This document shows positions 1 to 41,181 of a stretch of DNA of 41,181 nucleotides, piece after piece. Both the position numbers and the translations under genes were made by a program. The notes beneath the pieces are model-generated. The model worked only from the letters and a program-made list of their open reading frames with translations, searched no databases and was not told where the DNA came from. Numbering within the stretch: the first letter of the stretch is position 1; the number at the start of each line of letters is the position of its first letter. The DNA is from Pandoraea anhela (GTDB lineage: Bacteria > Pseudomonadota > Gammaproteobacteria > Burkholderiales > Burkholderiaceae). The stretch covers positions 1 through 41,181 of the forward strand of contig NZ_CABPSB010000032.1 of the NCBI RefSeq assembly GCF_902459655.1. Direction: 5' to 3'.

Positions 1-28
1 TGATGTCTTCTTCCATCGCCTTGCTCAT
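1..28 (-). CDS. Start of a probable IS transposase (OrfA-like), cut by the window edge
   Basis: Only the first nine codons are present, reading leftward off the window (MSKAMEEDI). A good ribosome binding site (GAGGAAAAG) lies just upstream of the ATG at 28. The peptide resembles the N-terminus of IS3-type OrfA proteins as I remember them, but nine residues cannot prove this. If it is an IS, its end should lie between here and the PrtN gene. A TG-starting, GC-rich stretch near 157 on the minus strand is a possible terminus. Confidence 0.3.
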
Positions 29-125
29 CGTCTTTTCCTCGATTATGACTTGAGCAGGTTTTCACTGGGTCAATACAACGGAGCACTTCGTCGTGCGGTT
101 TGCCGTGCCTCGATCAACCTCAAAT

Positions 126-150
126 CCGCCCCGAGGAACCCTCAGGGCGG
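126..150. repeat. GC-rich hairpin between PrtN gene and the edge gene
   Basis: CCGCCC (126-131) pairs with GGGCGG (145-150), and GAG (133-135) with CTC (141-143), around a GAACC loop. There is no T-run on either side, so it is not a typical Rho-independent terminator. It could block read-through into the neighbouring IS-like gene; that role is inference. Confidence 0.45.
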
Positions 151-195
151 CGCTTACATGTCGAACTTAAAGCTATTCCGGTTGACCTGTACGAC

Positions 196-456
196 TCAAT
201 GGCAGAGTTGCTGGCACTCCTTTACGGCCGCTGCCCGACGGTCGTCGATGTACTTCGCAAGATCCTCCACATGCACTCCCTTTGCGCTCTTCTGAGAGCC
301 TTCCATGCGAACTAATGGAAGCGCGATATCGCCTGCGCCAATCTTTCGCGTCAGCTTCTCGGCGCTCAGGTGAGAGAAGTAATCGCGGCACACTAGGTCG
401 ATAGGGACTACCGCGACAGCACCGTACTGAGCCATAAGTAGAAAAGTGGTGTTCAT
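196..456 (-). CDS. PrtN-like pyocin/prophage activator, 86 aa
   Basis: The 86-residue protein has the layout of the PrtN family (pyocin activator protein). It starts MNTTFLLMAQYG, followed by a VCRDYFSHL segment, a GDIALPLVR segment and a C-terminal helix with DLAKYID and a KECQQL ending. PrtN of Pseudomonas aeruginosa binds P-box sites and switches on pyocin genes; homologues occur in many prophages and integrated elements. I chose the ATG at 456 because a strong AGGAGG site sits just upstream and the family begins there. It follows the replication-protein remnant by 11 bp, so the two are probably one transcript. No pyocin structural genes are visible in the window. Confidence 0.8.
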   Translation of the reverse strand: MNTTFLLMAQYGAVAVVPIDLVCRDYFSHLSAEKLTRKIGAGDIALPLVRMEGSQKSAKGVHVEDLAKYIDDRRAAAVKECQQLCH

Positions 457-467
457 TGGCCACCTCC

Positions 468-875
468 TCACGCTTTGCCAGAATCGGTTGGTCGCTCTTT
501 TGTCGCCATCCAAAAGTAGCCGTTGTCTTGACTCCAATACCACGCGTGGTCATCCAGCGTCGCGCCGGTCTCCAGTGCTGAATCGTACGCAGCGACAATC
601 GCTTCGGCGGCGCAATCCGCGAGGAAGTGTTTGACGGTCTCCGATTCAGGGATCGTGATGCCGCGACTCGCCCAATAGCGCTTCTCGTTCAACTGATGCT
701 CGTCAAAGTTCTTGACGATGTATTTGCCGATGTAGGAAGCGATCTTGTGGCGCAGACCCACTTCGCGATTCGGATTTCGAACGTCGACATTGCCGTTGTC
801 TTCGCCGACGACGCGCAACCACAGCGTCCGCAGCACTCGGTAAGGGGAGTAGTTCAATACGTTCGTGTCATTCAT
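468..875 (-). CDS. C-terminal part of a rolling-circle replication initiator, 135 aa
   Basis: The central segment (about residues 42-75) contains YIGKYIVKN followed by KRYWASRGI and an IP motif. This is the pattern of the C-terminal half of rolling-circle replication-associated proteins of filamentous phages and small plasmids. The HUH and first catalytic motifs, expected upstream, are missing, and the DNA before residue 1 is not coding in any obvious frame. The ATG at 875 has a GAGG site eight bases upstream, so the shortened protein may still be made. It is either a remnant or a domesticated C-terminal domain. Family assignment is from pattern memory, not from a search. Confidence 0.6.
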   Translation of the reverse strand: MNDTNVLNYSPYRVLRTLWLRVVGEDNGNVDVRNPNREVGLRHKIASYIGKYIVKNFDEHQLNEKRYWASRGITIPESETVKHFLADCAAEAIVAAYDSALETGATLDDHAWYWSQDNGYFWMATKERPTDSGKA

Positions 876-1005
876 CGCTTTGCCTCAATCACGTTGATCA
901 GGGGTCCCCTTGCGCGGATGGCTTGGGGAGTAAGTGTTCCTGTCGTGCCTTGTCTAGCGTGCGATTCCGAGGACTTATCGTTAAATGCTAGTGATACAAG
1001 TCTAT

Positions 1006-1054
1006 GGGCGCACTTCGTGCGCCCGCCGTCCTCGACCCTGCGGGCGGCGGGCGC
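1006..1054. repeat. Two overlapping strong inverted repeats
   Basis: GGGCGCAC (1006-1013) pairs perfectly with GTGCGCCC (1017-1024) around a TTC loop. The second arm is shared with a 10-bp perfect inverted repeat, 1019-1028 with 1045-1054, around a 16-base spacer. The two structures exclude each other, which is the layout of an alternating switch or a folded single-strand origin. It lies about 130 bases upstream of the Rep remnant. Confidence 0.6.
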
Positions 1055-1081
1055 TCGCAGTGCTTCCTAGCTGTTGTCCGT

Positions 1082-1133
1082 AACCTTTCACGAACACGGC
1101 GAGCGATAGCGCGCCGTGGACGACCGAAAGGTT
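1082..1133. repeat. Nested long hairpin
   Basis: AACCTTTC (1082-1089) pairs with GAAAGGTT (1126-1133), and inside it CACGGCG (1095-1101) pairs with CGCCGTG (1112-1118). Both stems are perfect and coaxial, with small symmetric internal loops. No T-run follows. Confidence 0.6.
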
Positions 1134-1802
1134 TGGCATGAAGGCCAGAATGCAAAGGTATGAGGTGATGGCGGACGCAGGAGGTAATACCCGCTGCTCG
1201 GTCACGCAAGCCGCGCTGAGCCGCGCGACAACCGCCCGGACTCCGCAAGGCACGCATACGCAACCCTCTCTCCGGGTACGGCGCTGACACTCCCGACGCT
1301 AGACGTCCTGAAAGACGACCGGCCTACGGAAGTACAAACGTCAACGAACGAACCAACGGATTAGGTTGGGTTACGACGGTCTTACCTGCTGGGTGAGAAA
1401 GGAAATTTTTTGGATGATGGCCGCAGTACGACGATGGACACTGCCCACGATGGGATCTTGGCCGAGCTCTCGTATAAATGCCCCAGCAAACGCCCTTGAG
1501 CGCGAATTGACTTCCAGCATCTGTAGCCGGAAGTGGTGATGCTATGCACTGAACACAATCGGAAGCCACGTATGGAAGCGTGGCGCGAATGTGGGGCTAT
1601 TAAAGCAGCGCGTGAACGCACCGTATATGGGGAAATTCCGATTGCAGCGACGGGGAGGGGAGTGATGGCGTGCATGGCGAAAGGCTTGGCGTGAAATTGA
1701 CACAGATCGCGCGCATGAGGGTGGCGCGATGCTGTAGAGGCGGCCGAAACATGCGGGGGGGCCATGCCGTTGGCAGAGTTGGATGAGTTGCGTCAGGGAA
1801 GA

Positions 1803-2024
1803 CTATGCGTCGAGACAATCGGCCTTCAACTTGTGGCATTCACAGACGAGTTCGACGGTCATTTCGCCAAGCTCTTCGAAGATCGCGAGCAGGAACCGGT
1901 GGGGTATTTCCTTGCCAGCGTCTGTGTTGGTGCACATCGTCAGCGCGAGGATGCGTTCTGAGAGGGTATTGAGTCTGTCGACGGAAGCGTGGACTAAGGA
2001 AGCTGCGGGGAGATGAAGCGTCAT
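1803..2024 (-). CDS. Small hypothetical protein, 73 aa
   Basis: I do not recognise a named family. The predicted protein (starting MTLHLPAASLVHASVDRL) is mostly helical, with a cysteine pair (VCEC) near the C-terminus. I chose the ATG at 2024 because an AGAGGTG ribosome binding site lies six bases upstream; a GTG three codons earlier (2033) has none. The amphipathic pattern and good ribosome site support a real gene; function is unknown. It reads in the same direction as the replication remnant and PrtN. Confidence 0.5.
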   Translation of the reverse strand: MTLHLPAASLVHASVDRLNTLSERILALTMCTNTDAGKEIPHRFLLAIFEELGEMTVELVCECHKLKADCLDA

Positions 2025-2055
2025 GCGGGGCACCTCTAACTAGCCAATCTGAGAT

Positions 2056-2093
2056 TCCCGCCACCCGCTGCATTGCGCAGGGGTGGGCGGGCA
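2056..2093. repeat. Long imperfect hairpin upstream of the 73-aa gene
   Basis: CCCGCCACCC near 2057 pairs with GGGTGGGCGGG near 2083-2092 with one bulge, and CTGC pairs with GCAG inside. It lies between the stop of the coding-like fragment at 2099 and the ribosome site of the 73-aa gene, so it could act as a terminator or attenuator for leftward transcription. There is no clear T-run. Confidence 0.4.
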
Positions 2094-2098
2094 CTGGA

Positions 2099-2290
2099 CT
2101 AGGTTAGCGAACCGCTGATGTACCAGGCTAAAGCGGCACACCCGAAGGTGTCCCAATCCAGGCCCACCCATAGAAAGGATGTGCGTGGCAAATCGCACAC
2201 GAAAGCCGCAATGTTCTGCGGCCGTGTGCCCTGGTATTCATCATTCGGGTCGCTAAACCCGGTCGCGTTTGGGGCGCGACGGGAACCAGA
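2099..2290 (-). pseudogene. Coding-like fragment without a start codon, 63 codons
   Basis: On the minus strand, between an in-frame TAA at 2291-2293 and a TAG at 2099-2101, the translation looks like a genuine protein. It includes SDPNDEYQGTRPQNIAAF and an aromatic tail with LDWDTFG and AWYISG. No ATG, GTG or TTG stands before this conserved-looking part, so it is probably the 3' end of a broken gene or one joined by a frameshift. I do not recognise the family. Confidence 0.35.
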
Positions 2291-2410
2291 TTACCGGTCC
2301 GACTTCGAGGGCACCACGCGTTCGGAGTCGCATTCTAGGTCACTCGTTGAGATTCAGAGCATTCCGATACCTCAATAGGGAATCTCCTTGGTCGACCCGG
2401 ACGTGATGAG

Positions 2411-2446
2411 TACCCAGAAACGAAAACGGAGCCGAAAGGCTCCGTT
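2411..2446 (-). terminator. Rho-independent terminator after the small membrane-protein genes
   Basis: A perfect 9-bp stem (AACGGAGCC 2425-2433 with GGCTCCGTT 2438-2446) closes on a GAAA tetraloop. On the minus strand it is followed by TTTTCGTTTC. It sits about 20 bases after the stop of the 90-aa membrane protein gene and would end that leftward transcript. Confidence 0.8.
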
Positions 2447-2467
2447 GACTTGTGCGCGCAGGCGACT

Positions 2468-2740
2468 TTATCCGTACCGCTTTACCAGCAGTCCGCTACC
2501 AATGAGACCCGCGATCATTGCGCCTATCGTAACGATGACGCTGGGCGTGAGAAGCGCCACAGCAAGGCCGACTGCAGTCCCACCGCTGAGAGTGGATGCG
2601 AACTTGATCATCCCGCTAGCAGCTTGTGAACGATGCGAATTCGCGGGAATGGTTCGGCCGTGCGCAAGACGCATCTTCTTGATGGAACGCGCCTTCGATG
2701 CGCTAGCTGCAAGTCTTTTCCGCGTCGGTGTGGCTGACAT
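2468..2740 (-). CDS. Small membrane protein, 90 aa
   Basis: It has a basic, Ser/Ala-rich N-terminus (MSATPTRKRLAASASKARS) followed by two hydrophobic segments near residues 45-62 and 66-85, separated by a short turn, and ends in KRYG. A GGAG site six bases before the ATG at 2740 supports this start, although the frame is open four codons further. It overlaps the end of the next gene upstream by 38 bp in another frame, suggesting translational coupling. Family not recognised; small two-helix proteins are common in phages and mobile elements. Confidence 0.55.
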   Translation of the reverse strand: MSATPTRKRLAASASKARSIKKMRLAHGRTIPANSHRSQAASGMIKFASTLSGGTAVGLAVALLTPSVIVTIGAMIAGLIGSGLLVKRYG

Positions 2741-3017
2741 CAAATACTCCATTGGCTAATGTCACCTCTTGGACCGTGTGCGCAGCAGCCACAATCACGA
2801 TCATCAAGAAGCATGTGGATACTAGCATGACTGCTGGCGGCTTCCACTCGTGATCCTCCCCGCGTGCCATCATGGCTGCGGACAAGAGGATGCCGCATGC
2901 GATTGCCGCGATAAAGCAAATCCAAACAACGACGAGATGTGGTCCTGTGTCGGCGACCGCGTAACCTCGAATTCCCGCTTGAACGGCAAGAATAACTCCC
3001 CCATACAACCAGCCCAT
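2703..3017 (-). CDS. Small multi-pass membrane protein, 104 aa
   Basis: Three hydrophobic stretches are visible (about residues 4-22, 27-49 and 62-82), with a charged loop (ARGEDHEWK) between the second and third. The ATG at 3017 lacks a good ribosome binding site, and an in-frame stop lies shortly upstream. It lies just after a 41-codon membrane ORF and overlaps the next gene, so it probably belongs to a coupled group of three. No family recognised. Confidence 0.5.
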   Translation of the reverse strand: MGWLYGGVILAVQAGIRGYAVADTGPHLVVVWICFIAAIACGILLSAAMMARGEDHEWKPPAVMLVSTCFLMIVIVAAAHTVQEVTLANGVFDVSHTDAEKTCS

Positions 3018-3041
3018 CGAGTCGAACGCTTCGCCCCAAGC

Positions 3042-3167
3042 TCATGCCACCCGCTTGGTTGCTGGCGTCACTAGCCATCTTGCTACGCCAAAGAATCCAT
3101 AAATCAAGCTCGCTCCGAAGAGTGGCAGCAACGCTTCAAGCAGTACCCATTTAGTTGCGGGAGACAA
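3042..3167 (-). CDS. Tiny membrane protein with TTG start, 41 aa
   Basis: A TTG at 3167 is preceded by GAGGAA at suitable distance. The peptide (SPATKWVLLEALLPLFG, then ASLIYGFFGVARWLV) has one strong hydrophobic helix ending in a basic tail. It ends 25 bases before the 104-aa membrane gene and reads the same way. The coding claim rests on composition, the ribosome site and the neighbourhood only. Confidence 0.4.
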   Translation of the reverse strand: MSPATKWVLLEALLPLFGASLIYGFFGVARWLVTPATKRVA

Positions 3168-3399
3168 ATGAGTGTTCCTCGTCGTGTATCAAAACTTCTC
3201 CTGCGGACTTGCCGGTATCTCCCGGTTGATATGGGCGCGGATTGTACGTCAGCAATCTAGCGTTGAGTCGATGGCTGAGGGGCGTATCCAACGTGGACAA
3301 TCGCTTCTTTGCCTATCCCGCTTGCGGTTGCCGAGAGGCTCAGAGGGTATTGGCGAGGGCAGATATAAGAGTCCGCCCAAACAGACGATACCGCGATAC

Positions 3400-3545
3400 G
3401 CTTTCGTTCCCGCACGGGAACGAAAGCCTGCAAGCCGAGGAAGTTTGGGAATTTCGTATACGAACGGGTACGAAATCGGTCTTCGGCCCCTCGTAGCACC
3501 GCTTTGGAGAGCGGTGAACCTTGACGGGCAATGCCTCAATTGAGG
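3400..3545. promoter_or_regulatory. Cluster of four palindromes (operator or origin-like)
   Basis: Four palindromes lie within 146 bp. The first is a 13-bp perfect inverted repeat around CA at 3400-3427. The second is TTCGTATACGAA at 3453-3464, which also sits in an ATTTCGTA...TACGAAAT pair, 3451-3458 with 3469-3476. The third is CACCGCT/AGCGGTG at 3497-3516. The fourth is CCTCAATTGAGG at 3534-3545. The first two share TTCGT and ACGAA arms, as expected for repeated sites of one dimeric protein. The surrounding gap (3168-3716) shows no gene. Confidence 0.55.
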
Positions 3546-3716
3546 AGCGCGGCTGTGCGTTAGCTCGGAACGTTGCCGTTGATCTCGCGTGTATCTATCG
3601 TCACCGACGGGTCGAGAACCGTCGCTTGCCAACGGCCGAAGTTGGCCGACTACGACCACTCCTGAAAGGCTATTTGCGCGACCCGAAGCGGAAGTTGGAA
3701 GCTGCCGTCAATTCGC

Positions 3717-3956
3717 TCAGATGCGCGACTTGCCCCAGAGGACCGTGCATCGCCCTCCTCGGGCTGCCATGTATTCCTCAGTCTCTGCTATGAGGCGTGC
3801 GCGGCGTTCTGTCGAACATTGAAAATCATTTTCCCAAAGTAACAGTCCGCCGTCCACGCCATATTCGACCACGCCCTCGACAATCCCGGACTCGTCTTTG
3901 TAGATGAGGTTTAGACACTGGTGATGCAGATATTCGAGGCGAATAGCGGGCTTCAT
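3717..3956 (-). CDS. Small hypothetical protein, 79 aa
   Basis: The protein (MKPAIRLEYLHHQCLNLIYKD at the start) is soluble, with a probable beta-rich N-terminal half and a helix (ERRARLIAETEEYM) near the end. The ATG at 3956 has TAGGA seven bases upstream. AT-rich DNA upstream may hold its promoter. No family recognised. It stands alone in the element between the palindrome cluster and the STAND gene. Confidence 0.5.
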   Translation of the reverse strand: MKPAIRLEYLHHQCLNLIYKDESGIVEGVVEYGVDGGLLLWENDFQCSTERRARLIAETEEYMAARGGRCTVLWGKSRI

Positions 3957-4594
3957 AAATTTTCCTAAACCGTTGATTCTTTCGGAAGCCGGGTAGCCTC
4001 TTCCTATTCGAGGAATTCCGATTCAACCAGAAAATCACGATGTTCAAAGATTCAAATTCAGACTAAAAGCGAACTGTCATTTTTTTGACTCAACAAGCAA
4101 TTTTTTACAGCCCGCTTATGGCCGTTTGTAGTCGTTCTTGAAGGACCACTTTAGACACAGGGTAGACATTCAAACACGCGCCAACGTTGGCAAACTCGGT
4201 TGCCCGGAGAGCTAATCAGGGGGAGCAGGTCATTCGATTTCTCGTGCCGTTGCGTGTTGACACAGAGGGGGCGTAACCCGAAACACCAGCGCGCGCGACG
4301 AACCGCAAGAAGTCAGCCATAAAGCGGGAACAGAAAGACATTCGCGCCAAGTTCGACATACATGAGCTGTCTTGGCCGCAGCGCAATGTCAGTTGAGCTT
4401 GCCTAGATCATTCGGCGCGGTCTGGAGACTTTCCTAGACCGTCTATTTGAAGCACCCCAATGACAATCTCCGGCCGGGGGGGCGACCGAAGATTGCGCGG
4501 CGTGACATGCATGCTGGTCAATCGACTATGCACTTCCACGATTCGACGTAAGTGAGTCGACCCGCCACAAGTTCCGTGCAGAATGCCTCGCGGG
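3957..4594. other. Intergenic stretch, no gene seen (about 0.64 kb)
   Basis: It is AT-rich from about 4000 to 4110, with two T-runs, and GC-richer after that. No reading frame resembles a protein. An inverted pair GACCCGC/GCGGGTC (about 4558-4596) lies at the 3' end of the STAND gene with a 24-base spacer; it is a weak terminator candidate at best. Some of the stretch may be decayed mobile-element DNA. Confidence 0.4.
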
Positions 4595-7387
4595 TCAATA
4601 GTCGACAAGAGGGAGATTCTCTTTGTTGGACTCCCGCCGGGAAATCGCTTCATCTACCCTGTTCCGCAGAGTTTCCCAGGATTGCTCGATTGCCCTGAAC
4701 CGCTTATCGTTGGCGAACTTTCGGCGTCCAGATGTTAGGAGTTCTTCCGCGCGGGACATTAGACGGCCACAAAGATCTTTCTGGGTGCTGGCCAGGTCAT
4801 GTAGCTTCCGGTCAATCGTGATCGCCATGGCTTCGATCGCAGAAAGCACGCGACGAGCGTTCGTAATGCGAGCATCGCCTAGCTTCGACAGCAATTCCAA
4901 GGTGTCAAGCTGAGCAGAAGTTCGTCCCAAGCCTTCTTCGTGGATGCCGGTCCATAGCCACATTTGATCATGCATGTCGGCGCGCCGGTTTTCCAGGTCC
5001 GCTGCATCATCGCCCCGATATTGAGTTATAGCCACTCTGAGCGCTTCGCTCGCCTCGAACATTGCCGAAATAGCGCCATACAACGAGCCAGCTTTCGCTT
5101 GATCCGAGGCCTTGCTGGCAAGCGCCGCAGACTTTCGTACAGCCCAATCCTGAGATCCTGGTGACCTATTGGCTAGGGCTGCCTCAGCTGCTTCCAGTGC
5201 GCCGACGTAGTTCTCGGCCGTCCACTCAGCTTCGAACCAGCATTCGAACACTTCTGGCTTTTTGCAGCCGGCCGTAAATGCTTTTCTTGCTAGCGTTCTT
5301 GCGTGGTCGATTTGCGGCGGAACCTCTTTAAGATGTAGTGCTGCCTGATAACTTAGAAGATCGAAGTGGTCTTGCGTCCGCTTTCGTGCGTCCTTAATCG
5401 TGGCCAAGGCCAGAGGAATATCACCAATTCGGACTAAGGCTGCAGCTTGTGAGATCGCAGCAGCCACTCGACTGTCTCGCGTCGGCGTACGTTCATCCCT
5501 TTTTCTGAAGGCCGCAATATCTTTTTCCAGACGGCCCCGGTCCGTCACAAGTGTGGTTGTCGGGTCAACTACCAATCGTCGAGTATTGTCAGGGACTCTG
5601 AAACGCGCCACCGAAGCCAATGCCGGCGCAGCGACAAGAAACAAGGACTGCAGTTCGCCGAGCCCGCCTTCGATTAGCTCAGACGGGTAACCTAGAACTT
5701 CACAGAGCTCCACGGTTGATGCTTCACCGAGTAACGCCACGGCCAGCAATATTCTCTGAGCTTCTGGTGACAGTAATTCGATTTCACGTTTGAGCGCTGC
5801 GGCGCGCACTGACGCGCCACGCTCGCCCTTCCATTGAGCGATAGCCTCATTAACGCTATACCATCTCAATAGCCTGAGAAGTGATTCGGAAAAAAGAGGA
5901 CTTCCGTCGCTGGTCTGGTGAATCTTCTCTATTTCCTGGGTAGTGAGCTTTGGAAAGGCAAGCCTATCACGAAGGGCTTCCAAATACAGGGGGAATTCAT
6001 CAGCCAGTGTGAGGCCGGAAATTTTTATTACGTTATCGTTTGAAAAGCTCTGATTGAATCGCGTTGTTAGAAGGAGCCGCGATGAGCTTCCACCAAGCAT
6101 CATCCCCAACTCCAAAACTTGCCTTTGCTCTTCGCCGCTAAGCGAATCAACATCATCAATAACAACAAGTGACGTGGTACTGGAGAGCCCCTGCTTAACC
6201 ATTCTTCGCAGCTCCACTGATGTCGCGCCATCAAGTTCCGCAGTCGTGAAGGGCAATCGTCCACAAATTGCTACGAGCAATTCGGCATACGATGTGTAGT
6301 GCCGCTCTGGCATCTTGACGTACTGATCGTCAAAGGCTTTGAATTGCCGCTCTTTTGCTGTGAGCCACATTACTTGCTCAAACGGAGCGTCAGGCGTTTC
6401 AGAGACGCGCTCTGCAAATTCATACGCGATGCTAGATTTTCCTAGCCCGCCTTCGCCTGCCAGAACTTTTACGTGAGACAGGTCATCTCCTAGCCATCGC
6501 CACAGTGCATTGACGATTCGATCTCGTCCGATAAAGCGGGGGCATATGAAGTTGCGATCCGGAAGATTGTGGGGGATCCTATTTACGCGGAACAAGCCTG
6601 TCAGTGGGGGAGGGTCAACCCGTAAATACGGGTTTGGGCGATCTCCGTTGAGCTCCAAGATTCTCGGTCCTTTCGCTTCGATGCACTCATCGGCTCGGCG
6701 GCAATAGACTGAATCTTTTAAGAAAAGAGGCTTCTTTTTCTCATTTCCCGGGCCATCTTTAAGAAAGTGCAATGGAGGTACACCTGAGGGGCGCTGGGGA
6801 ATATGCAAGAGCAATAGGGTTGCAGCCGTTCCATCTGCTTTTTTTGTGTCGACAGGCATTGCGGTAATTTGAACGCGCTCGCCTGTGAACTCCTTGATTG
6901 ATGCTTTTAGTGCTTCAATATCCAATGACTTTGCATCGATTCCGACGACGTCAAATCGAATTTCAGATTCAGTTTCGCAAACACCAAAAATTAAATAACC
7001 ACCAAAGGAGTTGTATAAACTTACGACTCGCAGTATGAGTTTTCCTTTTCCATACGGGGACGTGTCGAACATTTCCTTGTAGTCAAGTAGTTCGAACTCG
7101 ATTGGTGCACATATGCCGTCTCGACAGATGACATCCAAAACATCTCTAGATAGACGGCCTTGTCGAGAAAACTCGGAAATTGATTTCTTGACACTATCGA
7201 TATTCCAGCCCGCGCTGACGGTAGTCAAATTTTCGATCTTATCGTTGTCAACGATTGTCGAGGGTTGATGTAACGCTGACAAGATTTCAACGATGTGAGG
7301 TTCGCTCGGGCGATGATCGTTGCCCTCCGATGCATATGCCCGAGCCAGAGCTTTTGAAATTAACGTCTTGGTAGGATTCTTTCTCAT
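4595..7387 (-). CDS. STAND ATPase with N-terminal AlbA/Schlafen-type domain, 930 aa (candidate defence protein)
   Basis: Three parts are visible. Residues about 97-237 look like an AlbA_2 (Schlafen) fold, with an IEFELLDYK segment, the conserved NSFGGYLIFGV strand-turn and a later VVGID. Residues about 280-480 form a NB-ARC-like NTPase: RFIGRD, Walker A GEGGLGKSS (311-319), Walker B LVVIDDVD (407-414), an LLLTTRF sensor (438-444) and a GSPL motif. The rest is helical and TPR-like. STAND proteins of this plan (Avs, bNACHT) sense phage proteins and activate an N-terminal effector; here the AlbA/Schlafen domain would be that effector. The ATG at 7387 was chosen over a TTG at 7411; neither has a good ribosome site. 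Base composition is clearly more AT-rich than the flanking core, pointing to transfer. It is a single gene with no partner. Confidence 0.75.
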   Translation of the reverse strand: MRKNPTKTLISKALARAYASEGNDHRPSEPHIVEILSALHQPSTIVDNDKIENLTTVSAGWNIDSVKKSISEFSRQGRLSRDVLDVICRDGICAPIEFELLDYKEMFDTSPYGKGKLILRVVSLYNSFGGYLIFGVCETESEIRFDVVGIDAKSLDIEALKASIKEFTGERVQITAMPVDTKKADGTAATLLLLHIPQRPSGVPPLHFLKDGPGNEKKKPLFLKDSVYCRRADECIEAKGPRILELNGDRPNPYLRVDPPPLTGLFRVNRIPHNLPDRNFICPRFIGRDRIVNALWRWLGDDLSHVKVLAGEGGLGKSSIAYEFAERVSETPDAPFEQVMWLTAKERQFKAFDDQYVKMPERHYTSYAELLVAICGRLPFTTAELDGATSVELRRMVKQGLSSTTSLVVIDDVDSLSGEEQRQVLELGMMLGGSSSRLLLTTRFNQSFSNDNVIKISGLTLADEFPLYLEALRDRLAFPKLTTQEIEKIHQTSDGSPLFSESLLRLLRWYSVNEAIAQWKGERGASVRAAALKREIELLSPEAQRILLAVALLGEASTVELCEVLGYPSELIEGGLGELQSLFLVAAPALASVARFRVPDNTRRLVVDPTTTLVTDRGRLEKDIAAFRKRDERTPTRDSRVAAAISQAAALVRIGDIPLALATIKDARKRTQDHFDLLSYQAALHLKEVPPQIDHARTLARKAFTAGCKKPEVFECWFEAEWTAENYVGALEAAEAALANRSPGSQDWAVRKSAALASKASDQAKAGSLYGAISAMFEASEALRVAITQYRGDDAADLENRRADMHDQMWLWTGIHEEGLGRTSAQLDTLELLSKLGDARITNARRVLSAIEAMAITIDRKLHDLASTQKDLCGRLMSRAEELLTSGRRKFANDKRFRAIEQSWETLRNRVDEAISRRESNKENLPLVDY

Positions 7388-7411
7388 ATTTTTTGACGCA
7401 TATCGGCACAA

Positions 7412-7886
7412 GAATTTTAGTTTTGCATGCCTAACCGATTTTTTACCCCGGCGGGAAGGCTGGTCTAGTGTTGGGTAATATACGCGAGTCCGGTGCGATT
7501 AGACAATTATTACCGAGTTGGGGGGGGGGCGCTGCTCGGGGCCGCTCGCCCCTATTAACAACACAATTGACACTCAACTTGAATTCGCTCGGGGGGAATT
7601 TCAGCCTCTGAGTGTTCCGAGGCTCAAGGCTGGGCGGCAGCTCTAAACGTTGCGCCATAGACGCGTAAAGCGTTGCCAATCGGTCTTGCAAAGCGGTCCT
7701 GAGCGACTTGACTGTCCATCACGGTTCTTACTCGCGCCGAAAATATCGTTCCTTGAGAATCAATGGCTTACCGTCTCCATGCAACACTCCAAAATATTTG
7801 TCGCCCGTCTCGAAGCTCGTTGCCGACCCAGCCCATTGGATTAAAAGCCCTGCGGTTCAAATCTCGACGCGGTCCTCTGGCGTCTT
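7412..7886. other. Intergenic stretch between integrase and STAND gene, no gene seen
   Basis: About 475 bp with no convincing reading frame. It holds a homopolymer run of about ten G near 7520 and, near 7848-7880, a short match to generic tRNA anticodon/T-arm sequence (GGATTAAAA, then GGTTCAAATC) that does not fold into a complete tRNA. The upstream signals of the STAND gene must lie in its left part. Confidence 0.4.
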
Positions 7887-8987
7887 CTAGGGCTTGCTGG
7901 ACCATGTATCCAGTGCCGGAGTCAGTTTCGCAAGCCACGGCCAAGTGGCGAATCGGTTGCCGGTCTCGCGGATATGCGTATATCTCTTAAGGCTCGCCCA
8001 ACTTCGATGTCCTGTTACGGCAGCCACGCGAGGTATCGACAGGCCTTGCTCGAACAGCCAACTGGTCCCCTCATGGCGCAGGTCGTGAAATCTCAGATCC
8101 TGAATTTGCAGAAACTGGCATGCGCGCGTGAATGCTGCTCCGACGGCATCGGTGGTGTGGGGGAAGATTCGGTCTTCGCCTTCGTGTCGCGGTATCGCAG
8201 ACAGAATGCGCATGGCTTCCGGGGGAAGGTCGCACCAGACGTCGTTGCCGATTTTTTGTCCTGGGTGCTTCATGTCACGAACGAGTATCCGTGAGCCTTC
8301 TCTATCCAAGTTCGACCATTTGATCGTCACGATTTCCTCCTGGCGTCGCGTCGAAAATATTGCGAACGGCACGATGTACTGCATCGGTGCGCTTTTCGGA
8401 TGTCGTTTGCGAATTCCCACGAAGTGTTCGAGCAGTAGATCCAGCTCAGCAAAACTTGCGCGCCTCTCCCGCTTGGCAGACTTGGCCGTATGACCGAGGT
8501 GGGATAGCACTCGTCGCGCATCCTTCAAGGCTTGCTCCGACAACGGATATCCCCAAGCCGGTCGCGCGACGTTGACGACCGCCCCGATGTGAGACATATA
8601 GTTACTCGCGGTTTGGGGCAGGACGTCGAGGCTCTTCGCGAAATCAACGTAATCGGTACTTCCCAACTGACTGCAACGCTTCTCCCCGATAGGCGCTCGT
8701 GCAACAGCATTCAGTACTTGTGCCTTCGTCCGCCCGATCTTCTTGATCGATTCGTCGACGTATTTCCTGATCACCTCACTAAATAGAGGGTCGACCACCG
8801 CTGCGGCTTCGATGGCCCCCGGCCGCGCCAGCTCCTTCTCCCTCTTGACGATCCACGCCGCCGCAGCCTGCCTACGGTCAAACGTCTTCGCCTCGGTGTA
8901 GGCCACGCGCCCGTCCCGCTTCAGGCGGATCTGTGCCGTATACCCTATACTTTTGTCCTTTCGTTCCCGTACTGAGATTGTTCCCAT
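7887..8987 (-). CDS. int: Tyrosine recombinase (integrase) of the dusA-targeting type, 366 aa
   Basis: The catalytic residues of tyrosine recombinases are visible: Arg in FSTRRQEEIV (214/215), HDLRH (301-305), GH in VTGHRSW (326-327) and the nucleophile Tyr336 in RYTHI. The N-terminal part holds a short arm-binding region (GYTAQIRLKRDGR) and a core-binding domain. The length is normal for phage-type integrases. The gene starts 142 bp before the dusA start and reads away from it, which is the arrangement of elements integrated in the 5' end of dusA. It should carry out insertion and excision of the element. No clear ribosome site precedes ATG 8987; repeated GTGCTA boxes lie directly upstream and may be arm sites or an autoregulatory operator. 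Confidence 0.92.
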   Translation of the reverse strand: MGTISVRERKDKSIGYTAQIRLKRDGRVAYTEAKTFDRRQAAAAWIVKREKELARPGAIEAAAVVDPLFSEVIRKYVDESIKKIGRTKAQVLNAVARAPIGEKRCSQLGSTDYVDFAKSLDVLPQTASNYMSHIGAVVNVARPAWGYPLSEQALKDARRVLSHLGHTAKSAKRERRASFAELDLLLEHFVGIRKRHPKSAPMQYIVPFAIFSTRRQEEIVTIKWSNLDREGSRILVRDMKHPGQKIGNDVWCDLPPEAMRILSAIPRHEGEDRIFPHTTDAVGAAFTRACQFLQIQDLRFHDLRHEGTSWLFEQGLSIPRVAAVTGHRSWASLKRYTHIRETGNRFATWPWLAKLTPALDTWSSKP

Positions 8988-8996
8988 AGGTTTTCG

Positions 8997-9046
8997 TCGG
9001 TGCTACACGGCTTTTTTCGGTGCTACACCGTAGCACTTGGGTGCTA
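8997..9046. repeat. Repeated GTGCTA boxes between integrase and dusA
   Basis: TCGGTGCTACAC occurs twice, at 8997-9008 and 9017-9028, 20 bp apart. The second forms an inverted pair with GTAGCAC (9030-9036), and a further GGTGCTA follows at 9040-9046. Four boxes of one motif in 50 bp next to an integrase start look like integrase arm-binding sites or a repressor operator. The 20-bp spacing places two of them on the same DNA face. Confidence 0.6.
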
Positions 9047-9129
9047 AAACGAGCCTAAATGGCGTCCAAAATTGGGAAATCGGGCACTACGTTTTTCGCT
9101 GTAATCGACTGTTTTGTAAGAGATTTTCA

Positions 9130-10140
9130 ATGAATTTACCCTCCCGCCGCGTTAGCGTCGCACCGATGATGGATTGGACGGACACGCACTGTCGCGTTTT
9201 CCATCGTCAGCTCTCGCGTCACACATGGCTTTATACCGAGATGGTCACGACCGGTGCGTTGTTGCATGGGGATGTCGCTCGCCATCTCGACTTCGACGCG
9301 GTGGAGCATCCCGTGGCGTTGCAACTCGGCGGCAGCGAGCCGCAGGATCTGGCACGCGCAGCGAAATTAGGCGAGCAGTGGGGGTACGACGAGATCAATC
9401 TGAACTGTGGATGCCCGTCGGAACGTGTGCAGCGCGGTGCGTTCGGCGCTTGTCTGATGGCCGAGCCGACGCTGGTCGCGGATTGCGTTAAGGCGATGCG
9501 CGACGTGGTGCAGGTGCCCGTCACCGTCAAGCATCGTATCGGTATCGACGACGTCGAATCGTTCGCTTTCGTCGAGGACTTCGTGGGCAAGATTGCCGAC
9601 GCCGGCTGCACGACATTCATCGTGCACGCGCGCAACGCAATTCTCAAGGGACTCAGCCCGAAGGAGAACCGCGAGATTCCGCCACTGAAGTACGACTATG
9701 CCTACCGTCTGAAGCAAGTTTTCCCGCACCTTGAAATCCTGATCAACGGCGGTGTAAAGACGCTCGACGAAGTCGAGCAACACCTGCGTCACGTCGACGG
9801 CGTGATGTTGGGGCGTGAGGCCTATCACAATCCCTATGTGCTCGCAGGCGTGGACGCACGTTTTTATGGCGACACGTCGCCGATAAAGTCGCGTGAAGCC
9901 GTCGAGGACGCGCTCATCGAGTACGCGGCCTCGCAAGTCGATAAGGGACAATATCTGGGGGCGATTACGCGTCACGCGCTGGGGTTGTACCGCGGTGTGC
10001 CGGGCGCGCGTGGCTGGCGTCGTGTGTTGTCCGATCCGAAGCGTCTGAAAGCCGGTGTCGGTGCGTTCGAGGAAGCGCGCGCACAATTACGCGCGGGCGC
10101 ATTTTCCGAACGTGACGATGCGGTGTCGGCGGCGGCATGA
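9130..10140 (+). CDS. dusA: tRNA-dihydrouridine(20/20a) synthase DusA, 336 aa
   Basis: FMN enzyme that reduces uridine 20/20a in the D-loop of tRNA with NADPH. The N-terminus MNLPSRRVSVAPMMDWTD, the catalytic cysteine segment NCGCPSERVQ, the HARNAILKGLSPKENR loop and the GVMLGREAY phosphate-binding end are all DusA hallmarks. I chose the ATG at 9130 because homologues begin there. The frame is open 31 codons further upstream, but that part lies in element DNA and has no family resemblance. The ribosome site is weak (AAGAGA). The gene is intact although the element sits immediately upstream, so its promoter is now element DNA. Confidence 0.95.
   Translation: MNLPSRRVSVAPMMDWTDTHCRVFHRQLSRHTWLYTEMVTTGALLHGDVARHLDFDAVEHPVALQLGGSEPQDLARAAKLGEQWGYDEINLNCGCPSERVQRGAFGACLMAEPTLVADCVKAMRDVVQVPVTVKHRIGIDDVESFAFVEDFVGKIADAGCTTFIVHARNAILKGLSPKENREIPPLKYDYAYRLKQVFPHLEILINGGVKTLDEVEQHLRHVDGVMLGREAYHNPYVLAGVDARFYGDTSPIKSREAVEDALIEYAASQVDKGQYLGAITRHALGLYRGVPGARGWRRVLSDPKRLKAGVGAFEEARAQLRAGAFSERDDAVSAAA
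9161..9195. other. Probable attachment site (att) inside the start of dusA
   Basis: The codons for VAPMMDWTDTHCR lie here. In known dusA-integrating elements the crossover falls in this conserved 5' segment, and the element restores the gene's start. The matching repeat that would mark the other end is not found at 1-9000, so it should lie to the left of the window. The exact crossover cannot be set from one end. Confidence 0.5.
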
Positions 10141-10444
10141 GGCACTGCCTGCGCGCGACGTATTATCGCGACGTCCCTCCTGTTGCGTATGAGCATGAAG
10201 CCGCACGCAAAGCGGGCGGCGTGCCGAGCGTGCCATGATTGTCGCCGGCAATCGCGAAGCGTTCACCGACGCCTGACGCGCAAATTCACGGTGACGTGAG
10301 GAGGCGAGGACGCATAGCGGAAACGGAAGCACGTTGCAAATGTCCGCGCACGTAACGCTATCGACTATCTAAGCTTTTGGCTGTCTTGGGAGATTTTCCC
10401 GATTCGGGAAGGGGAGTACTACGCTTTGCACTGCAAGGGAATTT
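10141..10444. other. Intergenic stretch between dusA and tRNA-His
   Basis: No gene is visible. A 15-bp palindrome, TTCCCGATTCGGGAA (10396-10410), lies downstream of the tRNA-His gene and could form a short hairpin at its transcript end, but no T-run follows in either direction. Confidence 0.45.
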
Positions 10445-10521
10445 TGGGGTGACCGATGGGACTCGAACCCACGACGACTGGAATCACAATCCAGGACTCT
10501 ACCAACTGAGCTACGGCCACC
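10445..10521 (-). tRNA. tRNA-His (anticodon GTG)
   Basis: The full cloverleaf reads on the minus strand from 10521. It has an 8-base acceptor including the extra 5' G typical of tRNA-His, D-arm TAGCTCAGTTGG, anticodon loop TTGTGAT, T-loop GGTTCGAGTCC, C73 opposite the extra G, and an encoded CCA (10447-10445). Confidence 0.97.
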
Positions 10522-10563
10522 GCCGTGATCAGCGCCTTGACTTGCTCGCTGAACAGAAACAAG

Positions 10564-10593
10564 AGTATAGCGACATTTTTATCGCGTTGCCAA
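10564..10593 (-). promoter_or_regulatory. Sigma-70 promoter of tRNA-His
   Basis: On the minus strand TTGGCA (10593-10588) and TATACT (10569-10564) are separated by 18 bases. The -10 box lies about 42 bases upstream of the tRNA 5' end. The match to consensus is good for a stable RNA promoter. Confidence 0.7.
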
Positions 10594-10723
10594 CACTTTT
10601 TTCACTTCTTCGAAATATTTCTTCTCCCGCGTGCGTGATCGATGCGCCGCAGGGTCGTCGCACGCGGCAAACGCTCACCGTCAACTTACCGCGCGTCGAC
10701 GAGTGAGCCATCTATGCCAATGC

Positions 10724-12514
10724 TCAATCCCACGAATTTCCGCTTTGCGTCACGCCGAATGTCGCGGGCGAGTCGTTCTGAAACACCGTCTGTCCCGCAT
10801 TCGGATTCGTCACGGTATTCGCCACGAAATTGCCTGAGCCAGACACGCCTTTTGCAATCCAGACGCCTTGCGTTGCCGGATGCACGATGGTGTTGCCATG
10901 GACGTCGAGGATGTTCGTCACCGTACCGATCTTGAGCCCAGCCCGACGCGAATCCTGAATCACGTTGTTGCTGATCTCGACATTGGTGGGCGCCGCTTTC
11001 GTGTTCGATGAGCCGACGTGCATGCCGTGCCGATCCGTGCCATCCCATCCCCCGCCGCGCAACACGAGGTTGCCGGTAATCGTGCCCGACTCCAGCGGTT
11101 GCCCCGTCGCGCCGAAGATGCTCACGTCCATGCCATTGCCCGACGACGGATCCTGAACCCGATTGCCCTGCACCAGCACATGCTTGCCGCCCGCGATACG
11201 CAACCCATTCGCCCAATAAGGCGCGACCGACGTGTTGTTGATGATCTTCGTGCCGTCCATCTGACTGTTGGTCCCGGCAGCGCCGGCGTCGGAATAGGTC
11301 GCGATGCCATCGTCACCAGTGCCGCGAACGAAGTTGTTTTGCGCGGTGAGATTCACGCCAAGCTTCTGCGGATCGAGCGTATTGCCGTTGTTCAGATTGA
11401 TGCCGTCGCCCCAACTGTCGGCTACGCGGCTGTCGCGAATCGTGCCATTGCTGCCACTCAGCCACTGCGCGTCGCAATGCTGAATCCACACACGCTCGAT
11501 CAGCCAGTTATTGCCTTGTGAGAGCAGACCGTAATCGTCGCCACCATCGCCGCCGATTCCACGATAGATCGCATTCGAATCGATCGAAACGTTGCGAATC
11601 ACCGAATTCGTCCCCAGTTTGATGTTGGACCGCCACGGCTTCGACGGTGGCGGCAACGGCACATTTCGATAGATCGTCGAGTACCACATACCCGCGCCGT
11701 TCACGGTCACGCCGGTCATGTCCAAGCCCCCCGACGCAAGGCTGCTTACCCGGTATTTGCCCGGTGGAATCCACACGGACATCGACCGGGCGCGGGCGTC
11801 GTTGATGCAGCGCTGAATGGCGGCCGTCGAGTCGGTGCCGAACGTGGGGTCGGCGCCATAGTCCGTAACGGATAACGAGTTGGCCGGTTGTGTGCGAGGC
11901 GCGGCGACGCTTTCGAAATCGACGCTGTCGATGCCATAGACCTCGGCGAGATTGCCCGCGTCCTTCTTGAGCGTGATCACACTGCCCGCCGGAATCGGCG
12001 CCCCGGTAATAAACGCGCGGTTTTCTTCGTAGAAGTGGAAAGGCACACCGCCAGCGTTCGGGTCGCGCGGATGGGTGCGCGCGTCGTGGTACTGCCACGA
12101 CTGTTTCGAACTGAGCGTGACGGCCTGACGGAAGACGCCGTTGACGTAAAGATTAATCGTGGCCAACTGGCCGGTCGTATCGGCTGTCGTGGGAATCGAC
12201 GCGCGAATCACGACAGTATTGGCATTGGCGACCGGATTGACGATCGACACCGATTGCCCGGTGTGCGTGAGTTCGACGAAGGCGCCGCCCGACGCTTCAA
12301 GCTCCAGCGTCGCGACTTTCGGCACCGGTGCGCCAGGCGGCAGTGCGCGAAGCGTGGCGCCGCCATCGAGGTGTCCGGATTCGGCCTCGACGGTGACGAA
12401 TGGTGTACTGGCGCCGGCGGTCTGCGCACCGCTTGCGTGAGCCAGTGTGAAAAACAGGCAGTTCGCCGCGAGCGCTGCGGCTGAGAGCACCGTCGTTGAC
12501 GTGATCGTTTTCAT
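10724..12514 (-). CDS. Secreted beta-helix glycosidase, GH87/mycodextranase-like, with N-terminal CBM, 597 aa
   Basis: A signal peptide (MKTITSTTVLSAAALAAN, ending near AHASG) sends it out of the cytoplasm. A carbohydrate-binding region of CBM35 type follows (VTVEAESG through IDSVDFESV, about residues 35-205). Then comes a right-handed beta-helix with the pectate-lyase-3 entry LSVTDYGADPTFGTDSTAAIQ, a GAGMWYST turn, and acidic sites GDGINLNNG and GTGDDGIATYSD. This combination resembles GH87 alpha-1,3-glucanases (mycodextranases), with the DD pair as probable catalytic acids. A substrate in fungal cell wall or dental-plaque-type glucan is inference; a polysaccharide lyase is the main alternative. 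The ATG at 12514 begins the signal peptide; the frame is open upstream without one. It stands alone. Confidence 0.7.
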   Translation of the reverse strand: MKTITSTTVLSAAALAANCLFFTLAHASGAQTAGASTPFVTVEAESGHLDGGATLRALPPGAPVPKVATLELEASGGAFVELTHTGQSVSIVNPVANANTVVIRASIPTTADTTGQLATINLYVNGVFRQAVTLSSKQSWQYHDARTHPRDPNAGGVPFHFYEENRAFITGAPIPAGSVITLKKDAGNLAEVYGIDSVDFESVAAPRTQPANSLSVTDYGADPTFGTDSTAAIQRCINDARARSMSVWIPPGKYRVSSLASGGLDMTGVTVNGAGMWYSTIYRNVPLPPPSKPWRSNIKLGTNSVIRNVSIDSNAIYRGIGGDGGDDYGLLSQGNNWLIERVWIQHCDAQWLSGSNGTIRDSRVADSWGDGINLNNGNTLDPQKLGVNLTAQNNFVRGTGDDGIATYSDAGAAGTNSQMDGTKIINNTSVAPYWANGLRIAGGKHVLVQGNRVQDPSSGNGMDVSIFGATGQPLESGTITGNLVLRGGGWDGTDRHGMHVGSSNTKAAPTNVEISNNVIQDSRRAGLKIGTVTNILDVHGNTIVHPATQGVWIAKGVSGSGNFVANTVTNPNAGQTVFQNDSPATFGVTQSGNSWD

Positions 12515-12995
12515 GATGATTCGGGATGCTCCGATGGGTAACGCTGTTGGAAACGCTGCGCCGTCATCGGACCCCATCAAGACGACAGCACCGCGAAGCG
12601 CCGTATCGTGCAGCGCGGCCGTGCCTCTGCATTCGATACGAGCCCGAGGCAGTCTAGAGACCGGCCCGGGCCGCAGGCAAGCGAGTGGTGTGCATCGCTT
12701 CGCAATCGTGGCGAAAACTTCGCTGACGTAATGTTTTCGAAAAAAGGTTCTGATCGGGAGGGGGCTGCGCGCGGTAAGACTGAGCAACGCTTGAACTGGC
12801 GGCTCGACAGGCATTTGGGTGAAATCGCTGTCGGCTCGTCTGACTGGCGAGGCGTTCGCCTGGGGCCGGGGAGGTCGCCCCACCGCATCAGTCGAGTCCC
12901 AATCTCATCCGAACGGGTTAGGCCGGGCGGCGCTGGCTGCCCGTGGGGCGATCACAAAGTTTGATCTACGTCTAAATCGTTGTTCGACGCAGAAC
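12515..12995. other. Upstream region of the beta-helix glycosidase gene, no gene seen
   Basis: About 480 bp without a convincing reading frame; translations are Arg/Pro-rich as in out-of-frame high-GC DNA. It must contain the promoter of the glycosidase gene and the start of the plus-strand small RNA described next. Confidence 0.4.
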
Positions 12996-13019
12996 GTCGG
13001 GCCGGGCAGGCACGTCCAT

Positions 13020-13120
13020 AATGGTTTCGTCATGTTTTCATGACCCTGTCTTCCCGGGTAGATCATGGTGCCCCATGCCTCCCGGTTTTGAAGCCCACCT
13101 CCCTCAGGTGGGTTTTTTTT
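13020..13120 (+). ncRNA. Probable small RNA ending in a strong terminator
   Basis: Three stems follow one another on the plus strand. GTCATG-TTTT-CATGAC is at 13029-13044. A two-part hairpin with CCGGG (13054-13058)/CCCGG (13081-13085) outside and CATGG/CCATG around TGCC inside comes next. A terminator stem, CCCACCT/AGGTGGG at 13094-13112, is followed by eight T. No plus-strand gene lies upstream that this terminator could serve, because the upstream gene reads away. The 5' end is a guess. I do not recognise the family. Confidence 0.55.
13094..13120 (+). terminator. Rho-independent terminator
   Basis: A 7-bp perfect stem (13094-13100 with 13106-13112), loop CCCTC, then T8. It lies 125 bp before the DUF1488 gene and ends a plus-strand transcript that carries no protein gene. 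Confidence 0.85.
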
Positions 13121-13244
13121 CGTCCGCGAGATGGCTTTTGTGCACTTGGCATGTCCCCGCAACGTCACTCATGGAATTCGAACGTGCTAGGATTTTCGGC
13201 AGGGCAATGCGTTTTTCGACGTTTACGCCATCGGAGAGACAGTC

Positions 13245-13499
13245 ATGAGCACTTTTTTGCACGGCGGCCTCGTTCTTTGGAACGAAGGCGAGGCCGTGCG
13301 CTTCAATGTCAGCGTCGACGGTCGGGTCCGGACCTGTCAGATCGATCGCGCTTCGCTCAATCGCCTGTCGGGCGTCGATGCCCGCGGTGAAGCCCTTTTC
13401 GATCAGTTCGTCGAGTTCGAGGACGACATCGTCGAGTTCGCCGCCAGGGCCATCGCGAACGGCGCCGATACGGAGCCGATCGACGTCACTGCACCCTGA
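13245..13499 (+). CDS. DUF1488 family protein, 84 aa
   Basis: The length and pattern fit DUF1488: an early hydrophobic strand (LVLWNEGEAVRFNV), the VRTCQIDRASLNRL strand-helix with its cysteine, a LFDQFVEFEDDIVEFAARAI helix and a short acidic tail ending IDVTAP. The function of this family is unknown. GGAGAGA lies just before the ATG. It is monocistronic, facing the convergent NUDIX/MBL gene. Confidence 0.75.
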   Translation: MSTFLHGGLVLWNEGEAVRFNVSVDGRVRTCQIDRASLNRLSGVDARGEALFDQFVEFEDDIVEFAARAIANGADTEPIDVTAP

Positions 13500-13562
13500 G
13501 TGCCTCGGGGCCCATCGCGCGGCCTTTGCCTCCGGCTTTGCCCTCGCTTTTGCACGCTTTCT

Positions 13563-13610
13563 TATCCGATTTTTTATCCGATTTCTTATCCGGTTGTTTA
13601 TCCGGTTTTT
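13563..13610. repeat. 12-bp tandem repeat, four units
   Basis: Four consecutive copies of TATCCGRTTNTT lie between the DUF1488 stop and the end of the convergent NUDIX/MBL gene, with one to three changes per unit. It is pyrimidine-rich on the plus strand. Confidence 0.85.
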
Positions 13611-13659
13611 GTCCACGAAGCGCCCGCCCACCGTGCATGGGTATCGTTGGACGACGCCA

Positions 13660-15426
13660 TCAGGCCGCGTCGGTCGCTTCGAGCGAGCGCCACCGTCCAT
13701 CCGACGACACTGCGGCGCGGCCATCTTCCGCGAGTTTCTCGAGGTGGGCGCGCAGCGAGCGCTTCGCCACCGCATGGCGCGCGGCCGGCACATCGGCGTA
13801 GACGACCGGCGTCAGCGTCTCGATGCTCGCCGGGCCGACCTGCCGGAGTGCCGCCAGCGTACTCGCCTCGCGTGCAAGCCGATGGGCGATGAGCCTTGCA
13901 ATCCGCTGCGCCGGACGATCCATCACGAACCCATGCCCCGGCGCAAGCCACCGCGCATCGAGCGCCGCGAGCTTTTCCAGCGACGCCAAATACGTCGCCA
14001 TGTGCCCATCCGGCGGGTTGATGACCACCGTCGACCCTTGCATGACATGATCGCCGGTGAAAACGAGGCTCGCCTCGTTCAGCCCGTAGCACAGGTGATT
14101 CGCGGCATGCCCGGGCGTATGGATCGCACGCAGGCGGCGGCCGTCCGGTAATGTCACCTCGTCGCCGTCGGCAAGTGTGACGTCCGGCACGAAGCTCGTG
14201 TCCTGCCCTTCGTCGTGCAGGGCGGCCATGCCGTAAGTGGTCGCCCCCGTTTTTTCCTTTAGCAACCTCGCGCCGGGCGAGTGATCACGATGGGTATGCG
14301 TGACGAAAATTTGCCGGACGGCGCCGGTCGCCGCCCGCAGGATCGCGTCGATGTGCGCGGCGTCGTCGGGACCCGGGTCGATGACAGCCCAGGCGTTCTG
14401 GGGGCCGCCGCCAATCAGGTATGTGTTGGTGCCGGGGCCGGTCATCATGCCCGGGTTCGACGCGCTCACACGCAGCACGCCCGGCATGAGCGTGACGATA
14501 CGGCCCGGCTCGATGTCGTAGCTGCCGGTGCCTTGCTCGGCCGGATCGACCAGCGAGAGTTCGGCCCACGCCGGTTCGTCCGGCGTGATCGGCCATCGTC
14601 CTCGCTTCCCCTGGGCGAGACGAGGTTGAATGCGCGGGATCTCACGCAATGCACTCGCGGTCGCTATCGCCTGCGCGGCGCTGTCCATGCCGTCCAGCCA
14701 CGCCAGCAGCTTGCGCGTCGGTGGCAGTAGACGCAACTGATCCGCATGCGTGAGCGCATATTGCGGACGCATCCAACGATGCGCCGCCGTCTCGATACGA
14801 TCTACGTCGACCGGCTGGTCCGACGGCAGCATGGCGAGAAAGAAGCGTGTGTCGAATCGCTTGGGGAGCGCGAGCGGTGTGACCCAGTGACTCAGGTAGT
14901 GCAGATGCCGAGGTGCGAGTCGCACGTTCGACGACTGGCAGAGCGACGCGATGTCGATCGTTCCGTCATGCAGCGCTTCGCGTTGCGCGCGCAGGGCGTC
15001 GAGGCGTTGCGGATCGAGTGCGGTGCCGGCGACGTCTTGCGCGAAAAGCACACCGGTTTCTTCGAAGCATTCCCGAATAGCGGCAACGTAATAATCGAGA
15101 CCGCCTTCGGGAATCCGGAGACGTGCGCTTGCCGTCGCGTCGTCGAGATCGTCGCAGACCCCATGTGCGCGGCGGTCGCCGGCGTCGACCACGCCGCCGG
15201 GAAAGACATAGGCGTCGGAACTGAAGTCGTTGGCGCGAACCGCGCGTCTTAACAGCAGCACTTCCATGCCGCTGGCTCGCTCGCGCAGCACGACGAGACT
15301 CGCAGCCATACGCGAAGCCGTCTGAGGCATGTGCGGCACGTGCGGTGTTTGCGATGTGTAGGCGGCGTCGGCGGACGCTGACGCCGGCCTGTCGGTACGA
15401 TCGGTACGATCGGGGCGATCTGCCAT
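13660..15426 (-). CDS. NUDIX hydrolase / metallo-beta-lactamase fusion protein, 588 aa
   Basis: Residues about 40-250 form a NUDIX domain of the NUDT19/RppH-distant type, with VFPGGVVDAGD and REcFEETG (118-125). Residues about 300-585 form a metallo-beta-lactamase fold with HTHRDH (377-382), TPGHAANHLCY, a GDHVMQG metal ligand and a PGHG motif, close to the LACTB2/RNase Z-like group. The first part probably splits a nucleoside diphosphate-linked compound such as a CoA derivative; the second may be a hydrolase of thioesters or RNA. Both active sites look complete. The start is uncertain: the first 40 residues are low-complexity (TDRTDR repeats) and no ribosome site precedes 15426, so Met33 or Met40 are alternatives. 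It is downstream of, and reads with, the hydrolase operon. Confidence 0.85.
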   Translation of the reverse strand: MADRPDRTDRTDRPASASADAAYTSQTPHVPHMPQTASRMAASLVVLRERASGMEVLLLRRAVRANDFSSDAYVFPGGVVDAGDRRAHGVCDDLDDATASARLRIPEGGLDYYVAAIRECFEETGVLFAQDVAGTALDPQRLDALRAQREALHDGTIDIASLCQSSNVRLAPRHLHYLSHWVTPLALPKRFDTRFFLAMLPSDQPVDVDRIETAAHRWMRPQYALTHADQLRLLPPTRKLLAWLDGMDSAAQAIATASALREIPRIQPRLAQGKRGRWPITPDEPAWAELSLVDPAEQGTGSYDIEPGRIVTLMPGVLRVSASNPGMMTGPGTNTYLIGGGPQNAWAVIDPGPDDAAHIDAILRAATGAVRQIFVTHTHRDHSPGARLLKEKTGATTYGMAALHDEGQDTSFVPDVTLADGDEVTLPDGRRLRAIHTPGHAANHLCYGLNEASLVFTGDHVMQGSTVVINPPDGHMATYLASLEKLAALDARWLAPGHGFVMDRPAQRIARLIAHRLAREASTLAALRQVGPASIETLTPVVYADVPAARHAVAKRSLRAHLEKLAEDGRAAVSSDGRWRSLEATDAA

Positions 15427-15472
15427 GGGACGTGTGCACGCAAGCCGCGCGAATTCTGAAAGTCCCTAGTGT

Positions 15473-15491
15473 GCCACCGGAAAGCGGTGGC
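15473..15491. repeat. Hairpin between hydrolase and NUDIX/MBL genes
   Basis: GCCACCG (15473-15479) pairs with CGGTGGC (15485-15491) around GAAAG. It sits just after the hydrolase stop, where a terminator is expected, but lacks a T-run. Confidence 0.5.
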
Positions 15492-15523
15492 CGCAGGCGG
15501 GGGGACCCCTGATGGGCGACGGC

Positions 15524-16543
15524 TCAGGCCGCGTCGTTGGCGGCTTGCGCAGGCACGGTCATTACGTCGTTGCGCGGGCGGTAGTTGGGCGTCGAGGGCA
15601 TGCGTGCGGCAACGTCGTGTAGCCATTGCATCGTCGCTTCGGGTTGTGTCACGGGCAGCATGTGGCCGCCATCGACGAGTGCCAGACGCACCCCCGGGTG
15701 GGCCGTCGGCATACGCTCGCCGTGCACGCGGTAGTCGAGAATGCGGTCGCCGCGTCCGTACAGAATGTCGACGGGCACGGTCAATTCGGCGTAGCGTGCG
15801 GCGAGCCCGGCGATGTCGCGCTCGGCCGCGAGGATATCGACGCTGCCCGCTTCGAAGTTGCCCGGACGAAAGCCCAGCACGCCGCCGCCACGTATGAGGA
15901 AGTCTTTAGGCGCATCTTCCGGCCCGAAGACGTAGCTGAGCGTCGTGCGTCCCGTCATCATGCCGATGGGCACGGCCAGCGTGCGTGCAACCCAGCGACG
16001 CCACCACGCGCTGCGAATCGCGAGCCCGCGGAACGGGGCGGGCACGTCGGACACCGGCTGCGTGAGCGGCGCGATCAGCGCGAGCGCCCCGACACGCTCG
16101 GCATGGTCGAGTGCGAGCATGAGCGCTACCGCGCCGCCGAGCGAATGCCCCACCACGAGCGGACGGTCCAGTGCGAGCCGGTCGATGACCTGCGCGACGA
16201 CGCTCGCTTGCCAATCGATGGCGCCGTCGCGAGTCGCCGCGCGTGAGGAGTACCCCGAGCCCGGTCGGTCGATGAGCACGATGCGGTGCGTGCGGGCGAG
16301 CGCCGCGAGCGGCAGGTAGGCAAAGTTGCGCAACTGACCGCACAGCCCGTGAACGAACACGATGGCCGGGCCATGCCCGAAGTCGACGTAGTGCAGGCGC
16401 TCCGCGTCGATGTCGAGAAACTGGCCGTCCGGCGGCACGGCGGCCTCAGCCCGGCGTGCCACGCGACGCGTGAAGCGCATCAGCACGAATACCGCTGCGG
16501 CGAGGGCGATGACGAGGCAGGCGAGCAGGTAGGCAATGAGCAT
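15524..16543 (-). CDS. Alpha/beta hydrolase with N-terminal membrane anchor, 339 aa
   Basis: The first 25 residues (MLIAYLLACLVIALAAAVFV) form a membrane anchor or uncleaved signal. The alpha/beta-hydrolase fold follows, with oxyanion motif FVHGLCG, nucleophile elbow VVGHSLGGA, an aspartate in YGRGDRILD and the catalytic histidine in DGGHMLP. The substrate is probably an ester or lactone. It ends a three-gene leftward unit with a Baeyer-Villiger-type monooxygenase and an SDR, a combination that could oxidise a ketone to an ester and cleave it. The ATG at 16543 starts the anchor; upstream sequence in frame is not natural. The gap to the monooxygenase gene is 35 bp. Confidence 0.85.
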   Translation of the reverse strand: MLIAYLLACLVIALAAAVFVLMRFTRRVARRAEAAVPPDGQFLDIDAERLHYVDFGHGPAIVFVHGLCGQLRNFAYLPLAALARTHRIVLIDRPGSGYSSRAATRDGAIDWQASVVAQVIDRLALDRPLVVGHSLGGAVALMLALDHAERVGALALIAPLTQPVSDVPAPFRGLAIRSAWWRRWVARTLAVPIGMMTGRTTLSYVFGPEDAPKDFLIRGGGVLGFRPGNFEAGSVDILAAERDIAGLAARYAELTVPVDILYGRGDRILDYRVHGERMPTAHPGVRLALVDGGHMLPVTQPEATMQWLHDVAARMPSTPNYRPRNDVMTVPAQAANDAA

Positions 16544-16578
16544 GGTGTCGTGTCGTAGCGCGGGATGAGGAAAAGACG

Positions 16579-18156
16579 TCACTCGGAACGCATCGTAGCA
16601 AGGTGTGGCGCTGCTTCGCGATGCGACGCTGCGTCGCATTGCCGGGTGGCGCGCCGCTCGAACCGCATGACGCCGTCGTCGACGCTGCCCCAGCGCATCA
16701 GGCGCAAGTCGCGCAGATAGCTTTGATAGAACACCCACGGCTTGCGTGCGCCTTGTTTGGGCAGCACGCCCGCCGCCCGCTGGATGTACCCCGAGGTCAG
16801 TCCGATCGCCGGCAACTCGCCTTGCTCTGCGTCGCGCAACTGCGGCACGCACGTGTCGGCACCATGCGCATCCATGTGACGGATCAGACGACAGACGTAT
16901 TGCGCGATGAGCTCCGCCTTCAGTGTCCACGACGCATTCGTATAGCCGAAGATCGATGCCAGATTCGGCACGCCGCTGTACATCATGCCTTTGTACGCGA
17001 CGGTGTCGGCCAGCACCACGGGTTGGCCGTCGACGATCAGTCGCGCGCCGCCCATGAGTTGCACGCGCAGGCCGGTGGCGGTCACGACGATGTCCGCGTC
17101 GAGCGTTTTGCCGCTTTTGAGCGAAAGACCGTGCGGCGTAAAGCTGACGATTTCGTCAGTCACGATGTCGGCGCGTGCGCTTCGCAACGCTTTGAAGATG
17201 TCGCCGTTGGGCGCCAGACAAAGGCGTTGATCCCAGGGGTTGTAGCGCGGCGTAAGGTCGCGCTCGACGTCGGCGTGGCCTTGCGCTTGTCGTGCGGCGC
17301 GCCGGATCAGTACGCGTCGGACGGCACGCGGCCAGCGTCGCGAGGCGTTGTAGAAGCCGAGCGTGATCAGCACGTTCTTCATGCGCACGATCCGGTGCGC
17401 CGCACCCGCCGGCAGCCATGCACGCAGGCGCTCGGCCATGCCGTCGCGCTGGGGCATCGACAGAATGTAGCTGGGCGAGCGCTGCAACATGGTGACGTGC
17501 GCTGCGCGCATGGCCAGGTTCGGCAGCAGCGTCACCGCCGTGGCGCCACTGCCGATGATCACGACCCGCTTGTCGCGATAGTCGAGCTCGGCGGGCCAGT
17601 GCTGGGGATGTACCACGGTCCCGGTAAACGACGCCATGCCGGGCCACGTGGGCGCGTGACCCGCGTCGTAGGCGTAGTAGCCGCTGCACATGAACAGGAA
17701 GCGGCAGGTGAGCGATCGTGTCTCGCGACGGCCGTCGGCATGGGTCTGTTCGACATCGAGCGTCCAGCGCGCCACGCTCGAATCCCAGCGAGCTTCGAGC
17801 ACCTTGTGGCCATAGCGGATCAGGCCGTCGAGGCCTTCGGCGCGGGCCGTCTCCTTCAGATAGTCGAGGATCTCGCCGCCCTCGGCGATGGCCCGATCGC
17901 TTGTCCATGGGCGGAAGCTGAAGCCGAGCGTGAACATATCCGAGTCGGAGCGCACGCCGGGGTAACGGAACAGATCCCATGTGCCGCCGAGCGACTGACG
18001 TGCTTCGAGCATGGCGAAGCGCGTGTGCGGGCATCGCTCGCGCAGATAGTGGGCCGCCGCGATACCGGACAGCCCGGCGCCGACGATGACGACATCGAGA
18101 TGCATGCCGCTCGCGCTGGCGTTCGCGATATCGGTTGCTGTGGCGTGGGGCGTCAT
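16579..18156 (-). CDS. Flavin-containing Baeyer-Villiger-type monooxygenase, 525 aa
   Basis: FAD-binding GAGLSG (26-31) lies at the N-terminus, the fingerprint FTGTVVHPQHWP about 150 residues later, and NADPH-binding GSGATA just after. Length and GTWDLFRYPGVRSDSD match the EthA/MymA group of monooxygenases, which turn ketones into esters and can activate thioamide drugs in mycobacteria. Neighbours are an SDR upstream and an alpha/beta hydrolase downstream, all leftward, with a divergent TetR regulator. The set resembles a small ketone- or lipid-oxidation operon such as mymA. The substrate is not predictable. The ATG at 18156 gives the right distance to the FAD motif. Confidence 0.9.
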   Translation of the reverse strand: MTPHATATDIANASASGMHLDVVIVGAGLSGIAAAHYLRERCPHTRFAMLEARQSLGGTWDLFRYPGVRSDSDMFTLGFSFRPWTSDRAIAEGGEILDYLKETARAEGLDGLIRYGHKVLEARWDSSVARWTLDVEQTHADGRRETRSLTCRFLFMCSGYYAYDAGHAPTWPGMASFTGTVVHPQHWPAELDYRDKRVVIIGSGATAVTLLPNLAMRAAHVTMLQRSPSYILSMPQRDGMAERLRAWLPAGAAHRIVRMKNVLITLGFYNASRRWPRAVRRVLIRRAARQAQGHADVERDLTPRYNPWDQRLCLAPNGDIFKALRSARADIVTDEIVSFTPHGLSLKSGKTLDADIVVTATGLRVQLMGGARLIVDGQPVVLADTVAYKGMMYSGVPNLASIFGYTNASWTLKAELIAQYVCRLIRHMDAHGADTCVPQLRDAEQGELPAIGLTSGYIQRAAGVLPKQGARKPWVFYQSYLRDLRLMRWGSVDDGVMRFERRATRQCDAASHREAAPHLATMRSE

Positions 18157-18179
18157 GACAGGGTCCTCGGCAGGGTGCT

Positions 18180-18217
18180 TACATCAGGGTGAGTACATCA
18201 AGGGTGAGTACATCAGC
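18180..18217. repeat. Short direct repeats in the SDR-monooxygenase gap
   Basis: The 15-16 base unit ACATCA(A)GGGTGAGT occurs twice in a row and begins a third time. It lies in the 97-bp gap between the SDR stop and the monooxygenase start, so it would be in the operon mRNA leader of the second gene. Confidence 0.7.
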
Positions 18218-18253
18218 GCGATTACTGCGGGGGCGTCCTTCAGGGGGAACACG

Positions 18254-19156
18254 TCAGTGTGTGGACGATTCGGTCGCGGCCGAACGTGCGCCGGTGGCGG
18301 CGCAGGCGCGTTTGCGCGACATGGCGGCGCGGCGATAGCACCAGACGACCATCGCCTGATAGCGTGCGCCGAGCAGGCGGACGAGTTTGTCCACGCGTCG
18401 GGCGTCGGGGCCCACGAGCACACGTCGGGCATTGCGCTCGACACCCGCGAGAATTTGCCGCGCGGCGGCGTCCGCACTGGTGACGTCGATGAGCTTGTTG
18501 GCACGGCGGCGGTGCGTCTGCGTGTCGATGCCGGTGAAGGCGGTCATGCTCTCGTCGATACGCGAGGTCGTCACGATGTTGGTCGCCACGCCCCCCGGGT
18601 GCACGCAGGTGCAAGACACTGGCGAGCGCATCAGGTCGAGTTCCATACGCAAGGCTTCGGTAAAGCCGCGCACGGCGAACTTGCTGGCGTTGTATGCCGA
18701 TTGGGTCGGCATTGCGATGATCCCGAACAGACTCGACGTGTTGACGATGTGCCCCTCGCCGGCGTCGTTCAGGTAGGGCAGGAACGCTTGCGTGCCGTGC
18801 ACGACGCCCCAGAAATTGATATTCATCAGCCACGCGAAGTCTTCCTGGCGTGCGGTTGCGACCGGCACCGATAGCGAGACGCCGGCATTGTTGAAGACGA
18901 GATTGACCTTGCCGTGCGTTGCCGCCGTGTCGCGCGCCCAGGCGAACACGGCCTCGCGGTCGGCCACGTCGAGTCGCTGCGACGTGACGCGCACGCCGAG
19001 CGCGCGGCAAGCGGCGGCGGTGTCGGCGACGCTCGCTTCGTCGATATCGGACAGCGCGAGATGCGCGCCACGACGCGCCAGTTCGCACGCGAGCGAGCGA
19101 CCCATGCCGGAACCGGCCCCGGTGATGGCGGCGACCTTGTCCGTGAATGTCTTCAT
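18254..19156 (-). CDS. Short-chain dehydrogenase/reductase, 300 aa
   Basis: A classical SDR: TGAGSGMG cofactor motif near residue 12, DI acidic residue after strand 2, NNAG, catalytic Ser in NTSSLFG, YNASK active site and a PGG segment. The last 50 residues form a basic helical extension (YQAMVVWCYRRAAMSRKR), often seen in membrane-associated SDRs of fatty-acid or sterol type. AAGGAGA before the ATG at 19156 fixes the start. First gene of the leftward operon with the monooxygenase and hydrolase, 126 bp from the divergent TetR gene. It probably supplies or uses the ketone handled by the monooxygenase; that link is inference. Confidence 0.9.
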   Translation of the reverse strand: MKTFTDKVAAITGAGSGMGRSLACELARRGAHLALSDIDEASVADTAAACRALGVRVTSQRLDVADREAVFAWARDTAATHGKVNLVFNNAGVSLSVPVATARQEDFAWLMNINFWGVVHGTQAFLPYLNDAGEGHIVNTSSLFGIIAMPTQSAYNASKFAVRGFTEALRMELDLMRSPVSCTCVHPGGVATNIVTTSRIDESMTAFTGIDTQTHRRRANKLIDVTSADAAARQILAGVERNARRVLVGPDARRVDKLVRLLGARYQAMVVWCYRRAAMSRKRACAATGARSAATESSTH

Positions 19157-19243
19157 TGCACTGTCTCCTTCGATGCGGCGTCGATGTCGTCTGCCTCGTC
19201 GTGTGCGGGTGCCCGCGCGGGCTGCCATGAGGTCATGTGAATT

Positions 19244-19261
19244 TGGTGATGTTTGTCACCA
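19244..19261. promoter_or_regulatory. Candidate TetR operator between tetR-type gene and SDR operon
   Basis: TGGTGA (19244-19249) and TCACCA (19256-19261) form a perfect inverted repeat around six bases, 18 bp in all. It lies between the divergent SDR operon and the TetR-family gene, where the regulator would control both. Confidence 0.5.
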
Positions 19262-19282
19262 CTTTAGTTTTCCGTCTGGGTG

Positions 19283-19972
19283 ATGTCAAATAGCGAAATG
19301 GAACAGGCACTCGAATCGAAGGACGCGGCGATGGCGGTGGCGAAGACGTTGACAAAGACGGTGAGCGGCGGGCGGCGCTATGGCGGCGTCGGGCAGGCGC
19401 AGCGGGAGCAGGCGCGTCGTGCCGCGCTGATCGACGCCGCGACGGAGGTGTTCGGCACCGTCGGCTTTCGTCGGGCGACCGTGCGCGCGGTGTGCGGGGC
19501 GGCGAAACTCAACGACCGGTATTTCTATGCGGCGTTCGACAACATGGAACATCTGTTGCGGGCGACGTACGCGCATCACGCGCAGACATTACTGGAACGG
19601 TTGCAGGTGGCGATCGCCGCGAGCGCGCCGACGCTCGACGCACGCCTCGACGCCGGCCTGCACGCTTTCTTCTCGTTCTTGCGCGATCCGCATGCGGCGC
19701 GCGTGTTGCTGCTCGAAGTCATGGGGGTGAGTGCGGAGACGGACCAGACCTATCAGCGCTACATCTTCGAATTCGCGAAGCTGATTCTCGGCATGGCGGC
19801 GACGCCGGCACCCGACGACGACGACGCCCAGGCGCAGGCGCGTATTGTCGGTCTGGCGCTCGTCGGCGCGATGACGAACGCCGGCACGGCGTGGGTGCTC
19901 ACCGGCTATGAGGACACGCAGGCGTGCATGGTCGCAAGCTGCCGCCGCGTGTTGCGTGGGGCACTGGTCTGA
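19283..19972 (+). CDS. TetR-family transcriptional regulator, 229 aa
   Basis: The N-terminal helix-turn-helix is typical: ALIDAATEVFGTVGFRRATV, then VCGAAKLNDRYFYAAFDNMEHLL (about residues 45-95). The rest is an alpha-helical ligand domain without family-specific marks. It is divergent from the monooxygenase operon and so is probably its repressor, responding to a substrate of the operon. I chose ATG 19283; a GTG overlaps at 19280, and a basic 40-residue tail precedes the HTH in either case. Confidence 0.88.
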   Translation: MSNSEMEQALESKDAAMAVAKTLTKTVSGGRRYGGVGQAQREQARRAALIDAATEVFGTVGFRRATVRAVCGAAKLNDRYFYAAFDNMEHLLRATYAHHAQTLLERLQVAIAASAPTLDARLDAGLHAFFSFLRDPHAARVLLLEVMGVSAETDQTYQRYIFEFAKLILGMAATPAPDDDDAQAQARIVGLALVGAMTNAGTAWVLTGYEDTQACMVASCRRVLRGALV

Positions 19973-20125
19973 TCCCGCATCGCGACATCGACGAGCGGAG
20001 ACCGCCGCAGCGCCGGGCAGGCTCGCTACAATACGTTTTTCCCGTACGACGCGCATGACGCGAGAGGCGCTTGCGCTCGCCGTTCCCGTCGTCCTTCCTA
20101 ATTCCTCACTCTCCAAAGGTCGCAA

Positions 20126-21328
20126 ATGACCACTATCGGAACTCCGCTGTCGCCGAGCGCGACGAAGGTCATGTTGTTGGGCGCCGGCGAACTCGGCCGT
20201 GAAGTGCTGATCGCGTTGCAGCGTCTCGGTGTCGAGACGATTGCGGTGGATCGTTACGAGAACGCGCCGGGGCAGCAGGTGGCGCATTATGCGCGCACGA
20301 TCGCGATGACGGATCCCGAGCAACTCAAGGCGCTGATCGAGGCCGAGAAGCCGGATCTCGTCGTGCCCGAGATCGAAGCGATTGCCACACCGATGCTCGA
20401 AGCGCTGGAAGCCGATGGCGTGGTGCGGGTGATCCCGACCGCACGGGCGGCGCGGCTCACGATGGACCGCGAGGGCATTCGCCGTCTGGCGGCCGAGACG
20501 CTGGGGCTGCCCACGAGTCCGTACCAGTTCTGCGACTCGCTGGAGCAGTTGCAGGCCGCCATCGACGGCGGCATCGGGTATCCGTGCATCGTCAAGCCGG
20601 TCATGAGCAGTTCGGGTAAAGGGCAGAGCAAGATCGACAGCGCGGCCGACGTTCAGGCCGCGTGGGACTATGCGATGGCGGGCGGGCGCGTGAGCCATGG
20701 CCGCATCATCGTCGAAGGCTTCATCGATTTCGACTACGAGATCACCTTGCTGACCGTGCGTGCGCGCGGCGCCGATGCGCAGATCGAGACGCACTTCTGT
20801 GCGCCGATCGGGCACAAGCAGGTCAGCGGCGATTACGTCGAGAGCTGGCAGCCGCATCCGATGTCGTCCGTCGCACTCGAACGCGCTCGCGTGATCGCGC
20901 GCGACGTGACGAACAACCTCGGCGGGCAGGGCATCTTCGGTGTCGAACTGTTCGTGAAGGGCGACGACGTATGGTTCAGCGAAGTGAGTCCGCGTCCGCA
21001 CGACACCGGTATGGTGACGATGATCACGCAGTGGCAGAACGAGTTCGAACTGCACGCGCGCGCGATTCTCGGTCTGCCGGTCAACACCACGCTCAAGACG
21101 CCGGGCGCGAGCGCTGTCATCTATGGCGGTGTGGACGCGAAGGGCATCGTGTTCGACGGCGTGGATCAGGCGCTGCAAGTGCCGCAGACGGACATTCGTC
21201 TGTTCGGCAAGCCGGAGAGTTTCGTCAAGCGCCGCATGGGTGTGGCACTCGCGTACGACAACGATCTGGACGTGGCGCGCAGCCATGCGGTGGAAGCGGC
21301 CGGTCGCGTGAAGCCGCGCGCTGTCTGA
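20126..21328 (+). CDS. purT: Formate-dependent GAR transformylase (PurT), 400 aa
   Basis: ATP-grasp enzyme that makes formyl-GAR from GAR, formate and ATP in purine synthesis, independently of folate. It has the [11 protein letters not shown] start, [10 protein letters not shown], the [15 protein letters not shown]-binding loop, the [17 protein letters not shown] segment and [11 protein letters not shown]; the length is usual. AAAGGT lies before the ATG at 20126. It is monocistronic and ends at a strong bidirectional terminator. Confidence 0.97.
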
Positions 21329-21363
21329 CGACGGTTCGGCGCAGGTCCGACATCCCGGGCTGC

Positions 21364-21399
21364 AACGAAAAAACCCCGCCTGAGCGGGGTTTTTTCGTT
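21364..21399. terminator. Bidirectional terminator between purT and the cold-shock gene
   Basis: CCCCGC (21374-21379) pairs with GCGGGG (21384-21389) around CTGA, flanked by A6 and T6 that extend the stem through AACG/CGTT. It serves purT on the plus strand and the convergent cold-shock gene on the minus strand. Confidence 0.9.
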
Positions 21400-21475
21400 C
21401 GGGCAGTGGCTAGGGTCAGCGCACTGCCCGAGGCGCGTCGGTCGCGTTAGCGACCGCTCAGCGAATCACCAGGCC

Positions 21476-21679
21476 TTAGACCGGCTGGATGTTGCTGGCT
21501 TGACGGCCCTTCGGTCCCATCTTCACTTCGAAGGTGACCTTCTGGTTTTCTTGCAGCGACTTGAAGCCCTTCGCTTGAATTTCCGAGAAGTGGGCGAAGA
21601 GATCTTCACCGCCTTCGTCCGGCGTAATAAAACCAAAACCCTTGGCGTCGTTGAACCACTTGACGGTACCAGTTGCCAT
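21476..21679 (-). CDS. cspA: Cold-shock protein CspA family, 67 aa
   Basis: Single cold-shock domain with both RNA-binding motifs, KGFGFITPD (RNP1) and DLFAHFSEI (RNP2), and the NQKVTFEV strand. Such proteins melt RNA structure and act as RNA chaperones. AAGGA precedes the ATG at 21679. The long AT-richer stretch upstream (to about 21,780) fits the structured 5' leader common in this family. Whether it is cold-induced cannot be told from sequence; many betaproteobacterial copies are constitutive. Confidence 0.95.
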
Positions 21680-21779
21680 TTCTTAAATCCTTAAAGTTTT
21701 CAAATGAGCGAGCGAGATGCTCAGCGAGCGCATGACATTAAAGCTGATCAGGTACAACCGAGTTGACGCAGAGGGCGAC

Positions 21780-22324
21780 ATTAGATGACACAAGACTCGC
21801 CATACAACGTTCATGCACCCGTTTTTTTACGGGAAAGGTGGGAAGGTGTCAAGCAGGGAAACTGTGGGATTGTTGATCCACGCCAGTTTCCAGCCGTTTT
21901 TCGCTGCGATGCGACATGCATTCGAGATTGCCGGACGGCCGGTCGAACCGATTTCGCCATCTCGCGCCACGCGTCGCGCTCGGCATCGTTGTGCATACGT
22001 CATCGCGACTCAGGGCGCGTATGCGACTTGTGTCATTTCCCTTCGGTGTTTCCCGGTTGCCGAGAAGTCTCGTCGCCGAAGTGAGACATCCGAGTGACAC
22101 GTTGCTCAAAAGCATTCGACGAAAAATTCGAAGCGACACGACGCGTCGACAATCCCTTGTGGTACCGGCACAACGCGTGCGGCGACGCGCCGGCGTTTCA
22201 CGCGTGCGTCATTGCGATATGCGCTCGGCGTGACAGACGTTGTGCCCCCTGGCATGGGGCGACCCCAAGCCGCCCCATGCCGCGCTAACCGGCATGAATC
22301 AGCCTCAGCCAGCCTCAGCGAACA
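21780..22324. other. Intergenic stretch, no gene seen
   Basis: About 545 bp between the cold-shock gene leader and the stop of the basic secreted protein gene. Open frames here give Arg-rich, cysteine-rich translations unlike proteins. No terminator or RNA gene was recognised. Confidence 0.45.
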
Positions 22325-22768
22325 TCAGGCACGCGAGCGCGTGCGGTGCTTGCTCGCGAGGGTCGGATGCGCCCGATGCGTTGTCTTCGGCGCCAGCGTA
22401 TGGCGCGTCTTCACCGGCTTGCGATCCTTCGACATGCGATTTGTGTGGCCGGACTTTCGATGATCGTCAGCGCGATGCGTACCTGAAGATTTTGATAGGT
22501 GTGCCGACGTTGACGACGATGTCTTCACGTGATGCCGAGGCGCCGGTTTGGCCGACGCTTTCGTTACGCCTCGCCTGGCCTTCGGCGTATGCACTTTCGC
22601 ATTCGCCTTAATATTTGTTTTCGTATGCGACTTCGCATGCCGACCGGATGCAGTGTGCGAAGCGGAGACGTGCGAGGCGGCGAACGCCGACGTGGTGAGC
22701 GTGGCGGCAAGGGCGAGCGAGAGCGCGACGTACGCATTGCGCAGGGCGCGCGGGTAGAGCTTGGACAA
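22325..22768 (-). CDS. Small basic secreted protein, His/Lys/Ser/Thr-rich, 147 aa
   Basis: A TTG start at 22768 is preceded by GGAGG at the right spacing; the longer open frame upstream is not natural. A signal peptide follows (ALRNAYVALSLALAATLTT, cleavage near AFA/AS). The mature part is almost entirely low-complexity and basic (HAKSHTKTNIKANAK, HHVKTSSSTSAHLSK), without cysteines. Such proteins may bind DNA, polyanions or metals at the surface, but no function can be claimed. Composition is typical of unstructured chains. Confidence 0.55.
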   Translation of the reverse strand: MSKLYPRALRNAYVALSLALAATLTTSAFAASHVSASHTASGRHAKSHTKTNIKANAKVHTPKARRGVTKASAKPAPRHHVKTSSSTSAHLSKSSGTHRADDHRKSGHTNRMSKDRKPVKTRHTLAPKTTHRAHPTLASKHRTRSRA

Positions 22769-23257
22769 CGGTGCCTCCGTGGGAATGATGGCGTGCGCCG
22801 AATCGGGCGCGAACGGGGTTGCGGATTCGGGGGTGGCGTCGTGACGGGCAGCCCGTTCGTCACTGGATGCGATGACATATATCGCTGAGCGCGCACTGAC
22901 GAGCGGGCGCGATTGTAGGGCCGCAAAAATGCCTTGTCGAGATGGTGCGATGGCCGGCCGACCGCCCAAACGCCGTCATGCACCAAAATGGGCGATTTTT
23001 GTGCGCTGCCGCATCGCTGTCCTTTGGGATAAGTATTTTCCCTAGGAACGCTGGCGGCGCACGTCATGGCTCGATTTGGCGGCTGCAAAATAGATGCGCA
23101 TCACCCTCAAATTTGAGAGGGCGGTGCCGTTAATGGCCTCATGATGACCTCTTGATCGCTTCACGATGGCATTGCAACAAGCGTTGACATGACGTCATCA
23201 TGGTGAGGCAAGCACGCTAGGCGGCCGCGCAGTGCCGCGTGTCTCTCGAGACCTTAC
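22769..23257. other. Divergent intergenic region before the GGDEF gene
   Basis: No gene seen in about 490 bp. A 10-bp palindrome, ATGACGTCAT (23189-23198), overlaps a TTGACA-like box and lies about 60 bp before the GTG start of the diguanylate cyclase gene, a plausible promoter/operator position. Confidence 0.4.
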
Positions 23258-24340
23258 GTGGCAACCAATCAGGCACCGACGCTCGACACTTTGCAATCGC
23301 TGCTGGAAACCGTCCAGCGCAATGAGCGTTCGCTAAAACGTTTCCAGGACATCGAACTGGCGCTCATGGGGGCGCCGGACTTCTGTCAATTCCTCGAAGT
23401 GGTGCTCAACCGCCTGCGTCATGACTTCGATCTCTCCGGCGTGCGGCTGATGCTCGCGGAAGTCGACGACACCTTGCGAGATCTCATCGACACCGCCGAA
23501 GGCATCCGCGCGCTCGACGCGGGCCTGTGCATCGCGCAGGACGCCAGTACCTTCGCCGCCGTGTGCGGCAACGGCCAACTCTGGATCGGTGCGCCGCGCG
23601 AACGCCATGCGTCGTTGTTCGGGGCACGTCCTCCCGCGAGCGCCGTCGTCATGCCGCTCGCGCGCAACGGACGCTACATCGGCGTAATCGCGTTGGGGAG
23701 TCGCGACGCGCGTCGCTTCGCGCCCGAAATGGCGACCGACTTCCTCGAACGTTTCGGTGCGGTCGTCGCGGTGTGCCTCGAGAACATGTGGAATCGCGAG
23801 CGTCTCAAGCGCATCGGACTGACGGACCCACTGACGGGTTTGTCGAACCGCCGCTATTTCGATCAGCGTCTCAGAGAGGAGGTCATTCGGGGCGCACGTT
23901 ACGGTGCGCCGTTGGCGTGTCTGCTTATCGACATCGACCACTTCAAGCGAGTGAACGACAGTCACGGACACGCGACCGGCGATCGCGCCCTGCGCGCGGC
24001 AAGTGTGTGCATGCGCGCCCAGCTTCGGGTGACGGATACGCTGGCGCGCTATGGCGGTGAGGAGTTTGCCGCGTTGCTCGTGCAGACCGAGCAGAACTGG
24101 GCGGGCACGGTGGCCGAGCGTGTACGTCGTGCGGTTGCGCGACTCGAAGTGCCCGACGACGACGGCGCGCTCGTGCCGCTGACGATTTCCATCGGGCTGG
24201 CGAGTGTCGATCCGCGCGATATCGCCGATCCGGACACGCTGCCGATGCGGTTGCTCGGCGCGGCCGATGCCGCGCTATACACCGCGAAGCGCTCGGGGCG
24301 CGATCGCGTCGTGGTCGCGCCGGCGGCGAGTTTGCGCTAG
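23258..24340 (+). CDS. DUF484-GGDEF diguanylate cyclase, 360 aa
   Basis: Residues about 15-180 resemble DUF484, a GAF-like sensory fold, with RNERSLKRFQDIELAL at the start. A linker helix and a GGDEF domain follow: LTDPLTGLSNRRYFD, LLIDIDHFKRVNDSHGH and the active site GGEEF (266-270). The RVTD inhibitory site (257-260) five residues before it is intact. The enzyme should make cyclic di-GMP from two GTP, with feedback control at the I-site. There is no membrane segment, so it is cytosolic. The start is a GTG with a poor ribosome site. Confidence 0.92.
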   Translation: MATNQAPTLDTLQSLLETVQRNERSLKRFQDIELALMGAPDFCQFLEVVLNRLRHDFDLSGVRLMLAEVDDTLRDLIDTAEGIRALDAGLCIAQDASTFAAVCGNGQLWIGAPRERHASLFGARPPASAVVMPLARNGRYIGVIALGSRDARRFAPEMATDFLERFGAVVAVCLENMWNRERLKRIGLTDPLTGLSNRRYFDQRLREEVIRGARYGAPLACLLIDIDHFKRVNDSHGHATGDRALRAASVCMRAQLRVTDTLARYGGEEFAALLVQTEQNWAGTVAERVRRAVARLEVPDDDGALVPLTISIGLASVDPRDIADPDTLPMRLLGAADAALYTAKRSGRDRVVVAPAASLR

Positions 24341-24459
24341 GGGGCGCAGCGCGGCCGAATATATGTTGCCGTATGCGTTGTCAGACGCGCCGCATGCGTT
24401 TGCTTACCTCGCTTACGTCGCATCGGCTGACCTGTCGATGGCGGTTGGCGATCGTTGGC

Positions 24460-25407
24460 TTACCGAACGCTGAACCAGCCGATCAGCAGCGATACCGTGA
24501 CCACCGAAAGAACCGTCGAAATCAGAATGGCGCGGGAGGCGACGGCGGCTTCGCGTCCATACAATTGCGCCAGCATGAACGGTCCGGTGCCGATGGGCAG
24601 CGCCGAGAGCAGAAGTGCACTGTGTGCCCAGATCGCCGGCAGATCGAAGACGCGAAACGCCAGAAAGGCGGTGATCGCCGGTTGGAACACCAGCTTCAGT
24701 CCGACAAGGCGTCCCACCGCGTGAGCCATTCGCGGTTCCTTCGCCGCGCCGGCGCTTTGCGCGAGAAACATGCCGATAGCCACTAGCGCGCACGGGCTGG
24801 CAGCACCGCCGAGCAGCGTCGTGAAGCGCAGTACGGGGGCCGGCAGCGCAATGCCGATCGCGGCGAATGCCATGCCGACGAACGGCGAGACGACCAGCGG
24901 ATTGCGGATCAGGGCGCGAGCGACGAACCCGGCGGTACGCCGCCAATCCGGTGTCGTTTGCAGATCCGTCTCGATGATCGCGATGGAGATCGCGAAGAGC
25001 ACCGTCGCCGTGAGCAGCATGGCGACGACGACGGCCGGCATACTGGCCGGGCCGAACGCCACGAGGCAAAGCGGAAAGCCCATGAAGCCGGCGTTCGGAT
25101 ACGCGGCGCCCATGCCTTCGATGCTCGCGTCGGTCAGTCGCCCGCGGACCGTGCGGTCGAGCACAAACGACAGTGCGAAGGTGGCGGCCATGCCGCCACC
25201 GAAGGCGCCGAGAAACCCCGGATTGATGAGTTCCGCCCACGTGATTTGCGCCGTCGACTGGAACAGTACGGCGGGCAGGGCAAGGTAGACCACGAAGCGA
25301 TTGAGCGCGTCGAGCGCGGCGCTGCCCAGCCAGGCGCGGCGCGCGCACAGATACCCCAAAAAAATCAGTCCGAAGACGGGAAACGCGGCGGAGATGACGG
25401 CTTGCAT
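24460..25407 (-). CDS. AEC-family permease (auxin efflux carrier type), 315 aa
   Basis: About ten hydrophobic segments cover the chain, starting MQAVISAAFPVFGLIFLGYL, with NRFVVYLALPAVLF and a central FALSFVLD break as in the AEC family of organic-acid or malonate-type exporters and importers. I chose Met at 25407 as family-like; 12 more codons are open upstream without ribosome site. A GntR/FadR-type regulator gene lies upstream in the same direction and may control it. The substrate is not predictable. Confidence 0.88.
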   Translation of the reverse strand: MQAVISAAFPVFGLIFLGYLCARRAWLGSAALDALNRFVVYLALPAVLFQSTAQITWAELINPGFLGAFGGGMAATFALSFVLDRTVRGRLTDASIEGMGAAYPNAGFMGFPLCLVAFGPASMPAVVVAMLLTATVLFAISIAIIETDLQTTPDWRRTAGFVARALIRNPLVVSPFVGMAFAAIGIALPAPVLRFTTLLGGAASPCALVAIGMFLAQSAGAAKEPRMAHAVGRLVGLKLVFQPAITAFLAFRVFDLPAIWAHSALLLSALPIGTGPFMLAQLYGREAAVASRAILISTVLSVVTVSLLIGWFSVR

Positions 25408-25529
25408 GAAGGCAGTCGGTTCGATGCCTCGGCGCCGGGGCATCAGGTTGAGTCAGTCGGGTCGGGCGCGCCCCGCGCGGTGCGGTAACGGATCGCCTGT
25501 TTCCGTTCGCTTGCTTCAGTTGGCTTGCT

Positions 25530-26255
25530 TCAGTTCGATTGCTTCAGGCGGGCGAGCCACTCGCGACGGGCGTTGCCGCCGTCCATTTCCGTGTGCTCGC
25601 GTGCGGCGGATTCGGCGCCATCGGCGTCGCCGGCCGCGATGCGCGCCACGATGTCGCCGTGCTCGTGCCAGACGACTTCCTGCATCGGCAATGCGTCTAG
25701 CGTTGCGGCCATCGCGCGCATGATGTGCGGCCATTGCGGCGCGACGGTCTGAGCGATCAGCGGATTGCCCGACGCGTCGTGCAGCGCCGTGTGGAACGCC
25801 ACTTCGACGCGCACCTGACGCGCCACCGGCGTGCCGCGCGTCATGGCCATCCCGGCGGCGACGGCATCCTGCAACCGACGCAGCTCAGGCGCGCGCAGCG
25901 TGCCGTCAACGACCCGGCAGGCGGCGAGCCGGGCGGCGAGTCCGTCGAGCGCGGTGCGCACTTGATACAGCTGACGCAGACGGTCGGTGTCGATCGGCGC
26001 GACTTCCAGACCCTGGCGCCCGCTGTCGCACACCAATCCGTCGCGCTTTAACAATTGCAGGGCATGGCTGACCGGCTGACGCGATACCCCGAGCGAGTCC
26101 GCGAGTTCCGCCTGCCGGATGCGTTCGCCCGGCGCCAGCGTGAGATCGGCGATGGCGTCGCGCAGACGCGAGTAGACCTGATCGATGAGGACCGGCGAAC
26201 TCGCGAGGGGGGACAATGGCGCGAGCGAAGCTTCGGGGGCGGCAGAGGACGGCAT
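25530..26255 (-). CDS. GntR-family regulator with FCD domain, 241 aa
   Basis: The winged helix includes VYSRLRDAIADLTLAPGERI, QAELADSLGVSRQPVSHAL and LKRDGLV. An all-helical FadR-type C-terminal domain follows, with metal-ligand-like residues in FHTALHDASGN and VVWHEHGDIVARI. Members sense small organic acids and repress neighbouring transport or catabolic genes, so the AEC permease downstream is a likely target. The N-terminal 20 residues are Ala/Ser/Pro-rich. No strong ribosome site at 26255. Its 3' end lies next to three copies of TTGCTTCAG. Confidence 0.9.
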   Translation of the reverse strand: MPSSAAPEASLAPLSPLASSPVLIDQVYSRLRDAIADLTLAPGERIRQAELADSLGVSRQPVSHALQLLKRDGLVCDSGRQGLEVAPIDTDRLRQLYQVRTALDGLAARLAACRVVDGTLRAPELRRLQDAVAAGMAMTRGTPVARQVRVEVAFHTALHDASGNPLIAQTVAPQWPHIMRAMAATLDALPMQEVVWHEHGDIVARIAAGDADGAESAAREHTEMDGGNARREWLARLKQSN

Positions 26256-26416
26256 GACGGTTTTGGCGTGTCGGCGTTAGCCAACGATCCGTGATATCTG
26301 GAATTCCGAATTCTACGCTGGACATCGGATGTCGGCCCGTCTTTTTTCACGGACCGTGCCGTGAGGCCAAATCGTGAGGCCGAATTCACAACGGCGATCC
26401 GTCGATCGCCGATCGA

Positions 26417-26737
26417 TCATCCATCGCTTGGATCGAGTTCCGGCGGCCAAACGGAAACGGGGGTGGGGGATGAGGGGGATGCCGCACGCGCCGGCGTCTG
26501 AAGCAGCGCCTGCATGGTGGTGCGGGTGCGTTGGAGGCGCCGGGCGAGCGCCCACGCTTCGGCTTCGGTTTCGAACAGTCCCACGATCAGGTGCGGTTCG
26601 GCGGCGAAACCGTCGGAGAACAGGCCGACGTTTTTGGCGATCATCTCGCTGGCCCGCTCGACCGAGACAGTGTACTGACGCGGTGAACGGTACTGATTGA
26701 CGACGACGGCGAAGGCGCGGGAGAACGCGTCGGACAT
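26417..26737 (-). CDS. Small hypothetical protein, 106 aa
   Basis: A strong AGGAGG before the ATG at 26737 sets the start. Residues 1-75 look like a small mixed alpha/beta domain (AFAVVVNQYRSPRQYTVSV, LIVGLFETEAEAWALARRL), followed by a Pro/Ser-rich tail. No named family recognised. It is the only gene on this short leftward transcript. Confidence 0.6.
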   Translation of the reverse strand: MSDAFSRAFAVVVNQYRSPRQYTVSVERASEMIAKNVGLFSDGFAAEPHLIVGLFETEAEAWALARRLQRTRTTMQALLQTPARAASPSSPTPVSVWPPELDPSDG

Positions 26738-26907
26738 GCGAAGACCTCCTCTGTCGGCATGGCGCAATTCCCCGGGACATCCCTTCGAAAACACGCGCAT
26801 GGCGTTGCACTTCCGGTGATTGTAGGCGATGGCGCACCGCATGGCAGGACAACACAGGGCAAGCACCGACGTTGAAATCGTCGGGTATGTTCGCCGGTGT
26901 CCTGCAT

Positions 26908-26935
26908 AAAAAAAGCCGCCGAGCGGGTCGGCGGC
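26908..26935 (-). terminator. Rho-independent terminator for the 62-aa membrane protein gene
   Basis: GCCGCCG (26915-26921) pairs with CGGCGGC (26929-26935), followed on the minus strand by seven T. It lies about 235 bp after the stop at 27170; the intervening stretch to 26738-27169 shows no other gene, so the transcript has a long 3' part. Confidence 0.8.
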
Positions 26936-27169
26936 GCAACAGAGAGGGTGACAGCGCAACCGAAGTTGCCTTGCATGAGCTTAGGCGGCGGCGATGACAG
27001 CGTCGTGACGGCATCGCGGCGGTGGGTCGCGAACGCGCATGCGATGCCATGTCGCGTGCCAACTACGCACGCGGTACAGGTGTTCGAAATGTCGAGGAAA
27101 AGCCGCGCACCGCGCGCGGGGCACGCGCAAGACCTTCCTCGTTCGATGCGGGCTGAAGCGCGAGCCGGC

Positions 27170-27358
27170 TTACACGAGCACCGGCAGCGCCTCCACCACA
27201 AGCAGGGCGACGAGCGCACCGACCACGGCGCCGACGGCACGCAAGCTGTAGCGCGTCGTTCGGGTGGCGACCGGGATACCGCCAACGAGCAGGGCGCCTG
27301 CCACTGCCATCGGCAGGAACAAGGTCAGGTCGTAGAGATTGAAGTGGAAGGTGGGCAT
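27170..27358 (-). CDS. Small membrane protein, 62 aa
   Basis: Two hydrophobic segments (LTLFLPMAVAGALLVGGIPV and AVGAVVGALVALLVVEALPV) are joined by a basic loop (ATRTTRYSLR), so both ends should face outward or form a hairpin in the membrane. GGAG lies upstream of the ATG at 27358. It is a conserved-looking small inner-membrane protein of unknown role. Confidence 0.6.
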   Translation of the reverse strand: MPTFHFNLYDLTLFLPMAVAGALLVGGIPVATRTTRYSLRAVGAVVGALVALLVVEALPVLV

Positions 27359-27503
27359 CGTTTTTGTCTCCTCTCCTATGTGCCTTTCCACTATAGGACG
27401 CTGTTCGAGGATGCCCAAATTTGGTGCGGCGCAGCATGTCGCTGCCGTTGGATGCCGGCAAACGGCCGGACCTGCGCCCGACAAACACCGAAAGCCGCCG
27501 AAA

Positions 27504-27522
27504 GCCGCCGAAAAATGGCGGC
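27504..27522. repeat. Hairpin after the 68-aa gene
   Basis: GCCGCC (27504-27509) pairs with GGCGGC (27517-27522) around an A-rich loop; a second GAAAGCCGCC copy lies just left. It is a possible weak terminator for the gene at 27542-27748. Confidence 0.4.
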
Positions 27523-27541
27523 AACGTCGAAGCACGGACGC

Positions 27542-27748
27542 TCAGTCCTCCTGCCGGACCACGTGCATTTTGCGGCGGGCGTTCCACATCGCCATGTCCT
27601 TGCGCGTACGCGCACGCTCGCTCACGTTCATGCCGGCCGGTTGCGCCTGGGCCGTGGAGATGGTGACGTCGCTCGCATCGCTGCGTGCCTGCACCATCAT
27701 GAAAAGCGTCAGCAGCGAGGCTGCTAGCGCCAGCAAGATCAGCTTCAT
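27542..27748 (-). CDS. Small exported or membrane-anchored protein, 68 aa
   Basis: One N-terminal hydrophobic helix (MKLILLALAASLLTLFMMV) is followed by a polar, basic C-terminal half (NVSERARTRKDMAMWNARRK). There is no lipobox. A G-rich site precedes the ATG at 27748; the frame is open much further upstream but the longer translation is unnatural. Function unknown. Confidence 0.55.
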   Translation of the reverse strand: MKLILLALAASLLTLFMMVQARSDASDVTISTAQAQPAGMNVSERARTRKDMAMWNARRKMHVVRQED

Positions 27749-28163
27749 AAGGCCCCCGGTGAATCTCTGGTAAGTCTGGTCGTCGTCGATCGTGGTGATC
27801 TTGGGGGCGCCGCCGGGCTCGTCCTGACCGGCCCTGCGAAGGCACCGTGCCGGCGAGCGTCCTGCGACGCATCTGTCATGCATGCTGAGGGACTTCGTTG
27901 CCGCAACTGCCTGACTTACTTGCTGGGGCTCTGGGCGTCTCATTGCTATTTGCATCGGCGCGATCATAGCGGATCTGGATGACAGCTTTCCTGAGCTTCC
28001 CAAAACCTCCCGACGGCGCGCTGTAACGAGGCGCGCCCCATCTTCTAACGTATAGCGACGTGTGTCGCGAAAAGTTGAGCCGTTGTGACGATTATTTGCA
28101 TACATGAGCCGCCAGCTCGATATCGGTTCGCCGGCGGCCCATGCGCAAAGCCTGATGTGAAGG
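27749..28163. other. Intergenic stretch, no gene seen
   Basis: About 415 bp between the 68-aa gene and the 12-bp repeat array. No convincing reading frame, RNA gene or terminator was found. Confidence 0.4.
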
Positions 28164-28235
28164 ATCGATGTGCACATCGACGTGCAAATTAACGTGCGCA
28201 TCGACGTGCGCATCTACGTGCGCATCGACGTGATT
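28164..28235. repeat. 12-bp tandem repeat, six units
   Basis: Six consecutive units of ATCGACGTGCGC with one to four changes each fill this stretch. The last unit runs into the stop of the holin-like gene. The unit includes GTGCAC/GTGCGC elements, so neighbouring units can pair. Confidence 0.85.
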
Positions 28236-28435
28236 TAGGGCTGACCAGACACCTCGTCGGTCAGACGGCGGCGTGCCGCGTTCTCGGGTAACGCCATGGC
28301 CGCAAGCGACGCCACGGCGGCCCCCGCCTGCGCCAGCTCATGCATGACGTCGGGTGACATGCCGAGCGCAACCGAAAGCCCCGTCAGCCCCGCCCATGTC
28401 GACGGTTCCATCAGCCGAGACAAGAGAAAGCGCAT
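28235..28435 (-). CDS. Holin-like small membrane protein, 66 aa
   Basis: A basic start (MRFLLSRLMEPSTWAGLTG) leads into two weakly hydrophobic helices (LSVALG, then QAGAAVASLAAMALP) and a charged tail (ENAARRRLTDEV). The EPSTWAGL segment and layout resemble small phage holins. GGAGG spans the end of the chitinase gene and lies seven bases before this ATG, so translation is coupled; the genes are two bases apart. Next to a chitinase without signal peptide, it is a candidate pore for releasing that enzyme. Holin identity is from pattern, not search; an ATG six bases earlier is an alternative start. Confidence 0.6.
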   Translation of the reverse strand: MRFLLSRLMEPSTWAGLTGLSVALGMSPDVMHELAQAGAAVASLAAMALPENAARRRLTDEVSGQP

Positions 28436-28437
28436 CG

Positions 28438-30102
28438 TCATACCTCCGTCGAGTCGTCGAGCGACGTTTTCCCGCTGAAGTAAAACGGGGTCATGTCGAT
28501 GTGCGAGACAGTCGTTTTTTGCCCGAGCCCCTCGTGCGCGGCGTTGGCGAGCACCCCGTTGTCCTGATCGATGGTCCACGTGAAGAGACCGCCCAGACCG
28601 TTGCGTTTGACGTAGTCGCCCTTGGCGCGCACCGTACGTGGCGTGTCGAGCGACATGAACAGACCGCTCGACGGCTGGTAGAGAAAATCCGCATCGGCCA
28701 CCGGATCGGTATAAAGCGTGAAGCCATGGCGTGCCGTGCCGTTTTCCAGATCGAGGTAGTTGCGCAGCACGTCGTAGTACTCCGTGGTACCCGATTCGAA
28801 CGTGCCGACGGTCATGTCGTCGCCCGGCGAATAGCTGCCGCGCAGCCCGCTGACCTGCGTGATCTGCGCCTGACGCGCGTTACGCGAGTAGGCGGCGTAA
28901 CCGATATGCACCTTGGCGAGCGGCACGCCGGCCTGCCGCAGCCAGTTCACTGCGCGGTCGACCGAGAAGCCGGCGGCGTCGGCGGGGTTCGTGTCGTGCA
29001 GATTGGTGTGATGTGCAAGCGTCGGCGCCCATGGTGTGCCGAAGAAGTCGTACGTCATCAGGTTAAGGCGCGAGACGCCGGCGGCGATCAACCCGGGCAG
29101 ATTGGCGCGACGCATGTCGGCTACATTGGCGGAGGCCGCAATCGAGATTTCGACATCCTTGCGGCCCGCTGCCAAGAGCGCCTTTTTCAGGTCGCTGACG
29201 AGCGCAGCGTAGTTCGGACCATCCGTGTCGTCGTACGAATTGCCGACGTTGCCGGGGGCGCCGGGGTATTCCCAGTCGAGATTGATCTCCGTGAACATCG
29301 GGAAACGCCGGAGCAAATCGACGACGCCCGCGCAGAACGTCTTGCGTCGCGCGCTGTTGCCGGCCACGCCATGAAACGCCTGACTCATCGTCCAGCCACC
29401 GATGGCGAGAGCGAGTTTCAACGCCGGATTCTTCGCATGCGGCAGGCGCAACCCGCCCAGCACCCCTTGTGCGCGCGACTGTTGGAACATCGGCATGACA
29501 TCGTTGCTCACCCAGCCGGGAAAGCCGCAGTTGCGATAGGCGAGCACGTCGCCCCAACTGTCGACGAACGTCGCCTGATCCGGCTTGCGAGCGAAGTCGG
29601 TGGCCGCACGGGCAATCGTCTGCGCTTTCTCGCCCTGATCGCCGACGATGCCGGCAAAGCCGACGATCAGGCGGTCGTAGGCAAACGGATCGAGCAACAT
29701 CAGATCGACGCCGCGCCCGGCGGCTTCGTTGCTGAAATCGCCGTCGAGGCGGCCGTCGTATTGTGACCAGTCGGTGTAGTAGCCGGAGACCTCGAACGCG
29801 TTCCTGGCGTAGCGGTTATAGACGCGTCGGGCGACCCGGGCCGATGTGTACGACAACTGCGTGGTGCTGGTCGCGGGATCGAAGCCGTTTTGCGCGTAGG
29901 TTGTCTCCGTCGCCCCCGCGAGCGGATCCGTGGGATAGACGAGTTCGCTTTGATACGCCGCCGTCTCGGTCGTCGCGTCCATCGTGCCCGTGGCCGCCGT
30001 CCCGGCGCTTGGCGCGGACGTATTGACGGCGGGGGCGGCATGGGAGGCTTGATAGGCGTGAGGGGAATGAAGGGAATGGGCTGTCATCGGGGTATCGGAC
30101 AT
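28438..30102 (-). CDS. GH18 chitinase lacking a signal peptide, 554 aa
   Basis: GH18 barrel with substrate motif LALAIGGWT (235-237 GGW), catalytic strand FTEINLDWEYPG with Glu278, MTYDFFG and a final FTWTIDQDNG tryptophan. The first position of the DxxDxDxE motif is a Glu or Thr here (TEINLDWE), a slight deviation; the catalytic acid and its neighbour Asp are kept. The first 90 residues are low-complexity (Ala/Thr/Ser/His) with no hydrophobic signal. This part resembles chitinases linked to insecticidal Tc toxins. AGGAG precedes the ATG at 30102. Regulator gene upstream and holin-like gene downstream read the same way. Likely role: digestion of chitin of fungi or arthropods after release by a non-Sec route. 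Confidence 0.88.
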   Translation of the reverse strand: MSDTPMTAHSLHSPHAYQASHAAPAVNTSAPSAGTAATGTMDATTETAAYQSELVYPTDPLAGATETTYAQNGFDPATSTTQLSYTSARVARRVYNRYARNAFEVSGYYTDWSQYDGRLDGDFSNEAAGRGVDLMLLDPFAYDRLIVGFAGIVGDQGEKAQTIARAATDFARKPDQATFVDSWGDVLAYRNCGFPGWVSNDVMPMFQQSRAQGVLGGLRLPHAKNPALKLALAIGGWTMSQAFHGVAGNSARRKTFCAGVVDLLRRFPMFTEINLDWEYPGAPGNVGNSYDDTDGPNYAALVSDLKKALLAAGRKDVEISIAASANVADMRRANLPGLIAAGVSRLNLMTYDFFGTPWAPTLAHHTNLHDTNPADAAGFSVDRAVNWLRQAGVPLAKVHIGYAAYSRNARQAQITQVSGLRGSYSPGDDMTVGTFESGTTEYYDVLRNYLDLENGTARHGFTLYTDPVADADFLYQPSSGLFMSLDTPRTVRAKGDYVKRNGLGGLFTWTIDQDNGVLANAAHEGLGQKTTVSHIDMTPFYFSGKTSLDDSTEV

Positions 30103-30189
30103 GCTGTGGCTCCTGAGAGTGAAAGGACAGGCGCCGTTGCCGGGCGGCCCTGGCCGCTGCGGCATCGGCGTGATCAGCGTCGCGTTCGC

Positions 30190-31146
30190 TCAGCGGGCTC
30201 GCCAGCGCAAACGACGTGTCAGGGCGCCGAGCCTGCGAAGGCTGCGTAGTGCGCGATGCAGCATCCCCGGGCCTGCCCCGCGGCGGCATGGCGAGGTGGG
30301 AACGGTGGAGAGGGTGGCGGGTGTGGCGGGGCGGCAAGAGGGCGTGGCTGTCGCCTGCGTCGCATCCTGCGCCGTTGTGGGGGTGTTGTCGCAAGGCTCG
30401 AAGCGATAACCGATGCGAGGCACTGTCACGATATGCCGGTGCAAGCCGAGCGGAATGAGCTGGCGACGCAGCCGGGAGACGACCTGCATCAGATTCGTGT
30501 CGTCCTGGTCGGGACGCGTCGGCCAGAGCGTCGCGATCAGCGTACGTTTGTCATGGACGACATTGGCGGGGGACCGCAGCGCGCACAACAGTCGATACTC
30601 GATCTGCGGAATTCGCACGATCACGCCATGACGTCTCACCTCGCCATGACCGTCGCGGGCGACGCCATGCTGGAGCGGCGATGCAAGCGAGGTGGGGGCC
30701 GTCGCGTCGCCGATGATGAGACCGTCGAGGGTGGCGCAGCCATGGCCTTCTCGGTTATCACGTCCATCGAGATGCTCCCGATCATCGCGCTCACCACGCC
30801 CGGCGATGCCCTTCGTCATTGACGTGTGCGCAGTCAGCGCAGCGGGCGAGGGCGGCAAGTCGAAGCGATAACCTACGCGCGCGACGGTGACGATAGCGCG
30901 TTGCAGACCGAGCGGCGCGAGCGAGCGTCGCAGGCGTGAGACGAGTTGCACGAGCGCGGCGTCTTCCATCCACTGCGCGCGCCGACCCCAAAGGGCTTGC
31001 ATCAATGCGTGCTTCTCGAATGCGTTGCCCGCGCGCGCGGCGAGCAGCACCAACAAACGCTTTTCCTGTTCCGACAGACGCGCAGCGACGCCGTCGCGCT
31101 GCACGAGATTGGTGACGTCGTCGAGATCGAAAGGTGACATCGGCAT
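30190..31146 (-). CDS. Regulator with two OmpR-type winged-helix domains, 318 aa
   Basis: Two Trans_reg_C-type domains lie at residues about 20-96 and 170-251. Each has the closing pattern with VSRLRR, PLGL, IVTV and GYRF. The two copies are clearly similar, so they arose by duplication. There is no receiver domain and no membrane segment; the linker and C-terminal tail are low-complexity and Arg-rich. AGGAG before ATG 31146 sets the start. It lies 87 bp upstream of the chitinase gene and probably controls the chitinase-holin unit, binding DNA as an internal dimer; that is inference. Confidence 0.85.
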   Translation of the reverse strand: MPMSPFDLDDVTNLVQRDGVAARLSEQEKRLLVLLAARAGNAFEKHALMQALWGRRAQWMEDAALVQLVSRLRRSLAPLGLQRAIVTVARVGYRFDLPPSPAALTAHTSMTKGIAGRGERDDREHLDGRDNREGHGCATLDGLIIGDATAPTSLASPLQHGVARDGHGEVRRHGVIVRIPQIEYRLLCALRSPANVVHDKRTLIATLWPTRPDQDDTNLMQVVSRLRRQLIPLGLHRHIVTVPRIGYRFEPCDNTPTTAQDATQATATPSCRPATPATLSTVPTSPCRRGAGPGMLHRALRSLRRLGALTRRLRWRAR

Positions 31147-31467
31147 GGGTCGCTCCTGGAGACGGGGAAGGGACGCCAACCGTAGCGACGCGTATTCACC
31201 TGTCACAAGACATCAACCGACCCCAAGCCCGGCATAACAAGCCACAGCCCGCCAAAACGAGAGAAAGCGCTCGTCATCGGAGATGCTTTGGGGGAGCGGC
31301 GGCCTGACCATGCGCTCATCGAGTGCCTAGGCAATGTCACGCGTCGCATCGCGAGGTAAGATAACGGCCATATCTCGCCGGGCGCTGCCGGTCGTGCCAG
31401 GCACGTGAGGTGCCGCGCGACCCGGGCGTTCCCGTGGCCGACTTTCCGAACACTCCCGGATCCCGTC
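31147..31467. other. Divergent region between regulator and fghA
   Basis: About 320 bp without a gene. It must hold the promoters of the chitinase-cluster regulator (leftward) and of the esterase gene (rightward). No clear operator was recognised. Confidence 0.45.
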
Positions 31468-32322
31468 ATGCTCGAACTCATTGCCGAACATCGTTGTTTC
31501 GGTGGCGCGCAGCGCTTTTATCGTCACGCATCGTCCGCCATCGGCCTGCCGATGCGCTTTTCGGTCTTCGTGCCGCCGCAAGCGCGCGACGGTCGCGCCG
31601 TTCCCGCGTTGTTTTACCTTGCGGGCCTCACGTGTACGGAGGAGACGTTCATGATCAAGGGCGGCGCGCAATGGCTCGCCGCAGAACACGGTGTGGCGCT
31701 GATCACGCCCGACACCAGCCCGCGCGGTGCAGGCGTGCCGGGCGAGACCGATGCCTGGGATTTCGGCGTCGGTGCGGGCTTCTACCTCGACGCGACGCAG
31801 GCGCCGTGGTCCACGCATTACCGCATGTACAGCTACCTCGTCGATGAGCTATACGGACTGGTGACGCAGTCGTTGCCGATCGACGCCGAGCGTATCGGCA
31901 TCTTCGGTCACTCGATGGGCGGGCACGGGGCGTTGACGCTCGCGTTGCGCAACCCGGACAAGTTCCGTTCCGTGTCGGCCTTCGCGCCGATTGCCGCGCC
32001 GATGCGTTGCCCCTGGGGCGAGAAAGCGTTCACCGGCTATCTGGGCACGGATCGGGAGACATGGCGTCAGTACGACGCGAGCGAGCTGATCGCGAAAGCC
32101 GGGCAGGCCGTGTTCCCGGGCGGCATTCTGATCGATCAGGGGCTGAACGATCAGTTCCTCGAAGCGCAACTGCACCCGGACATCTTCGAGCGCGCCTGCC
32201 GCGAGGCAGGCCAGTCGCTCAATCTGCGCCGTCACCTCGGCTACGATCACGGTTACTACTTCATCCAGACGTTCATGGCAGATCATTTGTCTCATCACGC
32301 GGAGCATCTGCGCGCTTACTGA
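31468..32322 (+). CDS. fghA: S-formylglutathione hydrolase, 284 aa
   Basis: Splits S-formylglutathione to glutathione and formate in formaldehyde detoxification. FYLAGLTCTEETFM, the nucleophile elbow GHSMGGHGAL, a catalytic Asp in DQGLNDQFL and the histidine in YDHGYYFI are all esterase D family marks; length is standard. Met at 31468 fits homologues (MLELIAEHRCFGG). No formaldehyde dehydrogenase (frmA) gene lies beside it in the window. Confidence 0.95.
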   Translation: MLELIAEHRCFGGAQRFYRHASSAIGLPMRFSVFVPPQARDGRAVPALFYLAGLTCTEETFMIKGGAQWLAAEHGVALITPDTSPRGAGVPGETDAWDFGVGAGFYLDATQAPWSTHYRMYSYLVDELYGLVTQSLPIDAERIGIFGHSMGGHGALTLALRNPDKFRSVSAFAPIAAPMRCPWGEKAFTGYLGTDRETWRQYDASELIAKAGQAVFPGGILIDQGLNDQFLEAQLHPDIFERACREAGQSLNLRRHLGYDHGYYFIQTFMADHLSHHAEHLRAY

Positions 32323-32379
32323 GCTGCCGCTTGCATCGTTTGCATCGTTTCCTTTGGTTGCGTTTCGTCTTGGACGACG

Positions 32380-33237
32380 TCACACCGCCCGCGCTACGTA
32401 ACGGCGTGACGGTGTGACGATCTCGTCCTGCGCGCGGACGATCTCCAGTTCGTAGCGCCCCGCAAGATGCGTGATACGCAGCACTGCATCGACAGCGGCC
32501 AGCGTATGTTCGAACGCCGCACGAACCGTATCGCCGCGCAGCAGGCGCGCGAGAAATACGCCTGAGGTCAGATCGCCCACGCCGACCGGATGCCGCGAGA
32601 ACGGGTAGAGCGGGCGCGACCCGTGCCACGCCTCGTCGTTCGTCACGACGAGCATGTCGAAGCGATCTTGCGGCTTGCCGGCGTACTCCAGATGTTTGAC
32701 GAGTACCATCTTCGGCCCGCGCGCGAGCAACGCGCGGCAGGCCGAGACGGCATCGTCGAACGTATCGATCGGATGCTGCGAGAGTTTTTCCAGTTCGAGA
32801 TGGTTCGGCGCCATGATGTCCGCGACTTCGGGCATGTGCTCGACCAGATATTGTTCGATGCCCGGCTTGACCTGACACCCCTTCTCCGGATGCCCCATCA
32901 CGGGGTCGCACAGATAGATCGCCGCCGGGTTGACGGACTTTACGCGTTGCACCGTCGCGCGCACGAAGCTCGCCTGCTCGGGCGCGCCCAGATAGCCTGA
33001 GAGCACCGCATCGCAGCTAGCCAGTTCGCCGATGTCGGCGATGCCGTCGACCAGCCGCAGGATCTCGTCGCTCGGCAGCGCTTGCCCCGTCCACTTGCCG
33101 TATTGCGTGTGATTCGAGAACTGAACCGTGTGGATCGGCCACACGTTGACGCCGAGACGGCGCATCGGAAATTCGGCGGCGCTGTTGCCCGCGTGGCCGA
33201 ACACGACGTGGGACTGAATGCTGAGAACGTTTTTCAT
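32380..33237 (-). CDS. pdxY: Pyridoxal kinase PdxY, 285 aa
   Basis: Phosphorylates pyridoxal in the vitamin B6 salvage pathway. The N-terminus [47 protein letters not shown] and the anion-hole region [10 protein letters not shown] are typical of PdxY rather than PdxK. The adjacent ATG at 33240 is an equal start option. Convergent with fghA, 57 bp apart. Length is usual. Confidence 0.95.
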
Positions 33238-33398
33238 CATGATGTGGCGGGGCAGGCGCGGCGGTTCGCCAAAAGACAACGCCCGCGAGCGTAACGTCCC
33301 CGATCCGAAGACGAAGGCGTTTGTGCTGCGGGCGCTGACGGCGGGAGACGCGGGGTAACGGGCTGAACTCAGGTAATGCAGGTAATGCAAAGAGTGCA

Positions 33399-33428
33399 GG
33401 GAACGGCGTGATTCGCATCGCCGTTCCC
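33399..33428 (-). terminator. Hairpin after the second fusA gene
   Basis: GGGAACGGCG (33399-33408) pairs perfectly with CGCCGTTCCC (33419-33428). It lies 33 bases after the fusA stop on the minus strand; only a short T-rich stretch follows, so it is a fair, not strong, terminator. Confidence 0.55.
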
Positions 33429-33461
33429 GTTGACCGGCAGGTAGACTTCAGCGTGCCATTG

Positions 33462-35558
33462 TCACTTCTTCGACGTCACGATGGCATCGGCTACGTTCTT
33501 CGGCGCCTCGGCGTAATGCTTGAACTCCATCGTATACGTGGCGCGGCCTTGCGTGAGCGAGCGCAGCGACGTCGAGTAGCCGAACATTTCCGAGAGCGGC
33601 ACCTCGGCGCGCACGATCTTGCCGCCGCCCACGATATCGTCCATGCCCTGCATGATGCCGCGGCGCCCCGAGAGGTCGCCCATCACGTTGCCCATGAACT
33701 CTTCGGGTGTCTCGACTTCAACGGCCATCATCGGTTCGAGCAACACGGGATCGGCCTTGCGCATCGCCTCCTTGAAGGCCATCGAACCGGCCATGCGGAA
33801 CGCGTTTTCGTTCGAGTCGACGTCGTGGTAAGAGCCGAACGTGAGTGTGACCTTCACGTTGACGACCGGATAGCCGGCGACCACGCCGTTGTTGAGCGTC
33901 TCGCGAATGCCCTTGTCTACGGCCGGGATGTACTCGCGGGGCACCACGCCGCCCTTGATCGCGTCGACGAACTCGTACGGCTTTTCCTTATCCGGTTCGA
34001 GCGTGATGACCACGTCGCCGTACTGGCCGCGCCCGCCCGATTGCTTGACGAACTTGCCCTGCACGTCTTCGACTTTTTTGCGTACGGTCTCGCGATAGGC
34101 GACCTGTGGCTTGCCGACAGTCGCCTCGACGCCGAACTCGCGGCGCATGCGATCGACCAGAATCTCCAGGTGCAGCTCGCCCATCCCCGAGATGATCGTC
34201 TGCCCCGACTCTTCGTCGGTCTGCACGCGGAACGACGGATCTTCCTGCGCGAGGCGGTTGAGCGCGAGGCCCATCTTTTCCTGATCGCCCTTGGTCTTGG
34301 GCTCCACGGCCTGAGAGATCACCGGTTCCGGGAATTCCATCTTCTCGAGGATGATGACGTGATTCGGGTCGCACAGCGTGTCGCCCGTCGTCGCTTCCTT
34401 GAGTCCCACGGCCGCCGCAATGTCGCCGGCGCGCACTTCCTTGAGTTCCTGGCGCGTATTTGCATGCATCTGCAAAATGCGGCCCAGACGCTCCTTCTTG
34501 CCCTTGAGCGGGTTCAGCACGGTGCCGCCCGACTCGATCACGCCGGAGTACACGCGGAAGAAGATCAACTGGCCGACGAACGGGTCGGTCATGATCTTGA
34601 AGGCGAGGGCGGAGAACGGTTCGTCGTCCGACGGATGCCGCTCGATTTCCTTGTCGTCTTCGTCGTGACCGGCGATGGCGGGCACGTCGACCGGCGAGGG
34701 CAGGTATTCGATCACCGCGTCGAGCATGGCCTGCACGCCCTTGTTCTTGAACGCAGTGCCGCACAGCATCGGCACGATTTCGCCGGCGACCGTGCGTTTG
34801 CGCAGGCCCTCCTTGATTTCGTCTTCGGTGAGCGTGTCGCCGCCGAGATACTTTTCCAGCAACGCTTCGCTGGCTTCGGCGGCGGCTTCGATCATCTTCT
34901 CGTGCCACACCTGCGCGGTTTCCCTGAGGGACTCGGGAATGTCGACGTACTCGAACTTCACGCCCTTCGATTCCTCGTCCCAGACGATGCCTTTCATCTT
35001 CACCAGATCGACGACGCCCTGGAAGTTGTCCTCGGCGCCGATCGGGATCTGGATCGGCACGGCATTGCCGCGCAGGCGCTCGTGAATCTGCTTGTGCACG
35101 CGGAAGAAGTCGGCGCCCACACGGTCCATCTTGTTGACGAACGCGATGCGCGGCACCTTGTACTTGTTGGCCTGACGCCAGACGGTTTCCGACTGCGGCT
35201 GCACGCCGCCGACCGAATCGTAGACCATGCAGGCGCCGTCGAGCACGCGCATCGAACGCTCGACTTCGATGGTGAAGTCGACGTGTCCCGGCGTGTCGAT
35301 GATGTTGATGCGATGTTCGGGGAAGTTGCCGGCCATGCCGCGCCAGAAGCAGGTCGTCGCAGCCGACGTGATCGTGATGCCGCGCTCCTGTTCCTGCTCC
35401 ATCCAGTCCATGGTGGCAGCGCCTTCGTGGACTTCGCCCAGCTTGTGGTTGACGCCCGTGTAGAACAGGATCCGCTCGGTCGTCGTGGTCTTGCCAGCGT
35501 CGATATGCGCGCTGATGCCAATGTTCCGGTAGCGCTCGATAGGGGTCTTTCGGGCCAC
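33462..35558 (-). CDS. fusA: Elongation factor G, second copy outside the str operon, 698 aa
   Basis: Full-length EF-G: G1 [22 protein letters not shown], and all five domains to the C-terminus; it drives ribosomal translocation with GTP. The start is a GTG preceded by AGAGGTG. Neighbours are pdxY and a chemotaxis receptor rather than rpsL, rpsG and tuf, so this is an unlinked paralogue, as known in many Burkholderiaceae. Whether it replaces the str-operon copy, or acts in ribosome recycling or stress, cannot be told from sequence. No fusidic-acid protection motif is apparent. Confidence 0.95.
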
Positions 35559-35730
35559 AGTACACCTCTTCTCAGACGGTGGGGAAAATGCCTAGCAAGC
35601 CGCCATCATACTCCAATGTCGCCTTGCCGCGCTGAGCGCCACATCGCCCGCAAGACCAGCGTTGACGGGGCTTTTCGATGATGTGCGACTGTCTGACGCG
35701 GGGTGCGGAGGCGTGCGGATCGCCGAAAGA

Positions 35731-35759
35731 CGACGCCCCGGCGAAGGGCCGGGGCGTCG
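35731..35759 (-). terminator. GC-rich hairpin after the chemotaxis receptor gene
   Basis: CGACGCCCCGGC (35731-35742) pairs perfectly with GCCGGGGCGTCG (35748-35759), a 12-bp stem. On the minus strand GTCTTTCGG follows. It lies about 45 bases after the receptor stop. Confidence 0.65.
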
Positions 35760-35805
35760 GGTGTCGCGAGGCATCGAACAATGCCGCGAAAGCGCTTTGC
35801 GGGCG

Positions 35806-37449
35806 TTACGCGACCTGCCGCTGACGCGAGAACGCCAGCACGGCGCCGCGAGGTCCGTGGACGGTCGTGTCCGCATCGTCGTGCGCGGGCGTCACGACAT
35901 CTCCTCCGGGCAAACGGAAGACCGCGACGGCGTCGCGCAGATTGCGCGCCTGATCTTCGAGCGATCCGGCAGCGGCCGTCGCCTGCTCGACGAGGGCGGC
36001 ATTTTGCTGCGTGACCTGATCCATCTGCATGACGGCCGTGTTGACCTGCTCGATGCCCCCCGACTGCTCGCTCGACGCCGCCGAGATTTCACCCATGATG
36101 TCCGTCACGCGCTGCACGGCCTGCACGATCTCCGTCATCGTGCGACCGGCGTCGCGCACTTGCGACGAGCCATCCTCGACCTTGCCCACGGAGGTCTCGA
36201 TGAGCGACTTGATCTCCTTGGCGGCGGCCGCGCTGCGTTGCGCGAGCGTGCGGACTTCGCCCGCGACGACGGCGAAGCCGCGTCCCTGTTCACCGGCGCG
36301 CGCCGCTTCCACGGCGGCGTTCAGCGCGAGGATGTTCGTCTGGAAAGCGATGCCGTCGATGACACCGATGATGTCGTTGATCTTGGTCGAGCTGGCGGCG
36401 ATTTCCTGCATCGACGTCACGGCGCGTTCGACCACGCGCCCGCCCTCGTCGGCGATCTCCGAAGCGTTCGATGCCAACTGGCTGGCTTGTCGGGCGTTGT
36501 CCGCGTTCTGCTTGACGGTGGCCGTCAGTTGTTCCATGGACGACGCCGTCTCTTCGAGCGATGCGGCCTGCTCTTCGGTGCGCGAAGAGAGGTCGGTGTT
36601 GCCCGCGAGCAGTTGCCCCGATGCCGAGGCGATGGCAGCCGTGCCGCTGCGTACGCGTCGCACGATCTGGTCGAGGCTTTCGTTCATGTGCTTGAGGGCC
36701 GCCATCAATTGACCCGTCTCGTCGCGGCTCGTCACGTCGATGCGGCTCGTGAGGTCGCCCTGGGCGACGCGTTCGGCTACCTCCACGGCGTGTGCAAGCG
36801 GGCGCGTGATGCTGCGCGTGACCGACCATGCTGCCAGAATGCCGACCACGGCGGCCACCGCGCCCAGCACCACGAGCAGCCACTTCGCAAACGCGATGTC
36901 GGCGCTCGTGGCGGCGCCGGTCTCGTCGAGAATCTTCTTCTGGAGCGTAACCAGCTCGGCGGCTTCGGTCTGCATGGCGTCCAGCGCGGGCAGCGCCTGA
37001 TGTTGCACGATACCGAGCGCGGTCTCGCGCTGATCGGCGTCCAGTTCGGCAGTGATCGCCGTGCGCGCTTTCTTGAAGGCCTCGTTTTGATCGCGGATGT
37101 TCGTGATCAGCCGCTTGCCGTTTTCCGACGTGACGTACTTGTCGAGCAAGGCCTGCGCTTCGCCCATGCGCGCGAGGTTCACGTCGATGCGCTCGTTGTA
37201 GGTGGTGCGTTGCGCCGGGTTCGTCGTAGTGAAGAATTCCAGCAAGCGCCGTCCGTTGCCGCGCACCATCGCGTCGATGGTGTGGGCGGCGTCGGCCTTC
37301 GCCCAGGCGCTGGTGAGCAGTTCCTCGTTGGCGCGTTCGATGGCAACGAAGCGCACCAGCGCGATGACCAGCATGCTGAGAAGCAGAACGAGCAACGTGC
37401 CGAAACCGATGGCCAAACGGGTTCGGATCTTGAGGTCGGCGATGCGCAT
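35806..37449 (-). CDS. Methyl-accepting chemotaxis protein, 547 aa
   Basis: Layout of a Tar-like receptor: TM1 at about 12-34, a periplasmic four-helix-bundle domain (4HB_MCP) to about 188, TM2 at about 190-212, HAMP, and a cytoplasmic signalling helix with the conserved tip [20 protein letters not shown]. Methylation-type Glu/Gln clusters are visible in the [18 protein letters not shown] region. The tail lacks a CheR-binding pentapeptide. The ligand is unknown. It is alone, with no che genes nearby. Confidence 0.93.
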
Positions 37450-37765
37450 AGAGAATGACTCCTTTTAGAGATTTGGTGCCGGGCGACACGCATGGCGTGT
37501 GGCCGAGGGCGTTTCGAGGAGTGGTCGCCGGTCTGCCGTAGTGCGCGTCGATACCAGGGGTGGGGCGCGACGCGGCGTTGGCTCACGCGCCGGTCTCGAC
37601 ACGTGTGACATGTCCGGCGACGCGTGACGGGGGGATTCGATGAAGCCAGTCCGTCTCACTTCGTATACGACAAGAAATACGAGAACTGAAGGTCTCCTGT
37701 GACGAAACGGGGTAAACGACAGGCAGATGAGCAACGAGAGGCGGGGGAGGTGAAGGCGATGAGTG
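37450..37765. other. Intergenic region upstream of the chemotaxis receptor, no gene seen
   Basis: About 315 bp without a gene, holding the receptor promoter region. It leads into the G-rich 11-bp repeat array. Confidence 0.4.
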
Positions 37766-37836
37766 GGTGATGAAGGGGTGATGAGGGGGTGATGAGGGGG
37801 TGATGAAGGGGTGATGAAGGGGTGATGAGGGGGGGG
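37766..37836. repeat. G-rich 11-bp tandem repeat, six units
   Basis: Six direct copies of GGTGATGARGG run from 37766 to 37831 and end in a G8 run (37829-37836), followed by further G-runs to about 37860. Runs of four to eight G on one strand could form quadruplexes. It lies between the receptor gene and the BNR gene. Confidence 0.85.
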
Positions 37837-37933
37837 TGAGGGGGGGGATGAGGGAGGGTGAGTGAGGCGATGAACGCCGATGGGTTCGGGAACGCGGGCC
37901 GCCGTGGGCGGCTCGCGTCTCGATTTAGAGGAA

Positions 37934-39103
37934 TCAGACAAAACGCACGGCATAGACGGGTGGCAAATGGGCCGAGAGGCTTTGCCATTGTTCGCCGGCG
38001 TTGTCGCTCAGCCAGAGCGCGCCTGTGGTGGAGCCCATTGCGAGGGTGCGGCCGCTGGCGTCGATATCCAGGCCGTGCCGGTAGATGAGGTCGTAGGAGG
38101 GGGTCTCCGGCAACCCCTGCGAGAGCGCAGTGAAGGACTCACCGCCGTCGCGGGTTCGCGTGACGACCAGCCGCGCGTCGACGGGAATGCGGCACGCGTC
38201 GCGCTGCGCGGGCACGAACCAGGCGATGTCGGGATCGTGCGGGTCAACCGCGACCGCGAAGCCGAAACTCGAGGGCGCCGCCTGAATGCGTCGCCACGAC
38301 GCGCCGTAGTCGAGTGTGCGGAAGATGCCGTTGTGATGCTGTGCCCACAGCACATTGGGGGCGTCGCGGCACTGTACGAGCCGGTGCACGTCTTGCGCGT
38401 TCGGATCGAACCGGCGCTCGGGCGGCATGTAATCGGCTTCCATACCCGATGCCGCCAGCGCCCACGTGGCGCCCGCGTCCCTCGTTCGCCATACGCCTCC
38501 CGTCGATACCGCGACCATCACCTGACGGCTGTCGTGCGGGTCGATGCATATCGAGTGAATGCCGGCGTGGTCGTAGCCGCCACCCATCCATTCGGCGCGC
38601 TCCGGACGATCCCACAGACTCTGCACCAGTTCCCAGCGGCGGCCGTGATCGTCAGAGCGGAACAGGCCGCCCGGGATCGTGCCCGCCCAGAGGACGCCGG
38701 GCGCGTCCGGTCCCGCGGCTTCGAGCGACCAGAGGAGATCGACCGACGGCGCTTGTTCAGCATCGCCGGACGTATCAGTCGTATCTGTCGTATCAGGTGC
38801 ATTCGGTGTATCCGACGATTCGGACGATGGTGAGGTCTCGCCTTGCGGCGCAAACGCCGGCGGCGGGAGAGCCGTCCAGTCTTTCGCTTCGCGCGCACGG
38901 CACCACAGCTTGACGCCGAAGTGACCGAGATTGAGCGCCGCGTAGTCCGTGCCGTCGCGGGCATCGTGCAGCACCATGCTGACCGGCTCGCCCGGAAAAT
39001 CGGGCGTGCTCGACGTCAATCGCCAGGTGTTGCCGTCCCGTTGCCAAGTGAACAATCCCTTGCGCGTTGCGACCAGTAGCGTCGCACCCATGACGTGTTC
39101 CAT
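37934..39103 (-). CDS. BNR/Asp-box beta-propeller protein, 389 aa
   Basis: Five Asp-box-like repeats are visible (SDDHGRRWEL, TRDAGATWAL, TLDYGASWRR, TRDGGESFTA, SDNAGEQWQS), typical of sialidase-like or YCF48-like six-bladed propellers. The start MEHVMGATLLVATRKGLFTW matches uncharacterised exo-alpha-sialidase-annotated proteins, but no sialidase catalytic arginine triad or FRIP motif is evident, so an enzymatic role is doubtful. A low-complexity Thr/Asp-rich insert lies near residues 95-115. AGGAGG before the ATG at 39103. There is no signal peptide. A MoaD/ThiS-like gene lies 170 bp upstream in the same direction. Confidence 0.8.
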   Translation of the reverse strand: MEHVMGATLLVATRKGLFTWQRDGNTWRLTSSTPDFPGEPVSMVLHDARDGTDYAALNLGHFGVKLWCRAREAKDWTALPPPAFAPQGETSPSSESSDTPNAPDTTDTTDTSGDAEQAPSVDLLWSLEAAGPDAPGVLWAGTIPGGLFRSDDHGRRWELVQSLWDRPERAEWMGGGYDHAGIHSICIDPHDSRQVMVAVSTGGVWRTRDAGATWALAASGMEADYMPPERRFDPNAQDVHRLVQCRDAPNVLWAQHHNGIFRTLDYGASWRRIQAAPSSFGFAVAVDPHDPDIAWFVPAQRDACRIPVDARLVVTRTRDGGESFTALSQGLPETPSYDLIYRHGLDIDASGRTLAMGSTTGALWLSDNAGEQWQSLSAHLPPVYAVRFV

Positions 39104-39273
39104 GCTGTGCCTCCTTGGCTGGCGCCGGGCGTGTCGTCTTGTCGTTGCCCGCGTAGCTTGCTCGGTGATTCGCGATGGCCCGCGAAGGTGCGTGCCGCAC
39201 GGTGCCCGTCGGCATCGCGACGACGCCATCCGATGTCGTTGGCCGGCGGGTGCGGCAGTTCCGGTTTCCTGCG

Positions 39274-39543
39274 TCATCCCCCCGAGAGCGCTTGCGCGAC
39301 ATAGACGCTGCTCGCGCTCGTCAGCCCGTCGCCCAGCGCCAGGCGATCGCGAATCAATCGGCCGTCCACGAAGACGGCGACGTGCGGGCGCAGACGCCCT
39401 TGGTCGTTAAATAGATAACCGCGAAGCTCGGGGATGCGCGATACGCATTGCGTCAGCGCTTCATGCACGCTAACGCCGTCGACCTGCTGCGCGTCGACGC
39501 TTACGTGACGTTGGATTGCGGGTGCGAAGGTGACAGTCGCCAT
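39274..39543 (-). CDS. MoaD/ThiS-like ubiquitin-fold protein, 89 aa
   Basis: A beta-grasp fold with the VSVHEALTQCVSRIPELRGYLFN helix, RLRPHVAVFVDG strand, LGDGLTSASSVYV and a free C-terminal Gly-Gly, as in sulfur carriers and ubiquitin-like small modifiers. Its partner activating enzyme (E1-like) is not in the window, and no molybdopterin or thiamine genes are near. The neighbour is a BNR propeller gene, a pair I recall as recurrent in Burkholderia-type genomes. It may carry sulfur or be attached to a target; unknown. Confidence 0.85.
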   Translation of the reverse strand: MATVTFAPAIQRHVSVDAQQVDGVSVHEALTQCVSRIPELRGYLFNDQGRLRPHVAVFVDGRLIRDRLALGDGLTSASSVYVAQALSGG

Positions 39544-39925
39544 AGCGTCATGGGGCGAACGCCGTCTCGGTGTACGGACGGTCGGTCGGCGTCGATCGGA
39601 CTTCCAGTGTAGACAATGAGGATCATCTGCACGGCAGATGTCCCAAGATTGTGGTCGGTCTGTTGTGCGTGCGCCGCGCTATGTATGTCGGGAAATAACG
39701 CAGCGACCATGCTTGGTAGACGCAAGTTGCGTGCGTGCGCTGCGTGCAGGGCGCTGTTTGGTGTCCTTTGCATGACGCGCGACGAGTCTCGATGCGCGTG
39801 AAGCGTGATCGTAGGGTGTGGCATCGCATATCGGACACTCCCCAACCCCATTCACCCCGTTATTAGTCACCATTATCAGAGTGCCCGCGCGCGAGGTGCC
39901 GCAGGCGAAATTCCGGGAGGGAGTG
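39544..39925. other. Divergent intergenic region, no gene seen
   Basis: About 380 bp between the MoaD-like gene and the 120-aa gene, which point away from each other. Both promoters should lie here. Short open frames are Arg/Cys-rich and unlikely to be genes. Confidence 0.45.
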
Positions 39926-40288
39926 ATGGCAAGACTGAAGGGAAAGGATATCGGGATGGGGCGTTGGTCGGATGCCGCGATCAGGCGTCAGTGGCGGTTG
40001 CACCGGGCGGGGGAAGCGTCGCAGACGGTCGATCCTGCGGTAAAGCGTCCGCCGGAACTGGCGAAGTGTGAAGGGCATTTCGTATGGAGTGTGCGGCAGG
40101 CGGCGTTCATCGGTCGTCACGACGATCCGGCCAAAGGGGGCGGTCGTCAGTATGCGACCTGCACTGCGCAGGCGAAGCGCTACGATAGCGTGGCGGCAGC
40201 GAGAGCGGCGGGCGACGCATTGGTCGGCGACGTGTTGATCATGTACGGCTATGCGCCGAACAGTCCGCTATATGTGGTGGGGCGTTGA
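39926..40288 (+). CDS. Hypothetical protein, 120 aa
   Basis: GGGAGG before the ATG at 39926 sets the start. The N-terminus is basic (MARLKGKDIGMGRWSDAAIRRQWRLH), followed by a mixed alpha/beta part with FVWSVRQAAFIGRHDD and a cysteine in YATCTAQAKRY. No family recognised; DNA or RNA binding is possible from the charge only. It stands alone. Confidence 0.65.
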   Translation: MARLKGKDIGMGRWSDAAIRRQWRLHRAGEASQTVDPAVKRPPELAKCEGHFVWSVRQAAFIGRHDDPAKGGGRQYATCTAQAKRYDSVAAARAAGDALVGDVLIMYGYAPNSPLYVVGR

Positions 40289-40415
40289 CCGAGAGTGGTG
40301 GCGAGCGCGGAATGTACTGCGTCGCTGCCCGGTGCTTCGGTTTGAAGCGCCGGGCAGTATCGGCAAGTCAGCGAGTCGGCATTGCGTCCGGAGTGGTGCG
40401 GAGTGCGTGCGAAAT

Positions 40416-40469
40416 GCTGATAAAGCTGATAAAGCTGATAAAGCTGATGAAGCTGATGAAGCTGATGAA
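40416..40469. repeat. 9-bp tandem repeat, six units
   Basis: Three copies of GCTGATAAA are followed by three of GCTGATGAA, exact within each set. It lies between the 120-aa gene and the end of the glycine-zipper lipoprotein gene. Confidence 0.9.
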
Positions 40470-40501
40470 GCGCGCGTGAATGCGCGCCAAATGCGCTGCG
40501 C

Positions 40502-40690
40502 TTACTTGCCGAGTTCGTGACCGATGACACCGCCGACGACGGCCCCGCCGATCGTCCCGGCGGTGCTGCCGCCGGTGGCTTCGTGACCGATGACGCCGCC
40601 CGCTGCTGCGCCACCCAGCGTGCACCCGAGGAGGGAGGAACCCATCGCAAGTGCCGTGATGACAACGAGTATCGACTTCGCCATTTTCAT
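40502..40690 (-). CDS. Small glycine-zipper lipoprotein, 62 aa
   Basis: A signal peptide with lipobox LLGC gives a lipidated cysteine near residue 23. The mature part is a Gly-zipper duplicate (GGAAAGGVIGHE, then GGAVVGGVIGHE), as in small osmotic-stress or outer-membrane lipoproteins of the glycine-zipper 2TM type. AGGAG precedes the ATG at 40690. It is probably in the outer membrane; exact role unknown. Confidence 0.8.
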   Translation of the reverse strand: MKMAKSILVVITALAMGSSLLGCTLGGAAAGGVIGHEATGGSTAGTIGGAVVGGVIGHELGK

Positions 40691-40940
40691 GATGCGTCTC
40701 CTGTTGTAGCAAGTGCCGGCTGCGGCCCGCGCAGCGGCATGACTTCAGCTTAGCGCGCCGCTGTCTGGCGCTCTATCGGTTGCGGCTGAAAGGCCTGTAG
40801 GAATCGGACGACAGTGTGGCGGCGCAGCGCTGTCGGATCGTGGCAACGGGCGGCCTGAAGCCTTGGGATAGACGCGGTGATGCACCCATCACGGTGCCGA
40901 TGCGTGACGTGGCATGGCCACGACGAGGTCGCAGAAACGA
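40691..40940. other. Intergenic region, no gene seen
   Basis: About 250 bp between the lipoprotein gene and the hairpin after tRNA-Lys; the lipoprotein promoter should lie here. Confidence 0.4.
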
Positions 40941-40967
40941 CAAGGGCCGCACATTGTGCGGCCCTTG
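40941..40967 (-). terminator. Hairpin after the first tRNA-Lys
   Basis: CAAGGGCCGCACA (40941-40953) pairs with TGTGCGGCCCTTG (40955-40967); the stem closes on about three bases. It lies ten bases after the tRNA 3' end in the direction of transcription and is followed by GTCGTTTCTG. Confidence 0.6.
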
Positions 40968-40976
40968 CGAGGCATC

Positions 40977-41052
40977 TGGTGGGGCGTGAGTGACTCGAAC
41001 ACTCGACCTACGGATTAAGAGTCCGCTGCTCTACCAACTGAGCTAACGCCCC
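40977..41052 (-). tRNA. tRNA-Lys (anticodon CTT)
   Basis: Complete 76-base cloverleaf on the minus strand, 5' end at 41052: acceptor GGGGCGT, D-arm TAGCTCAGTTGG, anticodon loop CTCTTAA, T-loop TGTTCGAGTCA, discriminator A and encoded CCA. Identical to the copy at 41107. Confidence 0.97.
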
Positions 41053-41069
41053 GGTGCTACCGGGAACAA

Positions 41070-41096
41070 AAAAGGCTGCAAGCGTCGCAGCCTTTT
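41070..41096 (-). terminator. Hairpin with T-run between the two tRNA-Lys copies
   Basis: AAAAGGCTGC (41070-41079) pairs with GCAGCCTTTT (41087-41096); on the minus strand six T follow. It lies about ten bases after the right-hand tRNA copy, so it may end that transcript and make the left copy depend on partial read-through. Confidence 0.65.
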
Positions 41097-41106
41097 CGTG
41101 ATGCTT

Positions 41107-41181
41107 TGGTGGGGCGTGAGTGACTCGAACACTCGACCTACGGATTAAGAGTCCGCTGCTCTACCAACTGAGCTAACGCCC
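41107..41181 (-). tRNA. Second tRNA-Lys (CTT), cut by the window end
   Basis: Same sequence as the copy at 40977-41052; only the first 5' base is outside the window. CCA is encoded. Confidence 0.95.

Follow-up and report, generated by a model that had tools for sequence, protein, structure and literature searches.

A candidate NLR-like anti-phage protein with a putative Schlafen RNase domain in a dusA-integrated island of Pandoraea anhela

Introduction

Effectors described for STAND proteins that sense phages include DNases, NADases and proteases. The core of animal Schlafens is made of two lobes, to which the long members add a helicase part. For SLFN11, an N-lobe, a C-lobe and a helicase domain are described; its residues E209, E214 and K216 are reported to be essential, and dimerisation is needed for activity (PMC9482658). 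A BREX survey describes several Schlafen-linked systems of prokaryotes as able to detect phage signals and to cut tRNAs (PMC12839542); the survey cites the preprint of Taboada et al. 2025 on bacterial Schlafens in phage defence (10.1101/2025.07.24.666596). SAMD9 is described with the order AlbA_2 - STAND - TPR; it also contains a Sir2-like domain and an OB fold, and its Walker A has a glycine (PMC5445408). The AlbA_2 domain of human SAMD9 is reported to be an anticodon nuclease for tRNA-Phe (PMC13245274). The SAMD9/SAMD9L family occurs in animals and in some bacteria.

The dusA-specific islands are described as having an integrase at the 5' end of dusA, two semiconserved 21-bp sites, direct repeats, a pyocin-related gene and mosaic cargo (Farrugia et al. 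2015, PMC4482086). Here we analysed a gene for a STAND protein in a 41,181-nucleotide stretch of the Pandoraea anhela genome (NZ_CABPSB010000032.1, hereafter the window). We propose that its product is probably a single-protein, NLR-like anti-phage defence system, in which a Schlafen RNase would stop translation, carried as cargo by a dusA island.

Results

Domain architecture of the STAND protein

The STAND gene (4595..7387, minus strand) shows no break across 930 codons from its ATG, on which our residue numbering is based; a TTG start would give a 938-aa form with Pfam coordinates 8 higher. Its GC content is 51.1%, compared with 55.6% in the remaining part of the element and 63.9% in the host part. 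A consensus scan upstream of the gene found one promoter-like site against 0.3 expected, TTGTCT-18-TATATT (7477..7506, minus strand), which is only suggestive of a promoter of the STAND gene.

Pfam, profile and fold comparisons bore out the three-part plan of AlbA_2, NB-ARC and TPR-like C-terminus that the initial annotation had proposed. The N-terminal SLFN_AlbA_2 domain (residues 97-236, Pfam 99-236; 6680..7099, minus strand) was matched with an E value of 8.3e-7 and 30.0 bits, above the curated Pfam cut-off of 25.3, and no second SLFN_AlbA_2 match was found in the P. anhela genome. The NB-ARC/AP-ATPase domain (residues 290-498; 5894..6520, minus strand) also exceeds its curated Pfam cut-off, and contains Walker A (313-318), Walker B (409-415), TTR (441-443) and GSPLF (495-499) motifs. 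A winged-helix-like region follows (residues ~510-636; 5480..5860, minus strand), with weak ArsR-type winged-helix profile matches (E 0.0045-0.013) and a position inside the span of CED-4/NLR structural matches. The TPR array after the NTPase, present by profile and structure comparison, forms a helical putative sensor (residues ~638-930; 4595..5476, minus strand). Thus the features of a STAND AP-ATPase of the NB-ARC type, namely the P-loop, Walker B, TTR, GxP, winged helix and C-terminal repeats, are all found. At E values up to 1, the Pfam matches include NB-ARC and AAA families, and NACHT is absent. The NTPase is of the Apaf-1/CED-4/plant-NLR kind (NB-ARC, AP-ATPase), not NACHT.

We modeled the full-length protein with AlphaFold from an alignment of 8 sequences (mean pLDDT 78, pTM 0.43); at this pTM the domain arrangement is uncertain. 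The Foldseek/VIA matches of the model comprised the STAND-TPR protein PH0952, CED-4, Apaf-1, plant NLRs, Avs3, EfAvs5 and SAMD9, and the structures nearest to its NTPase were those of CED-4 and NLRs. In Foldseek, Avs3 (8dgc) was matched at E 4.3e-8, EfAvs5 (9jap) at E 1.8e-6 and SAMD9 (9zjw) at E 8.3e-8, with an alignment 712 columns long and low TM-scores. Entry 3lmm, which we take to contain AlbA_2, ranked 29th (E 1.6e-5). No Schlafen chain was among the best 50 matches of either full-length fold comparison, which says little because one domain can fill such a list. Beyond residue 600 the model consists of helices only, with low confidence past residue ~816.

Comparison with known systems

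We compared this plan with that of SAMD9, which was the closest described plan (AlbA_2, STAND, TPR) and had gone unnamed in the initial annotation. Like SAMD9, the STAND protein has an N-terminal AlbA_2 domain, a STAND-type P-loop domain and a TPR array. Unlike in SAMD9, a Sir2-like domain would not fit between the AlbA_2 domain and the ATPase, as only 53 residues (237-289), about half of them with pLDDT below 50, separate the two Pfam domains. Walker A has a lysine, K317, in 17/17 rows of the family alignment, in place of the SAMD9 glycine. An OB fold was also not detected: OB-fold families gave no Pfam match at E up to 1, and model confidence is low after residue ~816. Human SAMD9 is the closest plan to the STAND protein, but we rejected membership in its family on the missing Sir2-like domain and the Walker A lysine.

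The initial annotation had likened the protein to the Avs and bNACHT phage sensors. The single-protein STAND layout of that comparison stands, but the NTPase is NB-ARC/AP-ATPase rather than NACHT, and PADLOC gave no match. As in Avs3 and Avs5, an N-terminal effector, a central NTPase and a C-terminal repeat sensor would be joined in one protein, whereas the effector differs from those of Avs and the NTPase is nearest to CED-4/NLR structures. PADLOC-DB, which contains Avs models, had no matching family up to an E value of 1, and NCBIfam gave two matches only, both weak and sub-threshold. Avs membership was provisionally set aside on the lack of a PADLOC match, yet at the level of fold the protein does match Avs3 and Avs5. 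With bNACHT the protein shares an NLR-like logic in a single protein, but it has NB-ARC instead of NACHT in Pfam, and membership was rejected because no NACHT domain was matched at E up to 1.

With SLFN11, SLFN13 and SLFN14 the STAND protein shares the domain family and the core RNase motif, its E/[E or D]/K residues being aligned in profile matches, while in contrast to animal Schlafens it has a single AlbA_2 unit fused to an AP-ATPase. As in bacterial Schlafens of phage defence, a Schlafen domain would serve as immune effector, and CbCash (PDB 9ylu), presumably of bacterial origin, matches the profile of the AlbA_2 domain. Compared by name and length only, CbCash has 297 aa and is too short to include a STAND module.

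Conservation of the Schlafen active site

To analyze the conservation of the protein, we aligned it with its closest relative and 15 further relatives (17 rows). Residues E97, D102, K104, N126, G129, G130 and G135 of the AlbA_2 domain were invariant in 17/17 rows, the window protein included, and position 138 was acidic throughout (5 rows with E, 12 with D). Invariant NTPase residues were G313, G314, G316, K317, D411, D414, T441, R443, P497 and L498. The putative active site of the SLFN_AlbA_2 domain consists of E97, D102, K104 and E138.

Searching the PDB with a profile of the AlbA_2 domain built from 8 rows gave 15 different sequences with E values of at most 1. Fourteen of them are Schlafens (members 5, 8, 11, 12 and 14 by the depositors' names), with E values from 4e-11, the best, to 9e-6, and the fifteenth is CbCash (E 3e-6). 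Together with the Pfam score, these matches uphold the earlier assignment of the N-terminus to AlbA/Schlafen domains. The E-x4-E/D-x-K residues of SLFN_AlbA_2 RNases are present as E97, D102 and K104, which the HMMER alignment places on E206, E211 and K213 of SLFN14, a spacing equal to that of E209, E214 and K216 in SLFN11. The second motif residue is D in the STAND protein and E in SLFN11. E-x4-[DE]-x-K may mark the entire AlbA_2 family, so that conservation of the motif alone is no proof of RNase function; what it shows is an intact motif, not catalysis. Regarding the third carboxylate, the D252A mutation is reported to have left SLFN11 activity undiminished (PMC9482658), and SLFN13 activity was diminished by mutation at any of E205, E210 and D248 (PMC5862951). 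Position 138 therefore adds little, because D252A did not lower the activity of SLFN11.

We wondered whether the AlbA_2 domain may bind nucleic acid without cutting it, in a STAND regulator or sensor with MalT-like logic that perhaps controls the element. AlbA_2 is called a DNA-binding domain in a pAgo survey (PMC6299218), SLFN5 is listed as a nuclease-deficient relative (PMC9482658), and SLFN5 chains rank near the top of the profile matches of our domain. Nuclease-deficient Schlafens, however, are described as those without one essential residue (PMC9482658), whereas here all three positions essential in SLFN11 are retained in 17/17 rows. We thus regard a non-cutting domain as rather unlikely, and the guess of an RNA-cleaving protein, made in the initial annotation, gains from the conserved Schlafen active-site residues as far as sequence can tell.

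The dusA island and its variable cargo slot

A tyrosine integrase gene (7887..8987, minus strand; Pfam Phage_integrase, E 1.5e-14; PHROG integrase) adjoins dusA. The 5' end of dusA contains a 28-base attachment-site repeat (9154..9181, plus strand), of which an exact copy lies on another contig of the genome (G000:C4:1044-1071, minus strand), so that no single contig covers the complete element. As claimed earlier, the gene is carried by a dusA element, to judge from the integrase next to dusA and the att direct repeats. The window is the whole contig and does not include the left end of the island. In the left part we found a PrtN/excisionase-like gene (196..543, minus strand; Pfam PyocinActivator, E 1.5e-29; phrog_1300 excisionase). 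With its integrase, direct repeats, pyocin-related gene and mosaic cargo, the island is an ordinary member of the dusA-specific islands.

A rolling-circle replication-initiator-like ORF (468..875, minus strand) is apparently truncated, matching only positions 161-287 of the 289 of phrog_3419, and lacks about 390 bases near 838-842 that five sister elements have. Such a loss might reflect a decaying element whose STAND gene no longer works, but we find this hardly credible for a gene with a whole frame of 930 codons, retained catalytic and switch motifs and a promoter-like site.

Of 31 other genomes of the genus, 8 contain a relative of the integrase (E 1e-40), two of them in pieces only, and we compared 7 of the 8 loci with the window, leaving out the eighth, which lies in a 1120-contig assembly. 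In blastn, the window and the 7 sister islands have left and right modules in common; the common left part ends at 2396-3647 and the common right part begins at 7889-7928, which defines a variable cargo slot with approximate borders (3650..7890). The unmatched middles of the sisters measure 3.7-8.9 kb, lie at the place of the STAND gene, and contain cargo unrelated to it. Two att-like copies, 9.4-13.0 kb apart and with 0-3 mismatches to a 20-base core, were found in 5/7 sisters, and the other two (L050 and L054) have one copy each in the stretch examined.

Six of the 7 sister slots were scanned, with the smaller ORFs covered in part, and five of the 7 contain matches to defence-type models. 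The L048 slot encodes one TIR_2 and one SIR2_2 protein, and the L051 slot an ORC-CDC6-like ATPase along with a DNA methylase (3e-65) and a CARF6-type protein (3.6e-51). In L052 we found a SoFic-type Fic protein (1e-32), a PDC-M35A/protease-type protein (8.5e-28), and PDC-S31 and DUF4238 proteins, and in L053 SIR2 (1.5e-153) with HerA (3.3e-234). The L049 slot has an 815-aa NACHT protein with a sub-threshold Pfam match to Mrr_cat and no PADLOC match, as well as a HipA-like gene (named by eye; weak PADLOC match, 2e-6). A NACHT protein with a weak Mrr match occupies the same slot in that sister. Three ORFs scanned in the L050 slot had no PADLOC match, and its 618-codon ORF had no Pfam match. The ORFs of the L054 slot resemble transposases by eye.

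Two ORFs of the shared left module of the window gave no PADLOC match. The STAND gene sits in the cargo slot, outside the shared modules, which also argues against a regulator of the element. These results strengthen the defence setting suggested in the initial annotation, and add to the picture of dusA islands a cargo slot rich in defence-type genes within the genus Pandoraea.

Distribution and divergence of relatives

The closest relative (L002), from a Methylotenera metagenome-assembled genome, has 57% identity in its best segment and aligns with residues 9-927 of the 938-aa form. The 15 further aligned relatives, from six rhizobial/Phaeobacter plasmids, six viral contigs and three genomes, have 18-37% identity to the window protein. 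The plasmid matches came from 12 records with query coverage of 48-71% (tblastn); seven of these (H5-H11) were identical in query range and score, and only H5 (L009) was used. L006 and L009 are shorter relatives, and were excluded from the domain-identity averages but included in the 17-row residue counts. L019, a viral contig that matches residues 273-443 only and covers just part of the NTPase, was dropped before alignment. Scans of viral contigs with sub-family alignments gave only already known contigs plus L030 and L031, whose short matches (residues 58-82 and 58-161) were unused. By domain identities, the C-terminus is the most divergent part among the relatives, as would be expected of a sensor.

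Counting its own genome, and with all counts being lower bounds because no more than two initial candidates per genome were scored, the STAND gene was found in at least 2/398 genomes of the family (E limit 1e-10), at least 1/369 of the class and at least 3/398 of the phylum (both E limit 1e-30). The family-search matches were the window genome and one other (G114), and no match was reported for the 7 sister genomes. No record of the phage collection matched the STAND protein at E 1e-5, and a near-mode search of E. coli genomes with L014 DNA only gave no match. The gene is rare and patchily distributed. Most relatives come from plasmid and viral collections, and their mobile setting is biased because these collections were searched.

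The protein might act against other mobile elements, such as plasmids, rival islands or helper phages, and not against host phages generally. The island is small and has replication-like and excision-like genes, and relatives occur on viral contigs and on plasmids, 10 of whose 12 records were typed conjugative. The sister slots, however, include systems best known against phages. SIR2-HerA, for example, is best known as an anti-phage system. We therefore consider this narrower role quite improbable.

Neighbours of relatives

We scanned 20 hand-picked neighbouring genes at 11 of 16 relative loci against PADLOC, whose methylase and ATPase models are broad. A match below 1e-10 was found at 8/11 loci, which is a raw count. 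Near L002 these are a CBASS cyclase and, some 430 bases from the L002 gene, a phospholipase. L006 has a DruM-like methylase, Vsr and an OLD/AriA-like ATPase, DruH is the adjoining gene at L008, and an AAA ATPase lies 3.6 kb off at L013. L014 has Hp1 and Hp2, with phage portal and terminase genes on the opposite side, and L015 a methylase, with an integrase-like ORF seen by eye. An MmeI-type restriction enzyme is near L018 and PDC-S31 near L020. For L005 the best PADLOC match was 7e-5. The scanned neighbours of L016 and L017 had no PADLOC match; terminase and portal were found by Pfam at L016, and Prim-Pol is present at L017. L011 is a 3.4-kb contig. Taken together, relatives elsewhere adjoin CBASS, Druantia III or restriction genes, or sit in prophages.

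An ordinary signalling STAND protein, incidental on the element and with no role in conflict, would agree with L021, which sits amid ordinary chromosomal genes by eye and has no evident defence gene among its visible neighbours, and with plasmid relatives L004, L007 and L009, whose annotated neighbours include no evident defence gene. The patchy distribution, the contents of the sister slots and the neighbours of the other relatives speak against it, and make it very improbable.

Discussion

Domain content, conserved motifs, the structural class of the switch, fast C-terminal divergence and a defence-type context were observed for the STAND protein. For the proposed defence system, we infer the trigger, oligomerisation, RNA substrate, tRNA target and phage protection as follows. 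At rest, the NB-ARC (AP-ATPase) domain would keep the protein off. The variable TPR-like C-terminus would recognise an infection product, and nucleotide exchange would then lead to an apoptosome- or resistosome-like oligomer. In this oligomer, the clustered N-terminal Schlafen/AlbA_2 domains would become an active metal-dependent RNase, most likely directed at tRNA, so that translation stops and the infection is aborted. The sensing and assembly half of this mechanism would follow established STAND logic, and the RNA-cleavage half is drawn by analogy from SLFN11 and SAMD9. A more specific version, in which a bacterial apoptosome-like wheel of Apaf-1/CED-4 type with a Schlafen tRNase effector senses phages and halts translation by cutting tRNA, as a stripped-down counterpart of SAMD9/SAMD9L spread by small dusA islands that exchange immune genes at a single slot, is tentative, and we hold it at slightly short of even.

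In the open-licence PMC literature we found no description of a bacterial AlbA_2-NB-ARC-TPR protein, which is weak evidence, and the words Schlafen, SLFN and AlbA are absent from a survey on NTP-dependent conflict systems published in eLife in 2020 (PMC7159879). The preprint of Taboada et al. 2025 may already cover AlbA_2-STAND fusions. On available evidence, a single-protein STAND defence with a Schlafen effector is a variant, not a new category.

The slot contents of the sister islands offer a small set of additional candidate genes. If the Schlafen RNase effector is true, NLR/Apaf-1-like switches and Schlafen/SAMD9 tRNases, both antiviral protein families best known from animals, would be joined in one bacterial protein. 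The question then is whether one AlbA_2 unit becomes a tRNase when an ordinary ATP-driven AP-ATPase, its Walker A intact, brings copies of it together, and the origin of the SAMD9 plan would become directly testable.

Cargo of the sister dusA elements

The slot that holds the STAND gene in the window carries a NACHT protein of 815 aa in the sister dusA element L049 (L049:11495-13942, minus strand). Its N-terminus gave a sub-threshold match to Mrr_cat, and PADLOC returned no hit for this protein at 1e-5. We regard it as a candidate for a second single-gene STAND system in the same cargo slot.

In the sister L051, the slot cluster (L051:8817-13968) encodes a CARF6-type protein, an ORC-CDC6-like ATPase, a 422-aa ORF and a DNA methylase; the 422-aa ORF, which had no PADLOC match, resembles a calcineurin-type phosphoesterase as judged by eye. 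The slot of L053 is occupied by a SIR2-HerA pair (L053:2944-5723, plus strand) with very strong PADLOC matches. The slot of L050 contains a 618-codon ORF (L050:12394-14250, minus strand), for which neither Pfam at 0.001 nor PADLOC at 1e-5 gave a match, and which is possibly an undescribed defence gene.

Possible decay, and the DNA beside the second att copy

Compared with five sister elements, the window lacks about 390 bases at 838-842, and therefore its rolling-circle replication-initiator-like ORF at this site looks truncated. The sister L054 is probably a degenerating copy: its integrase is split into two separate pieces, and transposase-like ORFs, identified by eye, lie in its slot.

In the window's own genome, approximately 1 kb of AT-richer DNA (G000:C4:1-1043, L025) borders the second att copy on the side that faces the element; the 193-aa ORF in this DNA had no PHROG match. 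In L048, one of the sisters, the stretch that matches the left end of the window starts within about 0.3 kb of L048's own att copy. Perhaps a second, tandem element is present at G000:C4:1-1043.

G runs in the window

Two eight-G runs separated by three bases lie in the host part (37829-37847). A ten-G run (7520-7529) lies upstream of the STAND gene's promoter-like site, at a distance of 13 bases, and may allow slippage-controlled expression of this gene.
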